DNA of 44,333 bases from Candidatus Eremiobacterota bacterium (GTDB lineage: Bacteria > Vulcanimicrobiota > CADAWZ01 > Ess09-12): NCBI GenBank assembly GCA_031082125.1, contig JAVHLM010000029.1:65478-109810 (forward strand). The letters run 5' to 3'. The notes below the pieces were generated by a model. It saw nothing but the letters and a program-made list of their open reading frames with translations. It searched no databases and was not told the origin of the DNA. Positions within the stretch are counted from its first letter, which is position 1, and each line of letters begins with the position of its first letter. The translations under genes were made by a program, and so were the position numbers. This document shows, piece after piece, positions 1-44,333 of the stretch.

Positions 1-1186
1 ACTCAGCGGCTCTTCAAAGGAGCAGATTACCTCCCTCTGGGAGAAGAGGACCCGCCCTGCCACACCGCCGGGCAGCAAGAAAGCCCTTTATGACAATGAC
101 AGGATACTGGCCTTTGCCGTCGGGAAGCCCTCGGAGGCCTTCGGCGAGCCTTACAGGATATTCGACAGTGAGCGCATTATCGCACGCCTCCCCGGCCCGC
201 CCTATAAGTTCCTGGACAGGATCACCTCCCTTGAGGCTGAGCCCTGGAAGATGGCTCCCGGGGGCATCATAGAGGCGCAGTATGACGTGCCCCCCGGCGA
301 ATGGTATTTCAGCGAGGAGAGAACCCGCCTCATGCCTTTCTCGGTCCTCCTGGAAGTAGCCCTCCAGCCCTGCGGGTGGCTTGCCGCTTATGTGGGCTCT
401 GCACTCACGAGTGACATTGATCTCTCCTTCAGGAACCTTGGCGGCGAGGCAACTGCGTATAAGCCCGTGACAGAAAGGACGGGCCTTCTCACGACGGGGG
501 TAAAGCTTGCCAGGGTCTCCACCTCGGGGGGGATGATTATCCAGCACTATGAGTTCGAGATGAAAGACCGTGAAGACATCGTCTACAGGGGGAGCACTTA
601 CTTCGGCTTCTTCTCCAAAGAGGCACTGAGAAACCAGGTGGGAATCCGCGATGCAAAAAAATACGAGCCAGGTTCCACAGATCTTTCGGGATGGGCAGCC
701 TCTCCCTTCCCCACCATGTCGCCATTCCCCGGTCCGCAGCTTGCCATGATAGACACTGTCGAGTGCCTTGCACCTTCCGGAGGTCCTGCCGGCCTCGGCT
801 ACATAAGGGGCACCCTCAAGGTGGACCCCTCGGCCTGGTTCTTCAATGCCCACTTTTACCAGGATCCCGTCATTCCGGGGTCCCTTGGCCTTGAGTCAAT
901 GATCCAGCTCATGAAATTCATGGCCCACACAAGGTGGGGCAAAGAGGAGAAGGGCGGCTCCGCACCCTTCGTGCCGATGGTCCCCGGGTACCGCCACTCA
1001 TGGCTTTACCGCGGGCAGGTCATTCCCCCCGACAGGCTCGTCACCGTAGAGTGCTGGATCACCTCCCGCGACGACCTGCACCGCTTCATCACCGCCGACG
1101 GCTTCCTCACCGTGGACGGGAGGCTTATCTATGGAATGAAAGATTTTACCCTCGCCATGGAGAATATCGGGACATGCGCTACATGA
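1..1186 (+). CDS. pfaC: PfaC-type polyunsaturated fatty acid synthase, C-terminal dehydratase region (5' partial)
   Basis: The reading frame is open from base 2, so the gene begins upstream; 394 residues are visible. An internal ATG at 251 is not the start, because the family-typical stretch FAVGKPSEAFGEPY and the RLPGPPYKFLDRI block lie before it. The fragment is a double hot-dog FabA-like dehydratase of the kind that ends PfaC. The first, probably non-catalytic fold carries LLEVALQPCGWLAAYVGS. The second carries the FabA-like active-site block AHFYQDPVIPGSLGLE, with the His at about residue 284 (base 851) and Glu where FabA has its acidic residue. In PUFA synthases these domains dehydrate and isomerise 3-hydroxyacyl-ACP intermediates to place cis double bonds. 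Upstream KS/CLF domains are outside the window. The stop overlaps the oleA start, so the genes are translationally coupled. Confidence 0.9.
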   Translation, partial: LSGSSKEQITSLWEKRTRPATPPGSKKALYDNDRILAFAVGKPSEAFGEPYRIFDSERIIARLPGPPYKFLDRITSLEAEPWKMAPGGIIEAQYDVPPGEWYFSEERTRLMPFSVLLEVALQPCGWLAAYVGSALTSDIDLSFRNLGGEATAYKPVTERTGLLTTGVKLARVSTSGGMIIQHYEFEMKDREDIVYRGSTYFGFFSKEALRNQVGIRDAKKYEPGSTDLSGWAASPFPTMSPFPGPQLAMIDTVECLAPSGGPAGLGYIRGTLKVDPSAWFFNAHFYQDPVIPGSLGLESMIQLMKFMAHTRWGKEEKGGSAPFVPMVPGYRHSWLYRGQVIPPDRLVTVECWITSRDDLHRFITADGFLTVDGRLIYGMKDFTLAMENIGTCAT

Positions 1187-2217
1187 AGGTATATCTCGAG
1201 GCAATCGGCTACGAGCTCCCTCCCCTGGTGGTGACCACCGGGGAGCTGGAAGAGCGTCTGGCGCCCCTCTTTGCGAAGCTCCACATCCCCGAGGGACAGG
1301 TCGAGGAATGGACAGGGATCCGCGAGAGACGATGGTGGGAGGCCGGCTATCCCCTCTCCCAGGGCGCCGTGGAAGCTGCAAGGAAGGCAATCAGGCAGTC
1401 CGGCATAAGCCCCCGCGACATCGAAATCCTTATTTACGGCGGCGTGTGCCGCGAGCAGTTTGAGCCCGCCACGGCATGCAGGGTGGCATCACAGCTCGGC
1501 ATCAGCCCCGATGCGGAGATTTTTGATATAAGCAACGCATGCCTGGGTGTGCTCAACGGCATCGTGGAGGTGGCAAACCGCATAGAGCTCGGGCATATAA
1601 GGGCGGGGCTCGTAGTCTCCGCCGAATCGGCGAGGGAAATCAACGAGTTTGCCATAGAGCGCATGCTCAGGAAGGGTACCATGGAATACTTTGTGGGAGC
1701 CCTGGCTACTCTTACGGGGGGCTCAGGGGCCGTGGCGGTCCTCGTCACCGACGGGTCTTTCACCGGCACTCCAGGCCACAGGCTTGTGGGAAGTGCGGCT
1801 TGCGCTGATCCCGAGTTTCACAGCCTCTGCCGCTGGGGCATGGAAAGGGCGGCCGGAGAGCATTACATCATGACCATGTGCACCGACTCGGTGGCGGTGC
1901 TGAAAAACGGCGTGGAGCTCGGGAAAAGAACCTGGAAGCGCTTTCTCCGGATAATGGGGTGGAATGCCGGCGACGTGGACAGGACCATATGCCACCAGGT
2001 GGGCTCAAGCCACCAGGAGGCCATCCTGAAAGCCCTGGGCATCGCGCCCGAAAAAGATTTCGTCACCTATCCGTACCTCGGAAACATGGGCACCGTCTCC
2101 CTCCCCCTCACGGCAGCTCTTGCCGACGAGCGGGGCCACCTCAGGAAAGGCCACCGCACGGGATTCCTCGGCATAGGAAGCGGCCTCAACTGCCTCATGC
2201 TGGGGTGGGAGTGGTGA
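1183..2217 (+). CDS. oleA: OleA-type acyl-thioester condensing enzyme (thiolase superfamily)
   Basis: The 344-residue product is normal for OleA, the KAS III-like enzyme that condenses two fatty acyl thioesters head-to-head (non-decarboxylative Claisen) to a 2-alkyl-3-ketoacid. The catalytic triad is visible: Cys in SNACLGVLNG, His in TICHQVGSSHQ and Asn in YLGNMGTVS. The start at 1183 forms an ATGA overlap with the pfaC stop; an ATG at 1174 in the same frame is the alternative and has a GGAG about 11 nt upstream. The frame stays open further upstream, but only as an out-of-frame reading of pfaC. Its position directly after pfaC, followed by oleB, oleC and oleD, identifies it as OleA rather than FabH. 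The likely substrates are products of the PUFA synthase (inference). Confidence 0.92.
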   Translation: MKVYLEAIGYELPPLVVTTGELEERLAPLFAKLHIPEGQVEEWTGIRERRWWEAGYPLSQGAVEAARKAIRQSGISPRDIEILIYGGVCREQFEPATACRVASQLGISPDAEIFDISNACLGVLNGIVEVANRIELGHIRAGLVVSAESAREINEFAIERMLRKGTMEYFVGALATLTGGSGAVAVLVTDGSFTGTPGHRLVGSAACADPEFHSLCRWGMERAAGEHYIMTMCTDSVAVLKNGVELGKRTWKRFLRIMGWNAGDVDRTICHQVGSSHQEAILKALGIAPEKDFVTYPYLGNMGTVSLPLTAALADERGHLRKGHRTGFLGIGSGLNCLMLGWEW

Positions 2218-3098
2218 AAGCATACTATCCTTTCATAGGCCACCACCACGACATCGGCGGCCTGAAGCTCCATTATCTTGACGAGGGTAAGGGCGATCCT
2301 GTCGTGATGATCCACGGCAATCCCACATGGTCCTTTTATTACCGATCCCTCGTTGAGGCTCTCAGGGGCTCATACCGCGTCATCGTGCTCGATCATATCG
2401 GGTGCGGGCTTTCCGACAAGCCCGGCCGCCAGACCTACCCTTATACTCTTTCCCGGCGCGTCGATGATCTTGAAAACCTCCTCGCCTTGTGCGGCGCAGA
2501 AAAAGACCTTACCCTCGTGGTCCATGACTGGGGAGGGATGATCGGGATGACGTACGCCGTCCGCCATCCCGAGGCCGTGAAGCGGTTCGTGGTGCTCAAC
2601 ACCTCTGCCTTCCGACTTCCCGCAGGAAGGCCCTTCCCATGGATGCTTGCCCTTATAAGAAACACTCCCCTGGGAGCCTTTCTCGTGCAGGGCCTCAATG
2701 CCTTCTGCCTGGGAGCTCTCGCCTTTTGTGCAAAGGAGAAAAAGCTCTCCCGTGAAGAAAAGGAGGCATACCTCGCCCCCTATGACACCTGGGAGCACCG
2801 TATAGCAGTGCTGCGCTTTGTCCAGGACATCCCCCTCAGGCCAGGCGACGACTCCTACGATACAGTGGTCTCCACCGAGGAGCACCTGGGCCTTTTCAGA
2901 GACCATCCCATGCTCATCCTGTGGGGGATGGGCGATTTCGTCTTCGACGGCCATTTCCTCGAGGGATGGGCGCAGCGCTTCCCGAAGGCCCTCGTTCACC
3001 GCTTCCCCGGTGCCGGCCATTATGTGCTGGAAGATAGAGGAATTGAGATTGCGGCCCTCGTAAAAGAATTCCTTGCAGCCAATCCTCTCAAGAGGTAA
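2214..3098 (+). CDS. oleB: OleB beta-lactone decarboxylase (alpha/beta hydrolase, haloalkane dehalogenase-like)
   Basis: The protein has 294 residues from a GTG that overlaps the oleA stop (GTGA); another in-frame GTG lies at 2211. The HGNPTWSFYYR segment forms the oxyanion region, Asp in VVHDWGGMIG is the nucleophile and His in GAGHYVLED is the catalytic base. An acidic residue in WGMGDFVFDG fits the third triad member. This is the haloalkane-dehalogenase-like architecture of OleB, which decarboxylates the cis-beta-lactone made by OleC to a cis-olefin. Sequence alone would not exclude a dehalogenase; the position between oleA and oleC decides the call. Confidence 0.9.
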   Translation: MKAYYPFIGHHHDIGGLKLHYLDEGKGDPVVMIHGNPTWSFYYRSLVEALRGSYRVIVLDHIGCGLSDKPGRQTYPYTLSRRVDDLENLLALCGAEKDLTLVVHDWGGMIGMTYAVRHPEAVKRFVVLNTSAFRLPAGRPFPWMLALIRNTPLGAFLVQGLNAFCLGALAFCAKEKKLSREEKEAYLAPYDTWEHRIAVLRFVQDIPLRPGDDSYDTVVSTEEHLGLFRDHPMLILWGMGDFVFDGHFLEGWAQRFPKALVHRFPGAGHYVLEDRGIEIAALVKEFLAANPLKR

Positions 3099-3101
3099 GC
3101 C

Positions 3102-4769
3102 ATGACACCACCCGCCATAGTCAACGTGGCCATGCACCTTCCAGAGATGGCCCGGCAGAAACCCCACTCCATTGCCGTAGTCTGCCCCCAGGGGCGTGAC
3201 GGCGGGGGCAGGGTGACATACAGCCACCTTACCCTGAAACAGCTCAACGACGAGAGCGACACCCTCGCATGGGGCATTGAGTCTGCAGGCATCAGGCGCG
3301 GCACGCGCACGGTGCTGATGGTATCACCCTCCCTTCCCTTTTTCGCCCTCACCTTCGCCCTTTTCAAGACAGGCGCCATTCCGGTGATGGTCGATCCCGG
3401 CATAGGCATCAAAGGCCTCGGGCAGTGCCTTGCCGAGGCGGAGCCTTCTGCTTTCATAGGGATTCCCAAGGCACAGGCGGCCCGCCTGCTCTTCAAGTGG
3501 GCCTCATCGACGGTAAAAATCTCCATCACTGTGGGAAAACGCCTCTTTTGGGGCGGATTTACTCTCAAAGAGATAAGAGAGAGGGGACTGGGGAAAGGCC
3601 CTTACAGGATGGCTGAAACGGGCGCCGGCGACATTGCCGCCATTCTTTTCACCAGCGGGAGCACCGGTGTCTCCAAGGGAGCCGTATATACTCACGGCAT
3701 CTTTGACAGCCAGGTGAAGTACCTCAGGGAGATCTATGGCATCGAGCCCGGTGAGATGGACCTTGCCACCTTTCCTCTTTTCGCCCTCTTCGGCCCCGCC
3801 CTGGGAATGACAGCCATCATCCCCGACATGGACGCCTCGCGTCCTGCCTCGGCCGACGCCGGCAGGCTCATCGAGGCCATCGAGGACTTCGGCGCCACCA
3901 ATATGTTCGCTTCGCCGGCCCTCATCAACAAGGTGGGGCGGTACGGCGAGTCGCGGGCCATCACCCTTCCCTCACTCAGGCGCGTCATATCGGCAGGGGC
4001 CCCCGCAAGGCCCGACGCCCTGGAGCGCTTTTCAAAGATGCTGGGGGAGGGCGTGGAGATTTTCACTCCTTACGGCGCCACGGAAGCCCTCCCCGTCTGC
4101 AACATCGGGAGCAGGGAGATCCTCGGCGAGACAAGAAAGGAGAGCGACGAAGGGAAAGGTGCCTGCATCGGAAAGCCCGTCAGGGACATCACGCTGAAGA
4201 TCATAAAAATAACCGATGAGCCCATTGCCGCGTGGTCGGAAACCCTTGTCTCGCCGAGGGGCGAAATCGGCGAGCTGGCCGTGAAAGGGCCTATCGTGAC
4301 AAGGGAGTATTACCAGCGTCCAGAGTCCACAAGGCTTGCGAAGATCGCCGAAGGTAACGGCGGGGAGTTCTGGCACCGCATGGGCGACGTGGGCTACGAG
4401 GACGAGAGGGGAAGGATATGGTTCTGCGGAAGGAAATCCCACCGCGTCGTCACCGCCGAAAGGACCCTCTTCACCATCCCCTGCGAGGCCATCTTCAATG
4501 CCCACCCCGCCGTATTCCGCTCGGCCCTCGTGGGCGTGAAGAGAAATGGCGCCACGGTCCCCGTGATGTGCATCGAGCTTGAAAAGGGGACGCCGGGGGA
4601 GAAAGAGGGGAAAATCCGGGAAGAGCTTCTTGCCCGCGGCGCCCGTTATCCCCACACGAAAGGGATCACCACCCTGCTTTTTCACCCCTCGTTCCCCGTG
4701 GACATAAGGCACAACGCCAAGATATTCCGCGAGAAGCTCGCCCTGTGGGCTGAAAGGACCATGCCATGA
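3102..4769 (+). CDS. oleC: OleC beta-lactone synthetase (AMP-dependent synthetase superfamily)
   Basis: The 555-residue protein is an ANL-superfamily adenylating enzyme. The P-loop-like A3 motif is LFTSGSTGVSKGAV, the A5-type motif is TPYGATEALPV and the GDVGYEDERGRIWFCGR block matches the conserved A7/A8 region. OleC uses ATP to close the 3-hydroxyacid made by OleD into a beta-lactone, the substrate of OleB. The ATG is 3 nt after the oleB stop and the TGA overlaps the oleD ATG (ATGA). Without the neighbours it would be annotated as a long-chain acyl-CoA synthetase; the operon makes OleC much more likely. Confidence 0.92.
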   Translation: MTPPAIVNVAMHLPEMARQKPHSIAVVCPQGRDGGGRVTYSHLTLKQLNDESDTLAWGIESAGIRRGTRTVLMVSPSLPFFALTFALFKTGAIPVMVDPGIGIKGLGQCLAEAEPSAFIGIPKAQAARLLFKWASSTVKISITVGKRLFWGGFTLKEIRERGLGKGPYRMAETGAGDIAAILFTSGSTGVSKGAVYTHGIFDSQVKYLREIYGIEPGEMDLATFPLFALFGPALGMTAIIPDMDASRPASADAGRLIEAIEDFGATNMFASPALINKVGRYGESRAITLPSLRRVISAGAPARPDALERFSKMLGEGVEIFTPYGATEALPVCNIGSREILGETRKESDEGKGACIGKPVRDITLKIIKITDEPIAAWSETLVSPRGEIGELAVKGPIVTREYYQRPESTRLAKIAEGNGGEFWHRMGDVGYEDERGRIWFCGRKSHRVVTAERTLFTIPCEAIFNAHPAVFRSALVGVKRNGATVPVMCIELEKGTPGEKEGKIREELLARGARYPHTKGITTLLFHPSFPVDIRHNAKIFREKLALWAERTMP

Positions 4770-5764
4770 AGATTATGGTGACAGGCGCCACGGGCTTCCT
4801 GGGAGGCGCCCTTGCGAGAACGCTTGTCCAAAGGGGTTTCGCCGTCAGGACTCTGGCACGGTCAAAGGCCTCCCCGCTTGAAGAAGCCGGAATCGAGGTA
4901 TATGGCGGCGATCTCACCAGCGAAGAGGCCGTGTCCGAGGCCCTCAGAGGCTGTGACGCCGTCTGCCACGTGGCGGCAAAGCCGGGAGTCTGGGGACCCT
5001 ACAAAGATTATTACAATGCGAACGTGAAAGGCACAGAGCATGTGCTCGAGGGGTGCCGGCGCCATGGGATAAAAAAGCTTGTCTTCACCAGCTCGCCGAG
5101 CGTGGTTTTCAGCAACAGCGATCAAAGCGGCGTGACGGAGAATGAGCCTTATCCCCGCAGCTTCCTGGCTCACTACCCCGCGACGAAGGCAATCGCCGAG
5201 CGCATGGTCCTGGGGGCGCACGGTGCAAGCCTTTCCACGGTGAGCCTGAGGCCCCACCTTATCTGGGGCCCCGGTGACAGGCACCTGGTCCCCCGCCTCA
5301 TCAGCCGGGCAAAAGCAGGGAAGCTCCGCATCGTGGGAACGGGAAAGAACCTTGTGGACTCCGTCTATATCGACAATGCCGTGGAAGCCCATATCCTGGC
5401 GCTCCTCAAGCTTGAGCCGGCCTCGCCCGCAGGGGGAAAGGCTTATTTCATCACCAATGGGGAGCCCATGCCCCTGGCGGACCTCATGAATGCGATCCTT
5501 TCCGCCGCCGATCTCCCCCCCGTCACCAGGAAAATTCCCGCAGGCCTTGCCTACGCCGCCGGCGCCCTCATGGAGCTTGGCTACGGCATTCTGCGGAAGA
5601 AGGAGGAGCCCCTTATGACGAGATTTCTTGCCAGGGAGCTCGCATGCGCCCACTGGTTCGACATCTCGGCAGCCCGCAGGGATATCGGCTACTCACCGGC
5701 AATCACTATAAGGGAGGGAATAGAAAGGCTCAGGGAGTGGCTGAAAAATCATGGAGACAATTGA
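4766..5764 (+). CDS. oleD: OleD 2-alkyl-3-ketoacid reductase (extended SDR)
   Basis: The 332-residue protein is an extended short-chain dehydrogenase/reductase resembling 3-beta-hydroxysteroid dehydrogenases. The N-terminal Rossmann motif is TGATGFLGGAL, a Ser cluster is in VFTSSPSVVF, and the catalytic YxxxK is in HYPATKAIAERM. OleD reduces the OleA product to the 2-alkyl-3-hydroxyacid with NADPH. The start overlaps the oleC stop by 4 nt. The last 14 nt overlap the next gene, so translation is probably coupled along the whole operon. Confidence 0.92.
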   Translation: MKIMVTGATGFLGGALARTLVQRGFAVRTLARSKASPLEEAGIEVYGGDLTSEEAVSEALRGCDAVCHVAAKPGVWGPYKDYYNANVKGTEHVLEGCRRHGIKKLVFTSSPSVVFSNSDQSGVTENEPYPRSFLAHYPATKAIAERMVLGAHGASLSTVSLRPHLIWGPGDRHLVPRLISRAKAGKLRIVGTGKNLVDSVYIDNAVEAHILALLKLEPASPAGGKAYFITNGEPMPLADLMNAILSAADLPPVTRKIPAGLAYAAGALMELGYGILRKKEEPLMTRFLARELACAHWFDISAARRDIGYSPAITIREGIERLREWLKNHGDN

Positions 5765-6434
5765 AATCTGGAAGGTCCCGCTTTATCTCGAAGACACAGG
5801 GCTTGAGGCCCTGGAGAGGCTTCTTTCACCTGATGAGAGCGCCCGCGCGGCAGCTTTCAGGTTCCCCGACGGGAGGAGGCGCTATAGCGCTTCCCGCGGT
5901 GCCCTTCGAGCTATCCTTTCGCATTACACAGGGGAGAAGCCTGCCGACCTCCTCCTTACCGCCACTCAGGCAGGGAAGCCGGAGCTTGCGGGCAGGAGCG
6001 CCGTGGTGCATTTCAATGTATCCCACTCGCAGGACACATGTCTTATTGCCGTCTCCCGGTCAAGGCCCGTGGGTATAGACGTGGAAACCATAAAGCCCGA
6101 CATTGAATTAGAGAAAATCGCAGAGCGTTTCTTCACCTTGGGGGAATATGAAGCCCTCATGGCCCTGCCGGAAGACCTGAGGCTCAAGGCCTTTTACCGC
6201 TGCTGGACCTTCAAGGAAGCCTACGTAAAAGCATTGGGAAGCACCATGTGGGAGCTCATGGAAAAGGTGGAGGTATCCCTTGATCTCTCAGAGCCTCCCG
6301 CAATCATCCACGGCAGGGAGCCTCTGGAAGAATGGTTTCTTGCCGCCCTTCCTCTTGGGGAGACACTCGCGGGGGCCCTCGCTTCGCCTGGGAAAGAAGC
6401 GCCAATTGCCTGGCACACCTTTCAGGGGCCCTAG
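5751..6434 (+). CDS. pfaE: Sfp-type 4'-phosphopantetheinyl transferase (PfaE role)
   Basis: The 227-residue protein has the Sfp-type signatures: SRGALRAILSHY near residue 45, HFNVSHSQD near 85, GIDVETI with the Mg-binding Asp/Glu near 105, and FYRCWTFKEAYVKALG near 150. It transfers phosphopantetheine from CoA to carrier-protein serines. As the last gene of the pfa-ole operon it probably activates the tandem ACP domains of the PUFA synthase, as PfaE does in Shewanella-type systems. The ATG at 5751 lies inside the end of oleD. Confidence 0.88.
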   Translation: METIEIWKVPLYLEDTGLEALERLLSPDESARAAAFRFPDGRRRYSASRGALRAILSHYTGEKPADLLLTATQAGKPELAGRSAVVHFNVSHSQDTCLIAVSRSRPVGIDVETIKPDIELEKIAERFFTLGEYEALMALPEDLRLKAFYRCWTFKEAYVKALGSTMWELMEKVEVSLDLSEPPAIIHGREPLEEWFLAALPLGETLAGALASPGKEAPIAWHTFQGP

Positions 6435-6454
6435 GCACCTCCAGTCAGGCCCCT
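6424..6454. terminator. Hairpin between convergent genes
   Basis: AGGGGCC at 6424-6430 can pair with GGCCCCT at 6448-6454 across a 17-nt loop. It spans the stop codons of pfaE and of the convergent small gene. There is no clear T-run on either side, so its role as a terminator is weakly supported. Confidence 0.3.
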
Positions 6455-6713
6455 ACCCTCTGCCGTCCAGCACGAAAATGGTCTGATTGCCCACCTTGAG
6501 AGCCACCGAGAGCTCAAGAGCCTTGATAATCTTCTGGAGTGCTATGAGAATACGAGGATCGGCAAGATACCTTGCGGTCATCTGCGCAATGCGGTAAAGG
6601 CCTTTAAAATTCGCCACCTGAAAGGTGACACAGTCACCTTCGGCTGATATGAGGCCTTCCTCACCGTCTACGGTAAACTCAATCTCCCCGAAAATATCAA
6701 GCTCAGCTTGCAT
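6453..6713 (-). CDS. Small protein of unknown function (86 residues)
   Basis: I do not recognise this family. The product is acidic at its N-terminus (MQAELDIFGEIEF) and has a helical centre (KGLYRIAQMTARYLADPR), ending with ALKVGNQTIFVLDGRG. It has no signal peptide or membrane segment, so it is probably cytoplasmic. It overlaps the upstream 75-residue gene by 11 nt, suggesting coupled expression and perhaps a complex of the two products. Confidence 0.65.
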   Translation of the reverse strand: MQAELDIFGEIEFTVDGEEGLISAEGDCVTFQVANFKGLYRIAQMTARYLADPRILIALQKIIKALELSVALKVGNQTIFVLDGRG

Positions 6714-6930
6714 CGCCCTGGCTTTTCTGGTCCCTGGTGCGGATCTTCAGGGTCCCGTTGAACCGCCAGTGGTAGTACTCGGGATTGTCACCTGAGCGAC
6801 TGGGAACGAGGACCTCCATGTTGGCGAGCTCGTAGGAGATCTCTGCCCCGCGACCTGTGAGCAAATCATACAGCCCTATTGCAAAATCAGGCCAGGTCTT
6901 GGTTTCCTTGACATTTTCATCGACTTTCAC
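6703..6930 (-). CDS. Small protein of unknown function (75 residues), GTG start
   Basis: The GTG at 6930 is preceded by an excellent AAGGAGG ribosome site at about 6938-6944 (reverse strand), which decides the start. The product includes TWPDFAIGLYDLLTGRGAEI and HWRFNGTLKIRTRD, with no recognised domain or catalytic motif. It is followed with an 11-nt overlap by the 86-residue gene, so the two form a small bicistronic unit. Whether they belong with the upstream lipoprotein (28 nt away) is unclear. Confidence 0.65.
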   Translation of the reverse strand: MKVDENVKETKTWPDFAIGLYDLLTGRGAEISYELANMEVLVPSRSGDNPEYYHWRFNGTLKIRTRDQKSQGDAS

Positions 6931-6958
6931 CTTTTTTTTCCTCCTTGGATTCTGAATC

Positions 6959-8419
6959 CTATTGTTTTTGAAAATAGACGATATTCTCAGAAGAGAGCGC
7001 TCCGTAATTTGTATAAAGCATTACAGAGCCCGTAGTAAGCAGGACACCGGCGATGTCTCCCACTCCTGAGTTTCCCTCAGTGAGGACAGTGCCGCTTGAG
7101 TTCTTCATATAGATGGTGGTGGGCTGCTGGGAAGGCCAGGTAACTCCATCTGTAGAGTAAGCAAGCCCCTGCTTCTCGAGGAGATACGTGGAATACATCT
7201 GGTACTGACCGTTGGCAAGGATCACTATGGGATCGTGCCAGTCATCGTAGAGCTTCGTGAAGTTTCCGAAGGTGAGGCCGTCAGACGATGTGCTCATGAT
7301 CAGGTCGCTCGGTCCTGACGTTCCCGTGAACTCCCCGGAGAAAATGCCCACAACCTTTCCGTTCGTGGCGTAAAAGTAAGTGCCATGGCCTGCAAGCTGC
7401 AGGACTGCTGATGAATCATAGGGGGAAATATCTATTCTCACTCCCTCCTTCGTGAAGGTGACGCCGTCATTTGATATGGCGCTCCTTACCTGGTATTTCG
7501 CAGTACCCCCCGGAGCCATATAAGCGCCCGCCTGGTAATACATCCTGTACCTGCCGTCAGTGAGCTTGAGGACACTCGGCCCCGACACCGTGTAATCTCT
7601 TGCCGAGGCATCATCGGTGGGTGTCACGCAGGTGCCCTTCACCGTCCAGTTGATAGCATTGGTAGATTCGGCATATTTAATCGAGCGTGTGGCAGAATGC
7701 CCGTAATACATACGGTACACACCACTGCTGAAATACACTATATCGGCCATGCCCGCGCCGCCGGTCTCATTGCCGGCATCCTTCCCCAGCGCATAACCCT
7801 GCAGTATCCATGTCTCACTGGCAGGAGTGGCGCTCGGTGAAGGCGTTGGCGACACACTGGCAGTCGGTGACGGGGTGGGAGAGACACTCTGAGTCGGAGA
7901 GGGTGAAATTGTCGGCGTGGGCGGCGTGGGTGCCGGTGACGGATTGGGCGTGGGATTATAGAGTATCTGCACGGCAGGGCTGGTTCCCGATGAGCTCCCG
8001 CTTGCACTCACTATGGCAATGCTTATGGAATCTCTTGCAGTCATCACGTTCTTAGAAGCGGGCACGAGGCAGGTGACGCTCGTGTCGCTCCAGGCGCCGT
8101 AGCTCTGGGCCTGCGCCTGGCCGCCCCCCGAAAAAGTGAAGAGGGCATAGCTTGTGGCGCCGCTCTCAACCTGCGAGCTCCCGAAGCCGCTCCCCGTTAT
8201 CTCGCACCAGTCGCCTGAACGTACAGGCTGGCCGGTGCTGTTGAGGTTTGTCACTCCCGATATCTGGGGTGTCGCAGCGGTGCCTGAGCCGCCGTCCCCC
8301 CAGTAATATCCTCCCCCGGAGCTCCCGCCTCCGCCGCAGCTTGCGAACAGGAATACGGTGAAAATTGAGAGGAGAAGCAAGGCCCAGATGCTGAAGGACT
8401 GCCTGATGCGAAAAATCAT
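6959..8419 (-). CDS. Lipoprotein with TIG/IPT-like domain, Pro/Thr/Ser linker and predicted beta-propeller
   Basis: The N-terminus has a hydrophobic signal ending in the lipobox LFASC followed by a glycine-rich tether, so the mature protein should be a surface or periplasmic lipoprotein. Residues about 50-155 resemble an IPT/TIG fold (PQISGVTNLNS, WCEITGSGFGSS). A linker of PTPSP/PSPT repeats spans about 155-205. The C-terminal 280 residues repeat short aromatic blades (YRMYYGHSA, YRMYYQAG, YQMYSTYL) typical of five-bladed propellers of the sialidase/GH32-43-like type. No catalytic residues can be assigned. The ATG follows a GGGAGG ribosome site. Confidence 0.75.
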   Translation of the reverse strand: MIFRIRQSFSIWALLLLSIFTVFLFASCGGGGSSGGGYYWGDGGSGTAATPQISGVTNLNSTGQPVRSGDWCEITGSGFGSSQVESGATSYALFTFSGGGQAQAQSYGAWSDTSVTCLVPASKNVMTARDSISIAIVSASGSSSGTSPAVQILYNPTPNPSPAPTPPTPTISPSPTQSVSPTPSPTASVSPTPSPSATPASETWILQGYALGKDAGNETGGAGMADIVYFSSGVYRMYYGHSATRSIKYAESTNAINWTVKGTCVTPTDDASARDYTVSGPSVLKLTDGRYRMYYQAGAYMAPGGTAKYQVRSAISNDGVTFTKEGVRIDISPYDSSAVLQLAGHGTYFYATNGKVVGIFSGEFTGTSGPSDLIMSTSSDGLTFGNFTKLYDDWHDPIVILANGQYQMYSTYLLEKQGLAYSTDGVTWPSQQPTTIYMKNSSGTVLTEGNSGVGDIAGVLLTTGSVMLYTNYGALSSENIVYFQKQ

Positions 8420-8525
8420 AGAACACCTCCCGGTCTGTGATGAAAAAATCAGTCGAGATAAGTTTATTACGGACCCCTCAGAAGATTATACCAGAAAGGC
8501 ACTTCCGGGGTCAATCTCCCCATTT

Positions 8526-9773
8526 TCAGATTTCTCTTACATGGGCGCGGGGCAGGAACACGGTAAAGACGGCTCCCTCTCCCACGGAGCTTTCAACGGT
8601 AATGGTCCCCCCGTGGTCCTCAACGATGTGCTTTGCCACAGGGAGCCCCAGGCCCAGGCCGCCCACTTCCCGTTCTAGAAAATCGGTCACCTGGTAAAAG
8701 GGCGAAAAGATGTTCTCCTGCTCATCGGGATGGATACCGCTTCCCGTGTCGCAGACCTTGACGGTTATCCCTTCGCGGCTGTCACATGCTTCAATCCAGA
8801 CTTTTTCCCCCGCCGGTGTGAAAATGATGGCATTTCTCACAAGGTGGGAAAAGGCGATATTGAGGCGCTCCCAGCTTGCCAGGAGGGGGTTCATCTCAGA
8901 GAGGACCTTAAGCTCAAGGTGAAGCTCCTTGGCCTCGGCGTCACGACGAAAATCGTCAATAACGGACTCAAGGAGGTTCTGAATGGAAATATCCAGTTTC
9001 TGATACCGGACAAGTCCTGCTCTCAGCTTGAAGAATTCAAGGATCTGCTTTACCATGTCGTCAAGCTTGTTTGAAGCCGTCTCAATCCTGCTTATATAAT
9101 CCGCGAGGGCATTGTCAAGGGGGTGGACCTTCTTGAGCTCATTGATAAGGTTGATATAGCCCAGGATCAGGCTGAGGGGGGTCCTGATTTCGTGGGAGAC
9201 CGTGGCGACAAAGGCGTCCTTTATATGCTCCAGTTCCTTGATGCGCCTGCCGGCCTTCTTGAGCTCATGGGTCTTTTCCTTATAGACCTTGGCGAAATCG
9301 TCGGCATAGAGTAATAGCTGGCTTCTTTCATAATCTTGAAAATCTGCCTCTTTCCCTGTCAGTGCATGTCGCGGGGATGAAACCTCAGAGCCCTCGCCGC
9401 GAGGGGCTCCTCCTTTCTGCAGACAGGCCTGTACCACTTCAAGAAGGACCAGGGGGCTGAAAGGCTTTGCTATACAGTCATCAGCTTCCATATCCAGTGC
9501 CTTTTCTCTCTCCTCATCAGTGAAATCGGCTGTCAGCATTATTATGACGGCGCCAATCAAGGCCGGATCATCCCTTATTGCACGGCATAACTCTTTCCCG
9601 TCCACCTGTGAATCATCCATTGCCACGAGCATGAGCTCGGGAATTTCCTTCTTCGTGATTTCCAGGGCAGTTACATTGTCACCGGCCTCCAGGACCAGGT
9701 AATCACCGGGGGGGAAGGTTCTCTTCACCAGTTGCCTCACCAATTCACAGTCTGCCACGAGGATCTTTTTCAT
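8526..9773 (-). CDS. Hybrid receiver-histidine kinase with degenerate receiver
   Basis: The start at 9773 (MKKILVAD) follows a GGGAGAG site; an upstream in-frame codon at 9791 is less likely. The protein has 415 residues. Residues 1-118 form a receiver fold that keeps Thr (MLTADF) and Lys (CIAKPF), but Ala51 sits where the phospho-acceptor Asp is expected (LMLVAMDDSQVDG) and the acidic pair is Asp-Cys. A helical linker spans about 140-190, then HisKA with His194 in TVSHEIRTPLS, then HATPase_c with DTGSGI and GLGLGL. No membrane segment is present, so it is a soluble kinase. It lies 73 nt downstream of the double-receiver gene and probably shares its transcript. Confidence 0.88.
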   Translation of the reverse strand: MKKILVADCELVRQLVKRTFPPGDYLVLEAGDNVTALEITKKEIPELMLVAMDDSQVDGKELCRAIRDDPALIGAVIIMLTADFTDEEREKALDMEADDCIAKPFSPLVLLEVVQACLQKGGAPRGEGSEVSSPRHALTGKEADFQDYERSQLLLYADDFAKVYKEKTHELKKAGRRIKELEHIKDAFVATVSHEIRTPLSLILGYINLINELKKVHPLDNALADYISRIETASNKLDDMVKQILEFFKLRAGLVRYQKLDISIQNLLESVIDDFRRDAEAKELHLELKVLSEMNPLLASWERLNIAFSHLVRNAIIFTPAGEKVWIEACDSREGITVKVCDTGSGIHPDEQENIFSPFYQVTDFLEREVGGLGLGLPVAKHIVEDHGGTITVESSVGEGAVFTVFLPRAHVREI

Positions 9774-9846
9774 TGCTCTCTCCCAGTGCACTCAAGTGAT
9801 TTTTTCTACGCCGGAACAAAGGGCACCAATGCTTCCCTGCCCGGGC

Positions 9847-10857
9847 TCAAAAGCTTACACAGGCCATATCTATGAACTCCAGCAGCAGGTCCCTGTCATA
9901 AGGCTTCTGGAGCATATAAAGGATGCCCCTCTTGCGGGCTTCATCCTCATAATCGCTGAATTGCAGTCTTGAGAGAATAATTACAGGAATGCTGCCATGG
10001 ATGCTTTGCAGGCGCTCAAGCACCTGGAATCCCTTTTCATGACGCAGGGCTGCTTCCAGGATAATAAGGCTGGGCTTCCGAGCGGCTGCCTCCCTGAGGG
10101 CCTGCTCTTCGTCGGAAACCCCTGCCAGAACATATCCTTCCCGCTCAAGAGACTGTCTCAGGGATCTGAGAACCTCCTCATCGTCATCAATTACAAGAAC
10201 CGTTTTGCCCGGCCTCCCGGGAGGCGGTGCGCTCTTCTGTAATGGCTCTGCTTTAAGAGGGACCTCAGTTTTTTCAAGCCCCCGTGATATGAAAAGTGGT
10301 TCGGCTTCCCGCGGCAGTTCAGGTTTCCTCTGTGGAACCTCTTGCACCTGCTGCACCGATGGTGCAGGCGGCACAGGAGACACCGCCTGCCCTGCCTTCC
10401 GGGGAACTTCATCCGCCCCGGGGGGCGCTGCCTGCTCCGGGGGCGTCTGGCCTCTTTCCCCTTCCCGGCGCTCGCGCTCGATCTCCCTGATTATCCTCAC
10501 AAACGCATCCATATCAACCGGTTTGGTCATGAAATGCTTTACTCCGAGAAGCTTCGCCCTTTCTATATATTTTTCATCGCTGAGACCAGAGAGTACAATG
10601 ACAGGCACGTCATAGCCGTCGGTGATGCTCTGGGCAGCTTTGAAACCGTCGCCTCCCGGCATCATGATGTCAAGCAGCACCAGGTCGGGCTCCTTGGCCT
10701 TGATCCTCTCGAGGCCAGCGACAGCATTGGGAGCAGTGAAGACGGTAAATCCCCTGACGGACAGAAGAAGCTCCATCATCGTGAGGATGTCGGGATCATC
10801 GTCTATGTGGACAATCTTTTCAATTGTTCCATGGAAAGGGAATCTGATTTTATCCAT
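9847..10857 (-). CDS. Tandem-receiver response regulator without output domain
   Basis: The ATG at 10857 is preferred; a GTG sits immediately upstream at 10860. The product has 336 residues. Receiver 1 (about 12-128) is complete: HIDDDPD, phospho-acceptor Asp63 in LVLLDIMMPGGDG, and FMTKPV. A Pro/Glu-rich linker spans about 130-215. Receiver 2 (about 217-336) has VIDDDEE and LQKPYD but Glu268 in place of the acceptor Asp (LIILEAALRHEKG). There is no DNA-binding or enzymatic output, so it probably acts by protein contact in a relay with the kinase encoded just downstream. Confidence 0.88.
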   Translation of the reverse strand: MDKIRFPFHGTIEKIVHIDDDPDILTMMELLLSVRGFTVFTAPNAVAGLERIKAKEPDLVLLDIMMPGGDGFKAAQSITDGYDVPVIVLSGLSDEKYIERAKLLGVKHFMTKPVDMDAFVRIIREIERERREGERGQTPPEQAAPPGADEVPRKAGQAVSPVPPAPSVQQVQEVPQRKPELPREAEPLFISRGLEKTEVPLKAEPLQKSAPPPGRPGKTVLVIDDDEEVLRSLRQSLEREGYVLAGVSDEEQALREAAARKPSLIILEAALRHEKGFQVLERLQSIHGSIPVIILSRLQFSDYEDEARKRGILYMLQKPYDRDLLLEFIDMACVSF

Positions 10858-10907
10858 CACCTATATTTTACCTGAAAAAGAGTACTTAATACAACATCAT
10901 TGCTCTC

Positions 10908-11021
10908 TCAACGCTTCAACAGCTTTATGCTGTCGAAAATCCCGTCGAACTCGGCCCGGGCCTCACTCTCTATCTCACCCCCACACCGGTCCTCATTGAG
11001 TGAGGCCTTGCTGGGCAGCAT
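10908..11021 (-). CDS. Tiny ORF (37 residues) overlapping the preceding small gene
   Basis: An ORF below usual size cut-offs starts at an ATG inside the preceding 52-codon ORF (overlap 29 nt, other frame). Its C-terminal half (SEARAEFDGIFDSIKLLKR) looks like genuine protein. There is no clear ribosome site, so it would need translational coupling. Alternatively it is the natural C-terminus of the 52-residue protein, separated by a frameshift in the sequence or by programmed frameshifting. It ends 50 nt before the double-receiver gene. Confidence 0.35.
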   Translation of the reverse strand: MLPSKASLNEDRCGGEIESEARAEFDGIFDSIKLLKR

Positions 11022-11151
11022 CCGGATTCTGCTTGACAAAATACATGAACCTCCCCACCAGGCTCTTCAGGGGATCTTCCGCAAGCATCCGCTTGAACTC
11101 TGCAAGTGTCTCCTCGCTCACTTCAAAATCATTGAAAGGTCCAAAAGCCAT
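10993..11151 (-). CDS. Small ORF (52 residues) with strong ribosome site
   Basis: The ATG at 11151 follows GGAGGGATATC, an excellent site identical in its first 11 bases plus ATG to that of the secreted-protein gene at 38292. The product begins MAFGPFNDFEVSEETLAEF and continues with an amphipathic segment RMLAEDPLKSLVGRFMYFVK. It has no Cys and no recognised family. It lies between two other small ORFs and the signalling pair on the same strand, so a regulatory peptide or a precursor peptide is possible (inference). Confidence 0.6.
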   Translation of the reverse strand: MAFGPFNDFEVSEETLAEFKRMLAEDPLKSLVGRFMYFVKQNPDAAQQGLTQ

Positions 11152-11163
11152 GATATCCCTCCT

Positions 11164-11292
11164 TTATTTTCCAGGTTTCTTAAGCCTCAGGCCCCCCGGG
11201 AGAATTATTTTACGCTCTTCATTGAGCGGCAGGAACCGCATCCTTCGCAGGGAGCGGCGGACAAAGCGGTTTTCCCTAAGAAAGGCCCTCAT
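11164..11292 (-). CDS. Tiny basic ORF (42 residues)
   Basis: The ATG at 11292 overlaps the end of the 201-residue gene by 17 nt in another frame, and the TAA ends just before the ribosome site of the 52-residue ORF. The product is very basic (RENRFVRRSLRRMRFLPL, then LRLKKPGK), in contrast to the acidic protein before it. A GAGGAG lies about 11 nt upstream of the ATG. No family is recognised; a chance ORF cannot be ruled out. Confidence 0.35.
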   Translation of the reverse strand: MRAFLRENRFVRRSLRRMRFLPLNEERKIILPGGLRLKKPGK

Positions 11293-11881
11293 CCGGAAAG
11301 GGGCTCCTCAACTCAGTATCAGGGGCAGAGAGGAGGTCTTGGGGGGACCGGCTCTCCTTTTGAGCGGAATCAGCGGTAAGATCCCTGAAAAATGCCTGGA
11401 GCTCGGGGGAAGGCTCCTTGAACAGCTCTTTGAGCTCATCATCACTGAACCCGGGCAATGGTATTCTCGCAGGGTCGCTGAATTCTGCCACCTCTGCCGT
11501 CAGGCCGAAAGATCTCGCTCTCTCAAATTCATCCTCACCGGGATACTCTGCATCGATGCCGGTGATAAAAAACCCGGGCTCATCATGAGATGGGCCTTCC
11601 GCTGTCTGCCATGTCCCGTCCGGAAACGATTCAATGGAAAAAGCCCTCACCTCGGTTATCATGGCGCTGAGCTGCGAATCAGGCACTGCCCTGAGCACTG
11701 CTTCCTCCGAGGGAGTGAGCTTCACGCCGCACTCAATGGCTCCAGCGGTCCTGTCGGCGAAGAAGCGCTCCATGAAGGCTTCGTCAAGAGCGGCCTCGCT
11801 GATGAGCCTCTGGATGCCGGAAGGCAGGTGCCTGCGCTCTCTCTCCAAGAAGAACCCCTCTTTCTCTGCAACAATATGCAA
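11276..11881 (-). CDS. Protein with Nif11/Franean1_4349-like leader segment (201 residues)
   Basis: The N-terminal third contains IQRLISEAALDEAFMERFFA followed by LTPSEEAVLRAVPDSQL. This closely resembles the pattern of Nif11-like and Franean1_4349-type RiPP leader sequences (helix, DPxFRxRLxADP-like, LTxEE). The remainder is acidic and low in Cys, ending in a Ser/Pro-rich tail. The only usable start seen is TTG at 11881. The frame is open about 80 nt further upstream and still reads as plausible protein (SGERLATAFRELINGT) but offers no ATG or GTG, so the true N-terminus is uncertain. No RiPP-modifying enzyme is adjacent; the resemblance is by eye. Confidence 0.55.
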   Translation of the reverse strand: MHIVAEKEGFFLERERRHLPSGIQRLISEAALDEAFMERFFADRTAGAIECGVKLTPSEEAVLRAVPDSQLSAMITEVRAFSIESFPDGTWQTAEGPSHDEPGFFITGIDAEYPGEDEFERARSFGLTAEVAEFSDPARIPLPGFSDDELKELFKEPSPELQAFFRDLTADSAQKESRSPQDLLSAPDTELRSPFPDEGLS

Positions 11882-11971
11882 GTAGCCGGTCCCATTGATA
11901 AGTTCTCTGAAGGCGGTGGCTAACCTTTCTCCCGAGAAGGAAAAAACCTCCTGAACACCAATAGAGATTCT

Positions 11972-13108
11972 ATGAATGCAAAAGCCCCCTCATTTCTCCA
12001 TGCCCTTATCCTGGCGGCAGTGTTCCTCACGACCTTGCCCGCATATACTGCAGGCTCCGGGGTGGCCTGTGCCGCTTCGGCCCCGGGGGAAAGCACGCGA
12101 AAAGTCCAGGAGCTGTACGAGGGTCACAACGACGTGACAAAGAAGAGGCTGAACCTCATTTTTGTCGGCGCCCGGTACCACGATCTCAAGGAGTTCAGAA
12201 GGATCGCCTGCGAACTCATCGCCCTCAAGGGAGAGAACGCACGGGGGCTTCTGCAGATGAAGCCTTACAATGATCCTGGCTGCCGATATTACTTCAACTT
12301 CTGGATCTATGATACGGTGCCGAGGATCGGCAAATCACCGCAGACCATCACCAATGAAGATGTCTGGCAGTGCCTGAGCGGCACCCTCAACACGGTGATG
12401 GAAGACTTCTCCAGGGAGTCAGGGAGAAGGTTCACCAGGGGCGACAGGGATATCTGCGCGGTTCTTCTCGCCAACGTCGATCCAAGGGAGAATCCCCGCT
12501 ACGGCTATGGAGGCGGCTCCTTTGGAAGGACGGCCACCTTCACCGTCTGGCACACGCTCCATCCCTGGTTCTCGTGGGATGACATGATAGTCACCCATGT
12601 GCATGAGCTCATGCATTCCATACCTGAGTTCTATGACGAGATCAGCGGTCCCGGGAGCATTTATGACGACACCTCATGGAGCACCGCCGATGGGAAAGGA
12701 CAGTTCTTTATTCCTGGAAGCGCGGGCGACAGGGGAGGCATTACAAAAGAGAGATTCATCAGGCTCTCCCCCGCCGCCCAGTATGATTACGTAAAACGCA
12801 ACTGCCCCTGGAGGCACCTTATGGGAAACGGCTACGGCGCACCCGGCGTGATGGACAGCATTGACGAGGAGGCTTACCGCACCGGGAGGAAATTCATCCC
12901 CAGGGGAAGCCATGAGCCCTTGATGGACCTGGAGATAGGCATCTTTGAAGGGGGAAGGGGCAGAGAGAAGCACATCTACCGCTCCACAAAGAACAGCCTT
13001 ATGAATTACCCCTATGGCCTGATTCCAGGCAAGAGCCTGGGCCTTGGCCTCCACCTGGAACAGCTGGCCCGGAAGCGTCTCAGTGAAGAATTCCAGAAGA
13101 CGCACTGA
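11972..13108 (+). CDS. Secreted M64-like zinc metallopeptidase
   Basis: A signal peptide (hydrophobic core HALILAAVFLTTLPAYTA, cleavage near GVACAA) precedes a domain that opens with LNLIFVGARYHDLKEFRRIA and YYFNFWIYDTVPR, as in IgA-peptidase M64-type proteins. The zinc motif HELMH lies in THVHELMHSIPEFYDEISG at about residue 211, where the downstream Glu/Asp pair fits M64 ligands. The 378-residue length lacks the large extra domains of true IgA peptidases. It is probably exported and acts on proteins or peptides. The gene is divergent from the 201-residue gene, about 90 nt away. Confidence 0.72.
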   Translation: MNAKAPSFLHALILAAVFLTTLPAYTAGSGVACAASAPGESTRKVQELYEGHNDVTKKRLNLIFVGARYHDLKEFRRIACELIALKGENARGLLQMKPYNDPGCRYYFNFWIYDTVPRIGKSPQTITNEDVWQCLSGTLNTVMEDFSRESGRRFTRGDRDICAVLLANVDPRENPRYGYGGGSFGRTATFTVWHTLHPWFSWDDMIVTHVHELMHSIPEFYDEISGPGSIYDDTSWSTADGKGQFFIPGSAGDRGGITKERFIRLSPAAQYDYVKRNCPWRHLMGNGYGAPGVMDSIDEEAYRTGRKFIPRGSHEPLMDLEIGIFEGGRGREKHIYRSTKNSLMNYPYGLIPGKSLGLGLHLEQLARKRLSEEFQKTH

Positions 13109-13121
13109 AGGAGCCCACCCG

Positions 13122-14582
13122 ATGGAAGATCTCATCGTTCAGGACAGGACCAGGCAGCGCTGGATAATCTTCACTACCACCTTTGCCGCCTTCATGTGCG
13201 TCCTTGACAGCACCATCGTGAATATCTCGCTGCCCGTCATCGCCCACTCATTCAACGTGAGCACCAGCATCGTAGCCCGGATTGTCATCGTCTACCTCCT
13301 CGTGCTCACGAGCACCATACCTCTTTTTGGGAAACTGGGAGACAGGCTGGGGCTCACCAGGGTCTTTTTCTGGGGCTTCATCTGCTTTACTGCAGGATCT
13401 CTTCTCTGCGGAATCTCAAGCTCCATACCCATGCTTGTTTTTTCAAGAATCATCCAGGGCCTGGGGGGAGCCATGCTCTACTCGGTGCCGCCGGCCCTCA
13501 TTCCGCGCTTCCTGCCCCATAATATAAGAGGCGCTTCTTTCGGAGCCCTTACGACAGCCGCTGCCCTCGGGCTGAGCCTGGGGGCCCCTGTTGGAGGCCT
13601 GATAACGACCCATCTATCGTGGCAGGGCATCTTTCTCATCAACATCCCCGTAGGAATAGCCGCCATCATTATGGTGAGGAGGCACTTCCCCTGGGAATCA
13701 CCGGCAGGAACCACCTCTCATTACTTTGATATCCCGGGCGTGCTTCTCTCTTTTTCCGGAATCGCGGCCCTTCTTTACAGCCTCAACATGGGCCAGGAGA
13801 TGGGATGGAACTCGCTTCCAATCATTGCGTGCTTCGCTTTTTCGCTCGTCATGCTTGTCTCCTTTGCGGTCTGGGAGACCAGGTGCGCCGATCCCCTTCT
13901 GGACCTCAGAATCTTCGCTGTGAGAAACTACACCCTCGGCAATCTTGCCAATTTCTTCCTGTTCGTGTTCATGGCGGGAAATTCTTTCCTCATTCCCTTC
14001 TACCTCGTGCTGGTGAAAGGCCTCCATCCCGACAAGGCGGGGCTCATCATCATGTGCAGCTCCGTGACTATGATGATAGTGGCCCCGCTGGCAGGAAAGG
14101 CCTCCGACACCATCTCGCCGCGTATCCTCTGCAGCGCGGGAATGCTGCTGGCATTCTCGGCTTTCTTCTACTTTTCACGGAGCCTGGGGCAGGAGAGCCT
14201 CTTCCCCGCCATACTCTTTCTGCTGTGGCTCGGTGCCTCCATGGGGCTCTTCACCTCGCCGAACAACAACCAGATCATGAGCGCCGCCCCCCTTGACAAA
14301 CAGGGCACCGCCTCGGCACTGATGAAAACCGTCACCAACCTTGGCTCTGCAATAGGCGTGTGCCTCTTTGAGACTCTCTTCGCCCTCTCCATCCCCGGTG
14401 CTCTCATGAAAAACGGGGAATCCCTCAAGCATCTGCAGATCCCCAGGGAATACCTTCTGGACGGCATCAGGAACGCTTATACATGGGGGATGCTCGTCGT
14501 CGCCCTCGCCTTTCTCACCACGTTCCTTACGGTCAGGGACGAACCCGAGGAAGTGAAGCCTTTGCAGGAGCCCGCCCCGTGA
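13122..14582 (+). CDS. MFS multidrug exporter, DHA2 (14-TMS, EmrB/QacA) family
   Basis: The start at 13122 follows GAAGGAG; the earlier in-frame ATG at 13044 lies inside the preceding peptidase gene. The 486-residue protein has the DHA2 motif LDSTIVNISLPVIA in TM1, the MFS motif A region GKLGDRLGLTRVF, motif C (GLSLGAPVGGLI) in TM5, and about 14 hydrophobic segments. It should be a proton-driven efflux pump in the inner membrane. The substrate is unknown and no MFP partner (EmrA) or regulator is adjacent. Confidence 0.9.
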   Translation: MEDLIVQDRTRQRWIIFTTTFAAFMCVLDSTIVNISLPVIAHSFNVSTSIVARIVIVYLLVLTSTIPLFGKLGDRLGLTRVFFWGFICFTAGSLLCGISSSIPMLVFSRIIQGLGGAMLYSVPPALIPRFLPHNIRGASFGALTTAAALGLSLGAPVGGLITTHLSWQGIFLINIPVGIAAIIMVRRHFPWESPAGTTSHYFDIPGVLLSFSGIAALLYSLNMGQEMGWNSLPIIACFAFSLVMLVSFAVWETRCADPLLDLRIFAVRNYTLGNLANFFLFVFMAGNSFLIPFYLVLVKGLHPDKAGLIIMCSSVTMMIVAPLAGKASDTISPRILCSAGMLLAFSAFFYFSRSLGQESLFPAILFLLWLGASMGLFTSPNNNQIMSAAPLDKQGTASALMKTVTNLGSAIGVCLFETLFALSIPGALMKNGESLKHLQIPREYLLDGIRNAYTWGMLVVALAFLTTFLTVRDEPEEVKPLQEPAP

Positions 14583-14657
14583 AGCCTTCCAGGCAGAGGC
14601 AGGCAGGCGGCCTTACCTCAGCCGGAGGCCCATGCAGAGGAAAATGCCCCTGCGGCG

Positions 14658-15659
14658 ATGAAGATGCTTCACTGGAGCAGAGTGCCATTCAGGCTTATGA
14701 GGCATATTCCTGTGGAGGTTGAAGTGACTCCGCCGATAGACAGGCCCTTTGTCGCCGCGGTGATGATAATAGGGAAAAAAACCGAGCCCTTCCTGGGTGC
14801 ATGCATGGAGAGCGTCTCGAAGGGCATCGATCTGCTCGTGCTCAACGACAACAGCGCTCTCGGGGACTCCCCCAACATGGAGACGGTGCGCCGCTCAATG
14901 CTCTTCAGCGAGAACAGGGTCCGGGTGATCCCCTCGGAGTTCCTTGGATTCGGCCCCTGCAGGACCCTCTGCCTTGACTACCTGAGGGAGCACCATCCTG
15001 AGGGGACATGGGTGCTGTACCTTGATTCCGACGAGGTGCACCCGCCCTCTATTGAAGCCCTCACCAGGGGCATCCTCCCCGCCCTTCCCCGCCACATAGG
15101 CATCGTGGACGGCTATTTCTACCAGTTCTACCTCACCCCCCGCCATTATCTGTCACTTGACCGCCGCCATAACATGCTTTTCCGCTTCAATACCGACATC
15201 ACATGGGAGGGAAAGGTCCATGAAAAGCCAGTGAACCTCCGGGGGACGCGCCTCGCCCTGCCCTACCGCTACTTCCATTATGGCTACCTTGCCGACCCCG
15301 GAGAGATCATGGGCAAATGGTCACTCTATGCCGTCCTGGGTGATCAGGGAGGTTCCGGAGTCTTCGAGAACCCTGATTATTACTTCAGGAAGGACGCGGC
15401 TGCTGCCATGCCCTTCAGGGGCGCTCACCCGGAAGCGGCAGAAGAGGCCCTCCTGGCTGTCGAGGAGGAGCATGGAGCACATTTTCGGCATTTTGAGGGG
15501 ATGATCAAGGAACTGGAGCGCCAGTGGGGCCGGACAAGACGCCTGAAGCATCTCAACTTTGAAATGAGGATGCACTTGAGGGGGATTGAGGCTCTCGTGA
15601 GGTTTTTCTTCAGAAAGGGCTTCATCAGGAGCCTCAGGACGATCTTGAAAACAGGGTAG
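14658..15659 (+). CDS. Glycosyltransferase, GT2-like
   Basis: The 333-residue protein has a GT-A type N-terminal half: VAAVMIIGKKTEPFLGACME, a DLLVLNDNS segment and the metal/nucleotide motif YLDSDEV at about residue 122. The C-terminal half, with DRRHNMLFRFNTDITWEGKV, resembles GT2 proteins of the SunS/TPR-glycosyltransferase group that carry W-x-G-x-V-H-E. Sugar and acceptor are unknown. The start is uncertain; ATGs at 14658 and 14664 are both possible and neither has a strong ribosome site. Confidence 0.78.
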   Translation: MKMLHWSRVPFRLMRHIPVEVEVTPPIDRPFVAAVMIIGKKTEPFLGACMESVSKGIDLLVLNDNSALGDSPNMETVRRSMLFSENRVRVIPSEFLGFGPCRTLCLDYLREHHPEGTWVLYLDSDEVHPPSIEALTRGILPALPRHIGIVDGYFYQFYLTPRHYLSLDRRHNMLFRFNTDITWEGKVHEKPVNLRGTRLALPYRYFHYGYLADPGEIMGKWSLYAVLGDQGGSGVFENPDYYFRKDAAAAMPFRGAHPEAAEEALLAVEEEHGAHFRHFEGMIKELERQWGRTRRLKHLNFEMRMHLRGIEALVRFFFRKGFIRSLRTILKTG

Positions 15660-15717
15660 GAAGACCTGCTTTCACCATTTGTTAACAATTTGGCAATATC
15701 TCCAGGGGCTCCTGTTC

Positions 15718-15726
15718 TGGTATAAT
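15718..15726 (+). promoter_or_regulatory. Extended -10 promoter candidate for the C11 protease gene
   Basis: TGG immediately before TATAAT forms an extended -10 element about 43 nt upstream of the start codon. No good -35 hexamer lies at 16-18 nt. The neighbouring region is unusually AT-rich for the window, which supports a promoter. Confidence 0.5.
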
Positions 15727-15768
15727 ATTTCATAGAGGTACAGGGGTATAATTACAAGGAGGAATAGT

Positions 15769-17115
15769 ATGGACAGCATTCAAAGAGCAGCAGCAAGTCA
15801 GCCAATGGTGAATCTGGGGACCCCGTCTCAGGTGGAAAAGAAGGAAGAGCAGCCGGCTCAGGCAGGGGACAGCGTACAGCTCGGCAAGTCCCGGCAGAAT
15901 GAGCAGCCCAAGGCGAAATGGCTCATCATGAACTATGTCGCCGCCGACTGCAACCTGGAGCCTTACCAGGTGCGCAATGTGGACAACATGGAGCTTGCAG
16001 GCTCCGATCCCACCACGCATATCCTCACGCAGCTGGACAGGGGCCGCAATCCCAGCGACATAGACGGGGGATGGGCAAACTGCCGCCGGCTCTATGTCAC
16101 CAAGGACGAGGTGCCTGATCAGCTCGGCTCCAAAACGCTCCAGGACATGGGCGCCGTTGACATGTCCAACCCCAAGACCCTTACCGATTTTATCGTGTGG
16201 GGCGTGAAAAACTACCCCGCCCAGAACGTGGCCCTTATTCTGAACGATCATGGCGGCGGCTTCACGGGAGCCATGGCCGACGACAGCGACGGCGGATTCA
16301 TGAGCACGCCTCAGCTCAAGCAGGCCCTTGCAGATGCCGAGGCGATCACCGGCAAGAAGATTGACATCGTGGGCTTTGACGCGTGCCTGATGGCCGAGGC
16401 CGAGGTAGCCCACGAGCTCAAGGACAATGCCAACATCCTCCTTGCATCGGAAGAGAGCGAATCGGGCCCGGGCTGGACCTACAGCCCCATGCTCGGCGGC
16501 AAGACCCTCACCGAGGCCCTCGAGAGGATGCGCCTGATGAAGCTCGATGCCACACCCGCAGAGTTCGCGAAGATCGTTGTCGATGTGAATAAGCAGCACA
16601 ACGATGACATCCCGACGTTCTCTGCCCTCGATCTCACCAAAATGAACGAGTTCACAGGCTCGGCCAACACCCTTGCCGAGGCCATCATCGCCTCCAAGGA
16701 CAAGACCGCCATCAAGAGCGCAATCAAGACCGCTGAGAACTACGGGAGCGGCTACACTCCCTATAAGGATCTCCGCGATGCCTACGATATGGCCGACAAA
16801 ATTGTGAAATCCAAGTCCATCACCGATGAAAACGTCAAGAACGCCGCCAAGGGGATGATGGAAGCGGTAAATACCATGGTCATTGCCAACGAGAGCAACC
16901 CCCAGAGTTACCCCGATTCCCACGGCATATCAATCTACACGCCCACCACGGTAGGCGCCTCCGGCCCGGGCTACGGATACAAGAACCTCGGATTCGCCAA
17001 GGACACCAAGTGGGACGAGATGCTCTCGTCGCTCAAGGGCGACACCGGGGCCATGCAGCAGCCCGAAGAGGTCACCATCTGGCCTGACGGCTCAATGAGA
17101 CCCCACAACAAGTAA
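15769..17115 (+). CDS. Clostripain-family (C11) cysteine peptidase
   Basis: The 448-residue protein carries the C11 signature: catalytic His in LILNDHGGGFTG at about residue 161 and Cys in DIVGFDACLMAEAEVA at about 206, followed by ASEESESGPGWTY. These enzymes cleave after basic residues and often self-process. There is no signal peptide; instead the first 50 residues are a hydrophilic, Gln/Pro-rich tail with a GDSVQLGKS element shared in style with other proteins here. The start follows a perfect AAGGAGG. A strong terminator follows. Confidence 0.9.
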   Translation: MDSIQRAAASQPMVNLGTPSQVEKKEEQPAQAGDSVQLGKSRQNEQPKAKWLIMNYVAADCNLEPYQVRNVDNMELAGSDPTTHILTQLDRGRNPSDIDGGWANCRRLYVTKDEVPDQLGSKTLQDMGAVDMSNPKTLTDFIVWGVKNYPAQNVALILNDHGGGFTGAMADDSDGGFMSTPQLKQALADAEAITGKKIDIVGFDACLMAEAEVAHELKDNANILLASEESESGPGWTYSPMLGGKTLTEALERMRLMKLDATPAEFAKIVVDVNKQHNDDIPTFSALDLTKMNEFTGSANTLAEAIIASKDKTAIKSAIKTAENYGSGYTPYKDLRDAYDMADKIVKSKSITDENVKNAAKGMMEAVNTMVIANESNPQSYPDSHGISIYTPTTVGASGPGYGYKNLGFAKDTKWDEMLSSLKGDTGAMQQPEEVTIWPDGSMRPHNK

Positions 17116-17130
17116 CCAGGTGCACGACAT

Positions 17131-17160
17131 AAAAAAAGAGGGCAAAAGCCCTCTTTTTTT
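17131..17160. terminator. Bidirectional intrinsic terminator
   Basis: A perfect 13-nt inverted repeat, with arms at 17131-17143 and 17148-17160, encloses an AAAA loop. Its A7 and T7 ends give a T-run on either strand. It serves the C11 protease gene and the convergent M3-like gene, whose TAA stop (17161-17159) lies at the edge of the stem. Confidence 0.93.
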
Positions 17161-19219
17161 ATTCCCCCAGCTCATGCAGGGCTTTCTCCGAGGCTGAGAG
17201 GAGAGGCTCAGGCGAAATGGGCGCCCCCACGGCCAGGCGCATCCAGAGATCGGGCGTGAGGCAGCCCTGGATGCACATGCGCTCCATCTCGGCGGCAAGG
17301 TCTTTCCCTTCGAGATACTGCCCGAGCTGGAACTGGATCAGGTAGCCTATGGGGTAGTTGGGAAGATAGAGATCCCTGTATATCATGTGGGAATAGACGG
17401 CAAGCAGGATTGAATCCCTCTCGCCCAGCACAGGGGCAAAATAGGTGTTCCATACTTCCCTTGCTATGGCAATGACGGCTTCGCCGATCTCGGCCTCCGT
17501 TGCCGAGGGATGGTCGTACATCCAGTGCCAGGCCTTCATCGAGACCAGGGAGACGCCTGCTATCTCATAGGTGGACCACAGCGTGTCGAGGGTGGCAAGG
17601 GCTCCCGCTCCCGCCGGCGGGGGAGCCTGCCCCAGCAGCTCGCGGTCATGGGTTTCGAACAGAAAGGCAAAGGCCTCGGTGAAGGCGGTGTTCGGCACGC
17701 CCGCAAGGAGCGTGTGATCTATCCCGTTGAGGGAAAAGACCTGTTCGACAGAGTGGCCCAGTTCATGCATGGCCGTGTTGAAACCCTCGTAGTTCATCTT
17801 CCCCGCGACAAAGGGCGTGCGAAGGTGGGCGCAGTCGGAGCGCCTTTCGGCCCCCGAGGAGTGGCCCGCCCCGCGGGCCGGGTCCACCACGATATGGGAG
17901 GCCAGAAACTCGGCCTTGTCCCTGGTGAAGCCCAGCTTACGGAGCAGGTGGGGAAGATCGGCCTGGAATGAGGCCACCGTGGGATAGCGTGCCTCGACAA
18001 TCCCGTCGAGCTCTTCGGCCCCTGTGGAGCTCACGGGCCTCAGGCCGGGATACCATATGTCGAAAGGCCTGAGCTTCCTCCCAAGGCGCTTTTCTATAAG
18101 ACGGGCCGTTCTCTTTACCTGAGGCGATGAGAGGACCTGCACCAGGTAAGACTCCACAACGCTCTCGGGGATCTCCATCTCCACCTCGAAAGTTCTCTTG
18201 ATGAGGGTGGGCCTTTCCGGCACGAAGGGATCCACGAGCTCTGCGGACTTGAAGATTTCACGCAGGTGGTGATACCTCCCTTTCGCTTCGGGTTTTCCCT
18301 CAACTGCCCGGCCGTCCTTGTAAAGGATATTGCCGTAAGGATCCCATTCGAAGGCTTCGCTGTTGACGATGGCCCCGGGGATCTCCTGTCTTATGATGCG
18401 CTCCATCACTTTCACGATGAGCTCCTGGCGCGCCATGCCGTCTTTATCGCCGTAAAGCGACTTCAGCTCGTCGCGGAGGCCCCAGTGGCTTATAAGCCTG
18501 AGGTCTTCAGGGAAGGGATGGCTTCCCCCCGGCATCCTGAGCTTCCCCATATAAATCTTGTAATTGTAGACATAATCCTGAGCCTTGGTATAAGCAAGGC
18601 TTACCTTGGCGCTCACCGACGCCGGCACGCGGGTCATATAACGGTCAGAGAGCCTCGCCTCCGCCCACTGCCGCCTTGACCACCGCGGCCCCTCGCGCTG
18701 CAGCTCTTCAAAGGCCACCGGCGGGAAGTTGAGGAGAATGGAAAAGGCTGTCTTCGTGGAAAAAAAGTCATCACTCAGGTGTGCCGTCGTGGAATAGGAG
18801 GAAAAAAGCCTGTCTATGGCCATGATAGGGCCCTTGTCGAGCTGCACGGCCTCGTTGAACTGCCTTGAGATCTCATGAAGACAGCCGTCAAGGGTTTCAA
18901 GGTTCTGCTCGCAGCGGGCCAGGAAACGCTCTCTCTCCTTTTCATCGGTCACGAAATTATCCAGGCAGAACTGCGTGAAAGCACCGGAATCGCCGTCATC
19001 ATGGCGCCAGAGACGGGCAGCGGCAGCAACGCCTTTCCTCACGCGCGGCGATTCGCCTTCCGCCTTGGCGGCAAGGCTCTTCACGGTACTCTCGATGACA
19101 GGCTGAGTGATGAAAGCCTGCGAGTCACTGCACCATCCCGGAGGCGCAAGCATGCAAAAAAAAGCGGCAAATGCGGCAAGAGTCCCTCTCAATTGCCTGA
19201 ACGAAGCTCTCTGATTCAT
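17159..19219 (-). CDS. Secreted M3-like (thimet/oligoendopeptidase) zinc metallopeptidase
   Basis: The 686-residue protein starts with a signal peptide (about 30 residues, hydrophobic TLAAFAAFFCMLAPPGW). The gluzincin motif HELGH occurs in FNTAMHELGHSVEQVFS at about residue 483, with the third ligand Glu in TAFTEAFAFLFE about 30 residues later, as in family M3. The helical, charged body is typical of oligopeptidases that trap short peptides. Most M3 enzymes are cytoplasmic; the signal peptide suggests a periplasmic or extracellular role. A GAGG site precedes the ATG by 8 nt. Confidence 0.82.
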   Translation of the reverse strand: MNQRASFRQLRGTLAAFAAFFCMLAPPGWCSDSQAFITQPVIESTVKSLAAKAEGESPRVRKGVAAAARLWRHDDGDSGAFTQFCLDNFVTDEKERERFLARCEQNLETLDGCLHEISRQFNEAVQLDKGPIMAIDRLFSSYSTTAHLSDDFFSTKTAFSILLNFPPVAFEELQREGPRWSRRQWAEARLSDRYMTRVPASVSAKVSLAYTKAQDYVYNYKIYMGKLRMPGGSHPFPEDLRLISHWGLRDELKSLYGDKDGMARQELIVKVMERIIRQEIPGAIVNSEAFEWDPYGNILYKDGRAVEGKPEAKGRYHHLREIFKSAELVDPFVPERPTLIKRTFEVEMEIPESVVESYLVQVLSSPQVKRTARLIEKRLGRKLRPFDIWYPGLRPVSSTGAEELDGIVEARYPTVASFQADLPHLLRKLGFTRDKAEFLASHIVVDPARGAGHSSGAERRSDCAHLRTPFVAGKMNYEGFNTAMHELGHSVEQVFSLNGIDHTLLAGVPNTAFTEAFAFLFETHDRELLGQAPPPAGAGALATLDTLWSTYEIAGVSLVSMKAWHWMYDHPSATEAEIGEAVIAIAREVWNTYFAPVLGERDSILLAVYSHMIYRDLYLPNYPIGYLIQFQLGQYLEGKDLAAEMERMCIQGCLTPDLWMRLAVGAPISPEPLLSASEKALHELGE

Positions 19220-19534
19220 GGAACGAACCTCACAATCTTTTGATGGGCATTGATGCCGGCACTCTCATAAGCCCCCCGGACCCTTCTGCCGAGAATCCCT
19301 TCATCTCTGCACTGCTGGAGAAATATCAAGGATCACATGCTTTTCCACTGAAGGCCATTTTCCTCCACGTCCCCTCATCCCGCAATGAGGAGCGTTCATG
19401 GATAGCCTTCCCTTTCCAAGAAAAAGAGGGAGAAGAGACTATGGCATAAAAGAATCACCTTTGGAGCAATCGAGCCCCCCGTAACTCTTCACCATGGCTT
19501 GATGCTTATCTCTTCTGACAAAGAAGGAAAGGCG
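19220..19534 (+). other. Intergenic stretch without a convincing gene
   Basis: The 315 bases between two divergently transcribed genes contain a 69-codon frame (19240-19449, TTG/ATG start). It has no ribosome site and no recognisable family, so I do not call it. No hairpin with a T-run and no consensus promoter was found by eye. The region must hold the promoters for both flanking genes. Confidence 0.5.
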
Positions 19535-20587
19535 ATGCGCAGGCGTTTTCAATCTCTCAGAGTGAGGCTCTTGCAGAGGCCTTCATATCTAGGCCTTTCG
19601 GCCGAAGATTTCTCCTTGAAAATCTCGGGGGCAAAGGAAATACTTCGCTCCTGCCGGCTCTGCCCGAGAAGGTGCGGAAAGAACAGGCTTTCCGGCGAAA
19701 GGGGGTTCTGCCGGCAGAGTGAAAAAGCGGCGGTTGCGGCGATTGTGGCCCATCGCGGTGAAGAGCCGCCCCTTTCGGGAAGCGGCGGGGCGGGGACGGT
19801 ATTTCTGGGAGGATGCACCATGGCGTGCATCTTCTGCCAGAATTATCAGATAAGCCATTACGGCGGGACCTGCCACGAAATGCCTCCCCGTGACCTTGCC
19901 GCCGGTTTTCTTGACCTCGAGGGGCAGGGATGCCACTGTATCGAATGGGTGAGCCCCACGCCCCATATCCCCGCCCTCATTGAAGCGCTTGCAGAAGCCC
20001 GTGGCATGGGACTCAGCCTGCCCGTGGTCTACAACACCAACGGCTATCTCTCCGCGGAGAGCCTTGAACTCCTTGAAGGTATTGTGGATGTGTACCTTCC
20101 CGATATGAAATATGCATGCGGCTTGCAGGCGCAGGAGCTTTCAGGCACAGCGGACTATATTTTTCATAACAGGCTGGCGGTAACAGCAATGTACCGCCAG
20201 AGAGGCCCGCTTGTATCCACAGCAAGGGGCACAGCCGCCAGAGGGCTTCTCGTGAGAATTCTTCTCCTTCCCTCCCGTCTTGAAGGCGCCGAAGAGACTC
20301 TTGCCTGGATAAGGGATGAGCTGGGAACTGAGGTGCCCCTCTCCCTCATGAGCCAGTATCTCCCCCTTTTCAAAGCCCGGGGGAACCCTCTGATGGGAAA
20401 ACCCCTGGAGAGGCGAAGAAAGGGGGAGATCATAAAAAAGGCCCTTTCCATGGGGTTTTCCAATCTCTATGTCCAGGGGAGGAATACAGGCCGCCTCTTT
20501 ATACCTGACTTCACGAAGACCAACCCTTTTGAAAGCGAAGAAGAGAGGGAGGCCGCCGGCTCTCCCCTCTCTCCTGATCGGGCATGA
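19535..20587 (+). CDS. Radical SAM protein, PflX/COG1313 type
   Basis: The ATG at 19535 follows GAAGGAAAGG and is preferred over the in-frame ATG at 19499. The 350-residue protein has an N-terminal Cys cluster (CRLCPRRCGKNR, later GFC) and the radical SAM motif CTMACIFC (CX3CX2C) at about residue 92. The NYQISHYG, PTPHIPALIEAL and VVYNTNGYLS blocks are typical of the PflA-like family known as PflX. Members are presumed glycyl-radical activating or related enzymes, but the substrate is not established. No glycyl radical enzyme is nearby. Confidence 0.85.
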   Translation: MRRRFQSLRVRLLQRPSYLGLSAEDFSLKISGAKEILRSCRLCPRRCGKNRLSGERGFCRQSEKAAVAAIVAHRGEEPPLSGSGGAGTVFLGGCTMACIFCQNYQISHYGGTCHEMPPRDLAAGFLDLEGQGCHCIEWVSPTPHIPALIEALAEARGMGLSLPVVYNTNGYLSAESLELLEGIVDVYLPDMKYACGLQAQELSGTADYIFHNRLAVTAMYRQRGPLVSTARGTAARGLLVRILLLPSRLEGAEETLAWIRDELGTEVPLSLMSQYLPLFKARGNPLMGKPLERRRKGEIIKKALSMGFSNLYVQGRNTGRLFIPDFTKTNPFESEEEREAAGSPLSPDRA

Positions 20588-20593
20588 TAAAGC

Positions 20594-21070
20594 TTATTTT
20601 CCCGGAGCCACAAGCTCTTTCATTGCGCCGTATACACCGCCTGCCGTGTGGCACCATAAGCCGCATGCAAGCCCTCCCGCAATGGCGCCGGGCACTCCCA
20701 GCGCTGTTCCGCCGAAAACAGCACCTGCCACGCCGAAGGGTATCGCAGTCACGCCGGCAATTCCTGCCATCTTGCCGTAAAGATTGTCCTGGACATTGGC
20801 CACGCCTTTGACAAAGCCCTTGGCAAGCCGGTATGAGCCTATCCCGATGCCCTTGGCGAGAAGCACTCCCCCCTTGAAACCGAGTTCGGCGGTCTTGCCA
20901 AGGCCCCAGAGCACGTTCTTCCCTACCTTGTGGAGGGTTGATTCCTCATGCGAAGGCTCAAAGGAGTCCTTCGGCTGAGCGGCTGCGGGATTTGACGGCT
21001 CTTCCCCTCTCGCGGGAAGAGGCTGCGCAGTTCCAGAAGTCACCTGCACCGGCTGTGCGGAAATATTCAT
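20594..21070 (-). CDS. Glycine-rich hydrophobic protein with disordered N-terminus, unknown function
   Basis: The 158-residue protein has a Pro/Gln/Ser-rich N-terminus (starting MNISAQPVQVTSGTAQ, then KDSFEPS). Long glycine/alanine-rich hydrophobic helices follow (IAGVTAIPFGVAGAVFGGTA, PGAIAGGLACGLWC) that could insert into membranes as hairpins. This resembles glycine-zipper proteins in general, but I recognise no family. A GGAGAG site precedes the ATG. It shares N-terminal style with the C11 and S51 peptidases in this window. Confidence 0.7.
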   Translation of the reverse strand: MNISAQPVQVTSGTAQPLPARGEEPSNPAAAQPKDSFEPSHEESTLHKVGKNVLWGLGKTAELGFKGGVLLAKGIGIGSYRLAKGFVKGVANVQDNLYGKMAGIAGVTAIPFGVAGAVFGGTALGVPGAIAGGLACGLWCHTAGGVYGAMKELVAPGK

Positions 21071-21145
21071 TCTGTGGCTCTCCTTTCACGGGGAAAAACA
21101 TCGGGAACATGGACTTTGAAGTACCTCGCCAGTTCCCTTGAAAAG

Positions 21146-21154
21146 ATTATAGCA
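21146..21154 (-). promoter_or_regulatory. Extended -10 promoter candidate for the 158-residue gene
   Basis: On the minus strand TGC precedes TATAAT about 75 nt upstream of the start codon, forming an extended -10. No convincing -35 is present. Confidence 0.4.
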
Positions 21155-21195
21155 CCTGGTCAAGGGCTTGTGAGTGACTATTTTGTAACAGATGC

Positions 21196-21225
21196 TAAAA
21201 AATTGTAAATAATCGGGCGAGCCCG
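21196..21225 (-). terminator. Intrinsic terminator after the HD-GYP gene
   Basis: On the minus strand the near-perfect hairpin CGGGCTCGCCCG (21225-21214) lies about 20 nt after the stop codon. It is followed by an AT-rich tract ending in a T6 run. Confidence 0.45.
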
Positions 21226-21243
21226 TTCATATGGCGGAAACCA

Positions 21244-23631
21244 TCAGTCCTTGAACTTTTCCCGTACTTCCAGGATTGTATCGAAGGATTTCATGAAAGC
21301 CTCGACGACGGTGGGATCGAAATGGGTTCCACTGTCTTTCTTTATGATCTCCACGGCCTTTTCGACAGGCATTGACTTCTTATAGGGTCTTACTGACACA
21401 AGGGCATCAAAGACGTCGGCAATGGCAGTGATACGCCCCTCAAGAGGGATCTCCTCTCCCTTGAGCCCCTTGGGATAGCCGTTACCATTCCATTTCTCAT
21501 GATGGCTCATGGCTATTATGGATGCCATGGAGATCACATCTGAGTCGGAGCCCTCAAGTATCTCTGCACCGATTGTCACATGGGCCTTCATGATCTTCCA
21601 TTCCTCTTCGTCCAGGGGGCCCTGCTTGAGGAGAATACTGTCAGGCACGCCTATTTTCCCCACGTCATGCATGGGAGCGGCATGGAGAAGCTTCTCCATG
21701 AACTCCCTGTCCAGGCCCAGGGCCTGCGCCACCGTGTAGGAATAGTGGCCGACGCGGAGCACATGAAATCCCGTGTCCTCGTCCTTGAACTCCGAGGCCC
21801 TTGCAAGGCGGTAGATTGTCTCAAGCGACGCTTTCTGGACCTGCCTGAGAGCGTTGTCAAGGTCCCTGGTCCTGTCCCTCACCTTCCCCTCGAGGTCCTG
21901 GACAAGCTCGAGGTTCTCTATGCTCAGCGTATAAAGGTTGTAAAAGATATCAACCCACTGGGACTCTTCCTTTGTCCATTCCCTGGCGGTCTTGAACAGG
22001 AATACCAGGGCGCCCAGCACGTTCTCCCTGCCCTTGAGGGGGTACCAGTAAAGAGAGGTGACATCAAAAATCTTCGCCACCGTCGAGAATACCTTACCCT
22101 TTGGCGTGGAGAAGCTCACATCGGGCACATGGAGCGGGGCTTCCAGGAGACACCCTTCCTCAACTTTCTTCACGTTCATGACAAGCTGCCCGAAATGCTC
22201 GGCCGCGATTCCTGCCGATGCCATAAGATCCGGGTTGTGGATGATTCCCTGCGACGTGACGACAAAAGGGATAAAGGCCTTCTTTGTAGGCTCGTAAAAG
22301 TAATGCATCACGCCGTCCACGTCAAAAAGCACCCTTATGGTCTCAAGAACCTGCCTGAGCACATTCTTGCTCGAGAGGGAGAGATCTATCACCGAGGCCA
22401 GTTTCTTCGTAGCACTCCAGATGGTGACGATGAAGTTGAACCTCGTATCAAGCACGCGGTAAACCTCGGCATTCTTGAAAGCCCTCGCCGCCTCATAGAT
22501 GACAGACTTGAATATGCCGAGCTTCTCCTCGGCGAAAGCCATCCTCTCGCAGCTCCAGAGGCACAGAGCGCCATAGACCTCTTCGTCAAGGGTAATGGGG
22601 GCATAGAGAGCGGACTTCACCTCGGTGGAAGAGCTCAGGGCAGAAAAGCGCGGGTCACCTGCAAGATTATGAACGATAACACTCTCGTTCTTCGTTATCA
22701 CAATGGAGGGAATAGAGCCGGCAAGGTCATTGAGCTGCTCCTCCATCTCTCTTTCATAGGGCCCCTTGGCCGCCACGCAGGAAATCCTGTTCCTCTCCTT
22801 GTTAAGCAGAAAAACTCCGCCGGTCTCGAAGGCGAGAGAATCCCCGAGGTGCTCTATGAGCTGAAAGCCGATGACGCTGCTGTCAAGCGTTTGTGTCAGA
22901 TCGAGGGTGATTTTATGAAGGGTTTCCCTCAAGGCGACCTCTTCCTTAAGCTTCTCCCTGATTTTCTCGATTTCTTGCTTCTCCTTTTCAACCTTTTCCT
23001 TTTTTGTACCCGTTTCCGTGAGAGCCTTCTTGAGCATTTTCGTCTCTCCGTCGATTATCAGGAGCTCCTTGTTGAGCTCTTGGCGGAGCTCCTGACTGAG
23101 CTTCTGATGGAGTTCCTGACGGAGCTCCTGGCTGAGTTCATGACGGCACACGCGGGAAAAGATGCTCGTCACTATCCCTACGGCAAGATATGAAGCTGCG
23201 CTCACTATAAAGAAGGGATTCTGGAGAAAGGCAAAAGACCTGGAAGGGAGCCAGGCGGAAACCCCTTCCATAACGGCCATGACACAGGCAAGAACGATAA
23301 CCTCGGCAGTCGGCAGGCAGAAGGCCGTGCCTATGAGCAGCACTATCATCATGAATACCATCAGCTCCCTGACAGGAGAAAAAGAAGAGATCCAGGAGAG
23401 ATCCATCACAAAGATGAGGATACTTATGAAAAATACCGAAGGCTCCACCTTGTCGCGGGTCTTCGCGGTGGTCAGGATAACGCAGATGGCCAGGGCAATC
23501 GTAAGGAGAAAGGCCAGGAGGGTAACGTTCTGCCGCCCTCCTTCGGTCAGAAAAGCGGGAAGGCCTGCCAGCAGCAAGGCAAGCCACATAATTACCGCTA
23601 CCCGGGCCTTTCCTGTGCTAAAATAGTCCAT
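21244..23631 (-). CDS. Membrane HD-GYP phosphodiesterase-like protein with GAF domains
   Basis: The 795-residue protein begins with about six hydrophobic segments (residues 10-165), followed by an unusual tetrapeptide-repeat helix (about 165-195) and a charged coiled coil (to about 240). Two GAF-like regions follow (about 245-395 and 415-575), then an HD-GYP domain with HDVGKIGVPD and SHHEKWNGNGYPKGL. HD-GYP domains hydrolyse cyclic di-GMP, and the key HD and GYP residues are present. It probably senses a signal at the membrane and lowers c-di-GMP. The ATG follows GGGAGGAG. Confidence 0.9.
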   Translation of the reverse strand: MDYFSTGKARVAVIMWLALLLAGLPAFLTEGGRQNVTLLAFLLTIALAICVILTTAKTRDKVEPSVFFISILIFVMDLSWISSFSPVRELMVFMMIVLLIGTAFCLPTAEVIVLACVMAVMEGVSAWLPSRSFAFLQNPFFIVSAASYLAVGIVTSIFSRVCRHELSQELRQELHQKLSQELRQELNKELLIIDGETKMLKKALTETGTKKEKVEKEKQEIEKIREKLKEEVALRETLHKITLDLTQTLDSSVIGFQLIEHLGDSLAFETGGVFLLNKERNRISCVAAKGPYEREMEEQLNDLAGSIPSIVITKNESVIVHNLAGDPRFSALSSSTEVKSALYAPITLDEEVYGALCLWSCERMAFAEEKLGIFKSVIYEAARAFKNAEVYRVLDTRFNFIVTIWSATKKLASVIDLSLSSKNVLRQVLETIRVLFDVDGVMHYFYEPTKKAFIPFVVTSQGIIHNPDLMASAGIAAEHFGQLVMNVKKVEEGCLLEAPLHVPDVSFSTPKGKVFSTVAKIFDVTSLYWYPLKGRENVLGALVFLFKTAREWTKEESQWVDIFYNLYTLSIENLELVQDLEGKVRDRTRDLDNALRQVQKASLETIYRLARASEFKDEDTGFHVLRVGHYSYTVAQALGLDREFMEKLLHAAPMHDVGKIGVPDSILLKQGPLDEEEWKIMKAHVTIGAEILEGSDSDVISMASIIAMSHHEKWNGNGYPKGLKGEEIPLEGRITAIADVFDALVSVRPYKKSMPVEKAVEIIKKDSGTHFDPTVVEAFMKSFDTILEVREKFKD
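23059..23143 (-). repeat. 12-nt tandem repeat encoding a QELR-type tetrapeptide helix
   Basis: About seven imperfect 12-bp units encode ELSQELRQELHQKLSQEL and following units with a strict four-residue period (Leu every fourth residue). It lies just after the last membrane segment of the HD-GYP protein. Confidence 0.8.
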
Positions 23632-23661
23632 ACTCTCCTCCCTTGCAATGAGTCTTGAGCG

Positions 23662-25725
23662 TTATTTGATCAGGGGAGCATCAGCAGTATCGCGGGGAAA
23701 AACGATGGTAATCTCCGTTCCCTTCCCCTTTTTCAGCTCCAGGGAGCCCTCAAGCTGCTGCACGAGATCGTTCACGAGCTGGAGCCCCATGGAGGAAATT
23801 CTGGAAAAGTCCTTTTCGCCGGAAAAGCCTACGCCGTCGTCCTTCACTGCAAGCTTCAGACTTTCCCCCTGGCCCCTTTTCAACGAGACAGTCACAGCCC
23901 CCCCGGAGTCGCCCGGGAAAGCGTACTTAAGGGCATTGGTCATGAGTTCGCTCACGATGAGGCCGCAGGGGATGGCTGTATCTATTCCGAGCTCGACAGC
24001 CTCTGCATCTACGGAACATATGACATTTGCCTTCTCGTATGCCCTGGAAAGATTGGCGACAAGCTTCTTGAGATACTCGCCAAAATCAATATGGGACAGA
24101 TTGCCCGATTGGTAGAGCCTTTCATGAACCAGGGCCATGGAGCGCACCCGATGCCTGCTCTCGTTAAAAGCCTGGCGGAGCTGAGGATCGTCAACATGGA
24201 GAGCCTGAATGTTCAGAAGGCTTGAGATAAGCTGGAGATTGTTCTTGACCCGGTGATGTATCTCCTTGAAAAGGACTTCCTTTTCAAGGAGCGATGCTTG
24301 AAGAAGCGTCTGCGTTTTTATCCTCGCTATTATGCCACCCACCATTGCCGCGATGGCTTCAAGGGCGCCGCGGGTGAGAGCGGGAATTTCCCTTGAGCTT
24401 CTTGAGCCTATATTGAAAGAGCCCTGGAGCTTCTCTTCGTGAATTATCGGGATTATTGCCATCACCCTGAGCTTTTCGTCTTTACAGAGACTTTTCATAA
24501 AAGGATCCAATGAGGGCTCTCCAATACTGGCGTAGTAAGGCTGCGCCCTGCGGAGCAATGAATGATCGGGATTTTTGCCGGTAAACTGGGAAATGGCCTG
24601 GATAAAGTTTTTGGAAAAGCCGCGGTGGCAGGCAAGCACAAGACCGCCGGTATCCTCCTGGTGAAGGTAGAGGGCAGCGCCGTCGATTCCCTCAAGCTTG
24701 AGCGCGGCTTCGAGAATGCGCAGAGAGGCAGAGTCAAAATCAGCAACGGCGCTGAGATCCACGGCGAGATCCCGCTGCATTGCCACTATTTCCTCTGCCG
24801 CCCTGTGAGAGGTCACGTCGCGGGCAACGCCGGCAATGCCGTTGATATTGCCATCGTGGTCAAACACCGGCGCCTTGATAGTGCTGAAATAGTGGGTTTT
24901 CCCCTCATTATCGGTGAATGTCTCCTCTGTCTCCAGAACGGACTGCGATGAGATGACTTTCGCGTCGTCGGCGACAAACTGTTTTGCTATCTCGGGCAGA
25001 AAAATCTGAAAATCGCTCTTCCCCACCATGTCCCCGGCTTTCTTGCCGTAAAACTTCAGCATCACCTCGTTGACGGCGACCATCCTGCCCTTGGTATCCT
25101 TGAGCCAGGCGAAGTCGGTGATGCTGTCCAGGATTGCCTTCAGCCTGCCCTCGCTTTCCTTGAGGGCTTCCTCGGCCTTTTTCCTGAGGGCGATGTCCTC
25201 CCTGAGGCGGTAGTTTGCAAGGCCTTCGAGGGAAAGGTGATCGACAAAGGCGCTCAGAAACTCAATGTTCCGCTTTATCTGCTCATGGGAATAGACAGGA
25301 ACCCTGGAAAGGGCTTCAAGGTAAGCCTCCCTGTCGAAGCCGAACTCGCCTGCCTGGCCTATAAAGTATTCCCTGTCGGGAAGGTCATCGTCATAGAAGA
25401 ACTGGCCCGTGAACATGGTGGCCATGTGCTCGCTGTTGATAATGAGGGGAAAAGCCACGTCCCACAGGCCGTTCCTGCAGCGGTAGGCGATGTAAGGTTT
25501 TTCCATAAGATGAGCCTTGATATACTCGTCGCTCTCCCTGCACCTCGCCTCCGTGCGGGGATCGATGCGGTGAAATTTCGTGCAGATATCGCTCCATCCC
25601 GTGGCCACAAGGATATTATTCTCGGCATCCAGAAGGCCAATCCTGATTCCCGCCGCTTCCAGCAGAAGCTCCATCAGATGCTGAAGCTCTTCCACGCTCA
25701 CAAGCTCGGCAAACTTGAATTTCAT
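23662..25725 (-). CDS. PocR-PAS-GAF sensor histidine kinase (HisKA_2 type)
   Basis: The ATG at 25725 (MKFKFAELV) sits 8 nt after AGGGA and is preferred over the ATG at 25731. The 687-residue protein has an N-terminal PocR-type ligand domain (about 5-170: GIRIGLLDAENNILVATGW, several Cys including EARCRES and YRCRNGLWD). A PAS domain (about 190-310) and a GAF domain (about 320-465) follow, then the HisKA_2 phospho-acceptor FKEIHHRVKNNLQLISSLL and an HATPase with ELMTNALKYAFP and KDDGVGF. It is soluble. PocR domains bind small molecules, probably hydrocarbon derivatives. No response regulator is adjacent. Confidence 0.9.
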   Translation of the reverse strand: MKFKFAELVSVEELQHLMELLLEAAGIRIGLLDAENNILVATGWSDICTKFHRIDPRTEARCRESDEYIKAHLMEKPYIAYRCRNGLWDVAFPLIINSEHMATMFTGQFFYDDDLPDREYFIGQAGEFGFDREAYLEALSRVPVYSHEQIKRNIEFLSAFVDHLSLEGLANYRLREDIALRKKAEEALKESEGRLKAILDSITDFAWLKDTKGRMVAVNEVMLKFYGKKAGDMVGKSDFQIFLPEIAKQFVADDAKVISSQSVLETEETFTDNEGKTHYFSTIKAPVFDHDGNINGIAGVARDVTSHRAAEEIVAMQRDLAVDLSAVADFDSASLRILEAALKLEGIDGAALYLHQEDTGGLVLACHRGFSKNFIQAISQFTGKNPDHSLLRRAQPYYASIGEPSLDPFMKSLCKDEKLRVMAIIPIIHEEKLQGSFNIGSRSSREIPALTRGALEAIAAMVGGIIARIKTQTLLQASLLEKEVLFKEIHHRVKNNLQLISSLLNIQALHVDDPQLRQAFNESRHRVRSMALVHERLYQSGNLSHIDFGEYLKKLVANLSRAYEKANVICSVDAEAVELGIDTAIPCGLIVSELMTNALKYAFPGDSGGAVTVSLKRGQGESLKLAVKDDGVGFSGEKDFSRISSMGLQLVNDLVQQLEGSLELKKGKGTEITIVFPRDTADAPLIK

Positions 25726-25999
25726 AGGCATCTTCCCTGAACAATGGATAAATCGGGTGCCTGGCTCTCTGGAGGATCCAGGGCCTCTCTTGTTTCCCGG
25801 TAAGGCATCCTTTTCACTTTATGATTCATTTTCTCAATGAAATATCCTTTATCATCAATACTTTCAGGCCCCCCGGCCTTTTAAGGGTGATCCCGGGGAA
25901 AAGGAAAATTGATTCCGGCGGTGAAAATATCATGCTTCAGGCACTGACACAGTCGGTACGTGCCAGGTGAAGTATCTTTGCGAGGTAAAGGAGTGCCTT

Positions 26000-26917
26000 A
26001 TGAGACTTGTAACGCGGTCAGACTTCGACGGGCTCATATGCGCCGTGATCCTTAAAGAGTCGGGGGTAATAGACTCCTATCAGTTTGTCCATCCCAAGGA
26101 CGTCCAGGACGGGAAGGTGGCAATCACGGAGAATGACGTCATCGCCAATATTCCTTACTGGCCCGGGTGCGGAATGTGGTTTGATCACCACTCCAGTGAA
26201 AATGACGTGATGGATCTTTTCGGCGCTGAATTCAAGGGGGAAAGCAGGCCTGAGAAAAGCTGCGCCAGGATCATTTATGAATTTTACGGAGGCAAGGCAA
26301 AGTATCCCCAGTACGAGGAGATGCTTGTATCAGTGGACAAGAGCGACTCCGGTGACCTCACCATCGAGGATATTCTGGACCCCCAGCGGTGGATGCTCCT
26401 CTCCTTTGTCATGGACCCCCGGACAGGGCTGGGGAGATACAAGGATTACACTATCAGCAATTACAAGCTCATGGAAGACCTCATCGAATACTGCCGCAAC
26501 AAGCCCATCGAAGAGATACTCGAGCTCCCCGACGTGAAGGAGCGCATTGACAGGTACAAGAAGCACCAGAAGAAATACGAGGCAATGATCAAGAAAAACG
26601 CCACGGTTCATCGGAACTGCCTGGTCATCGACCTGAGAGAAGTGGAAAAGATTCTCGTGGGGAACCGTTTCGTCGAGTATGCCCTCTTCCCCGAAGTGAA
26701 CATCTCCATGAGGGTCATATGGGGAAAGACGAGGGACACCGTGGCCTTTGCCATAGGGCACAGCGTTCTCAACAGGTCATCAAAGACAGACGTGGGAGCC
26801 ATTGCAAGGGAATACGGCGGAGGAGGGCACCACCAGGTAGGCACGTGCCAGGTCCCTGCAGACAGATGCGAAGAAGTCCGTGCCGACCTCCTTCTCAAGA
26901 TTGTCCGCGACGGCTAG
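26000..26917 (+). CDS. DHH-family phosphoesterase
   Basis: The ATG at 26000 follows AAAGGAG; the frame is open to an earlier ATG at 25967 that lacks a site. The 305-residue protein has VTRSDFDGLICAVIL (motif I), WFDHHSSEND (DHH motif) and a C-terminal DHHA1-like GGGGHHQVGTCQV block. These are features of the RecJ/NrnA/exopolyphosphatase-like superfamily, which uses Mn to cleave phosphodiesters of short nucleic acids, pAp or c-di-nucleotides. The precise substrate is not evident. Confidence 0.82.
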   Translation: MRLVTRSDFDGLICAVILKESGVIDSYQFVHPKDVQDGKVAITENDVIANIPYWPGCGMWFDHHSSENDVMDLFGAEFKGESRPEKSCARIIYEFYGGKAKYPQYEEMLVSVDKSDSGDLTIEDILDPQRWMLLSFVMDPRTGLGRYKDYTISNYKLMEDLIEYCRNKPIEEILELPDVKERIDRYKKHQKKYEAMIKKNATVHRNCLVIDLREVEKILVGNRFVEYALFPEVNISMRVIWGKTRDTVAFAIGHSVLNRSSKTDVGAIAREYGGGGHHQVGTCQVPADRCEEVRADLLLKIVRDG

Positions 26918-26942
26918 GGAGAAGCCCCGCAGGGAAGAACCC

Positions 26943-27620
26943 ATGAAAACACTTCACTCCTTCTATCGCTTTCTTGCCATGGCAGCAATAATGCTGATCC
27001 TCCAGGGGGAGCCCCTCTTTGCAGAGGCGGTAAAGACCGATATCCCCAACCTCTCGCTGCTGAAACATGAGATAAAGCTGTATCATGACTCGGGACAATG
27101 GGACCGGGACAGCGAGAAAGCTCTCTCGGAGGCCCTGAAGCACCTCGCTTCATTCAAGGGCAAAAAGCCAGCCGTAGTTTTTGATATTGACGACACCTGC
27201 CTTACAAATTACCCTTATCTGTCGGGCATGGACTTCGCCTTCCTGCCCGATGAGCCCTCATGGCTTGACTGGGTGAGGAAAGCGGAGGCGCCGGCACTGA
27301 AGGCAACGCTCATGTTCTTCAGGAAAGCGAAGGAAAGCGGCTTTGCGGTCTTCTTCATCACCGGGAGGGACGAGGCATGGCGGGCCGATACGGAGAGAAA
27401 CCTTGAAAAGGCGGGATACGCCGGCTATGAGAGCCTTATCATGTGCCCTCCCGATTACTCTGGCACCTCTGCGGCAGGCTTCAAGGCCAGCGAAAGGAAG
27501 AAACTGGCGGAAAAGGGCTACACGATTGTGGTAAACATAGGCGACCAGCAGAGCGACCTGGCAGGAGGCTTTGCAGAGCACCACGTAAAGCTCCCCAATC
27601 CCATGTATTACATTCCCTGA
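26943..27620 (+). CDS. Exported HAD acid phosphatase, class B/subfamily IIIB
   Basis: The start at 26943 follows AGGGAAG. The 225-residue product opens with a signal peptide (FLAMAAIMLILQGEPLFAEA). It has the HAD nucleophile motif VVFDIDDTCLTNYPY, the Thr motif FFITGRDE and the acidic motif NIGDQQSDLAGG. These identify a plant-VSP/class B-like acid phosphatase acting outside the cytoplasm on phosphomonoesters. It lies 25 nt after the DHH gene and may be co-transcribed. Confidence 0.87.
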   Translation: MKTLHSFYRFLAMAAIMLILQGEPLFAEAVKTDIPNLSLLKHEIKLYHDSGQWDRDSEKALSEALKHLASFKGKKPAVVFDIDDTCLTNYPYLSGMDFAFLPDEPSWLDWVRKAEAPALKATLMFFRKAKESGFAVFFITGRDEAWRADTERNLEKAGYAGYESLIMCPPDYSGTSAAGFKASERKKLAEKGYTIVVNIGDQQSDLAGGFAEHHVKLPNPMYYIP

Positions 27621-27639
27621 TTTCCCCGATGGAGTACCC

Positions 27640-28587
27640 ATGGGCGAAAAGGCCATCATAAGCGCCAGCAGGCGGACCGATATCCCTGCATTCTTTGCTG
27701 AATGGCTCACCGGCAGGCTCAAAGAGGGATACTGCACTGTGGCTAACCCCTTCAGGAAGAGCCAGGTTTTTCGGATCTCGCTCTCTCCGGCGGAGGTGGA
27801 GGCCATTGTCTTCTGGACCAAGAACCCCCTTCCTCTCCTTGCTCATAAAGAGCTTTTACCCCTCCTCGAGAGCCGTTACTCTTTTTATTTCCTTTTCACC
27901 CTCAACGGCTACCCTGAGGTTTTTGAGCCCGCTCTGGCCCGCCGGAGAGAGGAGATCACCGGGGCCTTCACGGAGCTCTCCAGACGCTACGGGAGCCACC
28001 GTGTCATCTGGCGCTACGATCCCATAATCATCAGCACTGTCACCGGATACGATTTTCACCGCAGGAATTTCCTCTCCCTTGCAAAGAGGCTTTCAGGCTT
28101 CACGGAAAGGGTGATAGTGAGCATTGTCGATCATTACAGGACGGTGGGCCGCCGCTTCTCCATGCTGGAAAAGACTTCTGCCATAAAGGTCTTCACCAAG
28201 GAGCGCCTGAAAAGAGAAGCTGAGTTTCTTCCATTCATCAGAGAGCTTAACGAGATGGCGCGCCGTGAGGGGATAGCGATGACAAGCTGCAGCGAATCCT
28301 TTGATCTTGAGGGGTGCGGGATCGATCCTGGGAAATGCATTGACGACAGGCTCATAAGCAGCATCATGAGGAGCCCTGCAGATAATGACGGCCCGGAGAA
28401 TCAAAAGGGGGCGCGGATATACAGGAAGGATCCGGGTCAGCGGGAGCTCTGCCTCTGTACGGTGAGCAGGGATATAGGTACCGCCTCCACATGCGGACAT
28501 AAATGCCTCTATTGCTATGCGAGTGCCGGCGATACCGATTTTTCAAGAACGGGGCCTCCTTGCAGTGAAGAGGGCAATCGGCTATAA
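27640..28587 (+). CDS. DUF1848 family protein
   Basis: The 315-residue protein begins with ISASRRTDIPAFFAEW, contains VFWTKNPLPL, WRYDPIIIS and SCSESFDLEGCGIDPGKCID, and ends with a Cys-rich block (CLCTVSRDIGTASTCGHKCLYCYA). This is the DUF1848 pattern. The C-terminal CGHKCLYC cluster recalls Fe-S binding in spore-photoproduct-lyase-like radical SAM proteins, but the function is not established. It follows the phosphatase by 19 nt. Confidence 0.85.
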   Translation: MGEKAIISASRRTDIPAFFAEWLTGRLKEGYCTVANPFRKSQVFRISLSPAEVEAIVFWTKNPLPLLAHKELLPLLESRYSFYFLFTLNGYPEVFEPALARRREEITGAFTELSRRYGSHRVIWRYDPIIISTVTGYDFHRRNFLSLAKRLSGFTERVIVSIVDHYRTVGRRFSMLEKTSAIKVFTKERLKREAEFLPFIRELNEMARREGIAMTSCSESFDLEGCGIDPGKCIDDRLISSIMRSPADNDGPENQKGARIYRKDPGQRELCLCTVSRDIGTASTCGHKCLYCYASAGDTDFSRTGPPCSEEGNRL

Positions 28588-28588
28588 T
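28560..28588 (+). promoter_or_regulatory. Sigma70-like promoter for the thioredoxin-like gene
   Basis: TTGCAG (28560-28565) and TATAAT (28583-28588) are separated by 17 nt. The expected start of transcription is about 28 nt upstream of the ATG at 28623, so the thioredoxin-like gene can be expressed on its own. Confidence 0.6.
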
Positions 28589-28622
28589 AGGAGAAGACCA
28601 TTACCAGCAAGAGGGAAGCACA

Positions 28623-29174
28623 ATGGAACAAATCTCAGTAAAACAAAGCGCGGGAATCCATTCCAGGCCCAATGGCCACGTCCCCCTGAAGGAAGGGGAA
28701 GGAGGGCTTCCCTCCGTCATTGACAGGGCAGAGATCATGGGACCTGGCGCCAGTGAGCCTCAGCTCATTCCATCGCCCCGAGCCCGCGATGCCTCGGAAG
28801 CAGGCAAGGTGGCAAAAGCCGGAGGCCCTGCCGATCCTGACGAGCATGTGACCGATCTCAACGACATGAATTTCAAGGACTTCATAAAAAATGCGCCGCT
28901 CCCCGTGGTGGTAAACTTCTATCACCCCACCTGAAAAAACTGCTGGGCATACGCACCGGTGGTGTCAAAGCTTGCAGCGCAGTACGAAGGGAAGCTGATG
29001 GCCGGGAAGATGGACAGGCCTGGTAATCCCGCCACGGCCGGGGAGTTCCAGGTGGAGCACTCCCCCACGACGCTCTTTTTCAGGGACGGAAAGGAAGTGA
29101 AGCGCTTCTCCGGCTATGTGAAATATGAAGAGCTTAAGAAGGTCACCGATGAGTTCCTCGCGGGAAGAGGCTGA
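28623..29174 (+). CDS. Thioredoxin-like selenoprotein candidate (Sec from in-frame TGA at 28932)
   Basis: Two adjacent frames, ending and resuming at a single TGA (28932-28934), form one 184-codon frame. Residues after about 80 match thioredoxin: VVVNFYHPT-TGA-KNCWAYAPVV aligns with the VDFWAxWCGPC active site, and QVEHSPTTLFFRDGKEV gives the cis-Pro loop. The TGA falls exactly on the first redox Cys, giving UKNC (Sec104, Cys107). Coding continues in frame to 29174. The first 80 residues are polar and probably disordered, beginning MEQISVKQS. A hairpin with a GGT loop follows the TGA. Alternatives are a nonsense mutation or sequencing error, but these would have to hit precisely the active-site codon. 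No sel genes are in the window. Confidence 0.8.
28935..28980 (+). promoter_or_regulatory. Candidate bacterial SECIS hairpin inside the coding region
   Basis: CACC (28954-28957) pairs with GGTG (28961-28964) around a GGT loop that starts 24 nt after the TGA. An outer helix can form between CTGC (28940-28943) and GCAG (28974-28977), with weaker pairs between. Position and a G-starting loop agree with known bacterial SECIS elements. It was folded by eye only. Confidence 0.5.
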
Positions 29175-29211
29175 CCCTCACTTTTTCATAAGCAGGCGAT
29201 CAAAGAATTCT

Positions 29212-29237
29212 AAAAGAAGCATATCTGCTTCTTTTTT
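29212..29237 (+). terminator. Intrinsic terminator after the thioredoxin-like gene
   Basis: AAAAGAAGCA and TGCTTCTTTT (10-bp arms, TATC loop) are followed by further T residues, 37 nt after the stop codon. It separates the selenoprotein candidate from the DUF362 gene. Confidence 0.8.
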
Positions 29238-29390
29238 CTTTGCCTTGAATCCATGGCCCTCCCCTGCCGGCAACCGGCCATGGGCCATAAGGAAAAAGGA
29301 GAAAGGACTGTTGCTGTATAAAGAATTATGGCATTGCTCCAAAGAATCCTGGAATTGATCAAGCAGGCTTATGGAATGTGAGGTGCAGAA

Positions 29391-30461
29391 ATGGCTTCAG
29401 AAGTATATTTTGCCCCGCTCAGTGATGGCGCATCGGCGGTGCAGCAGGCAAAGGCCACGGCGAAAGTCTATGATGCATCAGGTTTCGGCAGGGCTCTCCA
29501 TGAAAGGGATTTTGTGGCAATCAAGGTCCATGTGAGCGAAAAGATGTCCAAGACTTACATGAGGCCCCAGATCATAAAGAAACTGGTGGACAAGGTCAGG
29601 GAGTGCAAGGGAAACCCCTTCATCACCGAGACCTCAACACTTTACAAAGGCGAGCGCGAGAATGCCGTGAAGCACCTTCTCCTGGCCCACCGGCATGGCT
29701 TCGGTATCGAGAAGACCGGGGCACCCTTCATCATGGCCGACGGGCTCCTGGGAAACACGGAAGCCGAGGTTGCCATCAATGGCGAGCTATTTGACAGGGT
29801 GAAGATTGCCGGCGAGATTATAAGTGCTGACGGCCTCATTGCCGTGGCCCACGTGACGGGCCATCTTGTCTCGGGGCTGGGCGCCTGCATCAAGACTCTG
29901 GGAATGGGCCTGGCGAGCAGAAAGGGGAAAATGAGGCAGCACTCGGCAATGAAGCCTGAAGTCAACAGAGAGCTCTGCCGCTTCTGCCGCAAGTGCCTGC
30001 GCTGGTGCCCCCGGCAGGCGGTAAGCGAAAAGGGGGGAAAGGCTTTCATTGCCCTCAGCCGCTGCATCGGCTGCGGAGAATGCCTTGCCGTCTGCCGTTA
30101 TGACGCCATCAAGTACGACTGGGGCAAGGAGGCGGGCTTCATGCAGAAAAGCATGGCCGAATATGCCCTGGGTGTCATACTGAACAAGAGAGAGAAGTGC
30201 CTTTTCATCAACCTCCTGACAGGTATGACACCGGAATGCGACTGCATGAACACCGACGAAAGATTCGTCGCTGATATAGGCGTACTTGCCTCAACAGATG
30301 CCGTGGCCATAGACAAAGCAACGCTTGACCTCACCGCCAGGGCCTTCGGGAAAAGCGTGGCTGAGCTCTCCCATCCCAAGCAGGACGCCTTGATTCAGAT
30401 AGCCCATGGGGAAAAAATCGGCCTGGGCTCAATGAGCTACGAGCTCATCAAGATCTCATGA
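29391..30461 (+). CDS. DUF362 protein with two [4Fe-4S] clusters
   Basis: The 356-residue protein has a DUF362 N-terminal domain (FVAIKVHVSEKMSKTYMRPQ and VAHVTGHLVSGLGACIKTLG). It is interrupted by a 2x[4Fe-4S] ferredoxin insert at about 195-235 (CRFCRKCLRWCP and CIGCGECLAVC) and ends with a DUF362 part containing CDCMN. DUF362-ferredoxin proteins are thought to be electron-transfer proteins of unknown partner. It probably has its own transcript because a terminator precedes it. Confidence 0.88.
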   Translation: MASEVYFAPLSDGASAVQQAKATAKVYDASGFGRALHERDFVAIKVHVSEKMSKTYMRPQIIKKLVDKVRECKGNPFITETSTLYKGERENAVKHLLLAHRHGFGIEKTGAPFIMADGLLGNTEAEVAINGELFDRVKIAGEIISADGLIAVAHVTGHLVSGLGACIKTLGMGLASRKGKMRQHSAMKPEVNRELCRFCRKCLRWCPRQAVSEKGGKAFIALSRCIGCGECLAVCRYDAIKYDWGKEAGFMQKSMAEYALGVILNKREKCLFINLLTGMTPECDCMNTDERFVADIGVLASTDAVAIDKATLDLTARAFGKSVAELSHPKQDALIQIAHGEKIGLGSMSYELIKIS

Positions 30462-30479
30462 TATCACTCCGGGGGCCGA

Positions 30480-30508
30480 TGGACGCGGCCATGCCCATAT
30501 GGTATAAT
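30480..30508 (+). promoter_or_regulatory. Promoter candidate for the PilZ gene
   Basis: An extended -10 (TGG before TATAAT at 30503-30508) lies 84 nt upstream of the start codon. TGGACG at 30480-30485 is a weak -35 at 17-nt spacing. Confidence 0.5.
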
Positions 30509-30592
30509 GGGGCTGAAAAATAACTATCAATGGTGCAGGTAAAAACCCTATAAAGAGCACGAGAAGAAGAACTGGTCGCGGAAGGAGCCACA

Positions 30593-30976
30593 ATGGGACT
30601 GCTTGATGCCCTCTTCAGGAAAAAAGAGGTTGCCGTAGAGGAGAAAAAGCCTGCTTTTACCGAGAAGAGAAAGGCCCCTCGCACTTCCATAAGTGAATCC
30701 ACCTTCATTTACTCTGCCGGCCGCCCTCCCGCCCAGATAAGGCTCACCGAGATCAGCATGAGCGGCGTGAGATTCGAAGCGCGGGAGCCCTTCAAACCGG
30801 GTTCAAAGCTTGAGCTCGCTCTTTACGCCGGCGGCATAGTCGTCAAATCCATCATCACCGTATTGTGGGAGCGCAAGGACCTGGCAGGCTACACCTACGG
30901 CGGCGAGTTCGCCGGGAATGACCCCAAGCAGCGGGCCCACATACAGAACTACATCAAATCAGTGGTGAAAAGCTGA
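30593..30976 (+). CDS. PilZ domain protein
   Basis: The 127-residue protein has the c-di-GMP binding motifs of PilZ: EKRKAPRTSI (RxxxR type) at about residue 25 and EISMSGVRFEA (D/NxSxxG type) at about 53. A short basic N-terminus precedes the domain. It is a stand-alone, cytoplasmic PilZ protein that probably links c-di-GMP to a partner protein. The HD-GYP protein 7 kb upstream could set the same signal. GGAAGGAG precedes the ATG. Confidence 0.88.
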   Translation: MGLLDALFRKKEVAVEEKKPAFTEKRKAPRTSISESTFIYSAGRPPAQIRLTEISMSGVRFEAREPFKPGSKLELALYAGGIVVKSIITVLWERKDLAGYTYGGEFAGNDPKQRAHIQNYIKSVVKS

Positions 30977-30999
30977 GGCCTTCCGCTTCCCCCTCTCTA

Positions 31000-31028
31000 T
31001 TGACAGCGCTTCCGGTGGCGGTTATAAT
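31000..31028 (+). promoter_or_regulatory. Consensus sigma70 promoter before the Ro60-like gene
   Basis: TTGACA (31000-31005) and TATAAT (31023-31028) both match the consensus exactly at 17-nt spacing. The predicted transcription start, about 31034-31036, is 110 nt upstream of the start codon. Confidence 0.85.
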
Positions 31029-31033
31029 TGGGC

Positions 31034-31130
31034 TGCCGGTGGTGAAGGAGCGGGATACTTCGTCGGAAAAACGGCCTGCTCCGCCTGTTCCCCGGCATCA
31101 GTATATAGATATCCCTGTGCTTTTCAGGGG
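31034..31130 (+). ncRNA. Structured leader or Y-RNA-like candidate upstream of Ro60 gene
   Basis: From the predicted transcription start, TGCCGG (31034-31039) pairs with CCGGCA (31092-31097) and GGAGC (31047-31051) with GCTCC (31078-31082). This gives a 64-nt unit with paired ends, as in Y RNAs. A second hairpin, CCCTG/CAGGG (31113-31129), precedes the ribosome site. Bacterial Y RNAs are often encoded next to Ro genes, but no tRNA-like T-loop or Ro-binding consensus was found. A regulatory 5' leader is equally possible. Confidence 0.35.
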
Positions 31131-31145
31131 AAAGAAGGTGGGACA

Positions 31146-32552
31146 ATGGCAAGGATGAACAGGAAAGATCCCGCTCCTCCCAGGACCCATGAAGGGGCCA
31201 GGGCGGTAAAAATCTCCCCCGAACTTGAGCTCCGCCGCTCGGTCCTCGCCACAATGCTCTGGGAAGACCAGTTCTACGAAGAGGGCGAGAGCATCGCGAG
31301 CCGCGTACAGTCCCTCGTGAGCAGGGTGGAGCCCGAAAAGGTCGCGGCGCTTGCCATTGAAGCCCGCATTCAGATGAAGCTCCGCCATATGCCCCTCCTG
31401 ATAGCGAGGGAGATGGCCCGTTCCGAGCGCCACAGGCCCTTCGTCGCCAAGGTCCTCGGGGAGATAATCCAGCGCGCCGATGAGCTTGGCGAGTTTCTTG
31501 CCCTTTACTGGAATGAGGGGAAAAAGCCTCTTTCAAAACAGGTAAAGAAAGGGCTCGCCCTGGCCTTCCCCAGGTTTGACGCCTACCAGCTTGCCAAGTA
31601 CAACCGCGGCGGCCTGGTGACCCTCCGCGACGTGATGTTCCTGGTGCACCCCAAGCCCCGGAATGACGAACAGGCGGAGATATGGAAGCGCCTGGCAGGG
31701 AAAACCCTGGAAGCGCCTGATACGTGGGAGGTGAACCTTTCGGCAGGCAAGGACAAAAAGGAGAGCTGGGAGCGCCTTCTCAGGGAAAAAAAGCTCGGCG
31801 CCATGGCGCTTCTCAGGAACCTGAGGAATATGCTTGAGGCGAAAGTTGACGAAGAGCTTGTGAAGGATGCCCTGGAGCATATCCATGGGGAGAGAGTGCT
31901 CCCCTTCAGGTTCGTCTCGGCAGCGCGCCACGCTCCCCAGTGGGAGGGCTCCATCGAGAAAGCCATGCTCAGGAGCCTGGAGGGGGCCGAAAAGCTGCCT
32001 GGGAAGACAATCCTTATCGTAGATGTCTCAGGAAGCATGTACTACGGCAGGGTGTCGGCGCACTCCGAAATGGACAGGGCAAAGGTTGCCTGCGCACTTG
32101 CCGTGCTTGTGCGGGAGCTCTGCGAAAAGCCCGTTATCTATGCCACGGCGGGAGATGACGGCAGAAGGGTGCATGCGACAGAGCGCGTTCCTGAAAGGCG
32201 CGGTTTCTCACTCTCTGACGCCATTTATAGCCTCACGAAGCCCCTTGGAGGCGGCGGGATTTTTCTGAAGCAGGTCATGGACTATGTCTATGAGAAAGAA
32301 AAGGACGCCGACAGGATAATCGTGATTACCGACGAGCAGGACTGCGGCATAGCCAAGGGCGATGAGCCGGCGGGAGCAAGGGCTTTCGGCAGGCGCAACT
32401 ACCTGATCAATGTAGCCTCTTACAAGAACGGCATAGCTTACGGCACATGGCACCACATTGATGGCTGGTCCGACGCGGTGCTCCGCTACATAGGCGAATT
32501 CGAGAAGCTTCCCCTCGGAGAGCAGGAGAGCTTCCGGAAGGAGAAAAAGTAA
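31146..32552 (+). CDS. Ro60/Rsr-type TROVE domain protein
   Basis: The 468-residue protein has a helical HEAT-like TROVE region (about 20-285: VAALAIEARIQMKLRHMPLL, KGLALAFPRFDAYQLAKYN, LRDVMFLVHPKP) followed by a von Willebrand A domain. The MIDAS motif is DVSGSMYYG at about 297 and VITDEQDC lies later. Ro proteins form a ring that binds Y RNA and misfolded RNA and assist RNA quality control or stress survival in the cytoplasm. No rtcB or PNPase is adjacent. A strong promoter and folded leader precede it. Confidence 0.88.
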   Translation: MARMNRKDPAPPRTHEGARAVKISPELELRRSVLATMLWEDQFYEEGESIASRVQSLVSRVEPEKVAALAIEARIQMKLRHMPLLIAREMARSERHRPFVAKVLGEIIQRADELGEFLALYWNEGKKPLSKQVKKGLALAFPRFDAYQLAKYNRGGLVTLRDVMFLVHPKPRNDEQAEIWKRLAGKTLEAPDTWEVNLSAGKDKKESWERLLREKKLGAMALLRNLRNMLEAKVDEELVKDALEHIHGERVLPFRFVSAARHAPQWEGSIEKAMLRSLEGAEKLPGKTILIVDVSGSMYYGRVSAHSEMDRAKVACALAVLVRELCEKPVIYATAGDDGRRVHATERVPERRGFSLSDAIYSLTKPLGGGGIFLKQVMDYVYEKEKDADRIIVITDEQDCGIAKGDEPAGARAFGRRNYLINVASYKNGIAYGTWHHIDGWSDAVLRYIGEFEKLPLGEQESFRKEKK

Positions 32553-32554
32553 CC

Positions 32555-33478
32555 TTGGACCTTTCAGCAGGACTTGACTATGGAGGCTTTCACTCGGGCT
32601 TCATCGCCGTAGTGGGAAAGCCCAACGTGGGGAAATCAACGCTTGTGAACGCCCTGGTCCAGCAGAAGGTGGCCATCACCTCTCCCCTGCCACAGACCAC
32701 ACGGCACAGGATAATGGGGATAAAAAACGGGAAGGGCTGGCAGATGGTCTTCGTGGACACCCCTGGCGTAAGGAAGCCCAGGAGCGAGCTTGATTCCTTC
32801 ATGGAGAGAATCTACCGCCAGGAGAGCTATGAAGCCGACGTGATCCTCTTTATGGCTGACGCCTCAAAACCCTGCGATGATGAGGACGGGCAGGCGAAAC
32901 GAATCCTGAAGGCCATCACCGCAGGGGGAAAAAAGCTTTTTCTCCTGCTTAACAAAGTGGATCTGGTAGCTGCCGAGGCAATCACCGCGTGCCGTGAGAA
33001 ATATAATGAGCTTGCCTCTTTCATGGAGTCTTTCGCCGTTTCCGCCCTCACCGGAACAGGCCTCGAGGAGCTTGAGAAAGTGCTGCTCACGCACCTCCCC
33101 GAAGGCCCCTGCTATTTCCCCGAAGGCACCTCGACGGACCAGTCCATGGAGCTCTTCGCCGCAGAGCTCACCCGGGAGAAAATTCTTTTAAAAACCCGCC
33201 AGGAAGTGCCCCATGGAGTCTTTGTGCACACCGAGGAATTCCGCGAAGGCAAAGCAGCGGGCAGTCTCTATTTCCGGATCATCATCTATGTTGAAAAGGA
33301 AAGCCACAAAGGCATCATCATCGGCAAAGGGGGGAGGCTCCTCAAGGTGATAGGAACGCTTGCCCGCGCTGAGCTTGAGAAACACACGGGGAAGGAAGTC
33401 TATCTCGACCTCTGGGTCAAGATCAAGGAGAAATGGAAGGATCGCAGGGATCTTCTGAGATCATGGGGCTATGAATAG
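32555..33478 (+). CDS. era: GTPase Era
   Basis: The 307-residue protein has G1 GKPNVGKST, G2 in LPQTTRHRIMG, G3 DTPG, G4 NKVD and a C-terminal KH domain with GIIIGKGGRLLKVIG, which is the full Era layout. Era binds 16S rRNA and assists 30S maturation. The start appears to be TTG at 32555, 2 nt after the Ro stop, with GGAG about 12 nt upstream; no in-frame ATG precedes G1. Close linkage to the Ro60-like gene puts two RNA-quality genes on one transcript. Confidence 0.95.
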   Translation: MDLSAGLDYGGFHSGFIAVVGKPNVGKSTLVNALVQQKVAITSPLPQTTRHRIMGIKNGKGWQMVFVDTPGVRKPRSELDSFMERIYRQESYEADVILFMADASKPCDDEDGQAKRILKAITAGGKKLFLLLNKVDLVAAEAITACREKYNELASFMESFAVSALTGTGLEELEKVLLTHLPEGPCYFPEGTSTDQSMELFAAELTREKILLKTRQEVPHGVFVHTEEFREGKAAGSLYFRIIIYVEKESHKGIIIGKGGRLLKVIGTLARAELEKHTGKEVYLDLWVKIKEKWKDRRDLLRSWGYE

Positions 33479-33509
33479 ATCTGCCGTCAGTATATTAACA
33501 ATTTTTTTA

Positions 33510-33538
33510 TTGATTGGACCCGCAGGGGGAGGTATACT
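33510..33538 (+). promoter_or_regulatory. Sigma70-like promoter for the S51 peptidase gene
   Basis: TTGATT (33510-33515) and TATACT (33533-33538) lie at 17-nt spacing. The predicted transcription start, about 33545, favours the start codon at 33570 over that at 33471. Confidence 0.6.
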
Positions 33539-33569
33539 GAAGGGAGACCCGGAGAGGACACAGGCAGTC

Positions 33570-34685
33570 ATGGAGATATCAAGGGTAGAGCAGAGCATTC
33601 AATGGCATCAGGCAGGGGCTTCCACCCCGCAGCCAGGCGGCGGCGATGAGCTTCTCGCGGGAAAAGATACCGTCGAGATCAAGAATTCGGCCAGGGCTCC
33701 CGCTGAAAAAAAAGTGATTGACGGCATCACTACTTACCTCACGGGGAGCAGGAAGGACGTCACCACGCCGGCAGAACCGGGCCTCTGCCTGATGGGCGGG
33801 AGCACCGAAGTGGACGGCGCAATGAGATGGATGATAAAGAAATCCGGCGGCGGCGACTTTGTGGTCATAAGAGCCACCGATTCAAGCGACTACAACGATT
33901 ACATCTACCGCGAGCTGGGCGGTGTGGACTCCGTAGAGACCCTGGTAATCGACAGCCGTGAAAAGGCTGACTCTGCCTATACGGCTGAGACCATCAGAAA
34001 TGCCGAAGCCCTGTTCATCGCCGGCGGCGACCAGTGGAACTATTACAAGTACTGGAACGGCACCAAGGTTGAAGATGCCATAAACCACCTCGCCGGGGAG
34101 AAAAAGGTGCCCATAGGAGGCACGAGCGCCGGCTGCCACAGCATGGCCGGCCTTTTTTACTCCGCCGAGAACGACGGCGTCACTTCATGCGAGGCCCTCC
34201 AGAACCCCTTTCACGAGAAAGTGACGCTCAGGGCGGATTTTCTCGCCATGCCCGGGATGACCCACGTCATCACGGACTCTCATTTTCACAAGAGGGACCG
34301 GATGGGAAGGTCAGCCACTTTCCTTGCAAGGATGATTGAAGAGCGTTACCCGCAGGATCCTGAAAAGCCCAGGGTGATAGCCCTTGACGAGAAGGCTGCC
34401 GTCACCGTCGAGGCCGACGGGACGGGAAAAATCTGGTCAGGCTCCGAAAACGACAAGGAGGGCTGCGCCTACTTCCTGAGCGCCCACGGAAGGCCCCAGG
34501 TCCTCAGGGAAAATACTCCTCTCACCTTCAGCGAGAACAGGCTGGAGGTCTATAAGATAAGGGGAAGCAAGGAGGGCCAGGGCCATTTCAGGGTCCTGGA
34601 TGACGGCTCCCTCGGGGACTTTGAGGGCGGCGGCGCCCACCCCGTCAACATAAAGAACGGCCTTTTCGAGAAAGACCCTTACTGA
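33570..34685 (+). CDS. Cyanophycinase-like S51 peptidase
   Basis: The 371-residue product (ATG 33570) opens with a hydrophilic tail MEISRVEQSIQ and GKDTVEIKNS, then an S51 domain. LCLMGGSTEVDGAMRWM, ALFIAGGDQWNYYKYW and the nucleophile elbow GGTSAGCHSMAG are as in cyanophycinases and related dipeptidases. The His/Asp region is THVITDSHFHKRDRMGR. A longer frame from ATG 33471 overlaps era and would add a hydrophobic stretch. The promoter inside it and the N-terminal likeness to other proteins here favour 33570. The substrate may be cyanophycin-like polymer or another isoaspartyl peptide. Confidence 0.85.
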   Translation: MEISRVEQSIQWHQAGASTPQPGGGDELLAGKDTVEIKNSARAPAEKKVIDGITTYLTGSRKDVTTPAEPGLCLMGGSTEVDGAMRWMIKKSGGGDFVVIRATDSSDYNDYIYRELGGVDSVETLVIDSREKADSAYTAETIRNAEALFIAGGDQWNYYKYWNGTKVEDAINHLAGEKKVPIGGTSAGCHSMAGLFYSAENDGVTSCEALQNPFHEKVTLRADFLAMPGMTHVITDSHFHKRDRMGRSATFLARMIEERYPQDPEKPRVIALDEKAAVTVEADGTGKIWSGSENDKEGCAYFLSAHGRPQVLRENTPLTFSENRLEVYKIRGSKEGQGHFRVLDDGSLGDFEGGGAHPVNIKNGLFEKDPY

Positions 34686-34698
34686 ACCGCCCGGCATG

Positions 34699-35265
34699 CT
34701 ACAGCTTTTTAAGCTCCTTGCCTATTGACCAGGCTTTCCCCGCGTATTCACCGACCTGCCAGTAGCCATTGTCTGGCATGGTGAGCACAAAGGGGTTGAT
34801 TTTCTTCACATCAGGCTTCCCCTCTGACAGAAAACGCTCCTCGGAGTAAGATTCCGTGATCTCAGCGATGAAAAGCTCATTTGAGGGAAGCTCGACCACT
34901 TCCACGACCTTGCATTCCATGGCCAGGGGGCATTCCTTTACCATGGGTGCAAAAGGAAGGTCACCGAAAAATGTCTGAAACATGCCGGACTTGTCAGTCT
35001 TGGCGCCTGATACAATGCCAGTGTAATCCACTTCCCTTATGAGATCGAGGGATGGAATGCTCAGTCCGAACTGTCGGTGCTCCTTTATGCCCTTGTTGGT
35101 GTGATGGACCTTGCCCAGGGCCACGCCGATCATGGGGGGGCTGTAGTTCACCCTTGAAACCCAGCCCACGGCCATATAGTTCACTTTCCCCCCCACCATG
35201 GTGCCAAGCACCACCATGGGCATAGGATAAGGAAAGGCATGCTTACCCAGTTTTATCTTGTCCAC
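34699..35265 (-). CDS. Flavin reductase-like FMN-binding split-barrel protein
   Basis: The 188-residue protein has the flavin reductase-like pattern: YPMPMVVLGTMVGGKVNYMAV near the N-terminus, NYSPPMIGVALG and HHTNKGIKEHRQFGLSIP. It should bind FMN and reduce or transfer electrons; the partner is unknown. The GTG at 35265 follows GGGGGA and is well supported. It converges with the S51 gene with a 13-nt gap. Confidence 0.88.
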   Translation of the reverse strand: MDKIKLGKHAFPYPMPMVVLGTMVGGKVNYMAVGWVSRVNYSPPMIGVALGKVHHTNKGIKEHRQFGLSIPSLDLIREVDYTGIVSGAKTDKSGMFQTFFGDLPFAPMVKECPLAMECKVVEVVELPSNELFIAEITESYSEERFLSEGKPDVKKINPFVLTMPDNGYWQVGEYAGKAWSIGKELKKL

Positions 35266-35466
35266 AGAAGATCCCCCTTTCTTGAAATATGGGGATCAGT
35301 ATTCCATCTCATCCAGTAATTCCCCTGGAAGGCCCAGGAGCGCATCTTGCAGGCCCCATTATCATCTCAGGGCCCTCATGGAACCACTTGCCGGCATGAT
35401 GATGACTCCTGCCTCTCCCGCCCCTATCATGGAAGCGGACGGCAAGGCACCTCTGTGCCATACTCA

Positions 35467-35490
35467 AGAGTATACTGTGCGTCATTATAA
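35467..35490 (+). promoter_or_regulatory. Conserved promoter-like box, copy 1
   Basis: AGAGTAT, four variable bases, TGCGTCA, one base, TATAA. The same order and spacing occurs at 38138. It lies 22 nt upstream of the next start codon. Confidence 0.55.
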
Positions 35491-35511
35491 AACTGCATGG
35501 GGGATAGAGAG

Positions 35512-36405
35512 ATGAACACGAAGACAAAAGGCTCCGCGAGAAGAGCCCGGACAAGTGGGGAAATGACCATATCCAACGATTTGATAGCCCTCGTACTGCT
35601 CGTTGCCGCCCTCCTGGGCCTGATGGTGACGTCAGTGAACCATATCCTTATGCCCGGCTCCCATGCTGGCAACCGTTCAATGAAGAGCCGGGAGCTCAAG
35701 GCACGAATTGCGGCGCAGGCGATTACTGATACGCTCTCATCAACGGCCCCGGCCAGGAATGCACGGGACCTGGTGAGCATAAAGGTCAGATCCACACCGC
35801 CGCCTCCCGGGGAAGCCGCCCTTTCGACGATATCACTCACCTCGGCAAAGACACAGGAAATTTCTTCCAGGACCACTGAAACCACTCCCCCCTCACCCTC
35901 ATCAGCCGCGTCCTGCGAAACTGCCGTACAGGCCTGCAAGGTGCGTCCCACCGTGAGTGAGCCTTCATCATCAATTGTGGAAGCGAAAAGCGACCTGCCA
36001 CCGCAGGCAGGGACAAAGGATGCCCGGAAATGCTCTTCGCCCCAGGCCGTGGCCGTAAAGGCCGCCCCTGAGAGTAAGCCCCCCCCGAAGGAAAATGTCC
36101 AGAATATCAGAAGGGGCACCATGAGAGTGAATGCTTATACGGTGGTAAATGGAAGCCACCGGTACTGGGTCTCCCGGGTCGATGTGAACGAGTGGGGATA
36201 TACCAGCAAGTACTGGTGGAATCAGTGGTACACCGACACAGGCGACCCTTACAAGGAGCTTTACTGCAGCGGTGCCGCCATCGGAAGTACCTATGTCATC
36301 AAGGTGACATGGAAAAGCTCAAACAGCGACAAGACAATCACCAACTCCTGGTACAGGAAGCTGGAGTCAACAGACCAGAAGGAGATAATCGATTCTCTCT
36401 ATTGA
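35512..36405 (+). CDS. Single-pass membrane protein with Ser/Thr/Pro linker and aromatic C-terminal domain
   Basis: The ATG at 35512 follows GAGAG; ATG 35497 is the alternative. Of 297 residues, 1-20 are basic, about 22-45 form a membrane anchor (LIALVLLVAALLGLMVTSVN), about 60-205 are low-complexity Ser/Thr/Pro, and the last 90 are rich in Trp and Tyr (YWVSRVDVNEWGYTSKYWWN, SYYYC-free with one Cys at LYCSGAA). I recognise no family. The C-terminal domain is probably displayed outside the inner membrane. A conserved promoter-like box lies immediately upstream. Confidence 0.7.
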   Translation: MNTKTKGSARRARTSGEMTISNDLIALVLLVAALLGLMVTSVNHILMPGSHAGNRSMKSRELKARIAAQAITDTLSSTAPARNARDLVSIKVRSTPPPPGEAALSTISLTSAKTQEISSRTTETTPPSPSSAASCETAVQACKVRPTVSEPSSSIVEAKSDLPPQAGTKDARKCSSPQAVAVKAAPESKPPPKENVQNIRRGTMRVNAYTVVNGSHRYWVSRVDVNEWGYTSKYWWNQWYTDTGDPYKELYCSGAAIGSTYVIKVTWKSSNSDKTITNSWYRKLESTDQKEIIDSLY

Positions 36406-36429
36406 TCAACGGCGCCTCATTGAAAAACT

Positions 36430-37131
36430 ATGATAAAAAAAGCCATTGCACTGATCCCTGTCCACAGGAAATGGATATTTGTGACGGGAGCTCTCCTTCT
36501 TTCCGGTGTCATTGCCTTCCTGGCAATAAACTTCCGCGTGAAGCGCCTGGGCCTCCACCACACCTGTGACGCCGACAGTGCGCCGGCAGCCCAGGCGGCA
36601 ATTGTGCTGGGAGCTTACGTCGATCCCGGGGGAGTGCCCTGCCCCATGCTCGAGGACCGGATAATCACGGGAGTGGAGCTTTACGGGAAAGGCAAGGTGA
36701 AAAAGCTTGTCATGTCAGGTGACCATGGCCTCGATGACTATGACGAGGTGAACTCCATGCGCCGCATGGCTGAGGACCTGGGTGTGCCTCCCCGCGATAT
36801 TTTCATGGACCACGCGGGTTTCTGCACTTATGACAGCATGTACAGGGCGAGGGATGTCTTCGGCATCAAGACGGCCCTTATAGTGACCCAGGAGTTTCAC
36901 CTTGCCCGCAGCATTTATAATGCCCGCATGCTGGGAATTGACGCCCATGGCGTGAAGGCTGACAGGCGAAAGTATCCATCTGCGGAGCTTCAGGGACTCC
37001 AGATGAGGGAATCGGTAGCGCGGATAAAGGATTTTCTTAATGTGCACCTCGTGAAGCCCAGACCCCGCTTTCTGGGGAATCCCATCCCCATCGAGGGCGA
37101 TGGCTCCGTAACCCATGACAGGAAAGATTAA
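36430..37131 (+). CDS. SanA/YdcF-like DUF218 membrane protein
   Basis: The 233-residue protein has one N-terminal membrane segment (IFVTGALLLSGVIAFLAIN) and a DUF218 domain with AAIVLGAYVDPGGVPCPMLEDRI, KLVMSGDHG, MRRMAEDLGVPPRDIFMDHAG and ALIVTQEFHLARSIYNARML. This is closest to SanA/vancomycin-exclusion proteins linked to envelope barrier function in enterobacteria. The active site should face the periplasm. It follows the preceding membrane protein by 24 nt and its stop overlaps the convergent gene by 4 nt. Confidence 0.87.
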   Translation: MIKKAIALIPVHRKWIFVTGALLLSGVIAFLAINFRVKRLGLHHTCDADSAPAAQAAIVLGAYVDPGGVPCPMLEDRIITGVELYGKGKVKKLVMSGDHGLDDYDEVNSMRRMAEDLGVPPRDIFMDHAGFCTYDSMYRARDVFGIKTALIVTQEFHLARSIYNARMLGIDAHGVKADRRKYPSAELQGLQMRESVARIKDFLNVHLVKPRPRFLGNPIPIEGDGSVTHDRKD

Positions 37132-38051
37132 AACAGGTGAAAACAAGCATGAAGGGCGTAAAGGCCATGGCCTGCAATGGTGATTCCCGGAGCGATCAGG
37201 ACCGCCAGGGCGCCGAGAGGGCTGCGGTCCACGAAATTTCCCCTGGCATCTATGGCCGGTGATCCCGGCAGGCTGTCAAACATCACGGCATATGAAGGAT
37301 TCTCCCCGTCGTAAAGGAGCCGCTCCGACGGGTCATCCTCGAGCTTTTCAGGCTCGTTGGTCTTCTCGTTGACGCGGTACTTCCTGCCGTTTCTCGCCTC
37401 GAATTCAAAGGTAAGGGCATAGACAGGCCTGTTGTTCACTGTCATATTGGTAGGCTCATTTGACACCAGCGCTCCCAGCGCCGGGAAGCCTCCCACCATC
37501 AGGCGGTTGGCTTTCAAGCCGCTGAGAAAGCCGAAAGTGACCAGGCCAAGGCCAAGGGAAGGGAAAAGCGCCACAAACACCACGGGCCAGGTGAAAGGCC
37601 TGTGGCGGAGCCCCTCAATTCTCGATACCGCAGGGTTCCTCTCTTGGAAGAGAACCGTCACCTCGTTCCCTTCCGAAGGATTCTCCGCCATGTGAGGGAC
37701 ATGTCCCCCCAGGGAATAGGAGACGCCCTCATGGGCTTTCCCATCGGGCCCGCTGAAGCGGAAATGGTAAGCCACGATTGGAGTCCCCGAATGGGATTCG
37801 CTTCCTCCCTCGGAAAAGCTTGTGTCCCTGATGGCCATGATCTGGCCCCTGGCCGTCCTGAAGCTGCCTGAGGGATATATGAGGCTTGTAAGATCGGCAT
37901 TCATCACGAGGCCCCAGTAGAATATCATTGAGAAGCCGAAGATGATCCATGCGACTATATTCAATGAGCCGCCGAAAAGCAGCTTGATGAAGATGGTGAG
38001 CGGCACAGACCGTGGCGGCCTGGCGAGCTCATAGGTGTCTATCTTGCCCAT
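37128..38051 (-). CDS. DUF3592-like multi-pass membrane protein
   Basis: The start at 38051 (MGKIDTYEL) follows GGAGGGAGG; the frame is open upstream without a site. The 307-residue protein has about four membrane segments (NIVAWIIFGFSMIFYWGLVM, WPVVFVALFPSLGLGLVTFG, and one near the C-terminus). Two extracytoplasmic beta-rich parts follow the DUF3592 style (ARGQIMAIRDTSFSEGGSES and VYALTFEFEARNGRKYRV). The function of the family is not known. Confidence 0.75.
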   Translation of the reverse strand: MGKIDTYELARPPRSVPLTIFIKLLFGGSLNIVAWIIFGFSMIFYWGLVMNADLTSLIYPSGSFRTARGQIMAIRDTSFSEGGSESHSGTPIVAYHFRFSGPDGKAHEGVSYSLGGHVPHMAENPSEGNEVTVLFQERNPAVSRIEGLRHRPFTWPVVFVALFPSLGLGLVTFGFLSGLKANRLMVGGFPALGALVSNEPTNMTVNNRPVYALTFEFEARNGRKYRVNEKTNEPEKLEDDPSERLLYDGENPSYAVMFDSLPGSPAIDARGNFVDRSPLGALAVLIAPGITIAGHGLYALHACFHLF

Positions 38052-38137
38052 ACTGCCTCCCTCCGGTGGCTTTCTTGTCAAAAACGCATTGAGCAGCTTA
38101 TATTCACAGAGCATACCAGACGGCATCATTATACCTG

Positions 38138-38162
38138 AGAGTATGATATGCGTCAGTATAAT
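38138..38162 (+). promoter_or_regulatory. Conserved promoter-like box, copy 2
   Basis: AGAGTAT, four variable bases, TGCGTCA, one base, TATAAT, with the same spacing as copy 1. It lies 130 nt upstream of the secreted protein gene at 38292 and also upstream, in reverse, of the DUF3592-like gene. Confidence 0.55.
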
Positions 38163-38291
38163 GAAACTTCGTGGAGAGAGGGATTTTCCCTCTCTGTGTG
38201 CCGCAGGGAAGACAGGCGGCGTAGGAAGAAGAAGGTATTCACTGCAGAAGCCGTGAATCTATCAGGTCAATCAAGGGAATGGAGGGATATC

Positions 38292-38678
38292 ATGAAAAAA
38301 ACCGCTCTTGCCGCGCTCCTGATCATGCTGGCTGCCCTGGCCCCGCAGCCTGCACCAGCCGATACTCCCTTTGATCTCACAGGATACTGGGAGACAGGAA
38401 ATATCGGCACCTTCTACATAAGGCAGATCAATGACGAACTCTTCTGGTATGCCGAGGACGACCCTATCGCGCCCACCTGGGCCAACATTGCCCACGGAAA
38501 AGTGCAGGACAAGACGGTATTCCTTGACTGGATAGATATCCCCAAGGGCACGGCCTACTCAAAAGGGACTCTCGTGATTGAGATAAAATATCCCGACAGG
38601 CTGGTCCTGGTGAAACAGACCGGCGGTTGGGGTGGAGGCAAGGAGTGGACCCGCTCCAGGACTGATCCGGAAATATAG
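38292..38678 (+). CDS. Small secreted protein of unknown function (128 residues)
   Basis: The ATG at 38292 follows GGAGGGATATC, which decides the start over the longer frame from 38148. A signal peptide (KKTALAALLIMLAALAPQPAPA) precedes a compact beta-rich domain beginning FDLTGYWETGNIGTFYIRQI, with ELFWYAED and a Gly-rich end (QTGGWGGGKEWTR). The 'GYW..G.FYIRQ..' start resembles small lipocalin-like proteins seen in many bacterial genomes, but no family is assigned. Confidence 0.75.
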   Translation: MKKTALAALLIMLAALAPQPAPADTPFDLTGYWETGNIGTFYIRQINDELFWYAEDDPIAPTWANIAHGKVQDKTVFLDWIDIPKGTAYSKGTLVIEIKYPDRLVLVKQTGGWGGGKEWTRSRTDPEI

Positions 38679-38681
38679 CCT

Positions 38682-39764
38682 TCAGAGGATGCTTTCCACG
38701 ACTTTCACCATCGGGGCCATCGTGGCAATCACGACAAATCCCACCACAAGTCCCATGACGAGCAGAAAAAAGGGCTGCATCACCGATATGGCGACATCAA
38801 GAGCCTGCTCCAGGTTCTGCTCGCTTATGAGAGCGATTTTAGTGCACATCTGCCCCATTTTCCCCGACTGCTCTCCCACCTCGACAAGGTTCAGCATCAG
38901 AGGGGAGAAGAATTCCGTTTTTTCGAGAGCTTCCCTGACCGACTCGCCCTCAACGAGGCTTGTCCTCATGATCTCAAGCCTCTGCTGAAGAGCCACCGTG
39001 GTGGTGCCCTGCCTCGCGATCTCGACTCCCTTGATGAGGGGAATCCCCGCATCAAATATTATGGCAAGCGTCCGGGCGAAGTGGGCTGTCTCGGCGGTGC
39101 GCAGAGCCGTGCCCACGCCAGGAACCCTGTAAAAGAATGCCTGGAGCCTTCCGCGCCAGAGGTCATCCTGCCACAAGGTCTTCAACAACACTGCGGCTCC
39201 CGCGGCAAGTATGGGAAAAAGTATCATCACCACCGGGGAGCGTATCAGCGACGAGGCCATGATAAGGAGCCTTGTGGGGAAAGGAAGGGGAATCTTGAGG
39301 GACTCAAGGAACTCATAAATCCCCTTGAACATGAAGGCAGGCCCGACAACAAGGAAGAGCAGGAAGAGAAAGCCCACAAAAAGGGGATAGATGAGGGCAG
39401 ACTGGACTTTCATGGTAAGCTCGCGCTCCTTTTCCGCGTGGATCGCGACTCTTTCCAGCATAAGCTCAAGCTTCCCAGACCGCTCGCCGATATCGATCAT
39501 TTTCACATAGAGCTCGGGGAAGACCAGCGGGAACGAGGACATTGCGCGGGCAATACCCTGGCCGGACTGCACGAGGCGGGCGCAGCCGTTAAAAGCCCTT
39601 CGGAGCATCCTGTTCTCACCCTGATCGGCAAGAATCTGGAAGCTCCTTTGTATGTTTATTGAAGCTTTGTGAAGGGCGGCAAGCTCGCGGAAGGCTATTA
39701 CAAGATCTGCCGATGAAGTGGCCGGAGCGGCGAACTCATCTATGAACTCCATTATCCTGCTCAT
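38682..39764 (-). CDS. GspF/PilC-type inner-membrane platform protein
   Basis: The 360-residue protein has two T2SF domains (about 25-150 and 225-350), each containing the typical FPLVFPELYVKMIDIGERSG and FFSPLMLNLVEVGEQSGKMG blocks. Hydrophobic segments follow (YPLFVGFLFLLFLVVGPAFM and FFLLVMGLVVGFVVIATMAP). It anchors the assembly ATPase of type II secretion or type IV pilus machines. Its ATGA start overlaps the kinase gene. No GspE/PilB ATPase is in this operon. Confidence 0.92.
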   Translation of the reverse strand: MSRIMEFIDEFAAPATSSADLVIAFRELAALHKASINIQRSFQILADQGENRMLRRAFNGCARLVQSGQGIARAMSSFPLVFPELYVKMIDIGERSGKLELMLERVAIHAEKERELTMKVQSALIYPLFVGFLFLLFLVVGPAFMFKGIYEFLESLKIPLPFPTRLLIMASSLIRSPVVMILFPILAAGAAVLLKTLWQDDLWRGRLQAFFYRVPGVGTALRTAETAHFARTLAIIFDAGIPLIKGVEIARQGTTTVALQQRLEIMRTSLVEGESVREALEKTEFFSPLMLNLVEVGEQSGKMGQMCTKIALISEQNLEQALDVAISVMQPFFLLVMGLVVGFVVIATMAPMVKVVESIL

Positions 39765-41452
39765 GAAGGCGCCCTCTTCCCTTCAGGCACAGGCCCGGCA
39801 GGCTCCCCGAGGGCTCTTCTGAGGGAATCGGCGGCAGACTGCAGGTCCTCGAAACGCTTATCCCTGTCTTTCTCCAGCATTCTCATCACGACAGCGGCCA
39901 CCTCGAGCGGGAGATCAGGGCAGAGGCTCGCAATTGGCACTGGATCGTCCGTCACATGCATATAGATAATGTTGATAAGCTCATCATCGACAAAGGGAGG
40001 CTTGCCGCAGAGAAGCTGGTAGGCGATGATGCCGAGGGAATACTGGTCGGCCCTGGCATCAAGCTTTTTCCCCGTGATCTGCTCCGGAGCCATATAGGTC
40101 GGTGTCCCCATGACCTTTCCCTTTACCGTGATGGTGCTGAATTTTCTGCTCCTTGCGATGCCGAAATCCATGACAATGACTCTCCCGTCATCTTCGAGCC
40201 ATATATTCTCAGGCTTGAGATCGCGGTGCACGATGCCCTTCCCATGGGCATAGTGCACCGCTTCAAGAAGGGGAACAAACACTGAGCCGAAGGTGGCGAG
40301 GTCCATCCCCTTTTCCGGGATCGACGCCGAGAGCGCCTTGCCCCTGAGGAGATCCATGACAAGGTAAAGGGTGCCCTTTTCATCGCCATAGTCAAGCACG
40401 CGGAGAATGCAGGGGTGATTCATCGCTGCCGTGATGTGCATCTCCCTTTTGAAGCGCTCGCAGAACTCCTCATCACTGTTGGCTTCTTCATGAATGACCT
40501 TGATTGCCACGCTCTCTTCCTCCCGGAGGGTTCCCTCGGGCACGGCCCTGTAAACGGCTGCCATCCCCCCCGAGCCTATTTTCTCAACGAGCCTGTATCT
40601 CCCAAGGCGCCGGCCGAAAAGGGGATCGTCCACCTGGGACCTTGAGGCTATGGCTTCCCACAGCGCTGCCTTTTCAAGCCTGTTTTTCACTGAGCGGCGC
40701 CACGGGAGGATGATGCCGAAGACCGCAAGCGCAACCGACGCGGCGATGAGCACCGCGGCAACAGGATGCTTTCCTGCACCGTAATAAGCATCGATGAGAA
40801 GGGGAACTTTGGGCTCAAGCTTCATGGGGACTCCGTCCTTCGGGTACAGGTAAGCATCCCCATGGCCGGGATCGTTGAAGGCAAAGGCAGGAACAGGCTT
40901 TTCCATATATCGGTAGCCCCAGAGGTCAAAACCGATGGTGACATTCTGCCCCTCGCGGTATTTCTTCAGCTCCCATGGAAGGGGATGCCCCGATACGCCG
41001 ATGGCCTGCCTGGATTCGCCGCTGCCGTAAACGTGCTGGAAGACACGGGCCCCGGAGGGGCTTGTGAGGAAAGTCACACTGCGGATGCCCTTATCAAGCA
41101 CTTCGGCGCCCTCAGGCGGATAGACTGCATGGGTATCGAGATAGGAAGCGTCAAGCTCAATGCTTTTCACAAGGAAATCACGGTGCCTTATGGAGATGGT
41201 GGCAGAACCACTGGCTCTTACTGCGGCGGCATCAAGCAGCACAGGCGCGCCTGACAGGCCCAGGGGGATCTGGCTGCCGGCTTTTTCATAGCTCACGAAA
41301 AGGGGTGCGCCTTGAGGACTGGTATTCACGGTGAGGGAAAAAGCGCTTCCCTGAGGCGCTGTGAAGGCCGGGGTGCCAGGGCAGTGCCACAGGGCCAGGA
41401 CAAAGATGATCATTATGAACGGGATGACAAAAAGGCAGGTACGAGCCCTCAT
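39761..41452 (-). CDS. Membrane Ser/Thr protein kinase with PEGA-like extracytoplasmic part
   Basis: The 563-residue protein has an N-terminal hydrophobic anchor (LFVIPFIMIIFVLALWHCPG) and an extracytoplasmic beta-rich region (about 30-225) with PEGA-like repeats such as NTSPQGAPLFV and TSPSGARVFQHVYG. A second membrane segment (about 235-255) precedes a complete Hanks-type kinase: GSGGMAAVY, VAIKVI, HRDLKPEN, MDFGIA, GTPTYMAPEQ. The sensor part is N-terminal and the kinase C-terminal, the reverse of PASTA kinases. It sits between pseudopilin and gspF genes, so it may regulate that machine. Confidence 0.92.
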   Translation of the reverse strand: MRARTCLFVIPFIMIIFVLALWHCPGTPAFTAPQGSAFSLTVNTSPQGAPLFVSYEKAGSQIPLGLSGAPVLLDAAAVRASGSATISIRHRDFLVKSIELDASYLDTHAVYPPEGAEVLDKGIRSVTFLTSPSGARVFQHVYGSGESRQAIGVSGHPLPWELKKYREGQNVTIGFDLWGYRYMEKPVPAFAFNDPGHGDAYLYPKDGVPMKLEPKVPLLIDAYYGAGKHPVAAVLIAASVALAVFGIILPWRRSVKNRLEKAALWEAIASRSQVDDPLFGRRLGRYRLVEKIGSGGMAAVYRAVPEGTLREEESVAIKVIHEEANSDEEFCERFKREMHITAAMNHPCILRVLDYGDEKGTLYLVMDLLRGKALSASIPEKGMDLATFGSVFVPLLEAVHYAHGKGIVHRDLKPENIWLEDDGRVIVMDFGIARSRKFSTITVKGKVMGTPTYMAPEQITGKKLDARADQYSLGIIAYQLLCGKPPFVDDELINIIYMHVTDDPVPIASLCPDLPLEVAAVVMRMLEKDRDKRFEDLQSAADSLRRALGEPAGPVPEGKRAPS

Positions 41453-41458
41453 GGTCTT

Positions 41459-42121
41459 CTATAATTCATTCCTGAGAGTCACATTCCTGGCGAGGGAGAA
41501 CTTTTCCGCATCTTTTTTTCCTGTCCCCCCTCTCCTCTCGAGAGAAATGAAGACTTCAATGGGGGAAGAGAGGGAAAGGGAAGTGGTGAGGCTCTTTACC
41601 CTGAACTCCTTTACGTCACGGGCCAGGATTTTTCCCCTGAGGGCTGTCTCGCTGGCAATCTGGCTCATCATGGCGTTGGTCACCACCGTGGGCTTTATAT
41701 CGCCCGATACAAGGCCCAGGGAAGGTGGCGACGAGGGCGTCCACTCCTTTCTGATAAGGGGGCTTCCTGCCTCTTTCCAGTAGTAGAGCACTATTGACTG
41801 CTTCCAGACCTGGAGACCGTCGCTGTTTACGCTTTCAACAGGGATGACGGCGAGATACACCGGGCCTGTCTCGGGGCTTGAGCCCGACGCCTGGACGGTG
41901 ATGGCGGCTGTCACCGTGGATTCCAGGTCAGCCATCACCCTGCCAAGGGCAAGAAGGCTCTCCTGCTGGAGCTCCACGCGGATTGTGCCTGTCTGGGTGG
42001 CGCGAAGGCAGGGCACCAGGAAGGACACCAGCAGCGTGAGGAGCAGCAGAGTGAGGAACAGTGAGACTATGATCTCCGGCAGGGTGAAAGCCCTGCGCCT
42101 AATGCTCAACAGCCGATACAT
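41459..42121 (-). CDS. Minor pseudopilin (GspJ/PulJ-like)
   Basis: The 220-residue protein has a prepilin N-terminus RRRAFTLPEIIVSLFLTLLL: basic leader, Phe and Glu at +1/+5, and a long hydrophobic helix. The residue before the cleavage point is Ala instead of the usual Gly. The C-terminal globular part is Ser/Thr-rich. It overlaps the upstream pseudopilin gene by 23 nt and ends 6 nt before the kinase gene. Confidence 0.8.
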   Translation of the reverse strand: MYRLLSIRRRAFTLPEIIVSLFLTLLLLTLLVSFLVPCLRATQTGTIRVELQQESLLALGRVMADLESTVTAAITVQASGSSPETGPVYLAVIPVESVNSDGLQVWKQSIVLYYWKEAGSPLIRKEWTPSSPPSLGLVSGDIKPTVVTNAMMSQIASETALRGKILARDVKEFRVKSLTTSLSLSSPIEVFISLERRGGTGKKDAEKFSLARNVTLRNEL

Positions 42122-42524
42122 ACTGCTCCTCGGTGATGGTATAGGATTTGTCTTTTTCCTGCCAGGTGGCAGCTGCCCTTATCCCCTTGAGATAGAGAGT
42201 GTTGGCGCCTGTGACGTCAAAAACCTCGAAGACGAGATGATATATGGTGCCGTCGTCACCGGGCCTGTCCTCGGAAAGAGGGGGATCATCAATCGTGCTG
42301 AAGGAGAGCACCCTTTTCCCCTCAAGCATGGACTGGGCGAAGGTGGCTGCCACGAGGCGGTGCTCAGCATGGCGGACCGCCATGAGAGTGCCGGGAAAGA
42401 CATTGAAGAGGGCCATCATGATAAGGCTCAGCAGTGCAAAGGTAAAGAGGACCTCGAGGAGGCTCAGGCCTTTTTCCCGGGGCTTTTTTCCCGCCAAGGC
42501 GCCGCGAGCGTCCGCCATGCTCAC
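42099..42524 (-). CDS. Minor pseudopilin (GspI/PilV-like)
   Basis: The 141-residue protein has the prepilin motif EKGLSLLEVLFTFALLSLIM with Gly at -1 and Glu at +5, then a short globular part with FAQSMLEGKRV, resembling GspI/PilV. The GTG at 42524 makes a GTGA overlap with the upstream gene; ATG 42518 is the alternative, with GGAGGG 10 nt before it. Confidence 0.82.
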   Translation of the reverse strand: MSMADARGALAGKKPREKGLSLLEVLFTFALLSLIMMALFNVFPGTLMAVRHAEHRLVAATFAQSMLEGKRVLSFSTIDDPPLSEDRPGDDGTIYHLVFEVFDVTGANTLYLKGIRAAATWQEKDKSYTITEEQYVSAVEH

Positions 42525-44203
42525 AGCTCCCTCCAGACTATGACCCTCATGCGATCCTTGAGGCTCACGAACGAGCAGAGATCTTTCTTGATGAGGTTCA
42601 CATAGGCAGGCGCCGGAGGGCCTTCAAGGTACTTCTCGGCAAAAGCCCTCACCGGGGCGCTTATCTGCGGTATGGGAGGAAACTTGTGATACCAGGGGGT
42701 CCTCGTGCCGTCGGTGCAGATCCCTTCAATGAAGCAGTTGATATCCGTGAAGGATGAGATGGTCTTGCTTGCGCCCCCGGTATCGTTCCATATCTCGTAA
42801 TATATCGTTCCGTCAGCGTTTTCCCTTATGGTGAAGAGCTTCTGCAGGGAGGGATCACCGCTGCGAAACCAGTCTGTGATTTCCGGCGGCGGTGCCGGCT
42901 GCATCCTGGGCATGGTTGCCTCAAGAAGCTGGGCCGTCGTGATCATTCCCGCACCGGGAGCATTGTCGGGCACCACGTAATTTGGCATCACGATAAGGTT
43001 GCTGTTGGAGATGGTCACCGTTTTGTCCGTTGAAGGGGAGGTTCCGGCGGGCCTGCTGCAAATCAGCACGCCCGTGATATTTACCTGCTCAGCCTTGAAG
43101 CTCCCCTCGGTGTACACCACTCCCTGGAAATAGGAATAGTCCTTTGAGCCGGCGCCGCCTATGGTCATATCTCCCTTCGACAGCGTGACGGCCAGATTAT
43201 CGGTCGCCACGTCGGAACCCCTGCTTACTGTCACCCTCCCGTCGCATACCACGGCTCCCGAGCCCTTGATCCCCCCTGCCACGTTGAGGTTTCCCGTCAC
43301 GTAGAGAAGGGCGCCGTTCAGGCCCAGGTCGCCGCTCACATTGAGGGTGTCATTTACCTTGCAGAAGCCTTCGAGCGTCGGGCTTGAGAGATAGCTGGAA
43401 ATGTTCTGGAGCTCACTTCTTGATGAGGGATCATACTTGGTGAAATCGAGGCACGGGATATCATAGGGATCCTCATGGACCCTCACTGCGCCGAGGACCT
43501 GCACTTCCGCTCTTGAATCAATGGAGATGTTGCCCGAGGTCTTCACATCGCCGGTTATTTTCCCCTTGCCGAAAAGGGATATGGCGTCATCAGCAGTGCT
43601 GTTTGCCACCATGTGGGCGGGGCCCAGGTTGTTAAGATCGAGGCCATGGCTCAGATCTGCTCCTCTCTCAGTGGAAGCGACGAGAAAATCACCCTCGGAT
43701 TTGAACTTGCCCGAGGAGGCCACGCAGAATGTAAAGGGAGGCGCGGAAATAACGGCCTCTACAGTCTTCGTGACGCCCCTGCATGTGCCTGCGCCCACGA
43801 GGTGAATGCCGCTCCTCGGAACCACGGTGTTATTCCACCCGAATACCGATGAATCCTTATTGGAGATATTATTTGTTGAATAAGGGATCTTGCGGGTCGC
43901 TGCCTCGGACTGGCTGAAGGTGAGCACCGCCGTGGCGCCTTCCAGGGTTTCCGGCACTACTACCACGTCAGGGACGCTCACGCCTGTGGCATCGGCGGTA
44001 AGGATCTTTTCCAGGGCGAGCTGTATTGCCGCATCAGCGCAGTTCCGGGAATGGATCTGGTTCTCAAGGCGCTTCGCCACGTTGAGGTGAAAGATTCCCA
44101 CGCCGGCGAGAACAAATACAAGCACAAGGGCTACTGCCACCACCATGAGCACCGTGGCCAGCGCGGCTCCCCTCGCAGCGCGAAGTCGCTTCACTTCGGG
44201 CAT
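42521..44203 (-). CDS. PilX/GspK-like pilus-associated protein with polymer-forming repeat region
   Basis: The ATG at 44203 follows GGGGGAGG and is preferred over upstream frame starts. The 560-residue protein has a short basic leader and a membrane helix (GAALATVLMVVAVALVLVFV) as in PilX-N proteins. A beta-helix-like region (about 180-400) follows with repeated short strands such as GKGKITGDVKTSGNISIDS and NGALLYVTGNLNVAGGIKGS, as in bactofilin/polymer-forming-like surface proteins. It is the first gene of the operon and probably forms the tip or body of a pseudopilus-linked structure. Confidence 0.78.
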   Translation of the reverse strand: MPEVKRLRAARGAALATVLMVVAVALVLVFVLAGVGIFHLNVAKRLENQIHSRNCADAAIQLALEKILTADATGVSVPDVVVVPETLEGATAVLTFSQSEAATRKIPYSTNNISNKDSSVFGWNNTVVPRSGIHLVGAGTCRGVTKTVEAVISAPPFTFCVASSGKFKSEGDFLVASTERGADLSHGLDLNNLGPAHMVANSTADDAISLFGKGKITGDVKTSGNISIDSRAEVQVLGAVRVHEDPYDIPCLDFTKYDPSSRSELQNISSYLSSPTLEGFCKVNDTLNVSGDLGLNGALLYVTGNLNVAGGIKGSGAVVCDGRVTVSRGSDVATDNLAVTLSKGDMTIGGAGSKDYSYFQGVVYTEGSFKAEQVNITGVLICSRPAGTSPSTDKTVTISNSNLIVMPNYVVPDNAPGAGMITTAQLLEATMPRMQPAPPPEITDWFRSGDPSLQKLFTIRENADGTIYYEIWNDTGGASKTISSFTDINCFIEGICTDGTRTPWYHKFPPIPQISAPVRAFAEKYLEGPPAPAYVNLIKKDLCSFVSLKDRMRVIVWREL

Positions 44204-44240
44204 CAGTTCGGCCTCCCCCTTGACAGATATGGTCATTACC

Positions 44241-44269
44241 ATTATAGCGGAAAAAGGGCAGAATTTCAA
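44241..44269 (-). promoter_or_regulatory. Sigma70-like promoter of the pseudopilus operon
   Basis: On the minus strand TTGAAA (44269-44264) and TATAAT (44246-44241) are separated by 17 nt. The element lies about 38 nt upstream of the first start codon, so the five-gene operon begins here. Confidence 0.75.
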
Positions 44270-44333
44270 AGCGGAGGGAAGAGAGCCCTGCATAACTCGC
44301 AATGAAAATGCCTGTGGGAGATTGTGGACACAA

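Follow-up and report, generated by a model that had tools for sequence, protein, structure and literature searches.

The locus and the encoded protein

The window, by which we mean the whole stretch of 44,333 nucleotides that was analysed, contains on its forward strand a thioredoxin gene of 183 residues whose frame is interrupted by a single internal TGA at residue 104 and is closed by a second TGA (29172-29174). The internal codon lies where the first active-site cysteine of a thioredoxin is expected, and if it is read as selenocysteine (Sec) the active site becomes U104-K-N-C107, with Sec at the N-terminal and Cys at the C-terminal position of the motif. The neighbouring genes encode an acid phosphatase, a DUF1848 protein and a DUF362 protein with ferredoxin-type motifs, and the gene immediately upstream ends 35 bases before the start codon of the Sec-thioredoxin. 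A possible promoter, perfect at its -10 element and matching three of six positions at -35, overlaps the stop of this upstream gene, and together with a terminator-like hairpin behind the Sec-thioredoxin it weakly suggests that the gene has its own transcript. All features and their coordinates are collected in Table 1.

Table 1. Features of the Sec-thioredoxin locus, in window coordinates
Feature	Position	Strand	Evidence
Sec-thioredoxin gene, TGA at codon 104 predicted to be read as Sec	28623..29174	+	Translation, Pfam, codon usage, AlphaFold
Polar Gly/Pro/Glu-rich N-terminal extension, residues 1-75	28623..28847	+	Translation, codon usage, AlphaFold
Thioredoxin domain, residues 76-183	28848..29171	+	Pfam PF00085, AlphaFold, PDB matches
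TGA codon for predicted Sec104, first (attacking) active-site residue of UKNC	28932..28934	+	Translation, pattern, alignment
TGC codon for Cys107, second (resolving) active-site residue	28941..28943	+	Sequence, alignment
Cis-proline codon P148 of the thioredoxin fold	29064..29066	+	Invariant in alignment
Candidate bSECIS hairpin	28940..28977	+	Folding against published model
Possible promoter TTGCAG-17-TATAAT	28560..28588	+	By eye; below scan threshold, only suggestive
Terminator-like hairpin shortly after the stop codon, T-rich tail	29212..29235	+	Scan: 2 found, 1.4 expected (weak)

Codon usage in the gene frame scores +11.1 bits over residues 1-76, +24.8 bits over residues 77-103 and +47.6 bits after the TGA, and the two other forward frames have negative scores over the same gene. 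A search of the window with the pattern V-[DN]-F-[YW]-x3-TGA-x2-C-x3-A-P gives a single match, versus none in 100 shuffles. Within the N-terminal extension GC3 is 0.58 versus 0.71 in the genes of the window, and because the coding signal is weaker there the exact position of the start codon is less certain than the thioredoxin domain. A standard list of open reading frames (table 11) divides the gene into 28623-28934 and 28959-29174, which is the splitting by standard gene callers that had been foreseen in an earlier note on this DNA.

The read-through protein matches Pfam Thioredoxin (PF00085) over residues 76-175 with E = 8.2e-19 and 68 bits against a gathering threshold of 23.5, and thioredoxins of known structure in the PDB match the same span with E around 1e-16 to 1e-17. 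In the AlphaFold model, made with an alignment of homologues, residues 71-180 form a thioredoxin domain with pLDDT of about 91-98, in which the helix 105-120 begins directly after residue 104; the predicted structure has the cis-proline P148 and the UxxC motif at the start of a helix, as is characteristic of the thioredoxin fold. An alignment of 29 sequences shows no variation at position 104 (its TGA taken as C) or at C107, P112, P148 and G156. These data bear out what the earlier note had read from the DNA: a lone in-frame TGA on the first active-site Cys, giving UKNC, retention of Cys107, and similarity to thioredoxins on both sides of the TGA. The NCBIfam thioredoxin equivalog TIGR01068 gives 65.7 bits, below its cut-off of 96.8, and judged by its sequence the Sec-thioredoxin is a divergent thioredoxin, not the housekeeping one.

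Ahead of the domain lies a tail for which AlphaFold reports pLDDT of about 52-62 (residues 1-70), with residues 1-74 being of low confidence and without structure. The disordered, polar character previously ascribed to this extension is consistent with the model, although its length is about 75 residues, not 80; and it is not unique, as the nearest Cys-containing relative also carries a Pro-rich one. We infer a cytosolic location for the Sec-thioredoxin, because inspection of the extension by eye revealed no evident signal peptide or membrane segment.

Predicted selenocysteine decoding in the host genome

The host genome is a draft of 7.43 Mb in 69 contigs (97.6% complete, 2.2% contamination), and it encodes the full machinery for Sec insertion. 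A selB gene (383 bits) lies immediately beside the tRNA-Sec gene on contig C6; the latter, which scores 70 bits and is called by ARAGORN as tRNA-SeC with anticodon TCA (UCA), is the only one in the genome. Both selA (557 bits) and selD (385 bits) are on contig C8. SelD itself carries one in-frame TGA, in HAAGUASKIG (L018, C8:155936), and a check of two further families revealed four more genes with a single TGA at the catalytic position: FdhA (DHCARTUHAPT; L100, C4:58138), an AhpC-type peroxiredoxin (FTFVUPTEL; L107, G000 C2:43506), a second peroxiredoxin (FIUPFC; L108, C2:112798), and a TlpA-like protein in which FWRYGUPEC follows a long N-terminal region (L109, C3:305147). Among the families checked there are accordingly at least six selenoprotein genes in the genome, including the thioredoxin, each with its TGA at the catalytic position. 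GrdB had no match in the host genome, nor in the control genomes, so the lack of a match is no sign of its absence.

Directly downstream of the internal TGA the message can fold into a candidate bSECIS hairpin, 23 nt after the UGA and with -14.0 kcal/mol, which has a two-part stem with an upper part of 5 bp (GCACC/GGUGU, 28953-28957/28961-28965) and the apical loop GGU (28958-28960). The published bacterial SECIS model calls for a hairpin 16-37 nt after the UGA, a G in the first two loop positions and a minimum free energy of at most -7.5 (PMC13188914). The hairpin of the Sec-thioredoxin fits this model, as do 311 of 1761 ordinary control codons with the strict loop pattern (18%), and 70 of the 1761 (about 4%) have a hairpin at least as stable; as such it is consistent with SECIS function and is weak evidence alone. 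Longer folds are not unusually stable (z of -0.29 for 51 nt and +0.12 for 91 nt), and a search of 28500-29400 against Rfam found no RNA family. A hairpin folded initially, with the loop AUAC, was set aside, its loop being without the conserved G that is present in the alternative GGU fold. Candidate hairpins of the other genes differ: that of FdhA has a GGUCU loop 18 nt from the UGA, that of SelD a GGC loop at 17 nt, that of the FVUPTE peroxiredoxin an AGUU loop at -6.7, which narrowly misses the energy limit, and that of the TlpA-like gene a UGGA loop, while the FIUPFC peroxiredoxin had no good match under the bSECIS rules.

We consider it very likely, with a probability of about 0.95, that the internal TGA is read as Sec. 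Of 183 codons it occupies the one at which homologues encode the attacking Cys, with thioredoxin sequence on both flanks, and this prediction is well supported because chance or error cannot plausibly explain a set of at least six genes with catalytic TGAs. The TGA rests on one assembly, and no second genome with a TGA at this site was found. An assembly or sequencing error that turned TGC into TGA, or a recent nonsense mutation that struck an ordinary Cys thioredoxin gene, would be in keeping with the draft state of the genome and with there being no TGA at the site in any other thioredoxin matched in the phylum. It would, however, require an accidental stop of exactly the TGA type to have fallen by coincidence on one particular codon out of 183, in a genome with Sec decoding and five further genes of this kind, and with the coding signal intact downstream; the codon is also preceded by Thr, a residue found at this place in some Sec thioredoxins and in not one of the 45 tabulated Cys thioredoxins. 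Such an origin of the TGA is very improbable.

The UGA could also be a genuine stop, producing a protein of 103 residues and a second one from the GTG at 28959, and both pieces are indeed open reading frames under table 11. This division would lose the attacking residue and cut the thioredoxin fold in two, in a genome which has tRNA-Sec and SelB, and we regard it as extremely improbable. That TGA is generally read as Trp or another residue in this organism has a negligible probability, given that the Sec-thioredoxin frame itself ends at TGA, that there is a tRNA specific for Sec (anticodon TCA), and that the other TGA genes each have a single TGA in the family match, at the catalytic site. The earlier note had proposed that Sec is inserted here, and had named the absence of all sel genes from a complete genome as one observation that would refute it; selA, selB, tRNA-Sec and selD are all present in the same genome, homologues have Cys at the Sec position and TGA occurs at the catalytic site of other genes, all of which supports Sec insertion as a prediction.

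Related thioredoxins and probable origin of the selenocysteine

The Sec-thioredoxin belongs to an already known kind of protein, and as such confirms established biology. Sec thioredoxins are a published family that has been studied by experiment. One source places them (PF00085, UxxC), with WP_010956703.1 as an example, among the established selenoprotein families of prokaryotes and before those that are only predicted (PMC13188914), and they were reported in 2006 from Geobacter, Anaeromyxobacter, Carboxydothermus and Treponema denticola (PMC1794560). Like these published proteins, the one described here has a thioredoxin domain with Sec as the first residue of the CxxC motif, a TGA codon and a nearby hairpin of the bSECIS model. 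It differs from them in its lineage, in the Thr before UKNC where ordinary thioredoxins have Trp, and in the disordered N-terminal extension of about 75 residues. The present case brings a thioredoxin selenoprotein to a phylum that has been little studied, and draws attention to a gene which would be split in standard annotation.

A pattern scan of 84,980 species genomes yielded 25 matches, about 20 of them real UxxC thioredoxins or TlpA-like proteins, from Planctomycetota, Methylomirabilota, Poribacteria, Actinomycetota, Chloroflexi and Verrucomicrobiota; as the pattern only admits motifs with V-[DN]-F-[YW] on their N-terminal and A-P on their C-terminal side, the true number is higher. The UxxC thioredoxins of Planctomycetota, Poribacteria, Actinomycetota and Verrucomicrobiota have Sec in the same place, mostly preceded by Gly, Thr or Ser instead of Trp, but do not group with the Sec-thioredoxin in the tree and have other architectures, with long N-terminal repeat regions in Poribacteria and a Cys partner gene nearby in Planctomycetota. 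At four planctomycetal loci (L071, L078, L081, L086) the genes of a WCGPC thioredoxin and a GUHAC Sec thioredoxin share the same short locus. A locus of Poribacteria (L091) codes for two domains of the Sec thioredoxin type, EFUIFC and DNUPFC, and three loci related to it (L076, L084, L090) have long N-terminal repeat-like regions. Across 20 Sec thioredoxin-fold loci among L071-L095, Sec follows a Trp in just two, the preceding residue being mostly Gly and sometimes Thr or Ser, and Trp precedes the motif in 43 of 45 Cys thioredoxins, in a comparison that counts related sequences repeatedly and is a pattern, not a statistic. In the Sec-thioredoxin this Trp is lost and Thr precedes Sec (28929-28934).

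Relatives were searched in 149 genomes of the phylum, 117 of which had a match at E <= 1e-12, and among these matches the Sec-thioredoxin gene itself was the only one with a TGA at the active site. Stop codons that seemed to interrupt some relatives, TGA included (e.g. G006 C172, G012, G014, G025), proved to lie at gene ends or upstream and not at the active site, and were discarded. The closest relative is a Cys thioredoxin from a genome of another family of the phylum (G006, C73:2403-2747), with 38-41% identity, which pairs with the Sec-thioredoxin in a maximum-likelihood tree with support of 94/83; this pairing is moderate evidence, given the short alignment and the long branch of the Sec-thioredoxin. 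This relative resembles the Sec-thioredoxin in being its closest sequence and tree partner and in having its own Pro-rich N-terminal extension, and differs from it in having CPSC in place of UKNC, Trp before the motif and no TGA. It is because of this pairing that a local exchange of Cys and Sec is favoured over transfer from other Sec thioredoxins, and the Sec probably arose by such an exchange within the lineage. With at least six selenoprotein genes in the genome and the closest Cys relative at hand, this is a useful case for the study of Cys/Sec exchange. A scan of GTDB genome contigs for close relatives of the whole protein found nothing, and a phage collection contained no match to the Sec-thioredoxin. 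A conserved trxA-selA pair, often with selB behind it, was seen in 42 genomes of the phylum (e.g. G047 C1:557-2196), the gene of a Cys thioredoxin preceding selA by 12-425 bases in the same orientation; the host genome does not have this pair.

Proposed function and a second selB gene

Established thioredoxin chemistry assigns the attack on the substrate disulfide to the first motif residue, and the resolution of the intermediate to the second. SelA and SelD would produce the charged tRNA-Sec, which SelB would carry to the internal UGA, where the hairpin directly downstream, as a bSECIS, may bind SelB and so permit delivery. As in UxxC thioredoxins already known, Sec104 would then be the attacking nucleophile on substrate disulfides and Cys107 would resolve the mixed selenenyl-sulfide bond; the N-terminal 75 residues would form a disordered tail. 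Recycling would be by thioredoxin reductase, which is present in the genome (379 bits), and NADPH. Likely partners are the peroxiredoxins of the cell, two of which are predicted Sec proteins, and other disulfides or selenite are also likely substrates. The Sec-thioredoxin is probably an accessory thioredoxin, since the genome has another gene, at C1:472251, for a canonical WCGPC thioredoxin.

The same molecule might instead serve mainly in selenite reduction or in the delivery of selenium to SelD and not in general disulfide reduction. Thioredoxins have been described as reducing selenite for the synthesis of selenoproteins (PMC8538045), and the placement of Cys thioredoxin genes just upstream of selA in 42 genomes of the phylum points in the same direction. 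The Sec-thioredoxin gene, however, is not near any sel gene, and the selA-linked genes encode Cys thioredoxins that do not group with it, and we consider such a main role unlikely, preferring that of an accessory disulfide reductase.

The host genome contains two full-length selB genes (C6:170366-172246, L001, 383 bits; C8:16892-18754, L002, 320 bits) which are 34% identical, and a literature search on paired selB genes found nothing. It is conceivable, though decidedly unlikely, that each SelB reads a subset of the selenoprotein messages, including that of the thioredoxin, which would constitute split Sec decoding in one bacterium. The facts behind this reading are the divergence of the two selB genes and the presence of several differing candidate SECIS hairpins in one genome, and the two genes pose a testable question on Sec decoding. 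Among the 149 genomes of the phylum, two selB genes occur only in the host genome and in one other (G124).
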